Shown here: one piece after another, positions 1-64,000 of the stretch
How the letters are laid out: every line of letters starts with the position of its first letter
Position numbering within the stretch: the first letter of the stretch is position 1
NCBI RefSeq assembly: GCF_902498825.1
Contig: NZ_LR701459.1
Span: 3,602,564-3,666,563, forward strand
From: Rhizobium sp. EC-SD404
GTDB taxonomy: Bacteria; Pseudomonadota; Alphaproteobacteria; Rhizobiales; Rhizobiaceae
Reading direction: 5' to 3'
Length of the DNA: 64,000 bases
The notes under the pieces: model-generated
The model's input: only the letters and a program-made list of their open reading frames with translations
The model's database searches: none
What the model was told of the DNA's origin: nothing
Translations under genes and position numbers: made by a program

Positions 1-69
1 GTTCTTTCGAACTCCTTCGGCTTCGGCGGAACCAACGCGACGCTGGTCTTCCAGCGTTACGAAGCGTGA
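1..69 (+). CDS. fabB: beta-ketoacyl-ACP synthase I (FabB), C-terminal fragment
   Basis: The window opens inside a reading frame that ends with TGA at 67-69 and encodes the last 22 residues. It contains NSFGFGGTNATLVF, the conserved C-terminal signature of beta-ketoacyl-ACP synthases, where the Phe-Gly-Gly-Thr-Asn stretch closes the active site. The condensing enzyme elongates acyl-ACP chains with malonyl-ACP in the cytoplasm. The choice of FabB over FabF rests on the tail and on fabI lying only 16 bases downstream, as in the rhizobial fabA-fabB-fabI arrangement. The rest of the gene lies outside the window. Confidence 0.85.
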   Translation, partial: VLSNSFGFGGTNATLVFQRYEA

Positions 70-85
70 GGGCAGGATCGATCGC

Positions 86-904
86 ATGAAGACCGACATC
101 ATGAACGGAAAGCGCGGCCTCATCATGGGGGTCGCCAACAACCATTCCATCGCCTGGGGCATCGCCAAAGCGCTGCGCGCCGCCGGCGCCGAACTCGCCT
201 TCACCTATCAGGGCGATGCTTTCGGCAAGCGCGTGAAACCGCTCGCCGCCGAACTCGGCTCCGATATTCTTTTGCCCTGCGACGTTGAGCAGATCGAAAC
301 GGTCGATGCCGTGTTCGATACGCTGAAGGAAAAATGGGGCACGCTCGACTTCGTCGTGCACGCTATCGGCTTTTCGGACCGCAACGAACTGAAGGGGCTC
401 TATGCCGACACCTCTCGGGAGAATTTCTCCCGCACCATGGTGATCTCGTGCTTCTCCTTCACCGAAGTTGCCAAGCGCGCTGCCGCGATGATGACGGAGG
501 GCGGTTCGCTGCTTACGCTCACCTATGCCGGCTCGACCCGCGTCATGCCCAACTACAACGTCATGGGCGTCGCCAAGGCTGCGCTGGAAGCCAGCGTTCG
601 CTATCTTGCCGCCGACTACGGTCCGAAGCAGATCCGCGTCAACGCGATCTCGGCGGGCCCCGTTCGCACGCTGGCAGGCGCCGGCATTGCCGATGCGCGG
701 GTCATGTTCAGCTACCAGGCGCGCAATTCGCCTATGCGGCGCACCGTGACGATCGATGATGTCGGCTCGTCGTCGCTCTACCTTCTCTCCGACATGTCTC
801 GCGGCGTGACGGGCGAGGTTCACTTCGTCGATTCGGGCTACCACATCACGTCGATGCCGGTGCTCGACGAACTGAAGCGGCAGGACCCCGAAGAGGGCGA
901 ATAA
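86..904 (+). CDS. fabI: enoyl-[acyl-carrier-protein] reductase (NADH), FabI
   Basis: This cytoplasmic SDR-fold enzyme carries out the last, NADH-dependent reduction of each fatty acid elongation cycle. The protein is 272 residues, normal for FabI. It has the atypical FabI nucleotide-binding start (GLIMGVANNHSIAWGIA, residues 11-27) and the catalytic set Tyr147 (LTYAGS), Tyr157 and Lys164 (NYNVMGVAK). The start at 86 is preceded by a GGCAGGA-like ribosome site; an in-frame Met at residue 6 is an alternative. It probably shares a transcript with fabB upstream. The FabI-type Tyr-x6-Lys spacing separates it from FabL and FabV. Confidence 0.96.
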   Translation: MKTDIMNGKRGLIMGVANNHSIAWGIAKALRAAGAELAFTYQGDAFGKRVKPLAAELGSDILLPCDVEQIETVDAVFDTLKEKWGTLDFVVHAIGFSDRNELKGLYADTSRENFSRTMVISCFSFTEVAKRAAAMMTEGGSLLTLTYAGSTRVMPNYNVMGVAKAALEASVRYLAADYGPKQIRVNAISAGPVRTLAGAGIADARVMFSYQARNSPMRRTVTIDDVGSSSLYLLSDMSRGVTGEVHFVDSGYHITSMPVLDELKRQDPEEGE

Positions 905-1019
905 GGAACGGTTCGAAGAGCAGGCAAGTAACGCGTAGTAAGCGGCAAACGTTCACGCACACGTTACCAATTTGTAATCTTCGTCATCCTTGAATCGCCA
1001 TATTCCCAGAGCCAAATCT

Positions 1020-1182
1020 ACGTCATCGGCAACACGAAATTTGCCGCTGTCCGGCTCTACTGGCTTGTCCCCCGCCACTGCCGGACACAGGGACAAAGGC
1101 CTCATCCCCCCTCTCCGGGCCTTTGTCCGATTTATAGGAAGCCGTCGCGACACCGCCCCCCGTCGCGGCGGCTTTTCTTTTG
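1020..1182 (+). ncRNA. candidate small RNA with three C-rich hairpins
   Basis: The 339-base space between fabI and the next gene holds three consecutive stem-loops on the plus strand. Hairpin 1 pairs 1048-1054 with 1081-1087. Hairpin 2 pairs GGACAAAGGC at 1091-1100 with 1119-1128. Hairpin 3 pairs 1141-1151 with 1162-1172 and is followed by a T-run, as in an intrinsic terminator. Every loop is C-rich, the type of anti-Shine-Dalgarno loop known from trans-acting rhizobial small RNAs. The 5' end is a guess because no clear promoter is visible. Alternatives are a structured fabI 3' UTR or an attenuating leader of the M20 gene at 1244. Confidence 0.5.
1141..1181 (+). terminator. intrinsic terminator downstream of fabI / end of candidate sRNA
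   Basis: An 11-bp stem (1141-1151 with 1162-1172, one G-T wobble) and a 10-base loop are followed directly by TTTTCTTTT. This is the strongest plus-strand terminator in this interval. It would end either the fabI transcript or a separate small RNA. Confidence 0.8.
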
Positions 1183-1243
1183 GCCCGACGCGGCTATGGT
1201 CCCACGCAAATCAGTTGTCTGAAATTCTGCGAGGATCCGTCCC

Positions 1244-2641
1244 ATGTCCCTTTCCGCACCTGCGCTTGAGCGCGCCGACGCCAACCTTCCCGCAAGCCTG
1301 GAGCGTCTGTTCGACCTCATCCGCATTCGCTCCATTTCCACTGATCCCGCCTATAAGGACGAATGCCGCAAGGCAGCGACCTGGCTGGTCGCGGAACTGT
1401 CGGCGATCGGCTTCGAGGCATCGGTGCGCGACACACCGGGCCATCCGATGGTGGTGGCGCACAACGACGAAGCGGGCACGGATGCGCCGCACGTCCTCTT
1501 CTATGGCCATTACGACGTCCAGCCCGTCGACCCGCTGAGCCTGTGGGAGAACGATCCGTTCGAACCTGCCGTGCGCGAAGCAAAGTCCGGCCGCAAGGTC
1601 ATCACCGGCCGCGGCTCCGCCGACGACAAGGGCCAATTGATGACCTTCGTCGAAGCCTGCCGCGCCGTGCGCGAAACCGCCGGAAAGCTGCCGGTCCGTG
1701 TCACGATCCTGTTCGAAGGCGAGGAAGAATCCGGTTCGCCTTCGCTCAAGCCGTTCCTCGAAGCCAATGCGGCCGAGCTCAAGGCCGATTTCGCGCTCGT
1801 CTGCGACACCAACATGTGGGACGCGGAAACACCGGCAATCTCGGCTGGCCTGCGAGGGCTCGTCGGCGAGGAAATCACCATCACCGCGGCCGACCGCGAC
1901 CTGCATTCGGGCTATTTCGGTGGGGCGGCCGCCAATCCGATCCACATCCTCGCATCGATCCTCGCCGAAATGCGCGATGCGGACGGCCGGATCACGATCC
2001 CCGGCTTCTACGACGGCGTCGAGGAAACCCCGGACGAGATCAAGGCGATCTGGGACAAGCTCGGGCGTTCGGCCGAAGACTTTCTCGGCGAAGTCGGGCT
2101 GAAGCAGCTTGCCGGCGAAAAAGGCCGATCCGTGCACGAACTCACCTGGGCGCGACCGACCGCGGAGGTGAACGGCATCTGGGGCGGCTATACGGGCGAA
2201 GGCTTCAAGACCGTCATCGCGGCGGAAGCTTCGGCAAAGGTCTCGTTCCGCCTCGTCGGCGCACAGGATCCGGCAAAGGTGCGTGCCGCTTTCCGGAATT
2301 TCGTCCAAGAGCGCATTCCGGCTGACTGCTCCGTCAGCTTCCACGAGCATGGGGGCTCGCCGGCGATCCAGCTCCCTTACGATTCACCGCTTTTGAACAC
2401 GGCCAAGGATGCGCTTTCGGGCGAGTGGCCGAAGCCTGCCGTGATGATCGGCATGGGCGGCTCGATTCCGATCGTCGGCGATTTCCAGAAGCTGCTCGGC
2501 ATGGATTCGCTGCTGGTCGGCTTCGGTCTCGCCGACGACCGCATTCACTCGCCGAACGAGAAATACGAGCTGACATCCTTCCACAAGGGCATCCGGTCCT
2601 GGATCCGGATCATGGAAGCGCTGGCGACGAAGCAGGCCTGA
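1244..2641 (+). CDS. M20 family metallopeptidase (dipeptidase)
   Basis: A cytoplasmic zinc peptidase of the M20 (CNDP-like dipeptidase) family, 465 residues, the usual full length with catalytic and dimerisation domains. Metal and catalytic residues are visible: His89 and Asp91 in YGHYDVQP, the bridging Asp127 in GRGSADDKGQ, and the Glu pair near 160-161 in FEGEEESGSPS. A further conserved stretch is DTNMW near 192. It probably cleaves small peptides or acylated amino acids; the sequence does not fix the substrate. It is monocistronic, separated from fabI by the hairpin region and convergent with the next gene. Confidence 0.88.
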   Translation: MSLSAPALERADANLPASLERLFDLIRIRSISTDPAYKDECRKAATWLVAELSAIGFEASVRDTPGHPMVVAHNDEAGTDAPHVLFYGHYDVQPVDPLSLWENDPFEPAVREAKSGRKVITGRGSADDKGQLMTFVEACRAVRETAGKLPVRVTILFEGEEESGSPSLKPFLEANAAELKADFALVCDTNMWDAETPAISAGLRGLVGEEITITAADRDLHSGYFGGAAANPIHILASILAEMRDADGRITIPGFYDGVEETPDEIKAIWDKLGRSAEDFLGEVGLKQLAGEKGRSVHELTWARPTAEVNGIWGGYTGEGFKTVIAAEASAKVSFRLVGAQDPAKVRAAFRNFVQERIPADCSVSFHEHGGSPAIQLPYDSPLLNTAKDALSGEWPKPAVMIGMGGSIPIVGDFQKLLGMDSLLVGFGLADDRIHSPNEKYELTSFHKGIRSWIRIMEALATKQA

Positions 2642-2674
2642 GGCGGCCTAAGTCGGCCTGAGCCGGCTCCCGTC

Positions 2675-3805
2675 CTATTCGCCGGGAACCATGCGGTCGG
2701 CTTTTTGCCGGCCGCCATTATCCGAAAGCCTCGCCCAAGAAGGCCGTTCGAACAGGAAGCGGCCCCAGCCGGTCCACTGGACGATCATGTAAAAGACGAT
2801 TGGGCCGCTGACCGCCGCGATCCAGACGAGCAGCGATATCGTGCCGACGTCGTCGATGATTCCGAGACGGATCAATATGACGCGGGCGATCGCCATCGGC
2901 AGGAAGAAGGCGAGATAGATCACGATCGAATGTGCCCCGATCCAGCGCAGACCGTTCGACCATGAGACACGGGCGAGCAGGCCGGACATCGCCACTACGG
3001 CGAGCGTGCCCAGCGCGCCGGCCAACAGCGAGATGCCGGGCAGGTCGGCCCATTTCGCCGCCTTGTCCTCCCAGGTGAAGGCCTGCGCGTAGCCTGTGAG
3101 CGCAGACGGGGCGACCCCGAAGGCCAGCGCCGTGTTGACCAAGGCCCAGACGCCAAGCGCGCCGGCGGTCAGTGCCCCGTTGCGCGCCGTCCAGCCTTCG
3201 AAGGCAAAGACCCGCGCCGCAAGCGCGTAACCTGCGAAGAAATAGACATAGCGCGCGGCAAATTCGTCGAAAATGACGCTGCCGGTGGCGATCGGCATGA
3301 TTTCCATGACCGCCGCCCAGGCGAGCACGAGCCAGACCGGCAAGCCTTTCACGAGCCGCGTGAACAGAAAGAAAACCGGCAGGATATAGATGAACCACAA
3401 CGTACCGAAGGGCTGAAGGAATGCCGTGAGGTACGCGCCGAGCGCAGCGCCCGCCCCTTCTTCCATGGCGATGCCCGGTCCCTTGAATGCAAACTGGATC
3501 GTGAGCCACAGCACGTAGAAATAGGCGAAGTGCACGACCTTCCGGTCGATATAGCGGCCCCACGGCGCATCGATGGTGCGCGCGAGGAACAGCCCCGAGA
3601 TCAGGAAGAAGGCCGGCATACGGAACGGCCGGCAGAATTCGACGACCGGATGCAGCCAGCCGGGAACGCCCATGGCCGCCTCGACACCGAGCACGGAGTG
3701 CATCATCACGACCAGCAGGATGGAAATGCCCTTGGCATGGTCCACCCAATCGACACGGGCGGGCCAATCGACGCGGGCGAGGTCGTGCGGTGCATGGATC
3801 GTCAT
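2675..3805 (-). CDS. acyltransferase 3 family membrane protein
   Basis: A 376-residue integral membrane protein of the acyltransferase 3 (OafA/OpgC-like) family. The N-terminal DHAKGISILLVVMMH stretch carries the family's aspartate and histidine region, and RMPAFFLISGLFLAR is the second typical motif (R-x-P-x-F-F-x-x-S-G). About ten hydrophobic segments follow. Such enzymes transfer acyl groups to surface polysaccharides, lipids or glucans; the acceptor here cannot be told. The start at 3805 was chosen over an upstream Met at 3856 because GGAG sits about nine bases before it. No sugar-related neighbours help to define its role. Confidence 0.85.
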   Translation of the reverse strand: MTIHAPHDLARVDWPARVDWVDHAKGISILLVVMMHSVLGVEAAMGVPGWLHPVVEFCRPFRMPAFFLISGLFLARTIDAPWGRYIDRKVVHFAYFYVLWLTIQFAFKGPGIAMEEGAGAALGAYLTAFLQPFGTLWFIYILPVFFLFTRLVKGLPVWLVLAWAAVMEIMPIATGSVIFDEFAARYVYFFAGYALAARVFAFEGWTARNGALTAGALGVWALVNTALAFGVAPSALTGYAQAFTWEDKAAKWADLPGISLLAGALGTLAVVAMSGLLARVSWSNGLRWIGAHSIVIYLAFFLPMAIARVILIRLGIIDDVGTISLLVWIAAVSGPIVFYMIVQWTGWGRFLFERPSWARLSDNGGRQKADRMVPGE

Positions 3806-3900
3806 GTCGGTCGTCTCCAATCTATGGAGCGACACTAACCCCGGGTCTCTTGGCAATTGCTAAAGGCGGGCGCCACGCGGCCCATCAACGATCTGTGTGG

Positions 3901-4755
3901 TTAAGGCGCCGTTGCGGGGGTCGGGCGAATTGGAGCGGTCGTTTGAGGCCGCGGTGCTGCTGGGGTCTCTGAAGGGCCAGTCGCAGCCGGCGCTGCGGCC
4001 CGCGTTCGGGCAGCGGCACCCGAAGGCGGCATGGGAGGCCCAACGACTGGCGCGGGCTCGGATGTCCCGGTCGGACGAGTCGTGGCCGGCGCGGGGTTGC
4101 GGCGCACGCCTGCCGGCTGTTGCGGTGACGACGCTGCCGCTGCGTCAGCCGGCGTGGCCGGGGCCGCTGGGGCGATCCCAGGCGTGTTCGCGGCTGGATA
4201 GTCTGGGGTGGCAGGCATCAGCGCAGCGGGGGTGGTCGGCGCCGTGGTGACCGGCGGGATCGTGGCTGGCCTGGTTCGGACCTGGCCCGGTGGCGGTGCG
4301 ACCTCGCCGGGCGGCACCGGCGGCTCGTCTTCCTGGCCATCGAACCAAGCGCGCGCCCATTCCGGCACCGCGCATTCGTAGAGATAAGTGACCATCGAGG
4401 TTGCCTGGGCTTCGTTGTCGATCTCGGACACGAAGCGGCGCACGCCCCAGCGATAGCCGGCGCCGAGCGCATACTGGCCGACGCAGCGATAGACGCGCGT
4501 CTGGACCGAGAAGCTCTCGCGATACTCCCACAGGAAGCCGGCAAGGCGCACGGCGAGACCATAGCAGCCGGCAGTCGGGCCACAGGCCGTACTGAGCGAG
4601 GTTCCAAGCCGCTCCATGATGCCAGCCCGCTCGGCAGCCGGCAGGTTTTCCGGCTCGGTTTCGCCGGTCGAGGCACAAGCGGAAAGGGCGATACTGGTCG
4701 CCAGAAGCAAGGGTAGGGCAATCAAACGCACGGCAGGGCCTCGGGGCAAGGGCAT
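3901..4755 (-). CDS. putative lipoprotein with Pro/Ala/Thr-rich C-terminal tail
   Basis: No family is recognised. The protein is 284 residues when started at 4755. The first 27 residues form a lipoprotein signal with lipobox LSAC (Cys27), so export and lipidation are likely. Residues about 28-150 look globular and contain several cysteines (ACGPTAGC, YRCVG, YECAVP). From about residue 155 to the end the chain is almost only Pro, Ala, Thr and Gly, a low-complexity tail that may span the periplasm or contact peptidoglycan. Longer starts up to 4926 exist but would bury the signal peptide. It diverges from the alpha/beta hydrolase gene at 4925. Codon bias fits a real gene, but homology is unproven. 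Confidence 0.6.
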   Translation of the reverse strand: MPLPRGPAVRLIALPLLLATSIALSACASTGETEPENLPAAERAGIMERLGTSLSTACGPTAGCYGLAVRLAGFLWEYRESFSVQTRVYRCVGQYALGAGYRWGVRRFVSEIDNEAQATSMVTYLYECAVPEWARAWFDGQEDEPPVPPGEVAPPPGQVRTRPATIPPVTTAPTTPAALMPATPDYPAANTPGIAPAAPATPADAAAASSPQQPAGVRRNPAPATTRPTGTSEPAPVVGPPMPPSGAAARTRAAAPAATGPSETPAAPRPQTTAPIRPTPATAP

Positions 4756-4924
4756 GGTTCGAAGCGCGACGGCACGCAACCATTGCACCCTCCTTGCCTG
4801 CGAATGGTGGCCATCGCGTGATCGCGCAACACCGATCTTGCCAAGGGCGACAAAATCGGCACGCTGGAAGGCCGGCCGATGAGGGGCCCATGTACTTGCT
4901 CGCAACGCTGCTCTAGTCCACCCC

Positions 4925-6589
4925 ATGCTTCAAATTCGTCGGACCTTCCTTCACGCCCCCTGCTCCACGGGCCTCATCGTCGGCACGCTGTTCTTCGCAG
5001 CTTCGCTGACACCAAGCCTGTTGCCGCGCGACTTCGTCATGCAGGGCATTCTCTCCGGCTGCTCCATGGCGGCCGGATACGGGATCGGAAGCTTCGGGAG
5101 ATGGCTCTGGTCCTATCTTGAAATGCCGGAGCTCGACGAGGCCGGCACACGGCGGGCGCTGCGCGTCGTCTCGGTCCTTTGCGGCATCTTCGCCTTCATT
5201 TACCTCTGGCTCGCCTCAGATTGGCAGAACGCCATACGCCGGCTGATGGAATTGCCACCGGTCGACACGGTCCAGCCCTTTCGCGTGGGCCTCATCGCGC
5301 TCGCGATCTTCGCGTTGTTGTTGCTGATCGCGCGCGTCTTCAAGACGGTGAATCACGTCTTCGCGCAAAAGCTGAAAACCTTCATCCCGCGGCGGGTCTC
5401 GAACGTGCTCGGCCTCATTCTGGCGGCGGCCGTGTTCTGGGCGCTGGTCGACGGCGTGCTTTTCCGTTTTGGCTTGCGCGCCGCTGATGCCTCGTTCCAG
5501 CAAATCGATGCCCTCGTCGACGATGCGCTTGCGCGCCCGCAGCTCGCCCTCAAGACCGGCAGCCAAGCATCGCTGGTCAGCTGGGAGGATCTTGGAAACC
5601 GGGGCCGCGAATTCGTCGCGACCGGGCCGAGTGCCGAGGAGATCACGGAGTTCACCGGCGATAGCGCCATCGAAGAGCCCATCCGCGTCTTCGTCGGGCT
5701 GAATTCTGCCGAGACGATCGAGGAGCGGGCCCAGCTGGCACTCGACGAACTGATCCGCGTCGACGCCTTCGAGCGCACCAACCTCGTCATCATCACGCCG
5801 ACGGGCACTGGCTGGGTGGATCCCGCCGCCATGGATACGCTCGAATATCTGCTGCGCGGCGACGTGGCGAGCGTTGCCGTCCAGTATTCCTACCTGACGA
5901 GTTGGCTGTCTCTGCTTTTCGAGCCGGGGTACGGCGCCGATACGGCAAGCGCGCTCTTCGATCTCGTCTACGACTACTGGCGCGAGCTGCCGAGCGACCA
6001 GCGGCCCAATCTCTATCTCTATGGCCTGAGCCTCGGCGCGCTGAACTCGAACCTCTCCGTCGATTTCTACGACGTGATCGGCGACCCGTTCCAGGGCGCG
6101 CTCTGGAGCGGGCCTCCGTTTTCCACGCAAACCTGGCGTGATCTGACGGCCGATCGCAATCCCGGGAGTCCGGCCTGGTTGCCTCGGTTCAGAGATGGCT
6201 CGATCGTGCGCTTCACAAACCAGACCAATACGCTCGACGAGGCACAAGCGCCCTGGGGGCCTCTGCGTATCGTCTATCTACAATATGCCAGCGACCCGGT
6301 AACGTTCTTCGATCCGCCGAGCGTCTACCGCGAGCCGGCCTGGATGCAGGAGCCGCGCGGTCCGGACGTCGCCGACGAATTCCGCTGGTTTCCGGTCATC
6401 ACTTTCCTGCAGCTGACCGTCGATCTCATGGCCGCAACGACCGCCCCGATCGGCTACGGCCACGTCTATGCGCACGAACATTATATCGATGGCTGGATGG
6501 AAGTGACCGAGCCGCAGGGCTGGACGCCGTCGGACGTCGACCGGCTGAAGGCGTTCTTCATCGACAAGAGGCAAAGCACCGGCACCTGA
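4925..6589 (+). CDS. membrane alpha/beta-hydrolase (Abhydrolase_9 / PF10081 type)
   Basis: A 554-residue protein with an N-terminal membrane region (several hydrophobic segments in the first ~190 residues) followed by an alpha/beta-hydrolase-like domain. The nucleophile elbow is visible as YGLSLGAL with Ser369, and a late histidine-rich stretch (YGHVYAHEHY) may give the catalytic His. The layout matches the PF15420/PF10081 pair of membrane hydrolases, whose substrates are poorly known. It starts 169 bases from the divergent lipoprotein gene; shared control is possible but not shown. The start Met at 4925 has no strong ribosome site, so a slightly later start is possible. Confidence 0.82.
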   Translation: MLQIRRTFLHAPCSTGLIVGTLFFAASLTPSLLPRDFVMQGILSGCSMAAGYGIGSFGRWLWSYLEMPELDEAGTRRALRVVSVLCGIFAFIYLWLASDWQNAIRRLMELPPVDTVQPFRVGLIALAIFALLLLIARVFKTVNHVFAQKLKTFIPRRVSNVLGLILAAAVFWALVDGVLFRFGLRAADASFQQIDALVDDALARPQLALKTGSQASLVSWEDLGNRGREFVATGPSAEEITEFTGDSAIEEPIRVFVGLNSAETIEERAQLALDELIRVDAFERTNLVIITPTGTGWVDPAAMDTLEYLLRGDVASVAVQYSYLTSWLSLLFEPGYGADTASALFDLVYDYWRELPSDQRPNLYLYGLSLGALNSNLSVDFYDVIGDPFQGALWSGPPFSTQTWRDLTADRNPGSPAWLPRFRDGSIVRFTNQTNTLDEAQAPWGPLRIVYLQYASDPVTFFDPPSVYREPAWMQEPRGPDVADEFRWFPVITFLQLTVDLMAATTAPIGYGHVYAHEHYIDGWMEVTEPQGWTPSDVDRLKAFFIDKRQSTGT

Positions 6590-6605
6590 AATCCGGGCAA
6601 GAAAA

Positions 6606-6632
6606 AAGCGGGGTCTTTCTAGAACCCCGCTT
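6606..6632. terminator. bidirectional intrinsic terminator between convergent genes
   Basis: The inverted repeat AAGCGGGGT (6606-6614) and its complement (6624-6632) enclose a 9-base loop. On the minus strand the stem is followed by TTTTTT, so it best ends the transcript of the gene at 6837-7766. It lies 17 bases past the alpha/beta hydrolase stop and may serve both directions. The rest of 6633-6836 shows nothing recognisable. Confidence 0.75.
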
Positions 6633-6836
6633 CCTCAACGATCAGCCGTGGCTGCCAGTACATCCGTGGTCAACCCGTGCGGATCGTCAGCCGCGCACTC
6701 GACACCACCCAAAACCCGGCCCGAAGGCCGTACCCAAGTGGTGGAGCGCGCGGCGTTGGACCTGAGATGGGAAGAGGTGCGCAGTTTTGCAAGGGGCAGC
6801 TTAGGCGGTCCGTCTTCACCCCCAACGCAGCCACGT

Positions 6837-7766
6837 CTATTTCCTTGGATCGGCTGCCAGTTGATACCGCTCGAAGCCGATCACCACCCCAAGCGCAAGG
6901 ATCAGCGGAATAATGAGGTAGAGCAGTCGAAAGACAACAAGCGCGGCCAATACGGCCACAGGATCCATCTCTGGCAGGCCGGTGATGAAAACAAGCTCCA
7001 ACACGCCCATGCCACCCGGCGCATGCGAGATCAGCGCGGCGGAAAAGGAGACGAGGAAGATGCCGAGGATGATGAGGTAACCGGGATTTCCTTCCGCCGG
7101 CAGCGCAAAGTAGATGATCGCGGCTGCCGCAGCCAGCTCGACCGGAGCGACCAACAGCTGTCTCCAGACGACCGGAAGTCGTGGATAGAGAAGCTCGAAC
7201 GAACCGATGCGCAGCGGGCGCAGGCCGAACCAGCTGCCCGCAACATAGACCGCGACCAGACCGAGCAGGATGGCGCCCGTCGTGGTGGAGGCCGTCACCG
7301 GAAGCACATCGACGAATCGCTCCGTCAGCGAAGGCTCCAGCAAAAGCACGATGCCGGCGAGCAGGATGGTGCCGAGCGCGAAGGTGAACGAACAAAAGGC
7401 GACGAGCACGCCGATCTCGGACGTCGTCAGCCCGCGGGAAGAATAGGCACGGTACCGCACGACCGCGCCTGATATGACCGAAGCACCGATATTGTGCGAC
7501 AGTGCATAGGTGGTGAAGGAGCACACCGTGATGAAACGCCACGGCACCGAACGCTTCAGATGCATGAGTGCCAGATGGTCGTACCAGGCGAGCGCAAGGT
7601 AGGCGGCAAACGTCGCGCAGATCGCCAACATCCAGTCCAGCCCTGAAATCGCAGCGATGGTGTCGCCAAACTCGGCGAATGAGAGCCCGCGCAACTCCTT
7701 CGATAAGAGCCAGATGGAAAATATCACAGCGGCGAGACCGATTACCGCCCAAATCTTGTTCTTCAA
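6837..7766 (-). CDS. YbhN/UPF0104 family membrane protein (LPG synthase TM region-like)
   Basis: A 309-residue polytopic membrane protein of the lysylphosphatidylglycerol synthase transmembrane-region superfamily (YbhN/UPF0104). About eight hydrophobic segments are visible. The motifs NIGASVISGAVVRYRAYSSR (residues 91-110) and HAPGGMGVLELVF near 245 are typical of this fold. No aminoacyl-transfer domain is attached, so it is not a full MprF; proteins of this kind are proposed flippases or lipid transporters, but the function is open. It stands alone, convergent with the hydrolase gene and divergent from the penicillin-binding protein gene across a 255-base gap that contains no other recognisable feature. 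Confidence 0.83.
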   Translation of the reverse strand: MKNKIWAVIGLAAVIFSIWLLSKELRGLSFAEFGDTIAAISGLDWMLAICATFAAYLALAWYDHLALMHLKRSVPWRFITVCSFTTYALSHNIGASVISGAVVRYRAYSSRGLTTSEIGVLVAFCSFTFALGTILLAGIVLLLEPSLTERFVDVLPVTASTTTGAILLGLVAVYVAGSWFGLRPLRIGSFELLYPRLPVVWRQLLVAPVELAAAAAIIYFALPAEGNPGYLIILGIFLVSFSAALISHAPGGMGVLELVFITGLPEMDPVAVLAALVVFRLLYLIIPLILALGVVIGFERYQLAADPRK

Positions 7767-8021
7767 CGATCTTTCCCTGATTTCGCCCGGAAGGAGACGC
7801 CGGGATCATCACTCAATCATCGGGCGGCCACGGGCACGCCATGCCGATGATTATGGATAGCGCTGGATGCATGATCATCGTGGCCACGGCGTGACTCGTC
7901 ATGAGCGCGGGACGGTTGAAGCCGCCTGGTTGGCTCGCGGCACCATCCTTAACCGCACCTTAAATCGCCTCAATTAGAATTCACAGGCCTATTTCTGCAT
8001 GAAACAAAGAGTTGCTTACTG

Positions 8022-10295
8022 ATGGCCCCAATACGCAGCACCGGCAGGCGGATCGAGCCTTCGCTCGACGGCGCTCGGGCGGCCGGCAACAACGATTTTC
8101 GCGTCGAACGCAACGACCGCGTGAGTGGTGGCGGCCGAACTGCCGCAACGGGCAAGCGCAGCACCGGATCATCCAGCCGCAGAGCCGGTGGTGGCAGTGG
8201 CGGCAATGGCGGTGGCGGGCGGCGCGGGCGTAAGCAGCGGCGCGGCCTTTTCGGCATGATGCGCACGCTGGTCTACTGGTGCTTCGTTCTCGGCATCTGG
8301 GGAGCGCTCGGCGTCGGCGGCATCGTCGCCTATTACGCCGCGCAGATGCCGAACGCATCGACCTGGAGCATTCCCGACCGACCGCCCAATGTCCGCATCG
8401 TCTCGGTCGGCGGCGACGTTCTGGGCAATCGGGGCGCGACAGGCGGCGAACAACGCGGGCTCTCGGAAATCTCGCCCTATATCCCGCAAGCGGTGATGGC
8501 CATCGAGGATCGACGCTTCCAGAGCCATTTCGGCATCGACCCGATCGGACTGGCACGCGCCATGATCACCAACTTGGCGGCAGGCGATGTCGTCCAGGGT
8601 GGTTCGACCGTCACGCAGCAGCTGGCCAAGAACCTGTTTCTGACGCCCGAGCGCACGGTCGAACGTAAGGTGCAGGAAGTGCTTCTGGCGCTTTGGCTCG
8701 AGCATGAATTCACCAAGGATCAGATCATGGAAATGTATCTGAACCGGGTCTATTTCGGCTCCGGCGCCTATGGTGTCGAGGCCGCCGCGCGGCGCTATTT
8801 CGACAAGACCGCCGACGAGGTCACGCTTGCCGAAGCCGCTCTTCTCGCCGGGCTCTTGAAGGCACCTTCGCGGCTTTCGCCCGCGCGCGATCCGCAGGCT
8901 GCCGAAGAGCGCGCCCAGGTGGTGCTGCAAGCCATGCGCGATTCCGGCTATGTGACCGACGCCGAAGTCACCACCGCCATGACGCAATCACCGACACGCG
9001 CGCCGAGCTTCTGGACGGGTGCCGAGCACTATGTCGCCGATGCCGTGATGGACCAGCTGACCGAAGTGATCGGGGCGGTCGAAACGGATCTCATCGTCAC
9101 CACCACGATCGATTCGCAGCTGCAGGAGCTCGCCGAAGACGCGGTCGTCGACGCGATTTCCACGCGTGGCACGGAGCTCGTCGTGAGCCAGGGCGCGCTG
9201 ATCTCGCTCGACGCGACGGGCGCAGTGCGCGCCATGGTCGGCGGCTACGACTATGCGAAAAGCCAGTTCAACCGCGTGACGGATGCGCGCCGCCAGCCGG
9301 GTTCGGCCTTCAAGCCGTTCGTCTATGCCAGCGCGCTGGAAATGGGCTTCGGGCCCTATTCGGTCCGCCAGGATGCGCCGATCCAGATCGGCAACTGGTC
9401 GCCGGAGAACTACGATCAGAAGTTTCACGGGCCGCTGACACTCGCCCAGGCGCTCGCCCGCTCGACGAACACCATCGCTGCGCAGCTCGTCATGGAAACG
9501 GGACCGGAAAATGTCGTTGCGCTCGCCAATCGGCTCGGCATCAAGTCCACGCTGACGCCGAACGCATCGATTTCGCTCGGCACGTCAGAAGTCACCCTGC
9601 AGGAGCTGACCGCCGCCTACACACCGATGATGAACGGCGGGTACAAGGCCGATCCCTACATGATCGAGCGCGTCGAGACGCTGGACGGCGAACTGCTCTA
9701 TCAGCGCACCGCCACGCAGCCCGAACGGGTGCTGGACGGCGATGTCGCGGCCATGATGAACGCGATGATGGCCGAAGTGGTGCGCTCGGGAACCGGGAGA
9801 AACGCCCAGATCGACGGCTGGCTGCCGGCCGGCAAGACCGGCACGACGCAATCTTTCCGCGACGCGCTGTTCGTCGGCTACACGAGCAATCTCGTCACCG
9901 GCGTCTGGTTCGGCAATGACGACGGCACGTCCATGAACCGGGTCACCGGCGGCGGTTTGCCCGCCGAAACCTGGCAGGCGTTCATGAGCGGCGCTCATCG
10001 CGGCGTGCCGCCTGCTCACCTGCCCGGCGTTCGTCCCGATGGCGTGATCGACCAGGGTCCAGGCTTCGGCCCCGTGCCGCCCGACGGCGTCGGCGACATC
10101 ATCGCGGGAGAGGACGATCCTTCCGGCTGGGGCATCGACATCCTCGGTGGATCGGCACGCGTCACCTCGCCCCGAATCAACGAGGGAGCGCCGGTGCCAC
10201 CGGCTTCCGTCGGCGAAGGCAACTGGGACGCACAGCCGACAGGTGCCACGCAACCGCGCACCACGACGCTGCTGGACCTGATCCTCGGCAATTGA
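8022..10295 (+). CDS. class A penicillin-binding protein (glycosyltransferase/transpeptidase, PBP1A family)
   Basis: A bifunctional peptidoglycan synthase of 757 residues. A basic, Gly/Ser-rich cytoplasmic tail (residues 1-75) precedes one membrane anchor (about 79-105). The GT51 domain carries the catalytic Glu162 in IEDRRF and QGGSTVTQQLAKNLFL. The transpeptidase domain has all three penicillin-binding motifs: Ser428 in SAFK, the STN motif near residue 487 and KTGT at 605-608. It polymerises and cross-links lipid II in the periplasm. The start at 8022 lacks an obvious ribosome site and overlaps a seven-codon reading frame, so the N-terminus is uncertain. It precedes dnaK but is separated from it by a hairpin and a promoter-like site. 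Confidence 0.94.
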   Translation: MAPIRSTGRRIEPSLDGARAAGNNDFRVERNDRVSGGGRTAATGKRSTGSSSRRAGGGSGGNGGGGRRGRKQRRGLFGMMRTLVYWCFVLGIWGALGVGGIVAYYAAQMPNASTWSIPDRPPNVRIVSVGGDVLGNRGATGGEQRGLSEISPYIPQAVMAIEDRRFQSHFGIDPIGLARAMITNLAAGDVVQGGSTVTQQLAKNLFLTPERTVERKVQEVLLALWLEHEFTKDQIMEMYLNRVYFGSGAYGVEAAARRYFDKTADEVTLAEAALLAGLLKAPSRLSPARDPQAAEERAQVVLQAMRDSGYVTDAEVTTAMTQSPTRAPSFWTGAEHYVADAVMDQLTEVIGAVETDLIVTTTIDSQLQELAEDAVVDAISTRGTELVVSQGALISLDATGAVRAMVGGYDYAKSQFNRVTDARRQPGSAFKPFVYASALEMGFGPYSVRQDAPIQIGNWSPENYDQKFHGPLTLAQALARSTNTIAAQLVMETGPENVVALANRLGIKSTLTPNASISLGTSEVTLQELTAAYTPMMNGGYKADPYMIERVETLDGELLYQRTATQPERVLDGDVAAMMNAMMAEVVRSGTGRNAQIDGWLPAGKTGTTQSFRDALFVGYTSNLVTGVWFGNDDGTSMNRVTGGGLPAETWQAFMSGAHRGVPPAHLPGVRPDGVIDQGPGFGPVPPDGVGDIIAGEDDPSGWGIDILGGSARVTSPRINEGAPVPPASVGEGNWDAQPTGATQPRTTTLLDLILGN

Positions 10296-10315
10296 GCCCG
10301 CGAAACCGCTGATCG

Positions 10316-10338
10316 ACCGGCGCCTCGGTGCCGGTTTG
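10316..10338 (+). terminator. weak terminator-like hairpin after the PBP gene
   Basis: ACCGGC at 10316-10321 pairs with GCCGGT at 10330-10335 and is followed by only a few T residues. It sits 20 bases after the PBP stop and before the dnaK promoter region. Confidence 0.4.
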
Positions 10339-10369
10339 GTGTGCGTGCGTCTCATGGCTCGTCCAGTGC

Positions 10370-10398
10370 CTTGCAGTCTAAAAATCCCGTTCTTATAT
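10370..10398 (+). promoter_or_regulatory. candidate RpoH-type (heat-shock) promoter for dnaK
   Basis: CTTGCA at 10370-10375 and CTTATA at 10392-10397 are separated by 16 bases. Alphaproteobacterial RpoH promoters share a CTTG -35 core and a C-rich/TATA -10 box, and dnaK is a classic RpoH target. The site lies about 130 bases upstream of the dnaK start, leaving a long leader. A housekeeping sigma factor could also read it. Confidence 0.5.
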
Positions 10399-10428
10399 AC
10401 GCCGAAACCTGCTTGGCTCTGCTGCTGA

Positions 10429-12453
<2,025 letters not shown>

Positions 12454-12465
12454 CTTCAACTGAGA

Positions 12466-12496
12466 GATCCCGGCAGCCAGCAAGGCGGCCGGGATC
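12466..12496 (+). other. dnaK-dnaJ intergenic hairpin
   Basis: GATCCCGGC at 12466-12474 is perfectly complementary to 12488-12496, giving a 9-bp GC-rich stem with a 13-base loop. No T-run follows, so it is more likely an RNA-processing or stability element, or a partial attenuator that keeps dnaJ below dnaK, than a full terminator. Confidence 0.6.
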
Positions 12497-12521
12497 GTCA
12501 GACGTGTGGGGCTGGCATTAA

Positions 12522-13679
12522 ATGGCGAAAGCAGATTTCTACGAGACGCTCGGGGTCCAAAAAGGGGCCGACGAGAAAGAGCTGAAAAGCGCCTATCGCA
12601 AACTTGCTATGAAGTACCACCCCGATCGCAATCCCGGCGATGCGGAGGCGGAGCGCAAGTTCAAGGAAGTCGGCGAAGCCTATGAAACGCTGAAGGACCC
12701 GCAGAAGCGGGCCGCCTATGATCGCTTCGGCCATGCCGCCTTCGAGCAGGGCGGTCCCGGTGGCTTCGGCGGCGGCGGTTTTGGCGGTGCGGGCGCCGGC
12801 GGCTTCTCCGATATCTTCGAAGACATTTTCGGCGAGATGATGGGTGGCGGCGGTCGCCAGCGTCGCTCCGGTGGCGGCGGAAGCGGCCGCGAGCGCGGTG
12901 CCGATCTTCGCTACAACATGGAAATCAGCCTCGAAGAGGCGTTCCACGGCAAGACCGCGCAGATCCGCGTTCCCTCCTCCATTCAGTGCGACAATTGCTC
13001 GGGTTCCGGCGCCAAGCCAGGCACGCATCCGACCACCTGCACCACCTGTTCGGGCAGCGGCCGCGTGCGGGCAGCGCAGGGGTTCTTCTCGATCGAGCGC
13101 ACCTGCCCCACCTGCCAGGGCCGCGGACAGACGATCAACGATCCTTGCCCAAAATGCTCTGGCCAAGGACGCGTGACGGAAGACCGGTCACTGTCGGTCA
13201 ACATTCCCGCGGGCATAGAGGACGGAACCCGGATCCGGCTTGCCGGTGAAGGCGAAGCGGGGCTCCGCGGCGGGCCGTCCGGCGATCTTTACATCTTCCT
13301 GTCGGTGAAGCCGCACGAGTTCTTCCAGCGCGACGGGGCCGACCTTTACTGCGCCGTGCCAATTTCGATGACGACCGCCGCGCTCGGTGGTCAGTTCGAT
13401 GTCGTGACGCTCGATGGCACCAAGACGCGGGTCAAGGTTCCGGAAGGCACGCAGTCGGGCAAGCAGTTTCGCCTTCGCTCCAAGGGTATGCCGGTGCTGC
13501 GGTCGCAGCAGGCCGGAGACCTTTACATCCAGGTTGCGATCGAGACGCCGCAGAACCTGTCGAAGCGGCAGCGAGAGTTGCTCACCGAGTTCGAGCAGCT
13601 GTCGTCGAAGGAAAATAGCCCGGAATCTTCAGGCTTTTTCTCGCGCATGAAGGATTTCTTCGATACGCTCAGCAATTGA
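12522..13679 (+). CDS. dnaJ: chaperone protein DnaJ (Hsp40)
   Basis: The DnaK co-chaperone, 385 residues. The J domain carries His33-Pro34-Asp35, which stimulates DnaK ATPase activity. A Gly/Phe-rich region follows (about 75-115). Four zinc-binding repeats of the CxxCxGxG type are present: [24 protein letters not shown] and CPKCSGQG. The C-terminal substrate-binding domains complete a full-length type I DnaJ. It lies 68 bases after dnaK in the same direction, and the space holds only the intergenic hairpin, so co-transcription is likely. No strong ribosome site is seen before the ATG. Confidence 0.99.
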
Positions 13680-13748
13680 TTGTCGGCTGCTTCCAGCAGT
13701 CGGTCATCCGTTGCGGGCCTTTCGGCTCGTTGTTGCACGGGGCATGAG

Positions 13749-13763
13749 CTTCCCTTAGGGAAG
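13749..13763. repeat. short palindrome upstream of pmtA
   Basis: CTTCCC at 13749-13754 and GGGAAG at 13758-13763 flank a 3-base spacer. It lies 60 bases before the pmtA start in the 144-base dnaJ-pmtA gap. It could be an operator or a small RNA hairpin; nothing else supports a function. Confidence 0.3.
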
Positions 13764-13823
13764 TCTGCTTCGCTTTAAGGAGAGGCGATCCTTGGCTCTC
13801 CGCCAACGGAAGAGGATATCGCC

Positions 13824-14420
13824 ATGGTCGGCACTTTGACACGCAAGCTGTCCAAGCGCTTCGACGACGAGATCCGGTTTTTCAAAGGCTGGATGGATGG
13901 TCCGAAGGCCGTCGGATCGATCGTTCCCACTTCGGCCGTCACCTCCAAGCGCATGGCGAGCGTCGTCGACACGACCTCTGGACTGCCCGTTCTCGAACTC
14001 GGCCCTGGCACGGGCGTGGTCACCAAGGCCATCCTCGAACGCGGCATTTCTCCCAGCCAGCTCGTCTGCGTCGAATACTCCGACGATTTCGTCAGCCATG
14101 TTCAGCGGCTCTTCCCGGGCGTCAACGTGATCCAGGGCGATGCCTTCGATCTCGACACCACGCTTGGCCCGCTCGCCGATCAGACATTCGATTGCGTCGT
14201 GTCCGGCATCCCGCTCCTCAATTTTCCGATGCCCGAGCGCATCGCGCTGATCGAGGACCTTCTCGGCCGCATTCCAGCCGGTCGACCGGTCGTCCAGATC
14301 ACCTACGGCCCCCGCTCGCCCGTTGCGCCCGGGCGCGGCAACTACGTGGTCGAGAAGCTGGATTTCGTGGTGCGTAACATTCCGCCCGCCCATCTCTGGC
14401 TCTACCGCCGCCCGATCTGA
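13824..14420 (+). CDS. pmtA: phospholipid N-methyltransferase (PmtA, rhizobial type)
   Basis: An S-adenosylmethionine-dependent methyltransferase of 198 residues. The SAM-binding glycine motif is LELGPGTGVV (residues 57-66), followed by the acidic residue in CVEYSDDF and a DPP-like SGIPLLNFP stretch near 132. These features and the N-terminal RFFKGWMDGPKAVGSIVPTS match rhizobial PmtA, which methylates phosphatidylethanolamine three times to make phosphatidylcholine at the inner membrane. The Agrobacterium/Sinorhizobium-type enzyme is related to rRNA adenine methylases, so automated tools may mislabel it. It follows dnaJ in the same direction. The alternative is another small class I methyltransferase. 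Confidence 0.8.
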   Translation: MVGTLTRKLSKRFDDEIRFFKGWMDGPKAVGSIVPTSAVTSKRMASVVDTTSGLPVLELGPGTGVVTKAILERGISPSQLVCVEYSDDFVSHVQRLFPGVNVIQGDAFDLDTTLGPLADQTFDCVVSGIPLLNFPMPERIALIEDLLGRIPAGRPVVQITYGPRSPVAPGRGNYVVEKLDFVVRNIPPAHLWLYRRPI

Positions 14421-14440
14421 CCCCATCACCTGCCTTTGCG

Positions 14441-15022
14441 ATGACCCCCAAGATCCTCGTTTTCCCCGGCTCCAACCGAGAAGGCTCGTTCAATGCGAGC
14501 CTCGCCGCCGCTGCAGCCCACGTCCTGATGGCGAAAGGGGCCGACGTGACGCGCATCTCGCTGGCCGACTATCCCCTTCCGATCATGGACGAAGACCTTC
14601 AGAAGCGTGACGGTGTGCCCGAGAACGCGTTGAAGCTCGCTCGGCTCATCGCTTCGCAAGACGGGCTGTTCCTCGCCTGCCCGGAATACAATTCATCGAT
14701 CCCGCCTCTGTTGAAGAACACGATCGACTGGGTCAGCCGCGTGTCCACTGACGCCGGGCGGCCGATGCGCGCCTGGCGCGGCCGGGTCGTCGCACTCGGC
14801 TCGGCATCCGACGGTCAGTTTGCAGGCATTCGCGGCCTTTACCATGTGCGGTCGGTGTTGATGAATGTCGGCGCGCAGATCGTCACTGAGCAGTGCTCGG
14901 TCTCGCGGGCTTCCACCGCCTTCACCGAAGACGGTCAGCTTGGCGACGAGCGCAACGCCCGCATGCTGGACGCCGCCTGCCAATCGCTCGTCGATCATTG
15001 CCGGGCGATCGCAAGCCGCTAG
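14441..15022 (+). CDS. NADPH-dependent FMN reductase family protein
   Basis: A flavodoxin-fold oxidoreductase of 193 residues. The FMN phosphate-binding loop is [15 protein letters not shown] (residues 8-22), and [20 protein letters not shown] is the second flavin-contacting motif of the FMN_red family (ChrR/ArsH/WrbA-like). It probably reduces free flavin, quinones or other electrophiles using NAD(P)H. The gene starts 20 bases after pmtA and ends shortly before pyrF in the same direction, so a small operon is likely. The substrate cannot be inferred. Confidence 0.87.
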
Positions 15023-15093
15023 AGCCTTGCAGGGCAAGGCAACGCATGCCAGTAGAAGCCCAGAAAATTGCACGGCGAAATGGGCCAAGCGCG

Positions 15094-15837
15094 ATGTCAG
15101 GACCCCGCACGAACCTCTCGACCGGCCCGGCCATCGCCGATCCGCGTGACAGGTTGATTGTCGGCCTCGATGTGCCGACGCTTCGAGACGCGGAAGCTAT
15201 GGTCGCGGCGCTCGGCGACACGGTGTCCTTCTACAAGATCGGCTACCAGCTGGTCTTCGCCGGCGGCCTTTCCTTCGCCAGGGAACTCGCCGCGTCGGGC
15301 AAGTCGATCTTCCTCGACATGAAGCTTCACGACATCGACAACACCGTTGCCAAAGGCGTCGAGAACATCGCCCAGATGGGCATGACGATGTTGACCGTGC
15401 ATGCCTATCCGAAGGTGATGCGCGCCGCCGTGCATGCTGCCAAGGGCTCCGGCCTCTGCATTCTCGGCGTAACGGTGCTGACGTCCATGGACGACACCGA
15501 CACAAAGGAAGCCGGCTATGCATTGTCGCCGGCAGACCTCGTCAGCCGCCGGGCACAGCAGGCCGTCGACGCCGGTATGGGCGGTATCGTCTGCTCACCC
15601 GCGGAAGCAGAAGCCGTGCGTGCCATCATCGGCCCCGACATGGCGCTGGTGACCCCCGGCATCCGGCCACTCGGCGCCGACGCCGGCGACCAGAAGCGGA
15701 TCACGACGCCGGCCGACGCCATCCGGGCTGGATCGAGCCATCTCGTGGTCGCCCGCCCCATCATCAAGGCAGACGATCCCAAGGCAGCGGCAAGCGCGAT
15801 CATCGCGGAAATTGCCGCCGCCAACAGGCAGCACTGA
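15094..15837 (+). CDS. pyrF: orotidine 5'-phosphate decarboxylase
   Basis: The enzyme converts OMP to UMP in the last step of pyrimidine synthesis in the cytoplasm. From the Met at 15094 the protein is 247 residues. [10 protein letters not shown] (residues 19-28) starts the barrel, and the catalytic charged network Asp75-x-Lys77-x-x-Asp80 lies in [12 protein letters not shown]. The phosphate-binding region near the end reads [10 protein letters not shown]. An upstream Met at 15046 has a better AGGGCAAGG ribosome site but would add 16 poorly conserved residues, so the start is uncertain. It follows the flavin reductase gene closely and precedes the DUF1330 gene. Confidence 0.95.
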
Positions 15838-15871
15838 AAAACGATCAGCATTCAACGAGGAGGAAAAGACC

Positions 15872-16165
15872 ATGGCCAAGGCTTACTGGATTGCACGCGT
15901 GGATGTGCGTGATGCTGAGCGCTACAAGGACTACGTTTCGACCGCCAAGCCGGCTTTCGAGCGCTATGGCGCCAAGTTCCTGGTGCGCGGCGGCGATACC
16001 CATGTTCTGGAAGGCGGCGCACGCGCTCGCAACGTCATTATCGAGTTTCCTTCCGTCGCCGACGCGAAGGCGTGCTATGAAAGCCCGGAATATCAGGCAG
16101 CCGTAGCCATCCGTCAGGAAGTTGCCGATGCTGACATGATCGTCGTCGAAGGCTATGAAGGCTGA
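15872..16165 (+). CDS. DUF1330 domain-containing protein
   Basis: A 97-residue protein matching the DUF1330 family, a dimeric ferredoxin-like alpha/beta barrel fold. Typical elements are AYWIARVDVRDAERYKDY at the start, FLVRGGDTHVLEG in the middle and YQAAVAIRQEVADADMIVVEGYEG at the end. The function of the family is not established. The start at 15872 was chosen because AGGAGGAAA lies just upstream; a longer frame reaches back into pyrF. It is 34 bases after pyrF and probably co-transcribed with it, an arrangement often seen in rhizobia. Confidence 0.9.
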   Translation: MAKAYWIARVDVRDAERYKDYVSTAKPAFERYGAKFLVRGGDTHVLEGGARARNVIIEFPSVADAKACYESPEYQAAVAIRQEVADADMIVVEGYEG

Positions 16166-16215
16166 TCGGCCGACCTAATTAAACCTCATCATCGCATTCA
16201 CGGGAACGCGCTCAC

Positions 16216-17214
16216 ATGACGACGATAATGCCCCATCCCAAGCTGGTTACCGTGTTCGGCGGCAACGGATTCGTCGGGCGGCACGTCGTCAGGGCGCTGG
16301 CCAAGCGCGGCTACCGCGTGCGCGTCGCCTGCCGTCGCCCGGATCTTGCCGGCCACCTGCAGCCGCTCGGCGCAGTCGGCCAGATCATGGCCATGCAGGC
16401 CAATCTGCGCAATCGCCCGTCGATCGACCGTGCCGTCGAAGGCGCCGATCACGTGATCAATCTGGTCGGCATCCTGCATGAGACCGGCCGCAACATGTTC
16501 GATCCCGTACAGGAGTTCGGCGCACGAGCGGTTGCCGAAGCCGCCCGCGCCGCCGGCATTCCTCTGAGTCACATGTCGGCGATCGGCGCGGATTCGAAGT
16601 ACTGGTCCGACTATGCCCGCACCAAGGGCAAGGCGGAGGAGGCCATTCGCGAGATCAAGCCGGACGCCCTCATCGTCCGCCCGTCGATCATCTTCGGGCC
16701 CGAGGACAATTTCTTCAACAAGTTCGCGGATATGGCGCGTCTTTCGCCGTTCCTGCCGCTGATCGGCGGCGGCCATACCAAATTTCAGCCGGTTTACGTC
16801 GCGGACGTCGCCGAAGTCTTTGCGCGCCACGTCGACGGCGCGATCGAAGGCGGCCGGACGCTGGAACTCGGCGGCCCGGAAGTGCTGACGTTCCGCGAAT
16901 GTCTCGAGACGATGCTCAAGGTGATTCAACGCAAGCGCCGCTTCATCACCATCCCCTGGTATCCCGCATCGGTGCTGGGCGGCATCTTCAGCTACGTTCC
17001 GCTGATTACGCCCCCCTTCACGCAGGATCAGGTGACGCTTCTGAAGCGCGACAACGTGGTTTCGGAAGCGGCGAAGAGCGAGGGGCGGACGCTCGAGGGC
17101 GTCGGCATCAAGCCGACCCTGCTCGAAGTCATCCTGCCGACCTATCTCACCCGCTTCCGCGTCCAGGGCCAGTTCACCAAGCCCGACGGGCCGACGGCGC
17201 AGAACAGCAACTAG
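16216..17214 (+). CDS. complex I NDUFA9 subunit-like NAD(P)-binding protein
   Basis: A 332-residue atypical short-chain dehydrogenase. The Rossmann motif is VTVFGGNGFVGRHVVRAL near residues 11-28. The usual catalytic Tyr-x3-Lys is represented by YARTKGKAE near 132. Alphaproteobacterial proteins of this type are homologues of the mitochondrial complex I accessory subunit NDUFA9, thought to bind NADPH and be linked to quinone or respiratory assembly rather than to sugar epimerisation. It is followed, convergently, by uppP after 44 bases. The exact function in bacteria is not settled. Confidence 0.85.
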   Translation: MTTIMPHPKLVTVFGGNGFVGRHVVRALAKRGYRVRVACRRPDLAGHLQPLGAVGQIMAMQANLRNRPSIDRAVEGADHVINLVGILHETGRNMFDPVQEFGARAVAEAARAAGIPLSHMSAIGADSKYWSDYARTKGKAEEAIREIKPDALIVRPSIIFGPEDNFFNKFADMARLSPFLPLIGGGHTKFQPVYVADVAEVFARHVDGAIEGGRTLELGGPEVLTFRECLETMLKVIQRKRRFITIPWYPASVLGGIFSYVPLITPPFTQDQVTLLKRDNVVSEAAKSEGRTLEGVGIKPTLLEVILPTYLTRFRVQGQFTKPDGPTAQNSN

Positions 17215-17258
17215 CGCTTGAGAGAGCGGATCCCGCAGATCCTCGAGATAGTCGCGAC

Positions 17259-18065
17259 CTAGGCCGCCCACCAGAGGGCGGCCAGGCCAACCGTGCCGAC
17301 AAAAATGCGCCAATAAGCGAAAGGCGCATAGCCGTGGCGCGATACGAAGTCGAGAAGCGAACGCACGACGACCACAGCCGAAACGAAGGCCGCCAGGAAC
17401 CCTACGGCGATGATGGTGAAATCATCGGCATTGAGGATGTCGCGGTTCTTGATGAGGTCCAGCGTGAAGGCGCCGGCCATAGTCGGCATCGCCAGGAAGA
17501 ACGAGAATTCCGCGGCCGAGCGCTTGTCGGCGCCGTTCAGCAGCGCTCCGACGATCGTGGCGCCCGAGCGCGACGTTCCGGGCACCATGGCGAGGCATTG
17601 GAAAAAGCCGATCTTCAGCGCCAGCGAAGCAGGAAACTGGGCGACGTCGGTGTAGCGAGGCGTCAATGCCATGCGGTCCACCCACAACAGGATGAAGCCG
17701 CCGACGATCAGCGACACGCAGATCACGACAGGCGTCTCGAACAGGACGGTCTTGATGAAATCATGGGCAAGAAAGCCGATACCAGCTGCCGGCAGGAAAC
17801 CGAGCAGCACGATTGCGACGAATCGGCGTGATTCGTCGCTGGTCGGCAGCGACCGCGCGAGCCACCACAGCCGGTGGAAGTAGACGGTAAGAATAGCGAG
17901 GATCGCCCCCACCTGGATGAGAACTTCGAAGCTGTTGCCCGTGGAACTAAAGCCGATGGCACGGCCTGCGAGCAGCAGATGTCCGGTCGACGATACGGGA
18001 ATGAACTCCGTCAGGCCTTCCAAAAGGCCAAGCAGAAGCGCTCCGATAATCGTTTGTTCACCCAT
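17259..18065 (-). CDS. uppP: undecaprenyl-diphosphatase UppP (BacA)
   Basis: An inner-membrane phosphatase of 268 residues that recycles undecaprenyl pyrophosphate to the monophosphate lipid carrier for cell-wall and polysaccharide synthesis. Both signature motifs are present: [19 protein letters not shown] near the N-terminus (Glu and Ser/His active residues) and [11 protein letters not shown] near residue 160. About eight membrane segments are visible. It gives resistance to bacitracin in other bacteria. The gene is convergent with the NDUFA9-like gene and divergent from the GST gene. An inverted repeat lies over its last codons but seems to be coding sequence. Confidence 0.97.
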
Positions 18066-18227
18066 GCAACTGTCCTGTGTTTTTCTTTGCCAAGCGTGGC
18101 GGAAGAGGCGCCGGCTTGTCTTCGATGGAGCGAGCCCCTATAGCTGCTTCGTCGGAAGCGTAGCCAGAAAAACATTAAAATTCGGGCATACCGACCGTTT
18201 CATGAGCTTTTGAAAGCCGTTTGCGTA

Positions 18228-18920
18228 ATGCCGACACTCTACCACCATCCGATGTCGTCCGCTTCCCGGTTCATCCGTCTGGTGCTTGGCGAATACGGTT
18301 TCGAGTATGATCTGGTCGAAGAGCAGCCCTGGGAGGGCCGGCGCGAATTTCTTGCGCTCAACCCAGCGGGCACGCTGCCGGTTTTTCTGGACGATTCCAT
18401 GCGGTCGCTCTGCGGCGCGGTCGTCATTTCCGAATATCTCGACGAAACGCATGGCGCGCTGAAGCGCGACAGGCGGCTTCTGGCCGAAAACAGCTTCCAG
18501 CGCGCCGAAATCCGGCGACTGGTGGAATGGTTCCTGGTCAAGATGGAGCAGGACGTGACGCGGCACCTCGCCCGCGAGCGTGTCTTCAAGCTTCAGATGC
18601 CGACGGCGCAAGGCGGCGGCGCACCCGATTCGAAGCTGATGCGCGCGGCACGCGGCAACATCCGCCAGCACATGAAATATCTCACCTGGCTCGCCGGGTC
18701 CCGGCCATGGCTTGCTGGCGACCGGCTGAGTTACGGAGATCTGGCGGCAGCGGCCTCGATTTCCGTCCTCGATTATCTCGGCGAAATCGACTGGAGCGAA
18801 ATCCCCCAGTCCAAGGACTGGTACCAGCGCATCAAGTCCAGGCCGTCCTTCCGTCCGCTCCTCGTCGATCGCATCCGCGGAGTCACGCCGGCTTCGCACT
18901 ACGCGGACCTTGATTTCTGA
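18228..18920 (+). CDS. glutathione S-transferase family protein, FzlA-like
   Basis: A 230-residue protein with a thioredoxin-like GST N-domain (LYHHPMSSASRFIRLVLGE at residues 3-21; NPAGTLPVFLDD near 46) and an alpha-helical C-domain (RPWLAGDRLSYGDLAAAASI). The family is cytoplasmic. The C-terminal tail ending in HYADLDF and the neighbourhood of uppP and queG resemble FzlA, the alphaproteobacterial FtsZ-binding division protein that is GST-like but has no known transferase activity. The assignment to FzlA is inference from memory of that family. The Met at 18228 was preferred to a TTG six codons upstream. Confidence 0.8.
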   Translation: MPTLYHHPMSSASRFIRLVLGEYGFEYDLVEEQPWEGRREFLALNPAGTLPVFLDDSMRSLCGAVVISEYLDETHGALKRDRRLLAENSFQRAEIRRLVEWFLVKMEQDVTRHLARERVFKLQMPTAQGGGAPDSKLMRAARGNIRQHMKYLTWLAGSRPWLAGDRLSYGDLAAAASISVLDYLGEIDWSEIPQSKDWYQRIKSRPSFRPLLVDRIRGVTPASHYADLDF

Positions 18921-19017
18921 CGCCGTCAAGCCTTGGATCGTCCAACCGTCTCACTAAATGAGCGGTAGGCGCGCCGGTGGGGTGCGGCCGGGGCAACAAG
19001 CGAAGCGGCAGATCAAG

Positions 19018-20214
19018 ATGGCATCGCGCTTGGCCAATCGGCCATCGTCAAGCAGCACGAGTGACAGTCAGGCGACCGAGCTTGCTCGTATCATCCGCCA
19101 GGCCGCGCTTGCGGAAGGCTTCGACGCCGTGCGGATCGTTGCGCCCGACGCCATCGAAAGCGCTGCCGGGCATCTCGCCAGCTTCATTGCGGATGGCCGC
19201 CACGCGACCATGGACTGGATGGCGGACACCGCAGAGCGGCGCAGCGACCCCCGTGTCCTCTGGCCGGACGTGCGCTCCATCATCATGCTCGCGATGAACT
19301 ACGGTCCCGAGCATGACCCTCTCGTCAATCTCCAATTCCCGGACCGCGCGGCGATTTCGGTCTATGCGCAGAACCGCGACTATCACGACGTCATCAAGGG
19401 CAAGCTGAAGACGGTCGCGCAGAAATTCGCCTCGCGCGCCGGCGCCGACGTCAAGGTCTTCGTCGATACCGCACCGGTCATGGAAAAGCCGCTCGCCGAG
19501 CAGGCGGGCCTCGGCTGGCAGGGCAAACACACCAATCTCGTCAGTCGCGAATTCGGATCCTGGCTGTTCCTCGGATCGATCTTCACGACCGCCGCACTCA
19601 TTCCCGACGCGCCTGAGAATGATCACTGCGGCTCCTGCCGCGCCTGTCTCGACATCTGCCCGACCAACGCCTTTCCCGCGCCCTATCAGCTCGATGCGCG
19701 CCGATGCATCTCCTACCTGACCATCGAGCACAAGGAGACGATCCCCGAGGCGTTCCGCAAGGCGATCGGCAACCGCATCTATGGCTGCGACGATTGCCTG
19801 GCCGTCTGCCCGTGGAACAAGTTCGCGGAAACCGCGCGCGAAGCGAAGCTCCAGGCGCGGGACGATCTCAAGGCGCCGACCATCGCCGATCTGCTATCGC
19901 TGGATGACGGCACCTTTCGCCAGCACTTCGCCGGCTCACCGATCAAGCGCATCGGTCGAGACCGTTTTATCCGGAACGTGTTGATCGCAGCCGGCAACAG
20001 CGGCCTTGCCGAACTGTCGGCACATTGCGGCCCACTTCTCGCCGATCCGTCGCCTCTGGTCAGGGCTATGGCTGTGTGGGCCACGGCCGAGCTCGATGAC
20101 GCGGAGACGCTGCGTCACAAGGCCGGACGCCATATCGAATCGGAAGCCGATCCCGTCGTGCGCGCTGAATGGGCGCGCGCGCTTGAACGGCGGACATTGC
20201 AGGAGACTATCTGA
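19018..20214 (+). CDS. queG: epoxyqueuosine reductase QueG
   Basis: A cobalamin-dependent iron-sulfur protein that reduces epoxyqueuosine to queuosine at tRNA position 34. From 19018 it has 398 residues. Two 4Fe-4S clusters are visible: [17 protein letters not shown] from Cys204, and [14 protein letters not shown] from Cys257. The N-terminal half holds the DUF1730/cobalamin-binding region ([27 protein letters not shown]). A C-terminal HEAT-like stretch follows. An upstream Met at 18958 adds 20 basic residues; neither start has a strong ribosome site. The stop overlaps the next start (TGATG), so translational coupling is likely. Confidence 0.95.
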
Positions 20215-21110
20215 TGAAACCCCGCTTGCTCATTTTTGGCGCCGGCTATTCCGGCCGTTCCATCGCAAAGGCTCTCGAAGGACGCGCGGACTGGATCGGC
20301 GGCACGACCCGCAGCGACGGGAAGTTCGAAGCGCTGCGCTCGTCCGGCATGGAACCCTTTCGGTTCGACGGCACGGCGCTTTCCGACGAGCTTGCGGCAA
20401 CGATGCAGACGACGACGCATCTCGTGCAGTCGATCGCACCAGGCGAGATGGGCGATCCGCTGCTCGGCCTGATCGGCAACGATCTCAAGACCCATTTCCC
20501 GGCGCTGCGCTGGGTCGGGTATTTGTCGACGGTCGGCGTCTACGGAGACCACGAAGGCTCATGGGTGGACGAAGCTTCCGACTGCCATCCGGTGTCGGAT
20601 CGATCGATCATGCGGCTGACTGCGGAAACCGCCTGGCGGGACGCGGGTGCAAGCGCCCATCTGCCGGTGGCCATCCTTCGCCTCTCTGGTATCTACGGGC
20701 CGGGCCGCAACGCCATCCTCAACCTCAGGAACGGAACAGCCAAGCGCCTGATCAAGCCGGGCCAGGTGTTCAACCGCATCCATGTCGAAGACATCGCCGG
20801 CGCGACGCGCCATCTGATGGCCCATGAGGCCGCCGGAATCTTCAATGTGACCGATGATGAACCGGCGCCGCCGCAGGATGTCGTGTCGTTTGCTGCCGAA
20901 TTGCTGGGCGTGCAGCCACCGCCGGAACAAGATTTCGAGACTGCGGAACTTTCTTCCATGGCGCGGAGTTTCTACGGCGAGAACAAGCGCGTTTCGAACG
21001 TGCGATTGAAGGAAACTGGCTATCAGTTTCACTATCCGGAATACCGGGTCGCGCTTCGTTCCTTAGCAAATACGGAAAGATCGACCGGCAACCCTTTGCC
21101 GGCACAGTAA
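20214..21110 (+). CDS. NAD-dependent epimerase/dehydratase family protein (YeeZ-like SDR)
   Basis: A 298-residue extended SDR with a Rossmann start (RLLIFGAGYSGRSIAKAL, residues 4-21). It carries SxxGVYG (YLSTVGVYGDHEGSWVDE) and RLSGIYGPGRNAI, as in YeeZ/SdhA-like bacterial proteins. The usual Tyr-x3-Lys is not obvious, so it may be non-catalytic or act unusually. It overlaps the queG stop by one base, suggesting co-translation. The product family is unassigned in function, and no biochemical role can be read from its neighbours. Confidence 0.85.
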   Translation: MKPRLLIFGAGYSGRSIAKALEGRADWIGGTTRSDGKFEALRSSGMEPFRFDGTALSDELAATMQTTTHLVQSIAPGEMGDPLLGLIGNDLKTHFPALRWVGYLSTVGVYGDHEGSWVDEASDCHPVSDRSIMRLTAETAWRDAGASAHLPVAILRLSGIYGPGRNAILNLRNGTAKRLIKPGQVFNRIHVEDIAGATRHLMAHEAAGIFNVTDDEPAPPQDVVSFAAELLGVQPPPEQDFETAELSSMARSFYGENKRVSNVRLKETGYQFHYPEYRVALRSLANTERSTGNPLPAQ

Positions 21111-21159
21111 TATTCCGATTCAGAGCGTGACCGGGCGTGCCCGGTTCTCGCCCCATTTG

Positions 21160-21186
21160 CCCCGTTCCTCGCAAGGATCAACGGGG
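21160..21186 (+). promoter_or_regulatory. hairpin at the RlpA-like gene ribosome site
   Basis: CCCCGTT at 21160-21166 pairs with AACGGGG at 21180-21186. The loop contains GCAAGGAT and the 3' arm ends nine bases before the ATG at 21196. The stem would cover part of the ribosome entry region, so it may modulate translation. This is inferred from sequence only. Confidence 0.35.
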
Positions 21187-21195
21187 TAATTGTTT

Positions 21196-21570
21196 ATGAA
21201 ATTTCTAAAGGTTTCGGCCGCAGTAGCCGCTATTGCTGCGATCGCACCCATCCTGCCGCCATCGTCGGGGAACATCGCTCAGGCGCAGGAACAATGCGGG
21301 CGGGCCTCTTGGTACGCACTGACGTCCATGACCGCTTCGGGCGAACAGATGGATCCAGGCAAGCTGACCGCCGCCCATCGCAATTTGAGCTTCGGCACCA
21401 AGGTCCGCGTGATCAATCAAAACAATGGCCGTTCGGTCGTCGTACGCATCAACGACCGCGGTCCTTTCATCAAGAACCGGGTCATCGACGTTTCCCGTGC
21501 GGCTGCCAGCGAACTCGGCTTCGTCAGCGCCGGCGTGACCAGCATCTGCTACCAGATCATCAGCAGCTGA
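21196..21570 (+). CDS. RlpA-like double-psi beta-barrel protein (septal ring lytic transglycosylase family)
   Basis: A 124-residue exported protein. A signal peptide of about 30 residues ends near AQAQEQ. The mature part is a single RlpA-type barrel: GRASWYALTSMTASGEQMD, LTAAHRNLSFGTKVRVIN, VVVRINDRGPF and RVIDVSRAAASELGF. RlpA proteins bind or cleave denuded glycan strands; short versions without a SPOR domain, like this one, are common in rhizobia. The cysteines in CGR and SICYQ may form a disulfide. The frame can be extended two codons to a TTG, but ATG at 21196 is more likely. It is convergent with the ABC operon, eight bases from its end. Confidence 0.88.
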   Translation: MKFLKVSAAVAAIAAIAPILPPSSGNIAQAQEQCGRASWYALTSMTASGEQMDPGKLTAAHRNLSFGTKVRVINQNNGRSVVVRINDRGPFIKNRVIDVSRAAASELGFVSAGVTSICYQIISS

Positions 21571-21577
21571 ACGGCAT

Positions 21578-23221
21578 TCAGACGGACGACCGTGCCAGTT
21601 CGACGCCTCGGGCTGCCAATGCCGCGTCGAGGTCCGGCGCAGCCGCCAGAAGTTCTGCCGTGTAGGCATGCTTGGGCATCGCGAACACGTCGTTCGTCGC
21701 GCCTTCCTCGACGATCCGCCCGTCTTTCATCACCATCACCCTATCGGTGATCGCGCGCACGACGGACAGATCGTGCGAGATGAACAGGTAGGAAACCGAT
21801 AGCCGGCTAGAAAGCTCGGCCAGCAGATCCAGGATCTGGGCGCGGATCGATACGTCCAGTGCAGAGACCGCTTCGTCCAGAATGACGAGCTTCGGCTCGA
21901 CGATCAGTGCGCGCGCAACCGCAATGCGTTGACGCTGGCCGCCCGAGAATTCGTGGATGAAGCGCTTGCCTGCGTCGGCTGCCAGCCCCACAGCTTCGAG
22001 CACGGCACCGACTTTGCGGCGCCTCTCAACCTCTGACGGTTTCTCGCTCAAAAGATGTAGCGGCTCGGCAACGAGCCGATCCACGCGATGGCGTGGATTG
22101 AAGGACCCGTAGGGATCCTGGAAAACTACCTGGATCAACCGCCGCTGATCGGCCGCGGGTGGCTTTCCCGCCTGGGCGAAGGGTTTGCCGCGCAACGTGA
22201 TCTGGCCGCCCTGCAGCACTTCCAGGCCGAGAAGAGCACGCGCCAGCGTCGATTTCCCACAGCCAGACTCGCCCACCAACCCGACATTTTCGCCCGGGAA
22301 GATGGCGAAGCTCACATCGTCGACGGCTCGCACGACCTTGGCACTGCCCGCGAACAGGGAATTCGGTACGTAGTCGCGCACCAGATTGTCGACCTTCAGC
22401 AGCGGAATGTCGCCCTGTTCCGGCACATAGGGCCGGCGTGCCGGCGCATGGCGCGAGGCGGCGAGAAGGCGCTGCGTATAGGGATGATCCATGCGCCTGA
22501 AGAGATCTTCGGTCGCAGCGCATTCGACGATCCGACCCGCCTCCATCACGCCGATCCGATCCGCTATGTCTGCAACGACCGCCAGATCATGGGTGATCAG
22601 CATGACGCCGATCCCGTCTTCGACCACCAACTGTTTAAGAAGGTGCAGAATCTGCGCCTGCGTCGTCACGTCGAGCGCCGTCGTCGGTTCGTCCGCGATC
22701 AGGAGCTTGGGCTTCAGCGCAATGGCGATGGCGATCCCGACGCGCTGGCGCTGGCCGCCGGACAATTCATGCGGATAGCGGTCGAGCGGGAAACGGTCGC
22801 TCGGCAACCCAACGCGCGCCAGCGTCGCGCGCGCGGTATCGAGCGCATCCTTGCGGCTTCGATCCGTGTGGATGCGGATCGTTTCGGCCACCTGCTGGCC
22901 GATGGTGTGCAGCGGATTGAGCGCCGTCATCGGCTCCTGGAAGATCATGCCGATCTCATTGCCGCGCAGATGGCACATCGTTTCTTCGGGCAGCCCGACC
23001 AGTTCGCGTCCGGCCAGTTTGATGCTGCCCGAGAGCTGAGCGCCGGCCGGCAGGAGGCGCATGGCGCTCATGGCTGTGAGCGACTTGCCGGACCCGGATT
23101 CACCGACAAGGCCGAAGATCGATCCGTGCGGGATCTCGAAGTTCACATCTTGGAGGATGGGTGTGCCGCCGATCGAGAGGCTGAGATCGCGGACGGCCAG
23201 CAGGGGTGCACCGCCACTCAT
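21578..23221 (-). CDS. dipeptide/oligopeptide ABC transporter, fused double ATPase (DppD-DppF type)
   Basis: A 547-residue protein made of two ABC ATPase domains in tandem. Each half has its own Walker A ([12 protein letters not shown] and [12 protein letters not shown]) and signature (LSGGQRQRV and FSGGQRQRI), followed by Walker B regions ending [12 protein letters not shown] and [12 protein letters not shown]. Such fused DppD/DppF proteins power peptide or nickel importers of the inner membrane. It is the last gene of a minus-strand operon and overlaps the preceding permease gene by one base. The substrate is set by the binding protein of the operon and remains unknown. Confidence 0.94.
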
Positions 23222-24075
23222 CAGCGCCTCACCGCTTCCATGCGCGGATCGGTGAGATCACGCAGGCCATCGCCGAGCAGGTTGAGGCCGAGCACGGTCA
23301 GCACGATCGCCAGCCCCGGGATCACGGCCAGTTGTGGCGCCAACGCGATCATCGTCTGGGAGTCGGCAAGCATCCGGCCCCAGCTGGCGAGCGGCGGCTG
23401 GGCGCCGAGACCAACATAGGACAGACCCGCTTCGGCCAGGATGCCCAAGGAAAACTGGATCGTCGCCTGGACGATCAGAAGGTTCGCGATGTTGGGCAGG
23501 ATATGCTCGAGAGAGATGCGGACCGCGCCCTTGCCGGCGACCCGCGCCGCCATGATGAAATCCCGCGTCCAAAGCGACAGAGCGCCCGCCCGCGACAACC
23601 GCGCGAAGACGGGGATGTTGAAGATGCCGATCGCCACGATCGCATTGACGGCGCCCGGCCCGAAAACGGCGGTGATCATGATGGCGAGCAGCAGCGCTGG
23701 GAAGGCGAAGACCAGATCGTTGAACCGCATGATGAGCTCGTCGATCCACCCACCGCGCCGTGCCGCCGCCCACATGCCGAGCGGCACCCCGATCACCATG
23801 CCGACGCCGACCGCGATCAGCGCCACGGCGATGGAGGTTCGGGCGCCCACCATGATCATCGACAGGAGGTCGCGGCCATAATGATCGGTGCCGAGCCAGT
23901 TCTGGGGCGATGGCGGCAGGAGACGGGCTGAAACGTTGAGCCGCGCGATGTCGGCGGGCGTCCAGACGAGCGAGACGAGCGCCAGGATGACGAAGATCGC
24001 CGTCAGGATGGCGCCGATAAGGAACGACGGATTGCGCAGGAACCGGCGCGTCCGGTGGGAGGACGCCGCGCTCAT
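23221..24075 (-). CDS. ABC transporter permease (DppC/OppC type)
   Basis: A 284-residue inner-membrane permease. The N-terminal anchor region (FLRNPSFLIGAILTAIFVILALVS) and LGTDHYGRDLLSMIMVGARTS are characteristic of DppC-type proteins. The ATPase-coupling EAA loop reads ARVAGKGAVRISLEHILPN. It pairs with the DppB-type permease, whose gene it overlaps by four bases (ATGA), and with the fused ATPase downstream. Confidence 0.93.
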   Translation of the reverse strand: MSAASSHRTRRFLRNPSFLIGAILTAIFVILALVSLVWTPADIARLNVSARLLPPSPQNWLGTDHYGRDLLSMIMVGARTSIAVALIAVGVGMVIGVPLGMWAAARRGGWIDELIMRFNDLVFAFPALLLAIMITAVFGPGAVNAIVAIGIFNIPVFARLSRAGALSLWTRDFIMAARVAGKGAVRISLEHILPNIANLLIVQATIQFSLGILAEAGLSYVGLGAQPPLASWGRMLADSQTMIALAPQLAVIPGLAIVLTVLGLNLLGDGLRDLTDPRMEAVRR

Positions 24076-25022
24076 AGCGTGCCCCGTCGCAGGCGCGGAT
24101 CGATGAAGGCGTAGGCGATGTCGACCAGGAAGGTGACGAGCGTGACGGCGAAGACCAGCAGAATCACCACGCTCTGCACCACGATCAGATCGCGTTGGGT
24201 GATGCCCTGGAACACCAGCCGGCCAAGGCCCGGTAGGAAGAAGACGTTCTCGATGATGATGGCGCCGGCCAGAAGGAAGGAGAACTGCAGACCGATGATC
24301 GTGAGCACGGGGATCAGCGCATTCTTGAAGGCGTGCCGCCGAAGCGCCTGGCCGCGCGAAAGCCCCTTCGCACGCGCCGTGCGGATATAATCTTCACCCA
24401 GCGTGTCCAGCAGCGCGGAGCGGAGAACACGCGCCAGGATCGATGCCTGCGGCAGGGCCAGCGCGATGGCCGGCAATGTCAGCGCCTTCATGGCCGGCAC
24501 GAAGCCCGCCTCCCAGCCGGGGAAACCGCCGGCGGAAAACCAGCGCAGCGTGACGGAGAACAGAAGCACCAGAAGCATCGCGAACCAGAAGTTCGGCACC
24601 GCAATGCCGATCTGCGACAGCCCCATCACCGAGATGTCGCCTGCTGTGTTGTGCCGTCGCGCTGCGAACAGCGCCGCCGGTATCGCAATCACGATCGACA
24701 GCAACAGCGCGAGGAAGGCAAGCGGGAGCGACAGGCCGATCCGGTCGAGGATCAGCTGCGAGACCGGCACGCGGTAGGTGTAGGATTGGCCGAAATCACC
24801 GACCACCACCCCCCCGACCCACTCCAGATAGCGGAGCAACAGCGGCCGATCGAGGCCGAGTTCGCCGCGAAGAGCTGCAAGCGCCGCCGGGTCGGCATTC
24901 ATGCCCATCATGAACTGGGCCGGATCGCCTGGCACGACGCTCATCAAAAGGAAGATGACGATGCTCGCGGCGAACATCGTCAGTGCAAGGACCAGAAGCC
25001 GGCGTGCGAGATATCTCAGCAT
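24072..25022 (-). CDS. ABC transporter permease (DppB/OppB type)
   Basis: A 316-residue inner-membrane permease with the DppB start (MLRYLARRLLVLALTMFA), the VPGDPAQFMMG segment and six predicted membrane helices. The coupling EAA loop is [21 protein letters not shown]. It is the partner of the DppC-type permease. Between it and the upstream binding-protein gene lies a 91-base gap holding a 14-bp palindrome (25029-25042) and a run of nine C residues (25094-25102). Confidence 0.93.
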   Translation of the reverse strand: MLRYLARRLLVLALTMFAASIVIFLLMSVVPGDPAQFMMGMNADPAALAALRGELGLDRPLLLRYLEWVGGVVVGDFGQSYTYRVPVSQLILDRIGLSLPLAFLALLLSIVIAIPAALFAARRHNTAGDISVMGLSQIGIAVPNFWFAMLLVLLFSVTLRWFSAGGFPGWEAGFVPAMKALTLPAIALALPQASILARVLRSALLDTLGEDYIRTARAKGLSRGQALRRHAFKNALIPVLTIIGLQFSFLLAGAIIIENVFFLPGLGRLVFQGITQRDLIVVQSVVILLVFAVTLVTFLVDIAYAFIDPRLRRGTL

Positions 25023-25028
25023 GCGATC

Positions 25029-25042
25029 CTGCCTCGAGGCAG
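25029..25042. repeat. 14-bp palindrome before the permease gene
   Basis: CTGCCTCGAGGCAG is a perfect palindrome seven bases upstream of the permease start (minus strand). As RNA it could form only a short hairpin, perhaps an operon-internal stability element. Confidence 0.35.
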
Positions 25043-25113
25043 CGCCGCCTCTACAGCAGGCTGGTCGTTAAAGGCGACGCCCGTCATCTTCGGCCCCCCC
25101 CCGGCGTCGTGCG

Positions 25114-26598
25114 CTACTCCTCCCAGTAAACGCCGGTCATGTCGTTTGCCTGGGTCGGGGCATTTTCCCACATGCCCTTCAGCCGGGCATCGGCAACGCC
25201 TGTCTTCGGCAACTGGAACAGGAAGGCGTTCACGTAGTCGTCTGCGATCTGTTGCTGAGCCCGCTGCAGGATCTCGTTTCTGGCCGCCTCGTCAGACGTC
25301 TCGTCCAGCTCCGCCATGATCGCTTTGAAATCGTCGCTTTTATAGCGGAAATAATACTCGTCGCGGGCGTAGATGTTGATGTCCAGCGGCTCGGTATGGG
25401 ATACGATCGTCAGGTCGAAATCTGCGTTGGTGAAGACCTGCTCCAGCCATTGCGCCCATTCAAGCGCCACGATCTCCGCCTCGATGCCTACCTCGCGCAG
25501 CTGCGAAGCAATAATCTCGCCGCCGCGACGGGCGTAGGACGGTGGCGGCAGCTTCAGCGTCACGCTGATGCCATCCGACAGGCCGGCCTCTTCGAGAAGC
25601 GCGCGCGCGCGCTCCGGGTCGTAGTTCGACTGCTCCGTCAGGTCGATGTAGGCGGGATGATGCGGTGCGAAATGGCTGCCGATCAGCGTGCCGTAGCCGA
25701 AGAGCGCGCCGTCGATCAGTGCCTGCCGGTCGATCGCATGGGCGATCGCCTGGCGCACGCGCACATCATCGAACGGCGCCTTGGAATTGTTGATGCCGAG
25801 AACCGTCTCGCCTTCGGTCGAGCCGATGATGACGGCAAAGCGCGGATCGGCCTCGAACTGGACCAGGTTTTCGGGCGCGGGGAAGTTCGGGAAGGCATCT
25901 ATATCGCCGGCCATCATTGCCGCGAAAGCAGCCGTCGGATCGGCGATGAACTTGAAGGTGACCGTTTCAAGCGCAGGCGCATCACCCCAATAGGTGTCGG
26001 ACCGGGTCAGCGTGACGCTGTCGCCCTGAACCCAGTTTTCGAAGCGGAACGGCCCGGTGCCGACCGGATTGGTGGCGTTCGATCCAGCACTTTCCTCTGC
26101 GACGATCACCGCATCGCCCCAGGCCAAGTTGAACAGGAAGGACCCGTTGGGTTCGCTGAGCGTCACCTCGACAGTCGCCGGATCGATCGCCTCGACGCTG
26201 GCGATGTCCTCGAACAACACCTTCTGCGCATTGGTCGAATCCTCGGCCATGGCACGGGTCAGCGTGAAGACGACGTCCTCCGCATCGAAGGCCGAGCCAT
26301 CGTGGAAACTGACAGTCTCGGCGAGCGTGAAAATGTAGGTGAGCCCGTCGTCCGAAATCGACCATTCGCGCGCAAGTGCCGGAACGATCGTGCCGTCGGC
26401 GGCAAAGCGCGTCAGACCCTCGAACACGTTCGCGTAGACGACTTCGTCGATCGCTGCCGCGGCGCCTGCGGTCGGATCGAGGTTCGGCGGTTCCAGCTGC
26501 ATGCCGATCGTGGCGCCCGTTTCCTGCGCGCCGGCCAAAGCGGTCGATGCGAGAAAAAGGGCCGCAGCCGCGGCACCGATGGCGAAACGCTTGCTCAT
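25114..26598 (-). CDS. ABC transporter substrate-binding protein, family 5 (peptide type)
   Basis: A 494-residue periplasmic binding protein of SBP family 5. The signal peptide (MSKRFAIGAAAAALFLASTALAG region) is cleaved near AGAQE. Family hallmarks are LEPPNLDPTAGAA, the FTLAETVSFHDGSAFDAEDV segment (a variant of W-x-DG-x-PxxA-xDV) and RVRQAIAHAIDRQALI near residue 294. It delivers a peptide or similar solute to the two permeases. The start at 26598 was chosen for its signal peptide and a GGAGTGA ribosome site; a longer frame reaches into the M20 gene. The upstream M20 deacylase suggests the imported compound is hydrolysed inside the cell. Confidence 0.93.
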   Translation of the reverse strand: MSKRFAIGAAAAALFLASTALAGAQETGATIGMQLEPPNLDPTAGAAAAIDEVVYANVFEGLTRFAADGTIVPALAREWSISDDGLTYIFTLAETVSFHDGSAFDAEDVVFTLTRAMAEDSTNAQKVLFEDIASVEAIDPATVEVTLSEPNGSFLFNLAWGDAVIVAEESAGSNATNPVGTGPFRFENWVQGDSVTLTRSDTYWGDAPALETVTFKFIADPTAAFAAMMAGDIDAFPNFPAPENLVQFEADPRFAVIIGSTEGETVLGINNSKAPFDDVRVRQAIAHAIDRQALIDGALFGYGTLIGSHFAPHHPAYIDLTEQSNYDPERARALLEEAGLSDGISVTLKLPPPSYARRGGEIIASQLREVGIEAEIVALEWAQWLEQVFTNADFDLTIVSHTEPLDINIYARDEYYFRYKSDDFKAIMAELDETSDEAARNEILQRAQQQIADDYVNAFLFQLPKTGVADARLKGMWENAPTQANDMTGVYWEE

Positions 26599-26638
26599 GA
26601 TCGTCACTCCGTTGATCCCGCCGGCCTTCTCACGGGCG

Positions 26639-27964
26639 TCATTTTCCAACCTTAGCCGAAGCGGCACCGCCGGCAAGCAGGTCTCCCAGCGCGACGGCCA
26701 TGATCGTCGCGCTTTCCACCATGTCGTCGATGCCGACATACTCGTCAGGCTGGTGTGCCAGGTCGAGGATGCCGGGCCCGTAGGCAATACAGTTCTTGAG
26801 CTTGCCGATCCGGTCGATGTGCTTCTGATCGTAGGTCCCCGGCGAGACGACGTAGACCGGCGGACGCTTCAGCACCGTTTCGATGGCATCTGCAACGGCC
26901 ATGACCACGGGCGCGTCGCGCTCGGTCATTGTCGGGCTCACCTGCCAAAGCTCCTTCAAGGCGTAATCGAAGTCCTTGCGGCCAGCCTTCAGACCCTCGA
27001 GAAGATCGACGATCTCGCCGCGTACCTCGTCGGCGTTCTCCTCGATCAAATAGCGTCGATCGATCACCATGCGGGCGGAATCCGGCACGCAGGCCGATGG
27101 GAAACCGGTGTAATCCGCGTCAAGCTCCGCCTGGCCACCATGGAGCGAATTGATGTTCATGGTGGAGTTGCGCGCGCCGTCCGGCACGACAGGCATGGAT
27201 GTCGACTTGGCGGCGAGCTTCGGGAAGAGATCGTCCTCCATGGCGCGCATCACCGCCCCCATGTGGCGCACCGCGCAGTCGCCGAGAAACGGCATCGATC
27301 CGTGGGCGATCCTGCCTTTGGTCTCGATTTCGGCCCACCAGACCCCGCGGTGGCCGAGACAGACGCGGTCCTTGTTCAGCGGTTCGGGAATGATGACGTG
27401 CTGGACACGGTCCGGGGAGAAATAGCCTTTTTCGGCAAGCCAGGCGACACCGCCATAGCCGCCCGTCTCCTCGTCGGCCGTGCCGGAAATCTCGATGGCG
27501 CCGGCAAAATCCGGGTTCTCGGCAATGAAGGCTTCCGCCGCAATGATCGATGCGGCGAGGCCGCCCTTCATGTCGCAGGCGCCGCGCCCGTAGACGCGCC
27601 CGTCCTTGACGACCCCGCCGAAGGGATCGACGGTCCATCCCTTCCCCGTCTCGACCACGTCGGTATGGGAATTGAAGTGAACGCATTGGCCGGGCATGCG
27701 GCCTTCGCGACGCGCGACGATGTTCCAGCGGGGATGGCGCGTGCTGTCTCCCGGTGTTCCTTCAGCACGCAGCAACTCGATTGCGAAGCCGGAGGCAGAC
27801 AATCGCTTGTCCAGATAGTCGCAAATATCACGGTAGTTTTCGCCAGGCGGGTTCAGCGTCGGAATGCGGATGAGATCCTGAGTCAACGCCACGAGATCGT
27901 CGCGCATCGTCTCGATACGGCCCGCCAGCCGCTCGGCGTTCCCGTTCCTTGATGTCACCCGCAT
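26639..27964 (-). CDS. M20 family ArgE/DapE-like deacylase
   Basis: A 441-residue cytoplasmic zinc hydrolase of the acetylornithine deacetylase/succinyl-diaminopimelate desuccinylase family. Metal-binding motifs are FNSHTDVV (His and Asp near 97-99), GRGACDMKGG (bridging Asp near 131) and GTADEETGGYG (Glu pair near 165). It probably removes an acyl group from, or splits, a peptide-like solute. It starts after a GGGAG site and lies 40 bases upstream of the binding-protein gene of a peptide ABC importer, so the two likely act together. True ArgE or DapE activity is not implied. Confidence 0.9.
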   Translation of the reverse strand: MRVTSRNGNAERLAGRIETMRDDLVALTQDLIRIPTLNPPGENYRDICDYLDKRLSASGFAIELLRAEGTPGDSTRHPRWNIVARREGRMPGQCVHFNSHTDVVETGKGWTVDPFGGVVKDGRVYGRGACDMKGGLAASIIAAEAFIAENPDFAGAIEISGTADEETGGYGGVAWLAEKGYFSPDRVQHVIIPEPLNKDRVCLGHRGVWWAEIETKGRIAHGSMPFLGDCAVRHMGAVMRAMEDDLFPKLAAKSTSMPVVPDGARNSTMNINSLHGGQAELDADYTGFPSACVPDSARMVIDRRYLIEENADEVRGEIVDLLEGLKAGRKDFDYALKELWQVSPTMTERDAPVVMAVADAIETVLKRPPVYVVSPGTYDQKHIDRIGKLKNCIAYGPGILDLAHQPDEYVGIDDMVESATIMAVALGDLLAGGAASAKVGK

Positions 27965-28021
27965 TCAACTCCCGCATCACGCAACGGCAGTTGAACCGAG
28001 GCAGCCTGCGATTGCAAGAAC

Positions 28022-29260
28022 CTATCGGATGACTGAAACCAGATCGCGATCGGGAAAGCAGGTCGGCGCACGCCCGGCACGGACCTGCCATTCGCCAATG
28101 GAGCGGCGCGTCTTGAAGCCGGGCAGACCGTCCGCGCCGCCCACATCGTAGCCGGCGCCTTCAAGTGCCCGCTGCATCGTCGCGATATCGGAACGCAGCA
28201 TGCTGCCGACGTTGCCCCAGCTGCCGCGAAAACCGCCGGAGCCGTAGGCAATGCGATCACCGAGATTGCCTACGAAAAGCGCGTAATTGTCGGAGTTGTT
28301 GTATTCCTTGAAGACGTAGAAATTCGGCGTCACGATGAATTCCGGGCCGTGCCTGCCGGCCGGCACCAACATCATACCGGCGCCCCGGCGCTCGTTCTCG
28401 GGAAAGGCATTTCCGGAAATGCGGCGGATGCCCATCTGCTCCCACTCCGCAATCGGCCGGGCACGGTCTGGTCCTTCCTGCGCACAGGATACGCCGTCTG
28501 GAATGACGACCTCGAAGCCCCAGTCGCGGCCGCGCTGCCAGCCCTTTTGTGCAAGATAGTTTGCGATGGATGCGAGTGCATCAGGCACCGAGTTCCAGAT
28601 GTCGCGGCGCCCGTCGCCATCGAAATCGACGGCATATTCCAGGTAGCTCGAAGGCAGGAATTGCGGCTGACCCATCGCGCCGGCCCAGGAACTTTTCATC
28701 GCGGCCGGTGAAATGTCGCCGCGTTCGAGGATCTGCAGCGCGGCGATCAGTTCACGGCGGAACAGGTCAGGACGGGTGGACATGAAGGCCTTGGTGGCCA
28801 GCACCCGAATGGCCGAATGCGGAATGGCCGCCTGGCCAAACCCCGATTCACGCCCCCAGATCGCGACCAGGAAATGACCGGGAACGCCATAGCGTGCCTC
28901 GATCTGGGCGAGTACCGGCTGATAGCGCTGGGCAAGCGAGCGTCCGCTGGACGCAAGCCCCTGGAGGCTCTGCTCGGAAAAATAGGCTGCGGGCGAGCGG
29001 AACTCTGCCTGTGACTGTTGGCGCTGCGCCGGTGGCGCACTGCCCGGCGCCACGAGGTCGGGCAGGTCCCAATCAAGCGTGATGCCACCGAAGGCCGCGG
29101 CGAAGGTCTGGCCCGACACGCCGACGCGCCCGGCCTCCGCTCGAATGTCGTTCTCCAGAAAGGCGCGAAACTGCGCTTCCGTGTCGCCGCGCGACTGGGC
29201 CGACACGGATGTCACCAACGCCACCATTGCGGCGAGTGCCGTCACGAATCTCAGGACCAT
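28022..29260 (-). CDS. lytic murein transglycosylase (MltB/SLT_2 family)
   Basis: A periplasmic enzyme of 412 residues that cleaves peptidoglycan glycan strands to anhydro-muropeptides. A signal peptide ends near TSVSAQS. The SLT_2 domain shows YGVPGHFLVAIWGRESGFG with the catalytic Glu, MGQPQFLPSSYLEYAVDFDG, and SIANYLAQKGW. A peptidoglycan-binding domain closes the protein (IATMQRALEGAGYDVGGADG). The start at 29260 has GGGGGAAA just upstream. It is the first gene of a minus-strand run into the M20 gene and peptide importer, 57 bases apart, which may or may not be one operon. Confidence 0.94.
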   Translation of the reverse strand: MVLRFVTALAAMVALVTSVSAQSRGDTEAQFRAFLENDIRAEAGRVGVSGQTFAAAFGGITLDWDLPDLVAPGSAPPAQRQQSQAEFRSPAAYFSEQSLQGLASSGRSLAQRYQPVLAQIEARYGVPGHFLVAIWGRESGFGQAAIPHSAIRVLATKAFMSTRPDLFRRELIAALQILERGDISPAAMKSSWAGAMGQPQFLPSSYLEYAVDFDGDGRRDIWNSVPDALASIANYLAQKGWQRGRDWGFEVVIPDGVSCAQEGPDRARPIAEWEQMGIRRISGNAFPENERRGAGMMLVPAGRHGPEFIVTPNFYVFKEYNNSDNYALFVGNLGDRIAYGSGGFRGSWGNVGSMLRSDIATMQRALEGAGYDVGGADGLPGFKTRRSIGEWQVRAGRAPTCFPDRDLVSVIR

Positions 29261-29430
29261 CTGTTTCCCCCTGCCAACGCGAATCATCTGCACGAGCGTA
29301 ACGAAGCGTGATGGCAGGCAGAAGGCCAAGCGGAACGAAGCCGCCGCCCATTCGTTTAAGGCGGCGTAGGGACACAAGAACAAAATATAGCGAACAACAA
29401 CAAGAACAACGCCAACAGGAGTTCCTGATC

Positions 29431-30111
29431 ATGACAACCCGTTTCACGAAAATCGCATCCGCGACGATCGTCGGTGCCGCACTTCTGGCATCCGGCGCAG
29501 CCTTTGCACAGACGACGGCCTCGGCTGTTGCCGACCTGAACATCCGCTCGGGCCCCGGCCCTCAGTTTCCCGTCACCGGCGTCATCAACACCGGCGAACA
29601 GGCAACGGTGAATGGCTGCCTCGAAGGCTCCAAGTGGTGCCAGGTCTCCGGCGCAGGCGGTGAAGGTTGGGCCTATTCCGACTACCTCGCAGCCGATCTT
29701 TCCGGCGAAACCGTCGTCGTGACGGAGCGCTACCAGGACGTCGGCGTACCCGTCACGACCTATGATGACGGCCTTGCCGAAGACGGTGCTGTCATGGGCG
29801 GCGCCAGCGGCGCGGTCGCTGGCGCACTGATTGCAGGTCCGATCGGCGCAGTCATCGGCGGCGTTGCAGGCGCAGCAGCCGGCGGCACCACCGGTGGCGT
29901 GATTGATCCGCCGGAAACCGTCACCACCTACGTCACGAGCAACGCTCCGGAGCCGATCTACCTCGATGGCGAAGTCGTCGTTGGTGCACAGGTTCCCGAC
30001 ACGGTCGAACTGATCGAAGTGCCTGACTACGAATATCGCTACGTGAACGTGAACAGCCAGCCGGTTCTGGTCGACCCGTCCAGCCGTCAGATCGTTTACG
30101 TCTATCGCTAA
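29431..30111 (+). CDS. SH3 domain and DUF1236 protein, exported
   Basis: A 226-residue secreted or periplasmic protein. A signal peptide ends near GAAFAQTT. A bacterial SH3 domain follows (VADLNIRSGPGPQFPVTG to GWAYSDYL, about residues 30-88). A glycine-zipper-like region (GGASGAVAGALIAGPIGAV and on, about 122-155) could insert in or pack on membranes. The C-terminal part, from about 185 (GAQVPDTVELIEVPDYEYRY to VYVYR), matches DUF1236. The start at 29431 is preceded by AGGAG. The function is unknown; SH3 domains of this type often contact the cell wall. A clear terminator follows. Confidence 0.87.
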   Translation: MTTRFTKIASATIVGAALLASGAAFAQTTASAVADLNIRSGPGPQFPVTGVINTGEQATVNGCLEGSKWCQVSGAGGEGWAYSDYLAADLSGETVVVTERYQDVGVPVTTYDDGLAEDGAVMGGASGAVAGALIAGPIGAVIGGVAGAAAGGTTGGVIDPPETVTTYVTSNAPEPIYLDGEVVVGAQVPDTVELIEVPDYEYRYVNVNSQPVLVDPSSRQIVYVYR

Positions 30112-30136
30112 GCGACAATAGCGGTTCTTGCGTCCG

Positions 30137-30172
30137 AAATGCCGCTGCGGGTCTCCCGTGGCGGCATTTTTT
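30137..30172 (+). terminator. intrinsic terminator after the SH3/DUF1236 gene
   Basis: AAATGCCGC at 30137-30145 pairs with GCGGCATTT at 30161-30169, with further inner pairing (CGGG with CCCG), and a T6 run ends at 30172. It lies 26 bases past the stop codon and also faces recR across 15 bases. Confidence 0.88.
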
Positions 30173-30186
30173 CGTTTGAAGCCCGG

Positions 30187-30792
30187 TCAGAAGTTGGTGC
30201 GTGCGCGAAGAGCGGCCGAGAGAGTGCCTTCGTCAAGGTAATCGAGTTCACCTCCCACGGGCACGCCATGAGCAAGCCGGGTGATCTTCACCTCCATGCC
30301 GGCCAGGCGATCGGTGATGTAGTGGGCGGTCGTCTGCCCTTCGACCGTCGCATTGACGGCCAGCACGATTTCCACGATGCCGCCGGCCGCGACCCGCTCG
30401 ACGAGGCCAGAAATATTCAGGTCGTCCGGCCCGATGCCATCGAGTGGCGATAGCGTTCCGCCGAGCACGTGATAGGCGACGTTCATGGCGCCGGCGCGCT
30501 CCAGCGCCCAGAGATCCGCGACATCTTCCACCACGATGATCACCGACTGATCCCGCTGCGGATCGGCGCAGACGGCACAGGGGTCGGTGGTATCGACGTT
30601 GCCGCAGCGCGAGCAGACGCCGACCTTGTCGCGCGCTACCGCCATCGCATCGGCAAGCGGCGCGAGCAGCGGTTCCTTCTTCTTGATGAGGTGCAGGGCC
30701 GCACGGCGCGCAGACCTAGGCCCCAGGCCCGGAATGCGGGCCAAAAGCTGGATCAATCGCTCGATTTCGGGGCCGGTGACGCGTTTTGCCAT
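30187..30792 (-). CDS. recR: recombination mediator protein RecR
   Basis: A 201-residue DNA-binding protein of the RecFOR pathway that loads RecA at single-strand gaps. The N-terminal helix-hairpin-helix region ([19 protein letters not shown]) precedes a four-cysteine zinc motif ([16 protein letters not shown], about residues 57-72) and the Toprim domain ([20 protein letters not shown] ending [12 protein letters not shown]). It is last in the dnaX-ybaB-recR cluster, 59 bases after ybaB, a conserved bacterial order. Confidence 0.98.
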
Positions 30793-30851
30793 GGGCCGTT
30801 GTCTAGCCGATCACCGGTTCGATGAACAGGCGGTCGAACGGTGTGTCCGGC

Positions 30852-31175
30852 CTAAAAGGGGAGCTTCATGCCGGGAGGGATCGGCAAGCCGGCAGTCAAT
30901 TCCTGGGTGCGCTTCTGCAGCTCTGTCTCGGCCTTGCCCTTGGCATCGTTGTGGGCCGCAATGATCAGGTCTTCGAGCACTTCGATTTCCTCTTCCTTGA
31001 AGAGGGTCGGATCGACCTTCATGCCCAGCATGTGGCCCTTGCCGTTGAGTTTGACGGTCACGAGGCCGCCGCCTGCCGTGCCTTCGACTTCGAGCGCTGC
31101 AATCTCTTCCTGCAGGCTGCCCATCTTGTCCTGCATTTCCTTCAACTTGCCCATCATGCCCATGATGTCGCGCAT
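30852..31175 (-). CDS. YbaB/EbfC family nucleoid-associated protein
   Basis: A 107-residue small DNA-binding protein. [19 protein letters not shown] forms the dimerising helix and [20 protein letters not shown] the conserved central strand pair of the YbaB family. Such proteins bind DNA as dimers and may bridge or bend it. It lies between dnaX and recR, the usual setting, 44 bases after dnaX, and is probably co-transcribed with both. Confidence 0.96.
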
Positions 31176-31219
31176 CGCATCGTCTCCATTCTTGTTTTTC
31201 GTCGTCGGCTTTTGCTCGT

Positions 31220-33157
31220 TCAGTCGTCGCCCGCGTCGTCGGCGTCGGCGTCGGGGAGGATGTCACCTTCGGCGGATTGCGGCGCGATCTCGGCGTCCGC
31301 ATCTCCTTCGGTCGAAATACGGACGTCGGTGATCTGCGCACCGGGAAAGCGTGCGAGAATCGCCGCGACATCGGGATCCTCACGTGCATCCTTGACGAGG
31401 AGATTGCGCGCGCCGGTTTCCTGCTCGGCAAGCGTTGCCTCGCCCTCTTCGCGGCTGAGCATCACGATCCAGCGGCGGCCGGTCCACTTTTCGAGCGCGA
31501 CGCTCAGATCGTTGAGAAAGGTTTTCGGAGCTTCGCCCCCGACGGCCGCTTCGATCCGGCCGGGCTCGATGCGAACCGGCCGCAATGCGGTTCGCAAAAG
31601 GACTTTCAGCCGTATGTCCCGGTTCTCGTCGGCCAGCGCGACGATCTCCGCGAGAGTGGTCGGGCCCGTCCAATCGTCGGCGTCCGATTGTTCTGCAGGC
31701 GTGGTCTCTGCTGCGGCTTCGCTCACGGGCTGCGGAGTGGGAGCTTGCGCAGGCGACACTTCCCGCTGCGGTTCGGGTGTCGATTCGACAGTTCGCAGGA
31801 TCGCACCGTTCTGACGTGGCTGTTGCTGCGGCAGGGTCCGCATCTGCGGCTGCGCGACCTGCAATGCCGCCGACACCGACGCGGATGCCCCGCCACCGCC
31901 CGTGGGTCGGGAGGGCGCTGCGTTGGTCGCACGGCCTTCCGCAGAAGGCTCGTCGGCACGTTCCAATGCGCGGCGCGCGGCATCTTCGGGCGACGGCAGG
32001 CTCGCCGCATGGGCCAGCCTGATCAGCACCATTTCCGCGGTCGCGTAAGGACGGTTCGAGGCTTCCGTCTCGGTGATGCCCTTGAGCAGCATCTGCCACA
32101 GACGCGACAATACGGGCACGCCGAGTGCAGAGGCGAAATCGGCGCCGCGGGTCCGCTCGGTTTCGGACAGCGATGGATCGTTGACCGCTTCCGGCACGAA
32201 TTTCAGCCGCGTGACCAGATGCGTGAAATCGGCAAGGTCGGTCAGCACCACGGGCGGATTGGCGCCGGCTTCATATTGGCCCGCAAATTCCGAAAGCGCC
32301 GCAGCGACATCGCCGCGCGCCACATGTTCGAACAAGTCGACGATGCGGCCGCGATCGGCAAGGCCGAGCATGGAGCGAACGGCTTCCGCTTCGATCCGGC
32401 CGCCGCCATGGGCGATCGCCTGGTCCATCAGCGACAGGCCGTCGCGCGCCGAACCCTCGGCAGCTCGCGCGATCATGGCGAGCGCCAAATCTTCGGCGGG
32501 CACATCTTCGGCCTCGGCGACACGGCGGAAGTGATCGACGAGGAGGCCCACATCGATGCGCCGCAGGTCGAAGCGCTGGCAGCGCGACAGGACCGTGATC
32601 GGCACCTTGCGGATTTCAGTCGTCGCGAAAATGAACTTCACATGCGCCGGCGGCTCTTCCAGCGTCTTCAGCAGACCGTTGAAGGCCTGCGTCGAGAGCA
32701 TGTGCACTTCGTCGATGATGTAGACCTTGTAGCGCGCGGAAACGGGCCGGTAGCGCACCTGCTCGATGATCTCGCGGATGTCGTCGATGCCGGTATGCGA
32801 GGCCGCGTCCATCTCGATCACGTCGACGTGGCGGCCTTCGATGATCGCGCGGCAATGTTCGCCGAAAACGCGCAGATCGATCGACGGCTCGTGCACCGTA
32901 TCGGTTTCGTAGTTGAGCGCGCGCGCCAGGATGCGCGCCGTCGTGGTCTTGCCGACACCCCGGACGCCGGTCAGCATATAGGCCTGGGCGATGCGTCCGG
33001 ACTGGAAGGCGTTGGTGAGGGTCTGCACCATCGGCTGCTGGCCGATGAGATCGTCGAAATCGCGCGGCCGGTATTTGCGGGCGAGAACGCGATATTCTCC
33101 GCCGGTCGCTTCGGCGGACGTGTCCTTGTCCCACATGCTGCGCTCGATGCCGCTCAT
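31220..33157 (-). CDS. dnaX: DNA polymerase III subunit gamma/tau
   Basis: The clamp-loader ATPase of the replisome, 645 residues. It contains Walker [11 protein letters not shown] with Lys70, Walker B IIDEVHML near 147-154 and the sensor [21 protein letters not shown] Pro/Gln/Ala-rich linker (about 415-500) leads to the C-terminal tau domain. The four-cysteine zinc module normally found after Walker A is degenerate: between residues 84 and 105 only Cys102 remains (GEHCRAI). The Met at 33157 was chosen; a second Met at 33136 is possible and no strong ribosome site is seen. The ffs RNA lies just upstream on the same strand. Confidence 0.96.
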
Positions 33158-33336
33158 CGGCCGCACTGCGTCCCGTCTGCACGGCGATCGATCGGTGCGG
33201 TCATGGCGTCTTCCGTCATCCTCGCTGGGGTTGCCGCCATCTTGGCCCTGCCGAGACCCGGGCGTCAACGCGGTTGGCGTCGCCTGGAACCTCTCGAGCC
33301 ACAAAGTGCCGCGAATGGTGCGGACCAGGCGGTCAA

Positions 33337-33437
33337 GGTGGGAGGCTGGCACGATGACCCGTACCGTTCCTCGTTGGGGCTGCTTCCTTCCGGACCTGAC
33401 CCGGTTGGCGAGTGGTTCGTCCACCACCAACCTCCCG
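33337..33437 (-). ncRNA. ffs: 4.5S RNA / signal recognition particle RNA (small bacterial type)
   Basis: Read on the minus strand, this ~100-nt segment contains GGTCAGGTCCGGAAGGAAGC, the universally conserved SRP RNA helix-8 core with its GGAA tetraloop and internal loops. The ends GGGAGG (33436 downward) and CCTCCC (33345-33340) pair to close the molecule, giving the expected single long hairpin. The RNA binds Ffh to target nascent membrane proteins. Location just upstream of dnaX is common in Alphaproteobacteria. Exact ends are estimated from the closing helix. Confidence 0.95.
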
Positions 33438-33442
33438 GCCCG

Positions 33443-33472
33443 GATATCGTTCAAAGGCTTGCCAATTGCAAG
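33443..33472 (-). promoter_or_regulatory. candidate sigma-70 promoter of ffs
   Basis: On the minus strand, CTTGCA (33472-33467) and GATATC (33448-33443) are 18 bases apart, and the -10 box ends about six bases before the predicted 5' end of the SRP RNA. The -35 matches the alphaproteobacterial CTTGAC type in four or five positions. Confidence 0.55.
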
Positions 33473-33538
33473 GCGGCGCGCGAAAAATGCGGCAAGGCCG
33501 TTCGCACATCCGCACGCGCCGGGCACGGAGTAACGCGT

Positions 33539-33943
33539 ATGGCATCCTTCACGCTGGACGAGCGGCTCGAGAACGACAGCATCGCCATGGCGAGCCTCGG
33601 TCTTTGCCAGGTGCGGCTGATGAACGACGCCCGCTGGCCCTGGATCATCCTGGTGCCGCAGCGCGACGGGATGACCGAACTGCACGATCTCTCGCCGCTC
33701 GACCAGACGATGCTCACCTTCGAGCTCGGCATGGCCGGCAAGGCGCTGAAGGAAGCGACCGGCTGTCTCAAGCTGAACATCGGCGCGCTTGGCAACCATG
33801 TGCGCCAGCTCCATATGCATGTGATCGCCAGAAACGAGGGCGACGAGGCATGGCCGGGCCCGGTCTGGGGTGTCGGCACTCGCGACCCCTATGCCAAAGA
33901 CGACGCCCGCAGCCTCATCGCATCCATTCTCGCAAAGCTTTGA
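33539..33943 (+). CDS. HIT domain-containing protein
   Basis: A 134-residue member of the histidine triad superfamily of nucleotide hydrolases/transferases. The fold is recognisable by ARWPWIILVPQRDGMTELHDL (split: ARWPWIILVP, residues 31-40) and KLNIGALGNHVRQLHMHV ending at residue 95. The usual His-x-His-x-His motif is modified: the first His is Gln90, with His92 and His94 kept, so the catalytic middle His is present. GGAG lies eight bases before the ATG at 33539. The gene diverges from ffs/dnaX and is followed after eight bases by nudC; both act on dinucleotides, which fits a shared housekeeping role. Confidence 0.88.
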   Translation: MASFTLDERLENDSIAMASLGLCQVRLMNDARWPWIILVPQRDGMTELHDLSPLDQTMLTFELGMAGKALKEATGCLKLNIGALGNHVRQLHMHVIARNEGDEAWPGPVWGVGTRDPYAKDDARSLIASILAKL

Positions 33944-33951
33944 CCCACCCC

Positions 33952-34905
33952 ATGGCATCTTTCTTCGACGGAACCGGCGCCGAACCCAGCGCGCGCGTCG
34001 CCTTTGCCGGAAACCGGCTGCAACGGCTCTCCGAAAAGCGTCCCGCAGACTGCGTGGAGCAGGCATTGTCGGCGCCAGACACCCGCGTGTTCGGCTTCAT
34101 CGGCGGCAAACTTCTTCTCGACAACCGGCAAAACGAGCCGCAGGCGGGTCTCTCGTTGAGCGCCTTCGAGGCGCTGTCGCCCGATCGCTCAAACGCCATT
34201 CTGCTCGGCTTCGACAAAGGCGTCGCGCAGGTCGCGATGCCGCTCAAGGCCGATGTCGAGACGCTGCCCGAAGGACTCGAAGCGCTCGCGCCGCGTGGGC
34301 TCTACCTGAAACATCTGCTGCCGGACGAGACCGTCGGCATCGTCGCGCAAGGCGCGGCGATGGTGAACTGGACGCTTTCGTCGCAATTCTGCGGGGTGTG
34401 CGGCGGCCGAACCGTCAGCGAGGCCGGCGGCTACCGCCGTCGCTGCCCCGAAACGGAAGGCGGCTGCGGCACGACTCTCTTTCCGCGCACCGACCCCGTC
34501 GTCATCATGCTGGCCATCGACGAAGCCGAGGATCGCTGCCTGCTCGGACGCAGCCCGCATTTCCCACCCGGCTTCTATTCCTGCCTCGCCGGCTTTCTGG
34601 AGCCGGGCGAAACGATGGAAGACGCGGTCCGGCGTGAAACCCACGAGGAGGCCGGCATCTCGATCGGGCAGGTGCGCTACCATGCCAGCCAGCCCTGGCC
34701 GATGCCGCATACGATGATGGTCGGCTTTTATGCGCAAGCGCTGTCGACGGACATCGCCATGGACGGTGACGAACTGGAAGACTGCCGCTGGTTCACGCGG
34801 CAGGAGGCCGTGCGCCTTTTAGAGCGAATCGAGGGCGAACTGACAACGGCGCCGGATGGCACCATCGCCAACCGGCTCTTGCGCGACTGGGTGGCGCGGA
34901 GCTAA
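33952..34905 (+). CDS. nudC: NAD(+) diphosphatase NudC
   Basis: A Nudix hydrolase of 317 residues that splits NAD(H) into NMN(H) and AMP; NudC also removes NAD caps from RNA in other bacteria. The zinc ribbon uses Cys147, Cys150, Cys165 and Cys172. The Nudix box begins at Gly214 (GFLEPGE) and contains REThEEAGI-type spacing (RETHEEAGI, 228-236). SQPWPMP at 246-252 is the NudC-specific downstream motif (usual form SQPWPFP). It starts eight bases after the HIT gene and is likely co-transcribed with it. Confidence 0.95.
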   Translation: MASFFDGTGAEPSARVAFAGNRLQRLSEKRPADCVEQALSAPDTRVFGFIGGKLLLDNRQNEPQAGLSLSAFEALSPDRSNAILLGFDKGVAQVAMPLKADVETLPEGLEALAPRGLYLKHLLPDETVGIVAQGAAMVNWTLSSQFCGVCGGRTVSEAGGYRRRCPETEGGCGTTLFPRTDPVVIMLAIDEAEDRCLLGRSPHFPPGFYSCLAGFLEPGETMEDAVRRETHEEAGISIGQVRYHASQPWPMPHTMMVGFYAQALSTDIAMDGDELEDCRWFTRQEAVRLLERIEGELTTAPDGTIANRLLRDWVARS

Positions 34906-34929
34906 GCCCGACCACCGCCGTTTGCGGCG

Positions 34930-35829
34930 CTATTTGGCCGTTTGTACCTGAACCTGCTCCAGTTCCTCTTCCGCCATCTGGGTGACGCGGAACGGGTGTG
35001 CCGGGTAAACCCCGAGAATCTTGATCTCGCGCGAGAAGAAGGCAAGTTCCTCAAGCGCGCGGGCGAGATTGTCGTCGTCCGGATGTCCCTGAACGTCGGC
35101 ATAGAACTGGCTGGCGAAGAACTTGCCGCCCAGCTGATAGCTCTCGAGCTTCGTCATGTTCACGCCGTTGGTCGCGAAACCGCCCATCGCCTTGTAGAGC
35201 GCGGCCGGCAGATTGCGCACCCGGAAGATGAACGTCGTCACCATCAGGTCGTTGCTCGACCCGCGAGGCGCCCATTGAGCCTCTCGGGAGAGCACGATGA
35301 ACCGGGTGACGTTGGTTTCGGTATCCTCGACATTCTCCGCGATGATCTTCAGTCCGTAGAGATCGGCTGCGAGCCTCGGTGCGAAGGCGGCCATGGTCGG
35401 GTCGCCGCGCTCAGCGACGAGCTTTGCCGCACCGGCCGTATCGCCGGCCACCACGGGCTTCCACTTGTTTTCGCGAACGATCCGCCGGCACTGGCCGAGC
35501 GCGTGGATGTGGCTATGGACCGTCTTGATATCGGCGATGTCGGCGTCGGGCAGGACCATCAGTTGAAAATGGATCGGCATGAAATATTCGCCGACGATGT
35601 GCAGCGCGGATTCCGGCAGGAGATGGTGGATATCCGCAACGCGCCCGGCGATCGTGTTTTCGATCGGGATCATGGCGAGGTCGGCCGTGCCCGCCTCCAC
35701 GGCAGCGAACGCATCTTCGAAAGTCGCGCAGGGCAGCGGCTCCATGTCGGGAAACATGTCGCGGCAGGCCATGTCGGAATTGGCGCCGAATTCGCCCTGG
35801 AAGGCGATTTTGCCGGTCATCTCGGTCAT
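34930..35829 (-). CDS. pheA: prephenate dehydratase
   Basis: A cytoplasmic enzyme of 299 residues that converts prephenate to phenylpyruvate in phenylalanine synthesis. The catalytic domain starts with IAFQGEFGANSDMA and contains MIPIENTIAGRV and the Thr-Arg-Phe triad in NVTRFIVLSR. The C-terminal ACT domain with ESYQLGGKFFASQFYADVQG gives phenylalanine feedback inhibition in this family. No chorismate mutase domain is fused. AAGGA lies just before the ATG at 35829, which is 12 bases after kdsB, so the two are probably one transcript. Confidence 0.96.
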   Translation of the reverse strand: MTEMTGKIAFQGEFGANSDMACRDMFPDMEPLPCATFEDAFAAVEAGTADLAMIPIENTIAGRVADIHHLLPESALHIVGEYFMPIHFQLMVLPDADIADIKTVHSHIHALGQCRRIVRENKWKPVVAGDTAGAAKLVAERGDPTMAAFAPRLAADLYGLKIIAENVEDTETNVTRFIVLSREAQWAPRGSSNDLMVTTFIFRVRNLPAALYKAMGGFATNGVNMTKLESYQLGGKFFASQFYADVQGHPDDDNLARALEELAFFSREIKILGVYPAHPFRVTQMAEEELEQVQVQTAK

Positions 35830-35841
35830 TGATTGTCCTTA

Positions 35842-36591
35842 TCAGTCCTTGGCGAGCAGACGCCGCGCCTTTGCAAGATCCGCCGGGGTGTCGACGCCGA
35901 GCGGGACCGTGTCGACGATCTCGACATCAATGCGCATCCCGGCTTCCAGCGCGCGCAGCTGCTCGAGCTTCTCGCGCAGTTCGAGGGGCGAAGGACCGAG
36001 CGCGACGAAACGGGTCAGCGCCTCGCGCCGATAGGCATAAAGCCCGACGTGATGATAGAGCGGGCCCTCGCCATGCGGTGCGGTCGCACGGGTGAAATAG
36101 AGTGCCCGAAGACGGTTGGGGGCGATCTCGGTGCCGACGACCTTTACCACATTCGGATTGGTGCGCTCATCGTCCTCGGTGATTTCGACGGCGAGCGTCG
36201 CGATGTCGACCGCTGGATCGTCGAGCGGACGGAGTGCAGCCGCAACACTCTGTGGATCGACGGTCGGCAGATCGCCCTGAAGATTGACGATGCGCTTGAT
36301 GCGACCCTCGGGATCGAGCGTCTGCAGCGCTTCGGCGATGCGATCGGAACCCGACTGATGTTGCGTGCCCGTCATGATGAAGCGAAACCCGGCGGCCTCA
36401 ACAGCCTCGCGCACGTCATCGGTGTCGGCGCAAACGGCAACAGGGCCGATCTTGGCTTCCATCGCCCGCATGGCAACCTGGACGATCATCGGCAGCCCAC
36501 CGATCGGCGCCAGCGGCTTTCCCGGCAAACGGGTGGAGGCCATTCTTGCCGGAATAAGCACGATCGTTTCGCGAGCTTCTTGTGTCGTCAT
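35842..36591 (-). CDS. kdsB: 3-deoxy-manno-octulosonate cytidylyltransferase
   Basis: A cytoplasmic enzyme of 249 residues that activates KDO as CMP-KDO for lipopolysaccharide core synthesis. The nucleotide-binding loop is [15 protein letters not shown] (residues 13-27). Other conserved parts are [25 protein letters not shown] and [11 protein letters not shown]. It is the first gene of the kdsB-pheA pair and diverges from the multi-heme cytochrome gene across 150 bases. GGGAA precedes the start codon. Confidence 0.97.
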
Positions 36592-36655
36592 GATTTCCCA
36601 GGCCGGAAGGGCGAAAAAGTGTCAAAAAGTCTCAGGCAGGCTGCGACAAACAGTG

Positions 36656-36675
36656 TTGCAAGCCCTGTGCAAAAG
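36656..36675. promoter_or_regulatory. inverted repeat in the kdsB / cytochrome divergent region
   Basis: TTGCA at 36656-36660 and TGCAA at 36668-36672 form an inverted repeat with a 7-base spacer. TTGCAA (36656-36661) could also serve as a weak plus-strand -35 box. It is the only symmetrical element seen in the 150 bases between the divergent genes and could bind a regulator. Confidence 0.3.
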
Positions 36676-36741
36676 ACATAGGTTCCGCGCGAATTCAAGA
36701 AGGCCCCTGTCGCAAGGGCAGTGGCGCATCGGAGCTACGGA

Positions 36742-38454
36742 ATGAACTCCTCCTATCTGAACATGGCCGCCGGCGCATTTCTCGGCACAGTTTTTGTCGT
36801 TATGTCGGTGTCGCTCGTGTCGGAGTCGTTGTTTCACGCCGAAGCGCCTGAACAAGAAGGCTTCGTTATCGAGGTCGCCGAGGCCGAGACGGGCGATGGC
36901 GGCGGTGCTCCGCAGGCGACGCCGATTGCAAACCTGCTGCAGACGGCCGATGCCGCTGCCGGCGAAGCATCCTTCGCCAAGTGCCAGGCTTGCCACACCG
37001 TCGACGAAGGTGGCGCGAACCGCGTCGGCCCGAACCTCTGGGGTGTCGTCAACCGTCCGATCGCCAGCCACGAAGGCTTCAGCTATTCGGCCGCAATGAC
37101 GGAGTTCTCCGAAGGCGGCGAAGTCGTCTGGGACTACGAACACCTTGCCGGCTTCCTTGCCGCACCGCGCAGCTACATCCAGGGCACGGCCATGAGCTTT
37201 GCCGGCCTGACGCGCGAAGACGAGCTTGCCAACGTCATTGCCTATTTGCGCGAACTTTCCAGCGAGCCGGCACCGTTGCCGGAGCCCGTCGAGGTTGCCG
37301 AAGCACCTGCCGAGGGCGCTGAAGGCGGCGAAGGCGAAGCAGCCGCTGCCGAAGGCAGCCCGGCGCTCGCGATGCTCGCCGATGCTGACGCCGCAAACGG
37401 CGAATCGATCTTCCGCCGCTGCGCCGCATGCCACGGCGTCGAAGAAGGTGGCGCCAACCGCGTCGGCCCGAACCTCTGGGACATCGTTGGCAACACGGTG
37501 GCCAACAATGAGGGCTTCTCCTATTCGTCCGGCATGGTCGAATACAGCGAAGGTGGCGCCAAGGTCTGGGAATTCGCCAATCTCGACGCCTTCATCCTCG
37601 CACCGCGCGAAGAAGTTCCGGGCACGTCGATGGGCTTTGCCGGTCTTCCAAACGATAGCGACCGCGCCGACCTCCTTGCCTATCTCGCAACGCTTTCCAG
37701 CGAGCCTGTAGAATTGCCGGCAGCTGGTGGCGAAGAAGCCGCCGCTCCCGCCGAAGGCGAGGCAGCACCGGCCGAAGGCGAAGAAGCACCTGCGGAAGAA
37801 GCCGCGCCTGCTGAGGGCGAAGCTCCTCCTGCTGAGGGCGAAGCTGCTCCTGCAGAAGATGAAGCAGCGCCGGCCGAGGACGCGGCACCCGCCGAAGAAG
37901 GTACCGCTCCCACCGAAGCACCTACGGACGCCGAGCCCACCGGCGATGGAGCAGCCGTTCCCGCCGAAGGCGAACCGGCCGACACCGACGCTGCCGCGCC
38001 TGCCGATGATGCGACCGAAGGCGACGAGGCTGCCCCTGCCGAAGGCGCAGCGCCTCCCGCGGACGAGGAAGCTTCGGCTGCTGCCGGTGGCGCTGTTGCA
38101 CTCATCGCTTCTGCTGATGTTGCTCTCGGCGAAGAAGTTTTCCAGGAATGCTCGGCCTGCCACACTGTAGATGAAGGCGGCGAAGCGCTTGTCGGTCCTA
38201 ATCTCTGGGGTGTCGTCAACCGTGACGTCGCCGGCGTCGAGGGGTTCGAATATTCCGAGAACTTCGTGGACTATGGTGGCGAAGGCGCTGTTTGGGACTA
38301 CGCCCTGCTCGACCAGTTCCTCGCTGCACCAATGGACGAAGTCGAAGGCACCTACATGGCCTATCCTGGGGTCGTCGAGGATGACCGTCGTGCGGCCGTG
38401 ATCGCCTATCTGCGCACGCTGGCCGAAACGCCTGCCGAACTTCCCGCCGAATAA
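36742..38454 (+). CDS. membrane-anchored triheme c-type cytochrome (three tandem CycM-like domains)
   Basis: A 570-residue protein. An uncleaved N-terminal membrane anchor (about residues 8-30) precedes three class I cytochrome c domains. Heme-binding CxxCH sites are CQACH (81-85), CAACH (227-231) and CSACH (470-474); likely axial methionines are Met151, Met297 and Met539, each in a GTxM context. Domains 1 and 2 are joined by about 40 residues. A highly acidic Ala/Pro/Glu linker of about 125 residues (roughly 331-455, PAEGE repeats) separates domain 3. Single-domain CycM carries electrons between the bc1 complex and aa3 oxidase in the periplasm. GGAG precedes the ATG at 36742. The gene stands alone with a terminator. 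Confidence 0.93.
37807..37845 (+). repeat. direct 21-base repeat in the cytochrome linker
   Basis: The 18-base sequence CCTGCTGAGGGCGAAGCT occurs at 37807-37824 and again at 37828-37845, a period of exactly seven codons. It lies inside the Ala/Pro/Glu linker and could expand or contract by slippage without shifting the frame. Confidence 0.85.
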
Positions 38455-38478
38455 GCGGCTTCAACTTCCACTCGTTTC

Positions 38479-38508
38479 AAAAGCCGGGGCCCTCGCTCCG
38501 GCTTTTCG
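38479..38508 (+). terminator. intrinsic terminator after the triheme cytochrome
   Basis: AAAAGCCGG at 38479-38487 pairs with CCGGCTTTT at 38498-38506 around a 10-base loop; the stem itself ends in the T-run. It lies 25 bases past the stop and separates the cytochrome from the peptide importer operon. Confidence 0.85.
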
Positions 38509-38631
38509 ATTCAAGGCCACACCGTCAAGGCCAAAACCAAGCTTCGCTTCACGACCGCGTGACAGGGCCCAGCCTGTTCTTTGTCACAATTTTGCTTATT
38601 GTCGTGTGGTGCAACGCATGAGGAGACCTGC

Positions 38632-40512
38632 ATGATCGCAGCCTGTGGCAAGACTTCAAAGCAGCGCATCGCCGTCGCGGCACTCGGGGCCATCCTGATG
38701 CTGGCGAACGCCGCTTCCCCCGTCGTCGCACAGGAGGATGAGGCCCGGCAGTGGCGCCACGGCGCAGCCCTCATCGGCGATCCCAAATATCCGGCAGATT
38801 TCCCGCATTTCGAGTATGTGAACCCCGAGGCACCCAAGGGCGGAACGCTCCGCCTGTCGACCTCGGGTTCGTTCGACACCTTCAACCCGCTGCTGGCACG
38901 CGGCGAAGTGGCGACCGGGCTCAACCTCGTCTACGAAACGCTCATGGAGCGCTCCCAGGACGAGGCATCCGCCGAATACGGGCTGCTGGCCGAAGCGCTG
39001 AGCTATCCCGACGACTATTCCTCCGTCACCTTCCGGCTTCGCGAAGGCGCGCGCTGGCACGATGGCGAGCCGGTCACGCCGGAAGACGTGATCTGGAGCT
39101 TCGAGAAGGCGATCGAACTCGATCCGCAGCGGCAGTTCTACTACCAACACGTCACCGGGGCCGAAGCCACCGGTGAACGGGAGGTGACCTTCACCTTCGA
39201 CGAGGCGAACAATCGTGAATTGCCGCAGATCGTCGGACAGTTGCTCATCCTGCCGAAGCACTGGTGGGAAGGCGAAGGTCCCAAAGGACAACCGCGCGAC
39301 ATCGGCACAACCACGCTGGAGCCGCCGCTCGGTTCGGGCCCCTACCGGATCTCGGCCTTCAATCCCGGCGCCGACGTCACCTATGAGCGGGTCGAGGACT
39401 ATTGGGGCGCAGACGTTCCGGCGCGCGTCGGCACGAACAATTTCGACCGCATCAGCTACATCTATTTCGCCGATCGCAACGTTGAGTTCGAGGCCTTCAA
39501 GGCCGGCAATTTCGATTATTGGGTCGAGAACGCCGCCATTCGGTGGGAAACCGGCTATGATTTCCCCGCCGCCAATGACGGCCGCATCGTGCGCGAGGAA
39601 CTGGAAAACCCGTATCGCGCCTCCGGCCAGCTCGTCGGCTTCATTCCCAATCTGCGCCGCGAAAAGTTCCAGGACGAACGCGTGCGCCGCGCACTGAACT
39701 ACGCGTTCGATTTCGAAGAACTCAACCGCACGATCTTCTTCGGCGCCTATGAGCGGGTGGACAGCTATTTCTTCGGGACGGAACTGGCGTCTTCGGGCCT
39801 GCCGCAGGGCGAGGAGCTGGAAATTCTGGAAAGAGCCCGCGACCAAATCCCGGCGGAAGTGTTCGACACGGAATACACCAATCCCACCGGCGGAAATCCG
39901 CAGGCGCAACGCGAAAACCTACGCGAAGCCGTGCGGCTGTTTTCGGAAGCCGGCTATGAAATCCAGAACAACCGGATGGTCAATTCGGAGACCGGCGAAC
40001 CTTTCTCGTTCGAGATCATCCTCAACGGACCGACCATCGAGCGCGTCGCCCTGCCCTGGAGCGAGAACCTCCGCCGCATCGGCGTTGCCGTCAGCGTGCG
40101 CACGGTCGAGCCGTCGCAATATATCAACCGTATCCGCTCGCGCGACTTCGACGTGATCTATGCCGGCTGGGGCCAGTCCCTGTCGCCCGGCAACGAGCAG
40201 TGGGAATATTGGGGCGGACGGTCGGCCGACCGCGAAGGATCGCAGAATTTCGGCGGCATCGTCGATCCGGGAATCGATGCCCTGATCCGCGAAGTCGTCT
40301 TCGCAGACGACCGCGACACACTCATCGCGGCGACGCGGGCTCTCGACCGCGTCCTGCTCGCCCATGATTACGTCATCCCGACCTACACGGCGCGTGCTGC
40401 CCGCATCGCCTACTGGGACAAGTTCGCTCGGCCCGAGCTTTTGCCTGAATATTCGATCGGCTTCCCCGATGTCTGGTGGTCGAAAGACGCCGAAGGCGGC
40501 GATGAGGGCTGA
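38632..40512 (+). CDS. YejA-type ABC substrate-binding protein (family 5), first copy
   Basis: A 626-residue periplasmic binding protein. A Sec signal peptide ends near PVVAQED. Characteristic YejA-like stretches are WRHGAALIGDPKYPADFPHF, YVNPEAPKGGTLRLSTSGSF, FNPLLARGEVATG and WHDGEPVTPEDVIWSFEKAI. YejA-type proteins feed peptides, in some species antimicrobial peptides and microcin C, to YejBEF. AGGAG is six bases before the start. It is the first gene of a five-gene operon (two binding proteins, two permeases, fused ATPase) and overlaps the second binding-protein gene by 11 bases. Confidence 0.94.
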   Translation: MIAACGKTSKQRIAVAALGAILMLANAASPVVAQEDEARQWRHGAALIGDPKYPADFPHFEYVNPEAPKGGTLRLSTSGSFDTFNPLLARGEVATGLNLVYETLMERSQDEASAEYGLLAEALSYPDDYSSVTFRLREGARWHDGEPVTPEDVIWSFEKAIELDPQRQFYYQHVTGAEATGEREVTFTFDEANNRELPQIVGQLLILPKHWWEGEGPKGQPRDIGTTTLEPPLGSGPYRISAFNPGADVTYERVEDYWGADVPARVGTNNFDRISYIYFADRNVEFEAFKAGNFDYWVENAAIRWETGYDFPAANDGRIVREELENPYRASGQLVGFIPNLRREKFQDERVRRALNYAFDFEELNRTIFFGAYERVDSYFFGTELASSGLPQGEELEILERARDQIPAEVFDTEYTNPTGGNPQAQRENLREAVRLFSEAGYEIQNNRMVNSETGEPFSFEIILNGPTIERVALPWSENLRRIGVAVSVRTVEPSQYINRIRSRDFDVIYAGWGQSLSPGNEQWEYWGGRSADREGSQNFGGIVDPGIDALIREVVFADDRDTLIAATRALDRVLLAHDYVIPTYTARAARIAYWDKFARPELLPEYSIGFPDVWWSKDAEGGDEG

Positions 40513-42409
40513 GCCAATGCCCTCCCGTGACGGTCGGCACGCACTGAACCGGCGCCAGTTTCTCACGGGCGCCGCGGCGACGGCGGCCGCGCTGTCGCTG
40601 CCGATTTCGATCAGCGGCGCCTTTGCCGCCAATCCAACCGGCCAGCGGCTGCACGGGCTCTCCGCTTTCGGGGAGCTCAAATACGCAGCCGACTTTGCCC
40701 ATTTCGACTATGTGAACCCGCAGGCCCCGAAAGGCGGCCGGTTCCACACTGCCGTTGCCAACTGGCTCTACAACCAGAACCCACAGACCTTCAACACGCT
40801 GAATACATTCGTGCTCGCCGGCGATGCGCCACCGCGCATGACCATGTGCTTCGATACGTTGATGGTGTCGGCGCTCGATGAACCGGATGCTCTCTATTGC
40901 CACGCGGCCGAGTGGGTCGAGATTGCCGAAGACCGCAATTCGGTCCGTTTCGGCCTGCGCGACGGCATCCTGTTCCATGACGCGACACCGCTGACGGCAG
41001 GGGACGTTGCCTTCTCGCTGCAATTGATCAAGGAGAGCGGCCACCCCGACCTCTCGTCTGCACTTATGTCCATGGTCAGGGCCGAGGCGATCGACGATCG
41101 TACGGTGGAGGTCGGCTACGATGGCCAGCAATCCGGACGGGCCATCCTCGCGCTCACTTCCATCCCAATTCTGTCGCAGATCTATTATTCGGCTAACGAC
41201 TTCAATGCATCTTCGCTGCACGTGCCGGTTTCCTCCGGTCCATACAGGCCGAGCCGCGTCGAGTCGGGTCGCTTCATCGAATATGAGCGCGTTCCAGACT
41301 ACTGGGCGACGGACCTGCCGACCGGGAGGGGCCTTGCCAATTTCGACGTCATCCGGATCGAATTCTATGCGGAGCGCACGGCCGAATTCGAAGCCTTCAA
41401 GAAGGGCGACATTCATTTCCGCCAGGAATCGACCGCGCAGGTGTGGTCAACCGGCTATGAGTTTCCAGCCGTCACCGATGGCCGCGTGCTGAAACAGGAG
41501 TTTCCGCGCGAAACGCGCCCATCGATGCAGGCTTGGGCGCTGAACCAGCGGCGAGAGCCGTTCGACGATATCCGAGTGCGCGAGGCGGTTAGCCTCTGTT
41601 TCGATTTCGAGTGGACCAACGACAAGCTGTTTTACGGGGTCTACGCGCGCTCGCAGTCGCCCTTCGAGAACTCCGAGTTCAAGGCCGAAGGCCTGCCCAC
41701 GGGCGCGGAACTGGAATTGCTGAATGGCTTGAAGAGCCCTCTGCCTGACGGCGTTTTGGGCGAGCCACGGGTGGCGCCGCTCTCGGATGGCTCAGGCCGT
41801 GATCGAAGACTTCTGCAGCGCGCCGTCGAGCTTTTGCGCGAAGCAGGCTTTGCGCAGCAAGGCGGCCGGCTCTTGCGCGATGGTCGGCCCATCGCGCTGG
41901 AAATCCTTATCCAGGCGACGGTGTTCGAACGGCTTCATGCGGGCTTCATCCAGAACCTGCGCCGGATCGGCATCGATGCGTCGCTTCGGTTGGTCGATTC
42001 GGCGCAGTATACGGCGCGGACGAACGACTACGATTTCGACATGGTCATGATGGCCGTCCAGTTTTCAGCGACGCCGACGGCTGAATCCTTCGAGACCTTC
42101 GTTTCGACCCGCTCGGCCGATCCGAAAGGCATGCGCAATCTTCCGGGCGCCAAGGACGCAGTTTACGACGGGCTTCTCGACCACATGGAACGGGTGGAAA
42201 GCCGCGAAGAGCTGGTCACGGTCATGCGCGTGCTCGATCGGGTCTTGCGGGCGCGGCTCGACTGGATTCCAAACTGGTACTCGGCGAATCACCTCGTGGC
42301 CCATTGGGACATGTTCGGCTTCGTCGATCCGAAACCGGATTATGGCTGGCCGGTGGAACAGCTCTGGTGGTACGACCAGGAGAAGGCTCAGGCAATTGGC
42401 AGGACATAG
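40502..42409 (+). CDS. YejA-type ABC substrate-binding protein (family 5), second copy with Tat signal
   Basis: A 635-residue binding protein homologous to its upstream neighbour (GELKYAADFAHFDYVNPQAP, then PKGGRFH). Its N-terminus differs: NRRQFLTGAAATAAAL, with Arg17-Arg18, is a twin-arginine export motif, so it should be exported folded. Residues up to about 45 (AFAANP) are removed. Having two binding proteins for one channel suggests two ligand ranges. The start at 40502 overlaps the previous gene; Met at 40517 is an alternative and would still keep the Tat motif. Confidence 0.92.
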   Translation: MRAEPMPSRDGRHALNRRQFLTGAAATAAALSLPISISGAFAANPTGQRLHGLSAFGELKYAADFAHFDYVNPQAPKGGRFHTAVANWLYNQNPQTFNTLNTFVLAGDAPPRMTMCFDTLMVSALDEPDALYCHAAEWVEIAEDRNSVRFGLRDGILFHDATPLTAGDVAFSLQLIKESGHPDLSSALMSMVRAEAIDDRTVEVGYDGQQSGRAILALTSIPILSQIYYSANDFNASSLHVPVSSGPYRPSRVESGRFIEYERVPDYWATDLPTGRGLANFDVIRIEFYAERTAEFEAFKKGDIHFRQESTAQVWSTGYEFPAVTDGRVLKQEFPRETRPSMQAWALNQRREPFDDIRVREAVSLCFDFEWTNDKLFYGVYARSQSPFENSEFKAEGLPTGAELELLNGLKSPLPDGVLGEPRVAPLSDGSGRDRRLLQRAVELLREAGFAQQGGRLLRDGRPIALEILIQATVFERLHAGFIQNLRRIGIDASLRLVDSAQYTARTNDYDFDMVMMAVQFSATPTAESFETFVSTRSADPKGMRNLPGAKDAVYDGLLDHMERVESREELVTVMRVLDRVLRARLDWIPNWYSANHLVAHWDMFGFVDPKPDYGWPVEQLWWYDQEKAQAIGRT

Positions 42410-42451
42410 CTCTGCACGCCCCAAAGGGCATTTCAGAGGGAACCGCATCTG

Positions 42452-43555
42452 ATGGGCGCTTATATCGCGCGTCGCCTGCTTTTGATGATCCCGACGATCT
42501 TCGGCATCATGGCGATCTCCTTCGCCGTCATCCAGTTCGCCCCGGGCGGGCCGGTCGAACAGGTCATCGCGGATCTGACTGGCCAGGGCGACGGCTTGTC
42601 CGACCGGATCGGCGGCGGCAGCGGCGATCTCGGTGCCGGCCAGGAATTTTCCGGCAACGACGGTGGCTCGTCGCGCTATCGCGGCGCGCAGGGGCTCGAT
42701 CCGCAATTCATCGCGCAGCTCGAAGCGCAGTTCGGCTTCGACAAGCCGCCGCTCGAGCGCTTCGCAACCATGATCTGGAACTATCTGCGGTTCGATTTCG
42801 GCAACAGTTATTTCCGCGACGTGTCGGTGATCGATCTCATCGTCGAGAAACTGCCCGTCTCCATCTCGCTCGGCGTCTGGATTCTGCTTCTCTCCTACAT
42901 CATCTCCATTCCGCTCGGCATCAAGAAGGCCATGGAGGACGGCTCACGCTTCGACGTATGGACGTCCGGCATCATCATCGTCGCCTACGCGGTCCCGGGC
43001 TTCCTGTTCGGCATTCTTCTGATCGTGCTCTTTGCCGGCGGGTCGTTCTTCGACTGGTTCCCCTTGCGCGGCCTCGTCTCGGACAATTTTGCCCAGCTCT
43101 CCTGGTGGGAGAAGATCATCGATTATTTCTGGCACCTGACGCTGCCGCTTCTGTCGCTGGCGCTGGCCGCCTTTGCCACGACGACGCTTCTGACCAAGAA
43201 CTCGTTCATCGACGAAATCCGCAAGCAGTATGTGACGACAGCACGGGCGAAGGGGCTTTCGGAGCGCTCGGTGCTCTACAAGCACGTCTTCCGCAACGCG
43301 ATGCTGATCATCATCGCGGGTTTTCCGGCAGCCTTCATCTCGGCCTTCTTCACCGGCTCGCTTCTCATCGAGACGATCTTTTCGCTCGACGGTCTCGGCC
43401 GCCTCGGTTTCGAGTCCGTCGTGCGGCGCGATTATCCGGTCGTCTTCGCGACGCTCTACATCTTCTCCCTGATGGGGCTTCTGATCGGTCTCCTCTCCGA
43501 CCTGCTCTACACCTGGGTCGATCCGCGGATCGATTTCGAGCGGAGGGATGTCTGA
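42452..43555 (+). CDS. yejB: ABC transporter permease YejB type
   Basis: A 367-residue inner-membrane permease of the DppB family. After the first helix ([20 protein letters not shown]) a periplasmic insertion of about 50 residues rich in Gly and Ser ([18 protein letters not shown]) distinguishes YejB from DppB. The coupling loop is [28 protein letters not shown] precedes the start. It overlaps the yejE-type gene by eight bases, so the operon is translationally coupled. Confidence 0.92.
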
Positions 43556-44753
43556 CATGACCGTCACCCAGCCCATTCCGCCGACAGAGCGCTCGGCGCC
43601 AGTAGAGACGCCGGGGCCAGGCACCGATACGCCCATTGCGCCACAGCGTCCGAAGCGAGCCTTCCTCTCGCCGATGAACCGGCGCCGCTGGCAGAACTTC
43701 AAGGCCAACCGGCGCGGCTACTGGTCGATGTGGACATTCCTCGTCGTGTTCGTTCTGGCGATGCTGGCCGAATTCATCGCCAATGACCGCCCGATCATCG
43801 CGTCCTACAATGGCGAGATCCTCTTCCCCGTCGTCGTCGACTATCCGGAGGAGAAATTCGGAGGCTTCCTTGCCCAGACCGATTACCGCGATCCCTTCAT
43901 TCAGGAGGAGATCGAGGCGAATGGCTGGATGATCTGGCCGCCGATCCGCTATTCCTACCAGACGGCCAATTCCAACATTCCGCGCTCGGCACCGACCCCG
44001 CCATTCTGGATGATGAGCGAGAGCGAGCGTTGTTCGGCCTACCCGCTCGGACCCGACGATCCCAATTGCACGCTCGGCAATATGAACTGGCTCGGCACGG
44101 ACGACCAGGCGCGCGACGTGAGCGCTCGGCTGATCTACGGGTTCCGCATCTCCGTGCTCTTCGGGCTCATTCTCACGGCGGCATCGGCCGTCGTCGGCGT
44201 CGCTTCCGGTGCTGTGCAGGGCTATTTCGGCGGTTGGACGGACCTGATCCTGCAGCGCTTCATCGAGATCTGGTCCTCGATGCCGGTGCTCTACATCCTG
44301 TTGATCATCGCCGCGATCCTTCCGCCAGGTTTCTGGATATTGCTCGGGATCATGCTGCTCTTTTCCTGGGTCGCCTTCGTCGGCATCGTGCGTGCGGAAT
44401 TCCTTCGGGCGCGCAATTTCGAATATGTGAACGCTGCGCGCGCCCTCGGCGTGTCGAACACCACGATCATGTTCCGCCACCTGCTGCCGAACGCGATGGT
44501 CGCCACGCTGACCTTCCTGCCCTTCATCCTGTCGGGCTCGATCACGACGCTGACCTCTCTGGACTTCCTGGGCTTCGGCCTGCCGCCCGGCTCGCCCTCG
44601 CTCGGCGAAATGATCGCGCAGGGCCAGCGCAACCTGCAGGCACCCTGGCTCGGCATCACCGCCTTCCTCGTCATATCGCTGATGCTTTCGCTGCTGATCT
44701 TCATCGGCGAGGCGACCCGCGACGCCTTCGACCCGCGCAAGACTTTCCGGTGA
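43548..44753 (+). CDS. yejE: ABC transporter permease YejE type
   Basis: A 401-residue inner-membrane permease. A proline-rich cytoplasmic N-terminus (residues 1-40) and a long periplasmic segment between helix 1 and the core are typical of Yej[21 protein letters not shown] is the family motif before the core, and the coupling loop is [23 protein letters not shown] second in-frame Met three codons in (43557) is possible. It forms the channel with the YejB-type protein. Confidence 0.92.
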
Positions 44754-44764
44754 GGGGAACCGCA

Positions 44765-46405
44765 TTGACCAACGCGCCAAGCACGCCCCTCCTGTCCGTT
44801 CAGGATCTGTCGGTCGCCTTCCATCAGGAGGGCGTCACCGTTCCGGCGGTCGATCACGTGTCGTTCGATATCCATGCCGGGGAAACGGTGGCGCTCGTCG
44901 GCGAATCCGGGTCCGGCAAATCGGTCTCGGCGCTTTCGGTGCTGAGATTGCTGCCCTACCCGGCGGCCAGCCATCCATCGGGACGCATCCTGTTCGACGG
45001 CCAGGATCTGCTGTCGGCCGATGTGAAAGCGCTGAGGCGCGTGCGCGGCAACGACATCACGATGATCTTCCAGGAGCCGATGACATCGCTCAATCCGCTC
45101 CACTCCATCGAAAAGCAGATCGCAGAAATCCTGATGCTGCATCAGGGCATCCGTGAGAACGAGGCGCGGCCGCAGGTCATCGACCTCATGCACCAGGTCG
45201 GCATTCGCGAGCCGGAGAAGCGGCTGGAGGCGTTTCCGCACCAGTTGTCGGGTGGGCAGCGCCAGCGCGTCATGATCGCCATGGCGCTCGCCAACCGGCC
45301 GAAGCTTCTGATTGCGGATGAGCCGACGACCGCGCTCGACGTGACCGTTCAGGCGCAGATCCTGGAGCTTCTGAAATCGCTGAAAGACAAGCACGGCATG
45401 GCCATGCTGTTCATCACCCACGACCTCGGCATCGTCCGCAAGATCGCCGACCGTGTCTGCGTCATGACCAAGGGCAAGATCGTCGAGACGGGACCGACCG
45501 CCGAGATCTTTGCCAATCCGCAGCATGATTACACGCGCCATCTGCTGGCGGCCGAGCCCAAGGGCCGCGCGCCTGCCTTGAACGAGAACGCGCCCGTCGT
45601 GCTTTCCGGCACCGGCGTGAAGGTCTGGTTTCCGATCAAGAAGGGGTTCCTGCGAAAGACCGTCGACCATGTGAAGGCGGTCGACGGCATCGATCTCGAA
45701 CTGCGCGCCGGCCAGACGCTCGGCGTCGTCGGCGAGTCCGGATCCGGCAAGACCACGCTGGGCCTCGCGTTGACGCGCCTGATCGCATCGGAGGGCCGCA
45801 TCGGCTTCGTCGGCAAGGACATCAATGCCTTTTCGTTCGCCGAGATGAAGCCGCTGCGCAATCGCATGCAGGTCGTATTCCAGGATCCCTACGGATCGCT
45901 CTCGCCACGCATGTCGATCGCGGAGATCGTGGCCGAAGGGCTTGCGATCCACGAACCCAAGCTTTCCGCCAGCGAGCGCGATGCAAAGGTCGTCGAAGCG
46001 CTGCAGGAAGTGGGCCTCAATCCGGAAACCCGCTTCCGCTATCCGCATGAGTTTTCCGGCGGGCAGCGCCAGCGCGTCGCCATCGCGCGCGCCATGGTGC
46101 TGAAGCCGCGTTTCGTGATGCTGGACGAACCGACCTCGGCGCTCGACATGAGCGTGCAGGCACAGGTGGTCGATCTCCTGCGCGATCTGCAGAAGAAGCA
46201 CGATCTCGCCTATCTCTTCATCAGCCACGATCTGAAAGTGGTTCGTGCGCTTGCCAACGAGGTGATGGTGATGCGCAACGGCAAGGTGGTGGAACGCGGA
46301 ACATCCGACCAGATCTTCGATAACCCGCAGACGGATTATACCAAGGCGCTGATGGCAGCAGCCTTCGATATGGAAACCGTCGCCAGGGAAGCGGTCAACC
46401 AGTGA
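44765..46405 (+). CDS. yejF: ABC transporter, fused double ATPase YejF type (TTG start)
   Basis: A 546-residue protein of two ABC ATPase domains, Walker A sequences [12 protein letters not shown] and [12 protein letters not shown], signatures [15 protein letters not shown] and [15 protein letters not shown], and Walker B regions [12 protein letters not shown] and [12 protein letters not shown]. It drives the peptide importer. No ATG is suitably placed; TTG at 44765 sits seven bases after GAGGGGA and is the best start, with GTG at 44750 as a second choice. The stop overlaps the GTG of the next gene. Confidence 0.93.
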
Positions 46406-47046
46406 CCGAAGCGTCGATCGACCTCAGGGACGGCGAGAGCCGCATCCGCATCGATGCGCGCGAGACGTTGTTTTCGGGCTTTCGCACCTATGATCTCGTC
46501 ACCTTCGCGGAAGCCAACCAGGCGACAGGGCTGGTCGAGCCGGATGACAGCGCGCAGGTGCTGACGCGCGAGCTTCTGGTTACGCACCGCACGGCCGCGG
46601 TTCTTCCCTACGATCCAAAAAGCGGCGATATCATCCTGCTTCGGCAATTCCGGCTCGCGGCGCATCTGCGCACCGGGCGCGGCATGATGATCGAGATCGT
46701 CGCCGGCGCAGTCGATGCAGGCGAGGACGTCGAGGCCGCGGCACTGCGGGAACTGACGGAGGAAACGGGCCTCGTCGCCGAGACGCTGCACTGGGCAGCC
46801 GATTTCCTGCCGACGCCCGGAATGGCGGACGAATATGCCACGCTTTTCGTCGCGCCGGTCGATGCGACCGCATTCCACGCGCAGGCTGGCACCGACGAGG
46901 ACGAAACGATCTTCCCATTCCGCGTATCGCTTGAAGATGCCATTGCCGCTGCGGACGCTGGCTTCATCACCAACGGCTTCACGCTGCTCGCCCTCAACTG
47001 GTTTGCCCGCCACCACGCCCGCTTTGTCGATCTACAGGACGCATGA
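46402..47046 (+). CDS. Nudix hydrolase, ADP-ribose pyrophosphatase-like (GTG start)
   Basis: A 214-residue Nudix enzyme. The box is GAVDAGEDVEAAALRELTEE followed by TGL, with the required Glu and Arg residues in place. RTAAVLPYDPKSGDIILLRQFR and the downstream TPGMADEYATLFVA fit ADP-ribose or sugar-nucleotide pyrophosphatases (NudF/YffH-like). The GTG at 46402 overlaps the TGA of the YejF-type gene, suggesting read-through translation from the operon, though the product has no obvious transport role. It overlaps the next gene by four bases. Confidence 0.88.
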   Translation: MTEASIDLRDGESRIRIDARETLFSGFRTYDLVTFAEANQATGLVEPDDSAQVLTRELLVTHRTAAVLPYDPKSGDIILLRQFRLAAHLRTGRGMMIEIVAGAVDAGEDVEAAALRELTEETGLVAETLHWAADFLPTPGMADEYATLFVAPVDATAFHAQAGTDEDETIFPFRVSLEDAIAAADAGFITNGFTLLALNWFARHHARFVDLQDA

Positions 47047-48014
47047 TGGACACGTTACGCAAGGGCCGCGTTCTTCTGTCGCTCACCGGTTGGTCCCCGG
47101 ACGTCTGGGTCGATGCGCTGCGCCGGCAAGCACCGGATCGCGAAATCGTGCTGGCGCCCGACCATCCCGCCGATCCGACGATCGACTATGCGGTCGTCTG
47201 GAAGCAACCGCACGGGATCCTGAAGGACCTGCCGAACCTCAAGGCGATCTTTTCGATCGGAGCCGGCGTCGATCACCTCTTCCAGGACCCGCATGTGCCG
47301 GACGTCCCCATCGTCAGGGTCGTCTCGACCGATCTCACGCTGCGCATGAGCGAATATGTCGTCTGGCAGGTGCTCGACCATCACCGGAAGGGCCCGGCTT
47401 ATCGGGACCAGCAACGGCGTTGCATCTGGCGTGAAGACCTCGCCCAGAAATCGGCGGACAAGGTCACCGTCGGCATTATGGGCCTGGGACATCTCGGGCT
47501 CGATGCGGCGACCAAGTTGCAGGCACTGGGCTTTCGGGTCACGGGCTGGTCCCGCCGGCCGAAAAAATCGGCTTCCGGCATCACGGTATTCGCTGGTGAA
47601 GACCAACTCGGTGCGTTTCTGGGCTCTGCCGACATGATCGTCTGCCTGTTGCCGCTGACGCCCGATACGGCCGGCATTCTCGCAGCGCCGCTTTTCGCAC
47701 AGATGAAGAAGCCCGGACCGGACTTCGCGGGGCCCATCCTCATCAATGCGGGCCGCGGCGGATTGCAGAACGAGGCTGATATCCTGCTAGCCCTCGAAAG
47801 CGGTGCACTGGCCGCCGCCAGCCTCGATGTCTTCGAAAGCGAACCGCTGCCCGCCTCAAGCCCACTCTGGCGTCATCCGCGGGTGACGATCACTCCGCAT
47901 GCCGCGGCGGCCTCCTCGCCAGCCAAGATCATCCCGCCGATGGTTACGCAGATGAACCGCCACGATGCAGGCGAGCCGCTGACCGACCTTGTCGATCGCG
48001 CCGCCGGCTATTGA
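47043..48014 (+). CDS. D-2-hydroxyacid dehydrogenase, glyoxylate/hydroxypyruvate reductase A type
   Basis: A 323-residue NAD(P)H-dependent reductase of the GhrA group. The nucleotide-binding motif is VGIMGLGHLGLDAATKLQ near residue 142. Catalytic Arg lies in INAGRGGLQNEADIL near 239, and the His in TITPHAAAASSP near 285. It should reduce glyoxylate or hydroxypyruvate in the cytoplasm; the true substrate is not certain. Two adjacent ATG codons (47043, 47046) can serve as the start. It overlaps the Nudix gene by four bases and is probably the end of the operon. Confidence 0.9.
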   Translation: MMDTLRKGRVLLSLTGWSPDVWVDALRRQAPDREIVLAPDHPADPTIDYAVVWKQPHGILKDLPNLKAIFSIGAGVDHLFQDPHVPDVPIVRVVSTDLTLRMSEYVVWQVLDHHRKGPAYRDQQRRCIWREDLAQKSADKVTVGIMGLGHLGLDAATKLQALGFRVTGWSRRPKKSASGITVFAGEDQLGAFLGSADMIVCLLPLTPDTAGILAAPLFAQMKKPGPDFAGPILINAGRGGLQNEADILLALESGALAAASLDVFESEPLPASSPLWRHPRVTITPHAAAASSPAKIIPPMVTQMNRHDAGEPLTDLVDRAAGY

Positions 48015-48069
48015 TCGGCTGTGGCATGCGGGTAAATTGGCCAAAGTGACACTGCCTGGACGTGTGACA

Positions 48070-48510
48070 ATGGCCGACGATCCGCAAAAGCAGCCCAGGG
48101 CCGACGATCAGCCCCGACTCCTGTCCGGTGGCAATCCGCAAATCGCCAAGGGGTACGGCGAGGCGCCGGTGCAAGCCTATATTTCCGCAATGCCGGGATG
48201 GAAAAGTGATCTCGGGCGACGGCTCGATGCTTTGATAACCGAGACCGTCCCTGATGTCCGTAAGGCCGTCAAATGGAACTCTCCTCTCTACGGCGCGGAC
48301 GATAATGGCTGGTTTCTCAGTTTTCACTGCTTCGCGAAATACGTGAAGGTCGCGTTCTTTCGCGGCGCCTCGCTCGACCCGGTGCCCCCGGGCACCTCCA
48401 AGCAGGAGCAGGTGCGCTATCTCGATATCCGCGAGGACGCCATCCTCGACGAGACGCAGTTTCGCGCATGGGTTCAGCAGGCAAGCGTGCTGCCGAGCGA
48501 GAAGATGTAG
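48070..48510 (+). CDS. DUF1801 domain-containing protein
   Basis: A 146-residue protein with a DUF1801 (YdhG-like) core: VQAYISAMPGWKSDLGRRLD, then AVKWNSPLYG and GWFLSFHCFAKYVKVAFFRG. The fold is shared with small stress-related proteins of unknown activity. The start at 48070 follows a stretch without a good ribosome site; an upstream in-frame Met at 47989 would overlap the reductase gene. No function can be inferred from neighbours. Confidence 0.82.
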   Translation: MADDPQKQPRADDQPRLLSGGNPQIAKGYGEAPVQAYISAMPGWKSDLGRRLDALITETVPDVRKAVKWNSPLYGADDNGWFLSFHCFAKYVKVAFFRGASLDPVPPGTSKQEQVRYLDIREDAILDETQFRAWVQQASVLPSEKM

Positions 48511-48533
48511 CGCGGCTCGGGTTTCGTCTTCAG

Positions 48534-49379
48534 TTAGACCCGGCGAAGGTTCGTCGGCTGGCCGTAGACCGGACCAATGCGAGTGATGGCATCCGCGAGG
48601 GTTTCACGGGCAACCGTCATCGTATGACCGTTGGCGTGGATCACGGTCTCTTCGTCCTCCAGGATCGCGACGTGTCCCCTCCAAAAGACGAAATCGCCGC
48701 GGCTGCGCTCATCGAAGCCGATCTCGACACCCAGAGCGTTGGCCTGCATGTCGCTGTCACGCGGCGCGGTCTTGCCTGACATCATCAGCGTCATCTGGAC
48801 TAGGCCGGAACAATCGATGCCAAACCCGGATCGCCCGCCCCAGAGATACGGCGTCTCGATAAAGCGCGCAGCCCAGGCGACATGGTCCAACGAAGCAGTG
48901 TCGATCGGAGCCAAATGGGCGGCGACCACGGCATAACTGTTGTCCGTCAGCGCGTAGCGCGTGCCACGGACCTCTGTCTCACCAATAACTCTTAACCGGC
49001 TTCCGATCGAAAGCTGGTCGACGATCGGCCGCTTCATGTCCGGTTCGGCGTATCGATAGGTCCGCAGCGCCGTCACCCAATGGGTCGGCGCCTCATCACT
49101 GATGTCCTCGATCGCGCTTTCCGATACATAGCCCACATAGCCGTCAAGCTCGGCACGGACCCAGGCGAACCCGTTCGCGCGGTCGAATATCTGCACCCGC
49201 TCTCCCAGGAGCAACTGGCTATCGATTCCGACCTTTGCGTCGGGATGCGGCCTGAGATCTGCGAGCGGCGCCGTCACCCGCCCTGCCGTGCCTTCGGTAA
49301 AGGTCTCGGCCTCAACCAGGCCTTTCAGCCGCTGCTCGGCCAGGTCGGCGCGAAAGGCGTTCAGCCTTCGATCAAGCAT
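48534..49379 (-). CDS. NlpC/P60 family peptidase with SH3 domains (C40)
   Basis: A 281-residue cell-wall peptidase. An SH3-like region (LRPHPDAKVGIDSQLLLGER; GYVGYVSESAI) precedes the C40 domain with catalytic Cys in GFGIDCSGLVQ, a His in RGHVAILED and a second His in VIHANGH. These enzymes cut gamma-glutamyl-diaminopimelate bonds in murein peptides. No signal peptide is visible at the chosen start, so it may act on imported peptides in the cytoplasm. It begins eight bases after the MarR gene and is likely translated with it. A leucyl aminopeptidase gene lies just upstream. Confidence 0.9.
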   Translation of the reverse strand: MLDRRLNAFRADLAEQRLKGLVEAETFTEGTAGRVTAPLADLRPHPDAKVGIDSQLLLGERVQIFDRANGFAWVRAELDGYVGYVSESAIEDISDEAPTHWVTALRTYRYAEPDMKRPIVDQLSIGSRLRVIGETEVRGTRYALTDNSYAVVAAHLAPIDTASLDHVAWAARFIETPYLWGGRSGFGIDCSGLVQMTLMMSGKTAPRDSDMQANALGVEIGFDERSRGDFVFWRGHVAILEDEETVIHANGHTMTVARETLADAITRIGPVYGQPTNLRRV

Positions 49380-49387
49380 CCTTTGTC

Positions 49388-49735
49388 TCACTCTTCCAAG
49401 TGCCGCCCGGACGCGACGATGAGGTCGCCCAGACGTTCCAGATAAAGCGCACCCTTGACGGTGCGCTTGATGATCACGTTCCGCCTGTCGTCGTCGTCGC
49501 GGATACGGTCGACCAGGCCCATCTGCCCCATGCGATCGAGTGCCCGTGTAATCACCGGCTTCGTCACCTTCAGTGTCGCCGCCAGGCCTCGTACTGTATG
49601 CGGCGGCGGGACGAGATAGATCTGGCTGAGGATCGCGAGTTGTCGCAGCGTCAGGTCCGGACCCGCTTCCCGCACGAGATCGAGGCTTACGCGATGCCAG
49701 AGCCCGAGCGCTTCCGAGGCCCGCAATTGCAGCAT
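49388..49735 (-). CDS. MarR family transcriptional regulator
   Basis: A 115-residue winged-helix regulator. The DNA-binding part reads LTLRQLAILSQIYL, TVRGLAATLKVTKPVITRAL (recognition helix) and GLVDRIRDDDDRRNVIIKRT (wing). Short for the family, it has reduced dimerisation helices. Its start overlaps no other gene and it is eight bases before the NlpC/P60 gene. It may control its own transcript; the ligand is unknown. Confidence 0.87.
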   Translation of the reverse strand: MLQLRASEALGLWHRVSLDLVREAGPDLTLRQLAILSQIYLVPPPHTVRGLAATLKVTKPVITRALDRMGQMGLVDRIRDDDDRRNVIIKRTVKGALYLERLGDLIVASGRHLEE

Positions 49736-49822
49736 CGTCCACCTCGCCCTCTGCTCCGCGCCAGCGAAATGGTTCGCGGCCGTTCCCGTTCTTAGCGCCT
49801 CGGCGACCCTTCCAACAAGCCG

Positions 49823-51205
49823 TCAGCCATAGCGTTTTTCGAGAAGATGATACAGCGCGCGGATCGCCTGCGCCTCGCCGCCCATCGGCGATTGCGGCCG
49901 ATCCTTCGGGTTCCAGCCATAGATGTCGAAATGGACCCAGGAGCCCGCTCCTGACACGAAGCGCTTGAGAAAGAGCGCTGCGGTGATCGAGCCGGCAAAG
50001 CCGCCGGATGGGGCGTTGTTGAGGTCGGCGACCTTGCTCGACAGATCGCCATCATAGCCCATGTGCAGGGGCAGGCGCCAAAGCGGGTCGGCAACGGCGC
50101 GCTGCGCCTCGTCGATGTCGGCGGCAAGGCTCTCGTCATCGGTGTAATAGGGTGGCAGGTCGGGTCCAAGCGCGACGCGGGCGGCCCCCGTCAGCGTCGC
50201 CATGTCTATCAGCAGTTCCGGCTCCCGCTCGCAGGCGAGCGCCAGCGCATCGGCCAGCACGAGACGGCCTTCTGCGTCGGTGTTGCCGATCTCAACCGTC
50301 AACCCCTTTCGGCTCGACAGGATGTCGCCGGGGCGGAAGGCGTTACCGGCAATGGCATTCTCCACCGCAGGCACCAGCACCGTCAGGTCGATATCGAGGC
50401 CCGCATCCATCAGCATGAAGGCGAGACCCATGACATTGGCCGCCCCACCCATGTCCTTCTTCATCAACAGCATGCCGGAGGCCGGCTTGATATCGAGGCC
50501 GCCGGTATCGAAACAGACGCCCTTGCCGACCAGCGTCACCTTCGGTGCGCCCGCGCGGCCATGGCGCAGCTCCAAAAGCCGCGGCGCGTCCGCGCTTGCG
50601 CGGCCCACCGCATGGATCATCGGAAAGTTCTGGTCCAGAAGCGCGTCGCCCTTGTTGACCGTGATGGTGGCGCCGAACCGCGCGCCCAAGGCCCTGAAGG
50701 CATCTTCGAGTTGCTGCGGGCCCATGTCGTTTGTCGGCGTGTTGATCAGATCACGGGCAAGAAACGAGCCGGCGATCAGGCGCTCGATGCGCGCGCCATC
50801 GACCGTATCGGGAAGTGCCATCGCAGGCAGGTCGGCGCCATTGCCGTTCGTGCGGTAACGGTCGAATCGGTAGGAGCCCAGACCATAGCCAAGGGCGAAA
50901 TCCTCGGCACCGTCTGCCGGGCCTGCATAGCGCCAATCGCCTTTGGGCAGCAGCCGGGCAAGCCGACCGGCCGCGAGAGGCAGCGGCTTGGAGCCCATGC
51001 CGACGAGAATCCCGGACAAAGCGCCATCCGCTGAGGGGACCGGCAGCAGCATGCCCACATCCGCCTTGAACCCAGCCCGATCCGCCCAGTCCTTGGCGTG
51101 CTGCGGCACATGCGAAGCGTCCCCGCCCTTGGCCAGCGGCCACACGGGCAAAGCGCTCTCGGCAGGCGTGGAGAAAACGGGCGTGCGGTCGAAGGGAAAC
51201 GTCAC
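49823..51205 (-). CDS. leucyl aminopeptidase family protein (M17)
   Basis: A 460-residue cytoplasmic dizinc aminopeptidase. Metal and catalytic residues are in VGKGVCFDTGGLDIKPASGM and NTDAEGRLVLADAL, the M17 signature. DMGGAANVMG is also conserved. It removes N-terminal residues from peptides. The start is a GTG at 51205 preceded by GAGG; an upstream TTG at 51232 lacks such a site. Together with the downstream MarR-NlpC/P60 pair, 88 bases away, it may form a peptide-degrading group. Confidence 0.92.
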   Translation of the reverse strand: MTFPFDRTPVFSTPAESALPVWPLAKGGDASHVPQHAKDWADRAGFKADVGMLLPVPSADGALSGILVGMGSKPLPLAAGRLARLLPKGDWRYAGPADGAEDFALGYGLGSYRFDRYRTNGNGADLPAMALPDTVDGARIERLIAGSFLARDLINTPTNDMGPQQLEDAFRALGARFGATITVNKGDALLDQNFPMIHAVGRASADAPRLLELRHGRAGAPKVTLVGKGVCFDTGGLDIKPASGMLLMKKDMGGAANVMGLAFMLMDAGLDIDLTVLVPAVENAIAGNAFRPGDILSSRKGLTVEIGNTDAEGRLVLADALALACEREPELLIDMATLTGAARVALGPDLPPYYTDDESLAADIDEAQRAVADPLWRLPLHMGYDGDLSSKVADLNNAPSGGFAGSITAALFLKRFVSGAGSWVHFDIYGWNPKDRPQSPMGGEAQAIRALYHLLEKRYG

Positions 51206-51372
51206 GTTTGGGCCTCGTCTGGAATGCCGCAAAGCGGGTGCCGGCGGCCTTAAGGGAATCGGCGTTAAGGAACGGTTAGGGTTAACAGATTATCTCTTTC
51301 AGTCGAGCGGCGCTGCAGTTCGACCTCCTCGGATGCCAAGCGTCTCGCGATCCTGATGACGGGCGATCGACC

Positions 51373-52197
51373 ATGAAAAACGCGATGACACGAGCCACTT
51401 CTGTATCCCGAACCGCCCGTATGGGCGCCATTCTGGCGCTAGGCATCGCGCTTTCGGCATGCGCCTCCAGCCGCGACCAGATGTCGACCGGCTCCATTCC
51501 CGGCGGTGATTCGCGCAAACCGGTCGCCGCCATGAACACCGTCGAAATCGATGCCGCGACCCGGCGCGTCGGCTCCGCCTATGAGCGCGACCCGCAGGAC
51601 AAGTCGATCGGCATGAGCTACGCCAGCATCCTCAACATGAACGGGCGCGCCGACCAGGCGCTGGCGGTCATGCAACAGGTTGCCATCTCGCATCCCTCAG
51701 ACAACGATGTGTTGGCAGCCTTCGGCAAGGCGCAGGCTGCGGCCGGCGAATTGCAGCCGGCACTGGATACGATCCGCCGCGCCCAGACGCCCGACATGCC
51801 CGATTGGCGGCTGTTGTCGGCGGAAGGCGCGATCCTTGACCAGCTCGATCGCCCAGAGGAAGCCCGCGCGCTTTACCGCAAGGCGCTCGACATCCAGCCG
51901 AACGAGCCATCCGTTCTCTCCAATCTCGGCATGTCCTACCTGCTGAAGGGCGATCTGCCGGCTGCGGAGACCTATCTCAAGACGGCTGTGGCCCAGCCGG
52001 AAGCCGACAGCCGCGTGCGCCAGAACCTCGCGCTCGTCGTCGGCCTTCAGGGTAGGTTCGGCGAAGCGGAACAGATCGCAGGGGCCGAACTGGCGCCCGC
52101 CCAGGCTGCCGCGAACGTCGCTTATCTGCGCAGCATTCTCGCCCAACAGAATGCCTGGGCCGATCTTGCCGACAGGGACGCTAGCGCGACGAACTGA
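51373..52197 (+). CDS. TPR-repeat lipoprotein (TadD-like)
   Basis: A 274-residue protein with a lipoprotein signal (lipobox ALSAC near residue 30) and at least three tetratricopeptide repeats (about 80-215), seen in GRADQALAVMQQVAI, RPEEARALYRKALDIQPNEP and GDLPAAETYLKTAVAQPEAD. The pattern resembles TadD of Flp pilus systems. No other tad genes lie in the window, so it is an orphan or a general scaffold. A 167-base gap separates it from the divergent aminopeptidase gene and holds no clear element. Confidence 0.85.
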   Translation: MKNAMTRATSVSRTARMGAILALGIALSACASSRDQMSTGSIPGGDSRKPVAAMNTVEIDAATRRVGSAYERDPQDKSIGMSYASILNMNGRADQALAVMQQVAISHPSDNDVLAAFGKAQAAAGELQPALDTIRRAQTPDMPDWRLLSAEGAILDQLDRPEEARALYRKALDIQPNEPSVLSNLGMSYLLKGDLPAAETYLKTAVAQPEADSRVRQNLALVVGLQGRFGEAEQIAGAELAPAQAAANVAYLRSILAQQNAWADLADRDASATN

Positions 52198-52260
52198 CGC
52201 CCTCGACAAGCCGCTCTCGACCGCGAGAATCCCGTTTCAATCGGGCCTTTCCCGCGCTAT

Positions 52261-54093
<1,833 letters not shown>

Positions 54094-54173
54094 CAGGCGA
54101 GGTCTGCGCTTCACCGTCGATTTACAGAGGCCATAGCCATCGGTAGTGTCTGCCCGGCATCGGGGGGACAGCC

Positions 54174-54845
54174 ATGGGCGATCGCAATCAGCTTCTGTTC
54201 GTCGAGCGGAATGCGTCACATTTCGACGGACCGTTTCTCGAGATCGGGTCGCGCGACTACGGCGACACCCAGAATCTCAGGGCCCTTTTCGCGCCCAAGG
54301 GAGACTATATCGGCATCGATGCGCTCGAAGGGGCAGGCGTCGATCGCGTCGTCGACCTGACGCAGCCGATGGAGACGATCTCAGCCGCCCTGGGCGGCCA
54401 GCGCTTCGGCACGATCTTCTGCATGAGCGTGATGGAACATTGCAGGCAGCCTTTCGCCATGGCGGATGCGATCACAAAGTTGCTGAAGCCCGGAGGCGTG
54501 CTCTGCCTGTCGGTGCCCTTCGCCTGGCAGTTCCATGGCTATCCATCGGACTATTGGCGCTTCACCCATGAAGGCGTGAAGCAGCTGTTTCCGGATCTGG
54601 TGTTCGACGAAGCCAAGGGACATGCGGCTTTGCGGGATGGCGAATTCAACCCTCTCGACACCGAGATCGGCAAGGTGACGCTCAGCACATCGATGCATCG
54701 CAAGGCGGGCAAGGCCGGTCGCGCCGTGGGTGCTGGTCTTCTCAAGATGATCGGCCGCACGCCGGTTTTCGGCTGGGCTCTCGGCCATCCCTATCTGCTT
54801 GCCCCAACCATGATCAACATGGTCGGGAGAAAGCCCACCGCCTGA
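54174..54845 (+). CDS. class I SAM-dependent methyltransferase
   Basis: A 223-residue methyltransferase. The SAM-binding glycine motif is weak (FLEIGSRDYGD, residues 21-31), with YIGIDALEG giving the acidic ligand, MSVMEH and LKPGGVLCLSVPF following. The hydrophobic C-terminus near residue 180-220 may bind membranes or lipid substrates. The GPWLEIG-like start and WRFTHEGVKQLF resemble enzymes of polysaccharide or lipid clusters, but the substrate is not known. A GGGGGA ribosome site precedes the ATG. Confidence 0.82.
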   Translation: MGDRNQLLFVERNASHFDGPFLEIGSRDYGDTQNLRALFAPKGDYIGIDALEGAGVDRVVDLTQPMETISAALGGQRFGTIFCMSVMEHCRQPFAMADAITKLLKPGGVLCLSVPFAWQFHGYPSDYWRFTHEGVKQLFPDLVFDEAKGHAALRDGEFNPLDTEIGKVTLSTSMHRKAGKAGRAVGAGLLKMIGRTPVFGWALGHPYLLAPTMINMVGRKPTA

Positions 54846-55018
54846 GCCATGGCCGGGAAATCGATGACGTCAAAACACCGCAGGCCGCTTGATTCATTGC
54901 GCGTGCGCCTTCAACGTCGTATGAGCACAGTGTGGCGCGCCGGTTCGGCGCGTCTGGTCCGGTCAAACCGCATGCACTTCCTGCATGGGCTCAGCTCCCG
55001 GCCGCGGTTGGAGTTTTC

Positions 55019-56047
55019 GTGAACATACGCCCTACCCATGAAGCGACTGCTGAGGCGCAGGCGCGCGCCTGGGCCAAAGTCCTCGCCCCCTATCGCAAGC
55101 CCGATCCCCTGCGCAGCACTTACGAACTGGCAATCACGGCCATTCCGTTCGTGATTCTCTGGGCATTGACCGCGCTGGCCGTGACGCACGGCTACTGGTG
55201 GGGTCTTGTCCTCACCATACCGGCAGCCGGATTCCTCGTACGGCTGTTCATCGTGCAGCACGATTGCGGCCACGGGACGCTTTACCAGCGCCGCAGCGTG
55301 AACGACTGGATCGGCCGCGTGCTCGGCGTCTTCACGCTGACGCCTTACGATTATTGGCGCCGGACCCACGCGGTTCACCACGCAACTGCCGGCAATCTCG
55401 ACAAGCGTGGCATCGGCGACATCACGACCCTCACCGTCGCAGAATACCGTGCCCTGCCGTGGCTTGGGCGCCTGCGTTACCGGCTCTACCGCCACCCCGT
55501 CGTCATGTTCGGTCTCGGACCGGCCTGGCTCTTCATCTGCCAGTATCGCCTGCCCTTCGGCCTGATGCGCGCTGGTGTTCAGCCTTGGACATCGACACTC
55601 GCCACCAATGTTGCGATCGCCGTTCCGGTGGCCTTGCTGATGTGGCTGATGGGCCCGATCGAGTTTCTGCTGGTACAGATTCCGATCACCCTGATGGCGG
55701 CGACGGCTGGCGTCTGGCTGTTCTACGTGCAGCACCAGTTCGAAGAAACCCATTGGTCGGATGCCGACGAATGGAATTTCCAGAACGCGGCACTGCATGG
55801 AAGCTCGCACTACGATCTTCCGGTCGTCCTGCGCTGGATGAGCGGCAATATCGGCATTCATCACGTGCACCATCTCTCCGCAACGGTGCCGTTCTACCGG
55901 CTGCCGCAAGTGCTTCGGGACCATCCGGAATTGCACGAGATCGGCCGCATCACCTTTATGGAAAGCCTCGCCTGCGTGAAGCTCGTGCTTTGGGACGAAA
56001 GCGCAAGGCGGCTTGTCTCCTTCCGGCAGGCGCGGGCCATCGCCTAA
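55019..56047 (+). CDS. fatty acid desaturase family protein
   Basis: A 342-residue membrane-bound di-iron oxygenase. The three His boxes are HDCGH (81-85), HAVHH (117-121) and HVHHL near 280, typical of acyl-lipid desaturases that insert double bonds with oxygen. Four or five membrane helices surround them. A GTG at 55019 preceded by GGAG is the best start; a longer frame begins with GTG at 54932 but adds a Pro/Ala stretch with no conservation. Likely it modifies membrane phospholipids; an alternative is carotenoid oxidation. Confidence 0.85.
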   Translation: MNIRPTHEATAEAQARAWAKVLAPYRKPDPLRSTYELAITAIPFVILWALTALAVTHGYWWGLVLTIPAAGFLVRLFIVQHDCGHGTLYQRRSVNDWIGRVLGVFTLTPYDYWRRTHAVHHATAGNLDKRGIGDITTLTVAEYRALPWLGRLRYRLYRHPVVMFGLGPAWLFICQYRLPFGLMRAGVQPWTSTLATNVAIAVPVALLMWLMGPIEFLLVQIPITLMAATAGVWLFYVQHQFEETHWSDADEWNFQNAALHGSSHYDLPVVLRWMSGNIGIHHVHHLSATVPFYRLPQVLRDHPELHEIGRITFMESLACVKLVLWDESARRLVSFRQARAIA

Positions 56048-56171
56048 AGGGCGACCCGCGCCACCGCTGTTTCATCAGCATTTTCGGAACTGTTTGTCCG
56101 CGAGCGCATTCTGGACTGTATGCGGCCACCTTTCTGCCGCAATTTCAGAACGTTCAAGGGGCAATTATTAC

Positions 56172-57803
56172 ATGGCTACAGAGGTCAAAACCGGCCGGCT
56201 CGGTCCTTTTCCGCATGTCAGCGTGCCGGTCTTCTCGGTCTCTGCCGGACTGATCGTCGCGTTTATCCTGTTTGGAGCGCTTTTTCCGGAAACATCGGGG
56301 GCAATCTTTCTCGGCGCACAGGCGGCGGTTGCCGACTATTTCGGCTGGTTCCTCATCCTCGTCACGAACCTGGCCGTTGCCGCCAGCCTCTACCTCGCCA
56401 TCGGCCCATACGGATCGATCCGGCTCGGCGCCCAAACGGAAACCCCGCAATACGGGCTGTTCTCCTGGATCGCGATGATGTTCTCGGCCGGCATCGGCAT
56501 CGGCCTGCTTTATTGGGGCGTGGCCGAGCCTCTGACGCATTTCTACGCGCCGCCGCTCCAGGAACCCGAAAGCGTCGCTGCGGCCGAACAGGCCATGGTG
56601 CTGTCGTTCCTGCACTGGGGCTTTCACGGCTGGGCGGTCTACTGCATCGTCGGCTGCGCTCTCGCCTATTTCCATTATCGCAAGGGCTTGCCGCTCTCGA
56701 TCCGATCCGCGCTCTATCCGATCATCGGCGAGCGCATCTACGGCCCTTGGGGTCATGCGGTTGATATTCTGGCAGTCTTCGGCACGATGTTCGGCGTCGT
56801 AACGTCGCTGGGCCTCGGCGTGATGCAGATCAATGCGGGCCTCGATACGCTCTTCGGCATAGGTAACAACATCTACGTCCAGTTGCTGCTGATCGCGGTG
56901 ATCACGGCCTTGGCCACCGCATCGGTGCTTGCGGGTCTCGATGGCGGCATCAAGCGGCTTTCGAACCTTAACATCCAGGTCTCGTTCGTGCTGCTCGCCT
57001 TCATGGTGATCACCGGCCCGACGCTCTACATCTTCGACAGCTTCGTCGAGAACATGGGCAATTACATCAACGAGTTCGTCTATTTCTCGTTCTGGTCGGA
57101 AGCCTATTCGGGCACCAACTGGCAGGTCGACTGGACCATCTTCTACTGGGCCTGGTGGATTTCCTGGTCGCCTTTCGTCGGTATCTTCATCGCGCGCATT
57201 TCACGGGGTCGCACGATTCGCGAATTCACGCTGGGCGTGCTCTTCGTGCCGGCAACGATCATGTTCTTCTGGTTCACGGCGTTCGGCGGCGTCGCCATTC
57301 AGATGGAACTCGCCGGAGACCCGGGACTGATCGCCGTCACGCAGGAAGCCTATGGAAACGCCATTTTCCGGCTGATGGACTTCTATCCGCTGACCGACGT
57401 CATCACCGGTCTGCTCGTGATCATGATCGTGATGTGGTTCGTCACCTCGTCCGACTCCGCCTCCTTCGTGATCGACATGCTGACCGCCGGTGGCGAAGCC
57501 GATCCGCCGAAGATCCAGCGTCTGTTCTGGGCGATTTCGGAAGGTGCGATCGCAGCGGTGTTGCTGGTGGCAGGCGGGCTCAGTGCGCTGCAGGCGGCGG
57601 CTGTCGTGGCCGGCTTCCCATTCGCTTTCGTCATTCTGGTGATGATGTACGGCCTGATGCGCGGCCTGTCTCGCGACCACCTCGTGCTCTATCGCTACGA
57701 GCAGTGGTACGAGACGGAAAAGGAAGCGGAAGCCAACCTGCCCAAGGCCTATGCGGGTGAAGACGCGCTTGGCGGACCGCCGGAACTCGCCAAGGGCAAC
57801 TGA
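56172..57803 (+). CDS. BCCT family transporter (glycine betaine/choline type)
   Basis: A 543-residue inner-membrane transporter of the betaine-choline-carnitine family. Twelve membrane segments fit the sequence. The Trp-rich signature is in WTIFYWAWWISWSPFVGIFI (about residues 322-341) and the glycine-rich MFSAGIGIGLLYWGVAEPL near 105. It takes up quaternary amines, often to balance osmotic stress. AAGGGGC precedes the ATG at 56172; the longer frame from 56013 is not supported. It converges with the kynureninase-like gene. Confidence 0.93.
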   Translation: MATEVKTGRLGPFPHVSVPVFSVSAGLIVAFILFGALFPETSGAIFLGAQAAVADYFGWFLILVTNLAVAASLYLAIGPYGSIRLGAQTETPQYGLFSWIAMMFSAGIGIGLLYWGVAEPLTHFYAPPLQEPESVAAAEQAMVLSFLHWGFHGWAVYCIVGCALAYFHYRKGLPLSIRSALYPIIGERIYGPWGHAVDILAVFGTMFGVVTSLGLGVMQINAGLDTLFGIGNNIYVQLLLIAVITALATASVLAGLDGGIKRLSNLNIQVSFVLLAFMVITGPTLYIFDSFVENMGNYINEFVYFSFWSEAYSGTNWQVDWTIFYWAWWISWSPFVGIFIARISRGRTIREFTLGVLFVPATIMFFWFTAFGGVAIQMELAGDPGLIAVTQEAYGNAIFRLMDFYPLTDVITGLLVIMIVMWFVTSSDSASFVIDMLTAGGEADPPKIQRLFWAISEGAIAAVLLVAGGLSALQAAAVVAGFPFAFVILVMMYGLMRGLSRDHLVLYRYEQWYETEKEAEANLPKAYAGEDALGGPPELAKGN

Positions 57804-57812
57804 GCCCTTCGC

Positions 57813-58958
57813 TCAGGAAAGATGGGTTCGCATTGCATCGACCAGCACTGCGACCCCGTCCATCGTCGTGACCGGCCCCGGCGAGAAGCGCAGGAGCGCA
57901 TCTCGCCGGTCGGCGTAGACGCCGCGGTTTCGCAAAGTCGATAGCAGGCCCTCGGCGGTTTCGCTGTCCTCCAGCCGGATCATCACGCTGCCGCCGCGCG
58001 CATTGTCGTCGCGAGGGCTGACGAGGCTGAAAGGCAGGCCTTCGATGCCGTCGAAGATAGCGTCAGACAGCGCCCGATTGTGCGCCAGCAAAGCATCGCC
58101 GTCCTGAGAAGCATGCCAGCGCATCGCCGGAAGGCTCGCGAGTGCCGACACCACCGATGGCGTGCCATTGTCGAAACGGCGGATGTCGGACGCGTAGTGG
58201 AACTTGTCCAGATCCCAAGAAAACGGGTTTTCCTGGCTGAACCAGCCTCGAAACTCCGGTTCACAGGCGGCGATCAGATCGCTCGCCACGTGAAGCATGC
58301 CGGCGCCCGGCGTGCCGCACATCCATTTGAGACTGGTGGAAATGGTGAAATCGACAGCAGGGTCGTTGACCGAGAACGGCAGTAGCCCGGCGGCCTGCGT
58401 GATGTCGACGCCGACGAGGCTGCCCATCTTGCGGCCATGAGCCGCGAGCGACGCGATGTCTGCCCGATGCGACGAGGTCGACGAGACCCATGTCAAAAGC
58501 GCCAAGCCGACTTCCGAGTCCCATTGCGCGATCACATCCTCGTCTTCCACGTAGGACGCACCCTGCCGCAACGGCACGGTCTCGAGCGAGAAGCCGAAGC
58601 GGGGGCTAAGCGCCGTTAAAAGAAAATGCAGCGACGGGAAGCAGTCGCCCGCGACCAGAAGCTTGCGTCCTTTGAGATGCTCGCTCGGCAGCGCGCCGAT
58701 CAGGGCATACAGCGCCGCCGTGACGTTCTCCGATGTCGTCACTGTGCCCTCGGACGCGCCGATCAGGCGCCGCCAATGCTCGACGAACTCGGCCCGTCGA
58801 CCCAGGATCGCGCCCCACTGGCCGTCGTCCGGCGCACCCCACACGCCTGCGAACTCGGCCATCGCAGCGGCGACATCCTCAGCCTTGCCGGGATACTGGC
58901 CGATGGAGTGATAGAGGAAATAGCCGGAGCCATCCTTTTCGAGGCGCTGAGCGGTCAT
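57813..58958 (-). CDS. aminotransferase class V-fold PLP enzyme, kynureninase-like
   Basis: A 381-residue PLP enzyme. The lysine that binds PLP is Lys211 in TSLKWMCGTPGAGML. The N-terminal WGAILGRRAEFVEHWRRLIG and VGVDITQAAGLLPFSV resemble kynureninase and related carbon-carbon lyases or selenocysteine-lyase-like proteins. The substrate may be an amino acid brought in by the upstream ABC components. It is the last gene of the minus-strand group GntR-binding protein-permease, 28 bases after the permease gene. True kynureninase activity is not proven because no other tryptophan-pathway gene is near. Confidence 0.83.
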   Translation of the reverse strand: MTAQRLEKDGSGYFLYHSIGQYPGKAEDVAAAMAEFAGVWGAPDDGQWGAILGRRAEFVEHWRRLIGASEGTVTTSENVTAALYALIGALPSEHLKGRKLLVAGDCFPSLHFLLTALSPRFGFSLETVPLRQGASYVEDEDVIAQWDSEVGLALLTWVSSTSSHRADIASLAAHGRKMGSLVGVDITQAAGLLPFSVNDPAVDFTISTSLKWMCGTPGAGMLHVASDLIAACEPEFRGWFSQENPFSWDLDKFHYASDIRRFDNGTPSVVSALASLPAMRWHASQDGDALLAHNRALSDAIFDGIEGLPFSLVSPRDDNARGGSVMIRLEDSETAEGLLSTLRNRGVYADRRDALLRFSPGPVTTMDGVAVLVDAMRTHLS

Positions 58959-58986
58959 GTGATGTCTTCAAGTCCCTGGATGGCGT

Positions 58987-59652
58987 TCAATTCGTGCGGA
59001 AGCGGTTTTCGAGATAGGAGACGAGCCGCACCGCCGGCAGGAGCACGATCAGATAGATCAGCGCGGCAGCGATCAGCGGCGACGGATTGGCCGTCAACGC
59101 CTGCGCGTCGGTTGCCTGCTTCAAGAGGTCCGGCATCGCGACCACCGAGGCGAGCGACGTGTCCTTGGCGATGGCAACCGAGTTCGATGTGTGCGGTGGA
59201 ATGGCGATGCGGAACGCCTGCGGCAGGATCACCTTGATGATGATAATGCGAAACGGCAGCCCCAGCGATTCGGCTGCTTCCGTCTGGCCCTTCGGGATCG
59301 CCTGGATGCCGGCCCGGAAAACTTCCGCCGTGAACGCCGAGAAGACGAGGCTGAGCGCGAGGACGGCCGACACGAACGGCGAGAAGCGCAGACCCATGAA
59401 GGGCAGCGCGTAGTAGATGAGAACGAGGAGCACGAGGATCGGGATCGCCCGGAACACGTCGATATAGGCGACGGCCAGCAGTCGAAACGGCTTTGCCGCA
59501 TAGAGACGAACGAGACACATCAGAACGCCGGCGATCGCACCGACCGTCAGCGTCGCGCCTGCAAGTGCCAGCGTGTTCCAGATCCCGCGCCATAGCATCG
59601 GCAGCACGCGCACGATCACATCGATGTTCAGGAAAGTTTCGACGAAACCCAT
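58987..59652 (-). CDS. amino acid ABC transporter permease (HisM/GlnP type)
   Basis: A 221-residue inner-membrane permease. Five membrane segments and the coupling loop SAFTAEVFRAGIQAIPKGQ followed by TEAAESLGL are typical of polar amino acid importers. ILPQAFRIAIPPHTSNSVAI is also conserved. Only one permease gene is present; it may act as a homodimer. No ATPase gene is found in the operon or elsewhere in this locus within the window. Confidence 0.92.
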   Translation of the reverse strand: MGFVETFLNIDVIVRVLPMLWRGIWNTLALAGATLTVGAIAGVLMCLVRLYAAKPFRLLAVAYIDVFRAIPILVLLVLIYYALPFMGLRFSPFVSAVLALSLVFSAFTAEVFRAGIQAIPKGQTEAAESLGLPFRIIIIKVILPQAFRIAIPPHTSNSVAIAKDTSLASVVAMPDLLKQATDAQALTANPSPLIAAALIYLIVLLPAVRLVSYLENRFRTN

Positions 59653-59680
59653 GACCGGACCTTCGCGCTTGTCAGGAGAT

Positions 59681-59715
59681 CAAAAAGAAGCGGCCCGCCT
59701 GTTGGAACGGGCCGC
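59681..59715 (-). terminator. terminator-like attenuator between binding protein and permease
   Basis: On the minus strand GCGGCCCG (59715-59708) pairs with CGGGCCGC (59697-59690) and is followed by TTCTTTTT. Located just after the binding-protein gene, it likely stops most transcripts there and so gives the binding protein an excess over the permease, as is common in such operons. Confidence 0.75.
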
Positions 59716-59733
59716 CCTATCGCGAAACGCCGA

Positions 59734-60519
59734 CTATTCGGCGGTCGGGATTTCGAGCACTGTCACGGTGGAGCTGTCCGCCGCCGGTGCTTCGCCAAGC
59801 CACTTCTCGTAGATTTCGGCGAGCGTGCCGTCTTCCTTGATTTCACTGATGGCCGCGTTGATCGGCTCCAGCAGTTCGGACCCCTTCGGCAGCATCAGGC
59901 CGTACTGGTCCCCGGTCGGGATCACTTCGGCGATGTTGAGGTCGGGCATTTCCTTGGCTGCGAAGATGAAGCCCGTCACGTCGCCGATGGCGCCGGCAAT
60001 ACGGCCGGCACGCACGTCGAGCAGAAGACCCTGCTGGTCGGGATAGGTGCGCAGTTCGCCGAAGCCGTATTCTTCCGTGTTGGCCTGGATCCAGGCGTCA
60101 CCGGTGGAGGATGCGATGGCGCCGACGGGCTCGCCTTCAAGCTCGGCAAGGCTCGTTGCGCCTTCCTGCAAGGACACGAGTGCCAGATCGGCGTCGTAAT
60201 AGCCCTGCGTGAACGACTGGCTCTGCAGACGCTCGTCGGTAATGGTGATCGTCGAGATCGCAACGTCGATGCGGCCTGAAGCGGTCGCGGCGAACAGTGC
60301 CTGGAAGCCGAGGTCGGAGATCTCGAGGTCCATCTCGAGCCGTTCGGCGACTTCCGTGATCAGGTCGACTTCGAAGCCTTCGAACTCGCTCTGCTCGTTC
60401 TTAAATTCCCATGGCGGGTTCGACGGATAAGCGCCGACGGTCAGGGTCTCGGCAAATGCCGCTGCACCGGCGGTCAGGCCGAGTGCAAGGGTCGTGGTGG
60501 CAAGCAGCAGTTTCTTCAT
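59734..60519 (-). CDS. amino acid ABC transporter substrate-binding protein (family 3)
   Basis: A 261-residue periplasmic binding protein. A signal peptide ends near AAAFAET. YPSNPPWEFKNEQSEFEGFE, VDLITEVAERL and DVAISTITITDERLQSQSFT are family-3 hallmarks for polar amino acids or opines. The start at 60519 follows GAGAGGAA and overlaps the GntR stop by four bases (ATGA). The ligand cannot be read off the sequence. Confidence 0.93.
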   Translation of the reverse strand: MKKLLLATTTLALGLTAGAAAFAETLTVGAYPSNPPWEFKNEQSEFEGFEVDLITEVAERLEMDLEISDLGFQALFAATASGRIDVAISTITITDERLQSQSFTQGYYDADLALVSLQEGATSLAELEGEPVGAIASSTGDAWIQANTEEYGFGELRTYPDQQGLLLDVRAGRIAGAIGDVTGFIFAAKEMPDLNIAEVIPTGDQYGLMLPKGSELLEPINAAISEIKEDGTLAEIYEKWLGEAPAADSSTVTVLEIPTAE

Positions 60520-61271
60520 GTGACTTGTTCCTCTCGTTTGGCCTTTTTTTCCTTCATGCTCGCGCCGGCGATCGATCGAAAGACCTCCAGCGTGATCTCG
60601 ACATGCAGGCGCAGCTTTTCGCGCGCCACGACGGCGTCCCTGTCGAGGACGACCTGCATCAATTCCGTATGGGCGGTTACCGAATGCGCGCGCGACAACA
60701 GCGCCTCTGTTTCCGGCGTGTGCTTCTCCGGACCATTCGGATTGATGGCCCGTGGGTGAAACAACAAGGCCTGATGGTGCAGCCGCAGTTGCTCCGCAGT
60801 GCGCACGAAGAAGCGCTTCAGCCAAGACGAACGGCCGGCTGCATGCAACGCGATATGAAACGCATCATGCGTCTCGTCCCAAAGCTGACGAGCCGCCACG
60901 TCGACATTTCCGGCAGGCGGCGCAACCTGGGTCATACGGTGGTGGGCTGCGACGATGCCGCTTTCCCAGTCGAGATCCCCATGGGCGATCGCATCTTCCA
61001 GAAGCGACGTCTCCACGGTGAGGCGTGCGATCTCCAGATCCTCGAGCTCGGGCAGCGAAACGGGTGCGACGCGCCATCCGCGGTTGGCGCTGCCGACGAC
61101 CAATTGCTTCTCTTCAAGCCGGGAAAGCGCCTCGCGCAACGGGGTGGCACTCACGCCATAGAGGCCCGAAAGCGCGGCGATACGCAGCGGCTGACCGGGC
61201 GCGTGACTGCCGTTCAAAATGTCACGGTGCAGCATCTCAAAAGCCGCATCTGTCTTGGCGGAATACCCCAT
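60516..61271 (-). CDS. GntR family transcriptional regulator, FCD (FadR/VanR) subfamily
   Basis: A 251-residue regulator. The N-terminal winged helix has LRIAALSGLYGVSATPLREA then LSRLEEKQLVVGSANRGWRV. The all-helical FCD ligand domain carries the metal-binding Asp and His pattern (WDETHDAFHIALHAA; the last His in AHSVTAHTELMQVVLDRDA). Such proteins usually repress the adjacent catabolic genes until the substrate binds. It is first in the minus-strand group and faces the SDR gene across a 71-base operator region. Confidence 0.92.
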   Translation of the reverse strand: MGYSAKTDAAFEMLHRDILNGSHAPGQPLRIAALSGLYGVSATPLREALSRLEEKQLVVGSANRGWRVAPVSLPELEDLEIARLTVETSLLEDAIAHGDLDWESGIVAAHHRMTQVAPPAGNVDVAARQLWDETHDAFHIALHAAGRSSWLKRFFVRTAEQLRLHHQALLFHPRAINPNGPEKHTPETEALLSRAHSVTAHTELMQVVLDRDAVVAREKLRLHVEITLEVFRSIAGASMKEKKAKREEQVT

Positions 61272-61283
61272 GCCAAAAATCTT

Positions 61284-61314
61284 ATTATATACAATCTGGC
61301 AAATCCACTATAAT
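61284..61314. promoter_or_regulatory. operator-like palindrome and -10 box between GntR and SDR genes
   Basis: The imperfect palindrome ATTATATACAAT (61284-61295; ten of twelve positions symmetrical) resembles FCD-type GntR operators. A perfect TATAAT follows at 61309-61314 and is the likely -10 box of the SDR gene, so the regulator would cover the -35 area. The segment is strikingly AT-rich for this genome. Confidence 0.6.
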
Positions 61315-61342
61315 TATCACCGGCAGTGAGGGAGATGTGTGG

Positions 61343-62080
61343 ATGTCTGAAACGAGGATTGCGGTGGTAACCGGCGCTGCCGGTGGCATGGGGCGGGCGA
61401 TCGTGGAGACCCTGCTGCAATCGGGCATGACCGTCATCGGCCTCGACATCGATGGTCCTGCCATGAAGGCGATGGAAGCGTCACTGGGCGGAGATTTCGA
61501 GGGTCATCAGGTCGACCTGACGAAGGCCGATGCGATCTCCGCAGTGTTTGCCGCCATCGCCGAAAAGCACGGCGGCATCGACGCGCTCGTCAACAATGCC
61601 GGCACATGCCTGATGTCGGCTTTCCCGGATATTCCAGCTGAAGAACTCGACCGCCAGATGGCGATCAACTTCTCGTCCGCCTTCCACTGCTCGCAGCAGG
61701 CGGTGAAGTTGATGGCCGGCCGGGCGGGCGTGCGCAAGATCGTCATGATCTCTTCGAACGGCGCCTATAATTTCGATGTGTTCGACCCGCCGCACTATCG
61801 TGCGAGCAAGGCTGCGATGGACACGCTGACGAAGGATCTCGCGCGCCGCTACGCCCGCGACAAGATCGCCGTGAACTCCATCGCGCCGGCGATGACCGAG
61901 ACGCCGCTCTTCGGCGTCGTCAGCGAAGAGGTCCTCGAAAAGGCGCTCGCTGCGATGCCGCATGGTCGCGCCATGCAGCCGAGCGAAATCGCCGCCTGGG
62001 TCGCCTTCCTGCTTTCACCGGCAGGCGACGTCTCAAGCGGCAATGTCATCATCCTCAATCAGGGTCGAGATGTTCGCTAG
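61343..62080 (+). CDS. SDR family NAD(P)-dependent oxidoreductase
   Basis: A 245-residue classical short-chain dehydrogenase. The cofactor motif is VTGAAGGMGRAIVE (residues 9-22); NNAG is present, followed by the catalytic Ser in MISSNGAY and Tyr-x3-Lys in YRASKAAMD. A C-terminal SGNVIILNQG closes the fold. It oxidises an alcohol or hemiacetal, or reduces a ketone. The start at 61343 follows GGGAG. Its stop shares the four bases CTAG with the stop of the convergent lactonase-like gene. Confidence 0.92.
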   Translation: MSETRIAVVTGAAGGMGRAIVETLLQSGMTVIGLDIDGPAMKAMEASLGGDFEGHQVDLTKADAISAVFAAIAEKHGGIDALVNNAGTCLMSAFPDIPAEELDRQMAINFSSAFHCSQQAVKLMAGRAGVRKIVMISSNGAYNFDVFDPPHYRASKAAMDTLTKDLARRYARDKIAVNSIAPAMTETPLFGVVSEEVLEKALAAMPHGRAMQPSEIAAWVAFLLSPAGDVSSGNVIILNQGRDVR

Positions 62081-62835
62081 GCGTAGAATTCCGGCGATTT
62101 CTTCAGCTGCGGCCACTGCTCGGGCGAGTGACCGTAGATGACCATCGCACCCTTCTCTGCTGCCAGACGCATGATGCGGTCTGCGCTTGCAATTGCGGCA
62201 GTAGGGTCGTCGGCCGTGTCGAAGCGTTCGTCGATTTCAGCCGGGCGCGAGATGGCATCTCCCGTCAAAAGCACCGGGCCAGTCTCGGGTAGTTCAACGA
62301 GCAGGGCAAGCTGCCCGATCGTGTGGCCGGGTGCGGCGAGAACCTTCAGCCCCGGGCCGAGATCGACGTCGCCATCGACCAGCATGTATGCGCGATCCGG
62401 CCAGTCGAGCGGCTTCAGCCCGCTCCAGTATATGGGCTTTTCGAGCGCGCGTTCTGCGGCCGACATGAGGATCGGACGATCCGGAAAATCAGCGATCCCG
62501 CCCACATGGTCGATATGGGTGTGCGTCATGATGAGGAGATCGACGTCCTCCATGGCGACCCCGGCCCTGGCGAGCTGCGCCGCCGGCAGGTTCTCATCCG
62601 TGAGCGCCAGCACGACGCCAAAGCCGCCAAGCTTGTCTTCGGCGCTGGAGGCCTCGATGTCATAGGCATACTTAGCCGGAAAACCGGTATCGACGAGAAT
62701 GGTCTCGTCCCGGTCGGTGCGGATCAGGAACCCGACGATCCCGATCACCCGGCCATTGGCATGGACCTTGAACAGACCGTAGTCGAGAACGGTCAGCGAT
62801 ACCGGCTTACCCTTGATATAACCTTTTGAATTCAT
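62077..62835 (-). CDS. metallo-beta-lactamase fold hydrolase, N-acyl homoserine lactonase-like
   Basis: A 252-residue di-zinc hydrolase. Metal ligands are His105, His107, Asp109 and His110 in THTHIDHVGG, a further His in APGHTIGQ near 170 and an Asp in LTGDAI near 192; this is the HxHxDH pattern of AiiA/AttM-type lactonases. It may open a lactone ring, either of a quorum signal or of a catabolic intermediate made by the adjacent dehydrogenase. No signal peptide is present, so it is cytoplasmic. AGAGGAG precedes the start, only 40 bases from the divergent aminotransferase gene. Confidence 0.85.
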   Translation of the reverse strand: MNSKGYIKGKPVSLTVLDYGLFKVHANGRVIGIVGFLIRTDRDETILVDTGFPAKYAYDIEASSAEDKLGGFGVVLALTDENLPAAQLARAGVAMEDVDLLIMTHTHIDHVGGIADFPDRPILMSAAERALEKPIYWSGLKPLDWPDRAYMLVDGDVDLGPGLKVLAAPGHTIGQLALLVELPETGPVLLTGDAISRPAEIDERFDTADDPTAAIASADRIMRLAAEKGAMVIYGHSPEQWPQLKKSPEFYA

Positions 62836-62875
62836 TTATTAATCTCCTCTTTCCGCCTAATAGGTGCCGATCCGG

Positions 62876-64000
62876 ATGAAAGTCAAGATTCACACGCTCT
62901 TTCAGTATCTGCTCGATACGACCGAAGCGGACCCGGAAGCGATCGTCGGCTTTTCGCTGGCGCGCTCGCCGAAGCTCGGCGACTTCCTTCGCGATCTCGA
63001 TCCGGAATTGTCGCTGGACTGGAACGGCAAGTCGTTCCGCGGCCTTCCGGCGCTACGGGAGCACGTGATCGCGCAGGCCGGACTTTCCGGCATCTGCACG
63101 CCGGACGATGTCTTGATCACTGCCGGCGCCGCGGAAGCCAATTATCTCGTTATCCGCCAGCTGGTCGAGGCCGGCGATGAGATCGTCACGGAAGTGCCGG
63201 GCTGGCCGCAGGCCGCCGTTCTCGGCGCGGCCGTCGGGGCCAATATGCGCCTGGTTCATCGCCGCGAAGAGGATCAATGGCGCCTGCCGCTCGACCAGTT
63301 GCGCGATGCGGTCACGTCGCGCACGAAGCTCATCTTCCTGTCGAACCCCAACAATCCCACCGGCCGGCTGATGGACGAGGCGGAGCTTGCCGAGATCGTC
63401 GCCATCGCGCGCTCGGTCGGGGCCTGGCTTCTCGTCGACGAGGTCTATGCCGGGCTCGAATGGGAAGGCACACGTGCGCCAAGCATTGCGGGACTTTACG
63501 AGCGCGGCATCACGACCGGCAGCGTCTCCAAGGCGCTCGGACTCCAGGGCCTGCGCACCGGATGGATGATCTGCCGCGACAAGGATCTGATCATGGACGC
63601 CGTGATCCTGCGCGAAAACGCCAGCGAGATCATGAACATCATGGGCGAGGCGATCGCCGAGATCGCGCTCAGACCCGAGCGCCTCGGTCCTGCGCTGGAT
63701 CGGGCACGGGCAGAAGGCCGCGCCAATCTCGATCAGTTGGACTGGTTCGTGGCGAACGAGCCGAAGTTGTCCTGGGTGCGACCGCAGGCGGGCCTGATCG
63801 GGCTAGCTCGTTTGGCAAACGGGATCGATTCCGACGATTTCGCGCGGCGACTGCTTGCGCCCCCCTACCGCACCTTCCTTCTGCCCGGCTCCGCCTACGA
63901 CATGCCCGGGCATATCCGGCTCGGCGTCGGCGGAGGCGAGAGCGTGCGGCTGGAGGACGGGCTTTCACGGGTCTCCCAGCTCTTGCAGGACTGGGATGCA
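62876..64000 (+). CDS. PLP-dependent aminotransferase class I/II (3' end outside window)
   Basis: An open frame from ATG at 62876 runs off the right edge without a stop, giving at least 375 residues, close to a complete enzyme. Fold-type I features are visible: GAAEANYLVIRQLVEAGD, the FLSNPNNPTGRLM motif, VDEVYAGLEW, and the PLP-lysine Lys219 in GSVSKALGLQGLRTGWM. The C-terminal Arg motif is HIRLGVG. It transaminates an amino acid or cleaves a C-S bond. It belongs to the GntR-controlled locus and has a weak ribosome site. A Met further in is possible but would cut the conserved N-terminus. Confidence 0.9.
   Translation, partial: MKVKIHTLFQYLLDTTEADPEAIVGFSLARSPKLGDFLRDLDPELSLDWNGKSFRGLPALREHVIAQAGLSGICTPDDVLITAGAAEANYLVIRQLVEAGDEIVTEVPGWPQAAVLGAAVGANMRLVHRREEDQWRLPLDQLRDAVTSRTKLIFLSNPNNPTGRLMDEAELAEIVAIARSVGAWLLVDEVYAGLEWEGTRAPSIAGLYERGITTGSVSKALGLQGLRTGWMICRDKDLIMDAVILRENASEIMNIMGEAIAEIALRPERLGPALDRARAEGRANLDQLDWFVANEPKLSWVRPQAGLIGLARLANGIDSDDFARRLLAPPYRTFLLPGSAYDMPGHIRLGVGGGESVRLEDGLSRVSQLLQDWDA

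Follow-up and report, generated by a model that had tools for sequence, protein, structure and literature searches.

The window, a stretch of 64,000 nucleotides from Rhizobium sp. EC-SD404, codes for a three-domain CycM-type cytochrome c (36742..38454, forward strand; 570 amino acids) that, in the reading we consider probable while well short of assured, would serve as a membrane-tethered shuttle from the bc1 complex to the oxidases, its multiplied heme domains working by tethered diffusion and domain 1 retaining the ancestral role. CycM is the rhizobial cytochrome that acts between bc1 and aa3. The Rhodobacter cytochrome cy has been described in such a role between bc1 and oxidase (PMC8361435; PMC7876108). 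On the strength of a divergently oriented kdsB neighbor and of its best fold match, PDB entry 3m97, which comprises the soluble part of Paracoccus c552 together with its linker, we call the window protein an orthologue of CycM, cytochrome cy, and c552. Since the characterized members possess a single heme domain and this protein has three, its sequence marks it as a multi-domain variant of the CycM group rather than a canonical CycM. It shares with those proteins a predicted N-terminal helix, a flexible tether, and a class I domain with CxxCH and Met, but differs from them in domain number, in its strongly acidic domains and linkers, and in the divergence of its third domain.

The kdsB gene (35842..36591, reverse strand), which adjoins pheA for prephenate dehydratase (34930..35829, reverse strand), lies 150 bp upstream of the cytochrome gene and on the opposite strand, and serves as a marker of the CycM locus across the order, taken from the window's named relatives to be Hyphomicrobiales, whose CycM relatives share this kdsB-adjacent location. 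Among the 157 genomes surveyed from the order, 135 have it next to the cytochrome gene, and in the other 22 it is not within the stretch examined; counting in the named records, all 146 kdsB-bearing loci carry it on the strand opposite to the cytochrome, and in 133 of these 146 it counts as upstream by a simple test. The NCBIfam model for cytochrome c-550 CycA (NF043008) scores the protein at 190.7 bits, under its curated cutoff of 240 bits. No regulatory RNA was detected at gathering scores between 34000 and 41000.

The single 570-residue frame has CxxCH motifs at residues 81, 227, and 470 and the methionines of GTxM motifs at 151, 297, and 539; frame, coordinates, and all six sites agreed exactly on recount with those given in the initial annotation. 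In a profile search, the Pfam Cytochrom_C model matched three stretches (97.7 bits summed), and among 2000 shuffled versions of the protein the CxxCH...GTxM pattern appeared in 0/2000, not even in one copy. Three times over, CxxCH and a downstream Met occur within a class I cytochrome c domain, with ligation predicted from the motifs, and the three domains are 51-56% identical to one another in pairwise comparison. All parts being on the forward strand, the chain begins with a membrane helix predicted by AlphaFold2 at residues 3-30 (36748..36831), in a region that can be aligned with the beginning of chain o in PDB 9fks and is conserved across the alignment of 25 sequences; this helix is a candidate for the uncleaved anchor typical of the CycM group. 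It is followed by an N-terminal tether recognized by composition and structure prediction (residues 31-65; 36832..36936; 7 acidic and 0 basic residues) and by domain 1 (D1; residues 66-176; 36937..37269; net charge -9), whose CxxCH occupies residues 81-85 (36982..36996), with Met151 (37192-37194) as presumed axial ligand. A 35-residue linker 1 (37270..37374; by composition 8 acidic and 0 basic residues) leads to domain 2 (D2; residues 212-322; 37375..37707; net charge -11), with CxxCH at residues 227-231 (37420..37434) and the presumed axial Met297 (37630-37632). Linker 2, which is A/E/P rich and spans 132 residues (37708..38103; 38 acidic and 0 basic), is encoded by DNA in which short tandem repeats of 21 bases lie at 37750-37853 and precedes domain 3 (D3; residues 455-562; 38104..38427; net charge -18), with CxxCH at residues 470-474 (38149..38163) and the presumed axial Met539 (38356-38358). 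From these motifs and predictions we infer that the protein carries covalently attached hemes and is anchored in the membrane. The initial description of a CycM-type protein with three domains, a predicted anchor, and one short and one long flexible linker is therefore supported.

The possibility that separate genes had been joined by a sequencing or assembly error, which the initial annotation had raised, is unlikely, because the same layout recurs in other genomes of the genus. All three domains are likewise encoded, at 92% identity, by orthologues in two genus-mates (G001 and G002), and the three-domain form is also found in Rhizobium albus NBRC 110149, which may be the same strain as G002 because the kdsB sequences of the two are identical. 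In raw codon counts, used here in place of a fitted dN/dS, the synonymous and non-synonymous differences are 23/1 in D1, 29/5 in D2, and 29/7 in D3 against G001, and 20/1, 30/9, and 32/5, respectively, against G002. For linker 2, there are 50 synonymous and 20 non-synonymous codon differences with 24 gap columns against G001 and 46 and 22 differences with 22 gap columns against G002. Given the few non-synonymous differences in each domain, all three domains look to have been kept by selection, and linker 2 appears to drift within the genus.

An AlphaFold2 run based on the alignment of 25 sequences gave a mean pLDDT of 72.8 and a pTM of 0.33 for the whole protein, with three folded domains (means of 10-residue blocks mostly 80-96), the helix at residues 3-30, and pLDDT below 50 at residues 31-58, 186-204, and, in pieces, 330-443. 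Both linkers are accordingly predicted to be disordered. Simple polymer formulas put the contour length of linker 2 at 502 A and estimate its rms end-to-end distance at 63-97 A, compared with 32-44 A for that of linker 1. The heme-free model contains no fixed arrangement of the domains (pTM 0.33), though transient packing could escape a model of this kind. As a heme wire needs hemes packed at fixed distances, within about 15 A, the molecular wire proposed initially is unsupported in the sense of a fixed chain, because the linkers are predicted to be disordered and no fixed packing is predicted.

How widely heme number varies was assessed from a locus search, in which 51/60 and 159/199 genomes of two overlapping sets had a match at E <= 1e-30, and from a census of 157 distinct genomes drawn up with genomes lacking such a match and some matched ones left out. 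The number of domains was taken as the larger of the count of profile domains and the count of CxxCH motifs, so that a motif without a clean profile match was also counted. In the census, CycM has one heme domain in 121 genomes, two in 29, three in 5, and four in 2, i.e., 36 of the 157 genomes have a CycM with two to four hemes, and 12 of the 42 families include multi-domain forms. Of the 37 genomes in the window's own family, 30 have one domain, 4 have two, and 3, all from the window's genus, have three. A set of 37 named loci, chosen by likeness to the query, comprises 32 with one domain, 4 with two, and 1 with three. A protein search recovered 1151 relatives among 7995 scored candidates, and the best 120 of these 1151 have two CxxCH motifs in 60 cases, three in 52, four in 5, and five in 3; this sample is biased, with single-domain proteins missing, because candidates were limited to 0.55-1.75 times the query length. 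Among the matches listed, proteins with two or three CxxCH motifs occur in Aurantimonas and Fulvimarina and proteins with three in Pelagibacterium and Methylopila; the multi-CxxCH relatives bear database names such as "cytochrome c2" or "c-type cytochrome." They are homologous, multi-domain CycM-like proteins, but they differ from the window protein in domain number and linkers, and in several of them the domains multiplied separately. The initial annotation had envisaged a database search for the three-domain layout and its taxonomic range, and had held that it would be refuted if most relatives already had this form. That objection applies by half: the layout was indeed found elsewhere and so is not unique to the window, but whereas multi-domain relatives are common, the three-domain form is rare at this locus, in 5/157 genomes. 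Among the titles and starts of abstracts listed from the open-licence literature, none belonged to a paper on a multi-domain CycM, which is weak evidence of absence. Two-domain cytochromes of this kind were also encountered outside the order, in Novosphingobium sp. SG919 (L011, 4989-5957) and Roseivivax jejudonensis (L036, 4629-6293), each with no kdsB in the stretch examined.

Several lines of evidence bear on how the domains multiplied. On a kdsB tree of 146 loci, at least 13 changes between single- and multi-domain states and 16 changes of domain count are required, the figure of 13 being a rough one because the tree is a quick, single-gene tree with 50 of its 140 inner branches open. In a tree of 137 individual domains, the domains of one protein cluster together in a number of cases, namely, all four in L076, three each in P0016, P0010, and P0023, and two each in L053, L083, and P0014. 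Taken together, these two results indicate that the heme domain has multiplied repeatedly, with extra domains apparently gained or lost on many occasions among related bacteria. In a group of two-domain proteins from Rhizobiaceae and allies (L065, L066, L069, L070, P0019, P0077, P0107, and P0108), however, the second domains make up a separate clade at a large distance from the first ones, so that some extra domains are not recent copies of the domain next to them. In the window protein, D1 groups with the first domains of Rhizobiaceae, and D2 groups with the second domains of Pararhizobium haloflavum, P0007, and P0009 (support 93.8, not starred), and thus the duplication that gave rise to D1 and D2 seems to be older than the genus. 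D3 sits on a long branch in the same tree. In AU tests on 92 of the 137 domains, with several multi-domain proteins excluded and nine divergent second domains placed outside the named set, neither a single clade of all the domains of the genus (p-AU 0.20) nor a clade of D3 with the named set of Rhizobiaceae-type domains (p-AU 0.68) was rejected. The latter constrained tree scored 18.6 log units above the free tree, and hence the quick free search had missed it.

We propose that the extra domains probably arose by duplication of a unit consisting of a domain and an A/E/P-rich tail. A C-terminal tail of at least 40 residues follows the domain in 41 of 111 single-domain CycMs, and these tails consist, at the median, to 93% of A, P, E, D, G, T, S, and Q, the same few letters as the linkers. 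A loose motif of one hydrophobic residue and proline after the domain is, in raw counts, present in 101/111 single, 39/41 inner, and 23/35 last domains. Linkers in other multi-domain proteins measure 29 to 213 residues, and the two-domain protein of P. haloflavum has a 193-residue linker after domain 1. Tails without a second heme domain reach 194 residues in one single-domain CycM (L060, 1480-2616) and 133 in another (L130, 1695-2807). The linker of one two-domain CycM (L086, 1498-2523, reverse strand) is strongly basic (13 basic and 1 acidic of 48 residues), the opposite of the acidic linkers of the window protein.

In the alignment, nine columns hold a basic residue in the majority of 111 single-domain relatives, and of these columns D1 keeps six, D2 five, and D3 three; their position near the heme was judged from the distance to CxxCH and Met in the sequence rather than on a structure. 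The six positions lost in D3, which correspond to residues 79, 80, 94, 143, 157, and 158 of D1, are occupied there by Q, E, L, M, V, and E and are basic in 77-88% of the 111 relatives. The three lost by D1 include position 162, which is basic in 98% of the relatives and is kept in D3. The net charge of D3 is -18, compared with +1 for the median single domain, and the partner domains in this genome are also acidic (CuA, -19; c1, -18), so that D3 would be repelled by them unless salt screens the charges or another partner is used. As D1 and D2 are acidic as well (-9 and -11), charge may in general matter less for docking in this genus. Compensation of charge by the partners is rejected: the charges of D1 and CuA vary in the same direction (rho 0.41, p = 0.03, n = 28; rho 0.56, n = 94), as do, at p = 0.07, those of D1 and c1 (0.34, n = 28), kinship being ignored in all of these figures, and there is accordingly no sign of compensation. 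Salt adaptation as the cause of the multiplication was likewise rejected, with no difference in kdsB charge between 35 multi-domain and 111 single-domain loci (p = 0.26) and no charge difference between the two in independent pairs on the kdsB tree. Because kdsB is cytoplasmic and hence a poor proxy, the charge of the CuA domain was used besides; it did not differ between 36 multi-domain and 58 single-domain genomes (p = 0.13), and the four supported independent pairs, all that were available, had no trend. Judged by eye, the multi-domain genomes of the window's family fall toward the acidic end; their values run from -4.7 to -9.8 per 100 residues and those of the single-domain genomes from 0 to -8.5. 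D1 is more acidic in multi-domain proteins when kinship is ignored (p = 4e-6 over the 146 loci and p = 3e-4 over the 94 genomes), a difference that was not borne out in the independent-pair test.

The genome possesses one bc1 c1 gene and three heme-copper oxidases, which by their frames are of the aa3 type, a second CuA type whose COX1 and COX3 parts share a single frame, and the cbb3 type. With bc1, two CuA-type oxidases, and cbb3 available, the usual partners of a CycM exist; a separate small cytochrome c is also encoded, and the tethered carrier need thus not be the sole one. The second CuA-type oxidase is an 878-residue frame (L005, 415-3051, reverse strand) whose COX3-like part was judged by eye, and its region holds a separate CuA-type subunit frame without CxxCH. 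Elsewhere in the genome, a frame of about 440 residues (L003, 457-1797) has WD40-like repeats, seen by eye, and after them a class I cytochrome c domain.

In the mechanism we favor, electrons would pass from bc1 to the cytochrome c oxidases via the membrane-tethered shuttle, with the ancestral role staying with D1 and with D2 and D3 supplying two further hemes on flexible, acidic leashes. As there is no fixed packing, electrons would have to move by collision, between one domain and another or between a domain and a partner, and the gain per anchor would lie in a larger electron capacity and a wider radius rather than in conduction along a fixed chain of hemes. Parallels are offered by other cytochromes. 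For cytochrome cy, the full linker is reported to be needed for fast transfer to the reaction center, with a shorter one sufficing for the oxidase (PMC7876108). PgcA of Geobacter sulfurreducens is described as having three monoheme domains that exchange electrons and are joined by flexible linkers, extending up to 180 A (PMC11520253), a layout that the window protein shares by prediction. PgcA, however, acts outside the cell on iron oxides and has PT-repeat linkers and one domain with His-His ligation (PMC11520253), whereas the window protein has A/E/P-rich linkers and a predicted N-terminal membrane helix. We therefore propose, by analogy, that it might work like PgcA without being a member of the PgcA type; no PgcA domain structure was among the best 60 of 103 PDB matches of the window protein. 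The c550 of Thermus thermophilus similarly belongs to the oxidase side of respiration and unites independent monoheme domains in a single chain; the likeness to CycM drawn here is one of layout, and c550 differs in having two domains and a partner in sulfite oxidation (PMC3561395). Its N-terminal domain alone is reported to take electrons from the donor, the two domains to equilibrate fast, and either to be able to hand electrons on, and its authors speak of a shuttle, not a wire (PMC3561395). By these analogies, tethered diffusion as in PgcA or a multi-electron shuttle as in c550 would fit the window protein better than a wire.

The alternatives to this tethered bc1-to-oxidase shuttle differ in what they ask of the extra domains. 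Were these to store electrons without adding reach, as has been proposed for Thermus c550, with D1 alone docking with bc1 and oxidase and the others equilibrating with it, one would understand why D1 is the most conserved domain in the genus (1 changed residue of its 111, against 5-9 in D2 and 5-7 in D3) and keeps the most conserved basic positions (6/9, against 5 and 3), and the feeding of Thermus c550 through its N-terminal domain only, with fast equilibration (PMC3561395), would be a precedent. Such a capacitor does not by itself explain a linker of 132 residues, linkers in other multi-domain proteins being 29 to 213 residues long, and both c550 domains can pass electrons on (PMC3561395); we regard it as rather unlikely. 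We give still less credence to near-neutral elaboration, in which a recombination-prone, A/E/P-rich tail would let domains be copied and lost with little gain as long as D1 works. The occurrence of multi-domain forms in 12/42 families, the low-complexity linker with its tandem repeats, and the two-domain state of the near relative P. haloflavum speak for it, but D2 and D3 retain CxxCH, Met, and the predicted fold, with few non-synonymous differences, and heme is costly.

A wire in which two hemes form a short relay and the third reaches far, serving a distant oxidase or reductase as initially suggested, appears quite improbable to us. The dimensions of the linkers (rms 63-97 A and contour 502 A for linker 2, against rms 32-44 A for linker 1) speak for it, and in PgcA, too, it is the third domain that is described as specialized (PMC11520253). 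Against this, a fixed packing is not predicted (pTM 0.33), and the claim that the third domain reaches an oxidase is weakened by its retention of 3/9 basic positions, as opposed to six in D1 and five in D2, by its net charge of -18 in the face of acidic CuA and c1 partners, and by the drift of linker 2 within the genus (22-24 gap columns), the 193-residue linker of P. haloflavum following domain 1 instead.

Beyond the tethered shuttle of the window, we tentatively put forward a broader reading, about which we are more doubtful than hopeful, that the heme number of CycM evolves freely in Hyphomicrobiales. The starting point would be an anchored carrier with one heme and a disordered tail left dangling, from which repeated copying of the heme domain might have produced, within the aerobic respiratory chain, tethered-diffusion relays with two to four hemes, and in some cases five. 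These would be the respiratory counterpart of PgcA, and their late domains could have specialized in partners that differ from the customary acidic docking sites. The one- to four-heme forms constitute a natural series of apparently one respiratory carrier, mostly at one locus, in which close relatives differ in domain number. This series allows a direct test of whether several tethered hemes speed electron flow between complexes or only store electrons; work on this question has so far dealt with individual proteins, e.g., PgcA and linker variants of cytochrome cy. Downstream of the cytochrome gene, the window contains two consecutive genes for peptide-type solute-binding proteins (both PF00496) and then two permease genes (38626-42409), in an order that we take to resemble that of yej-type transporters.
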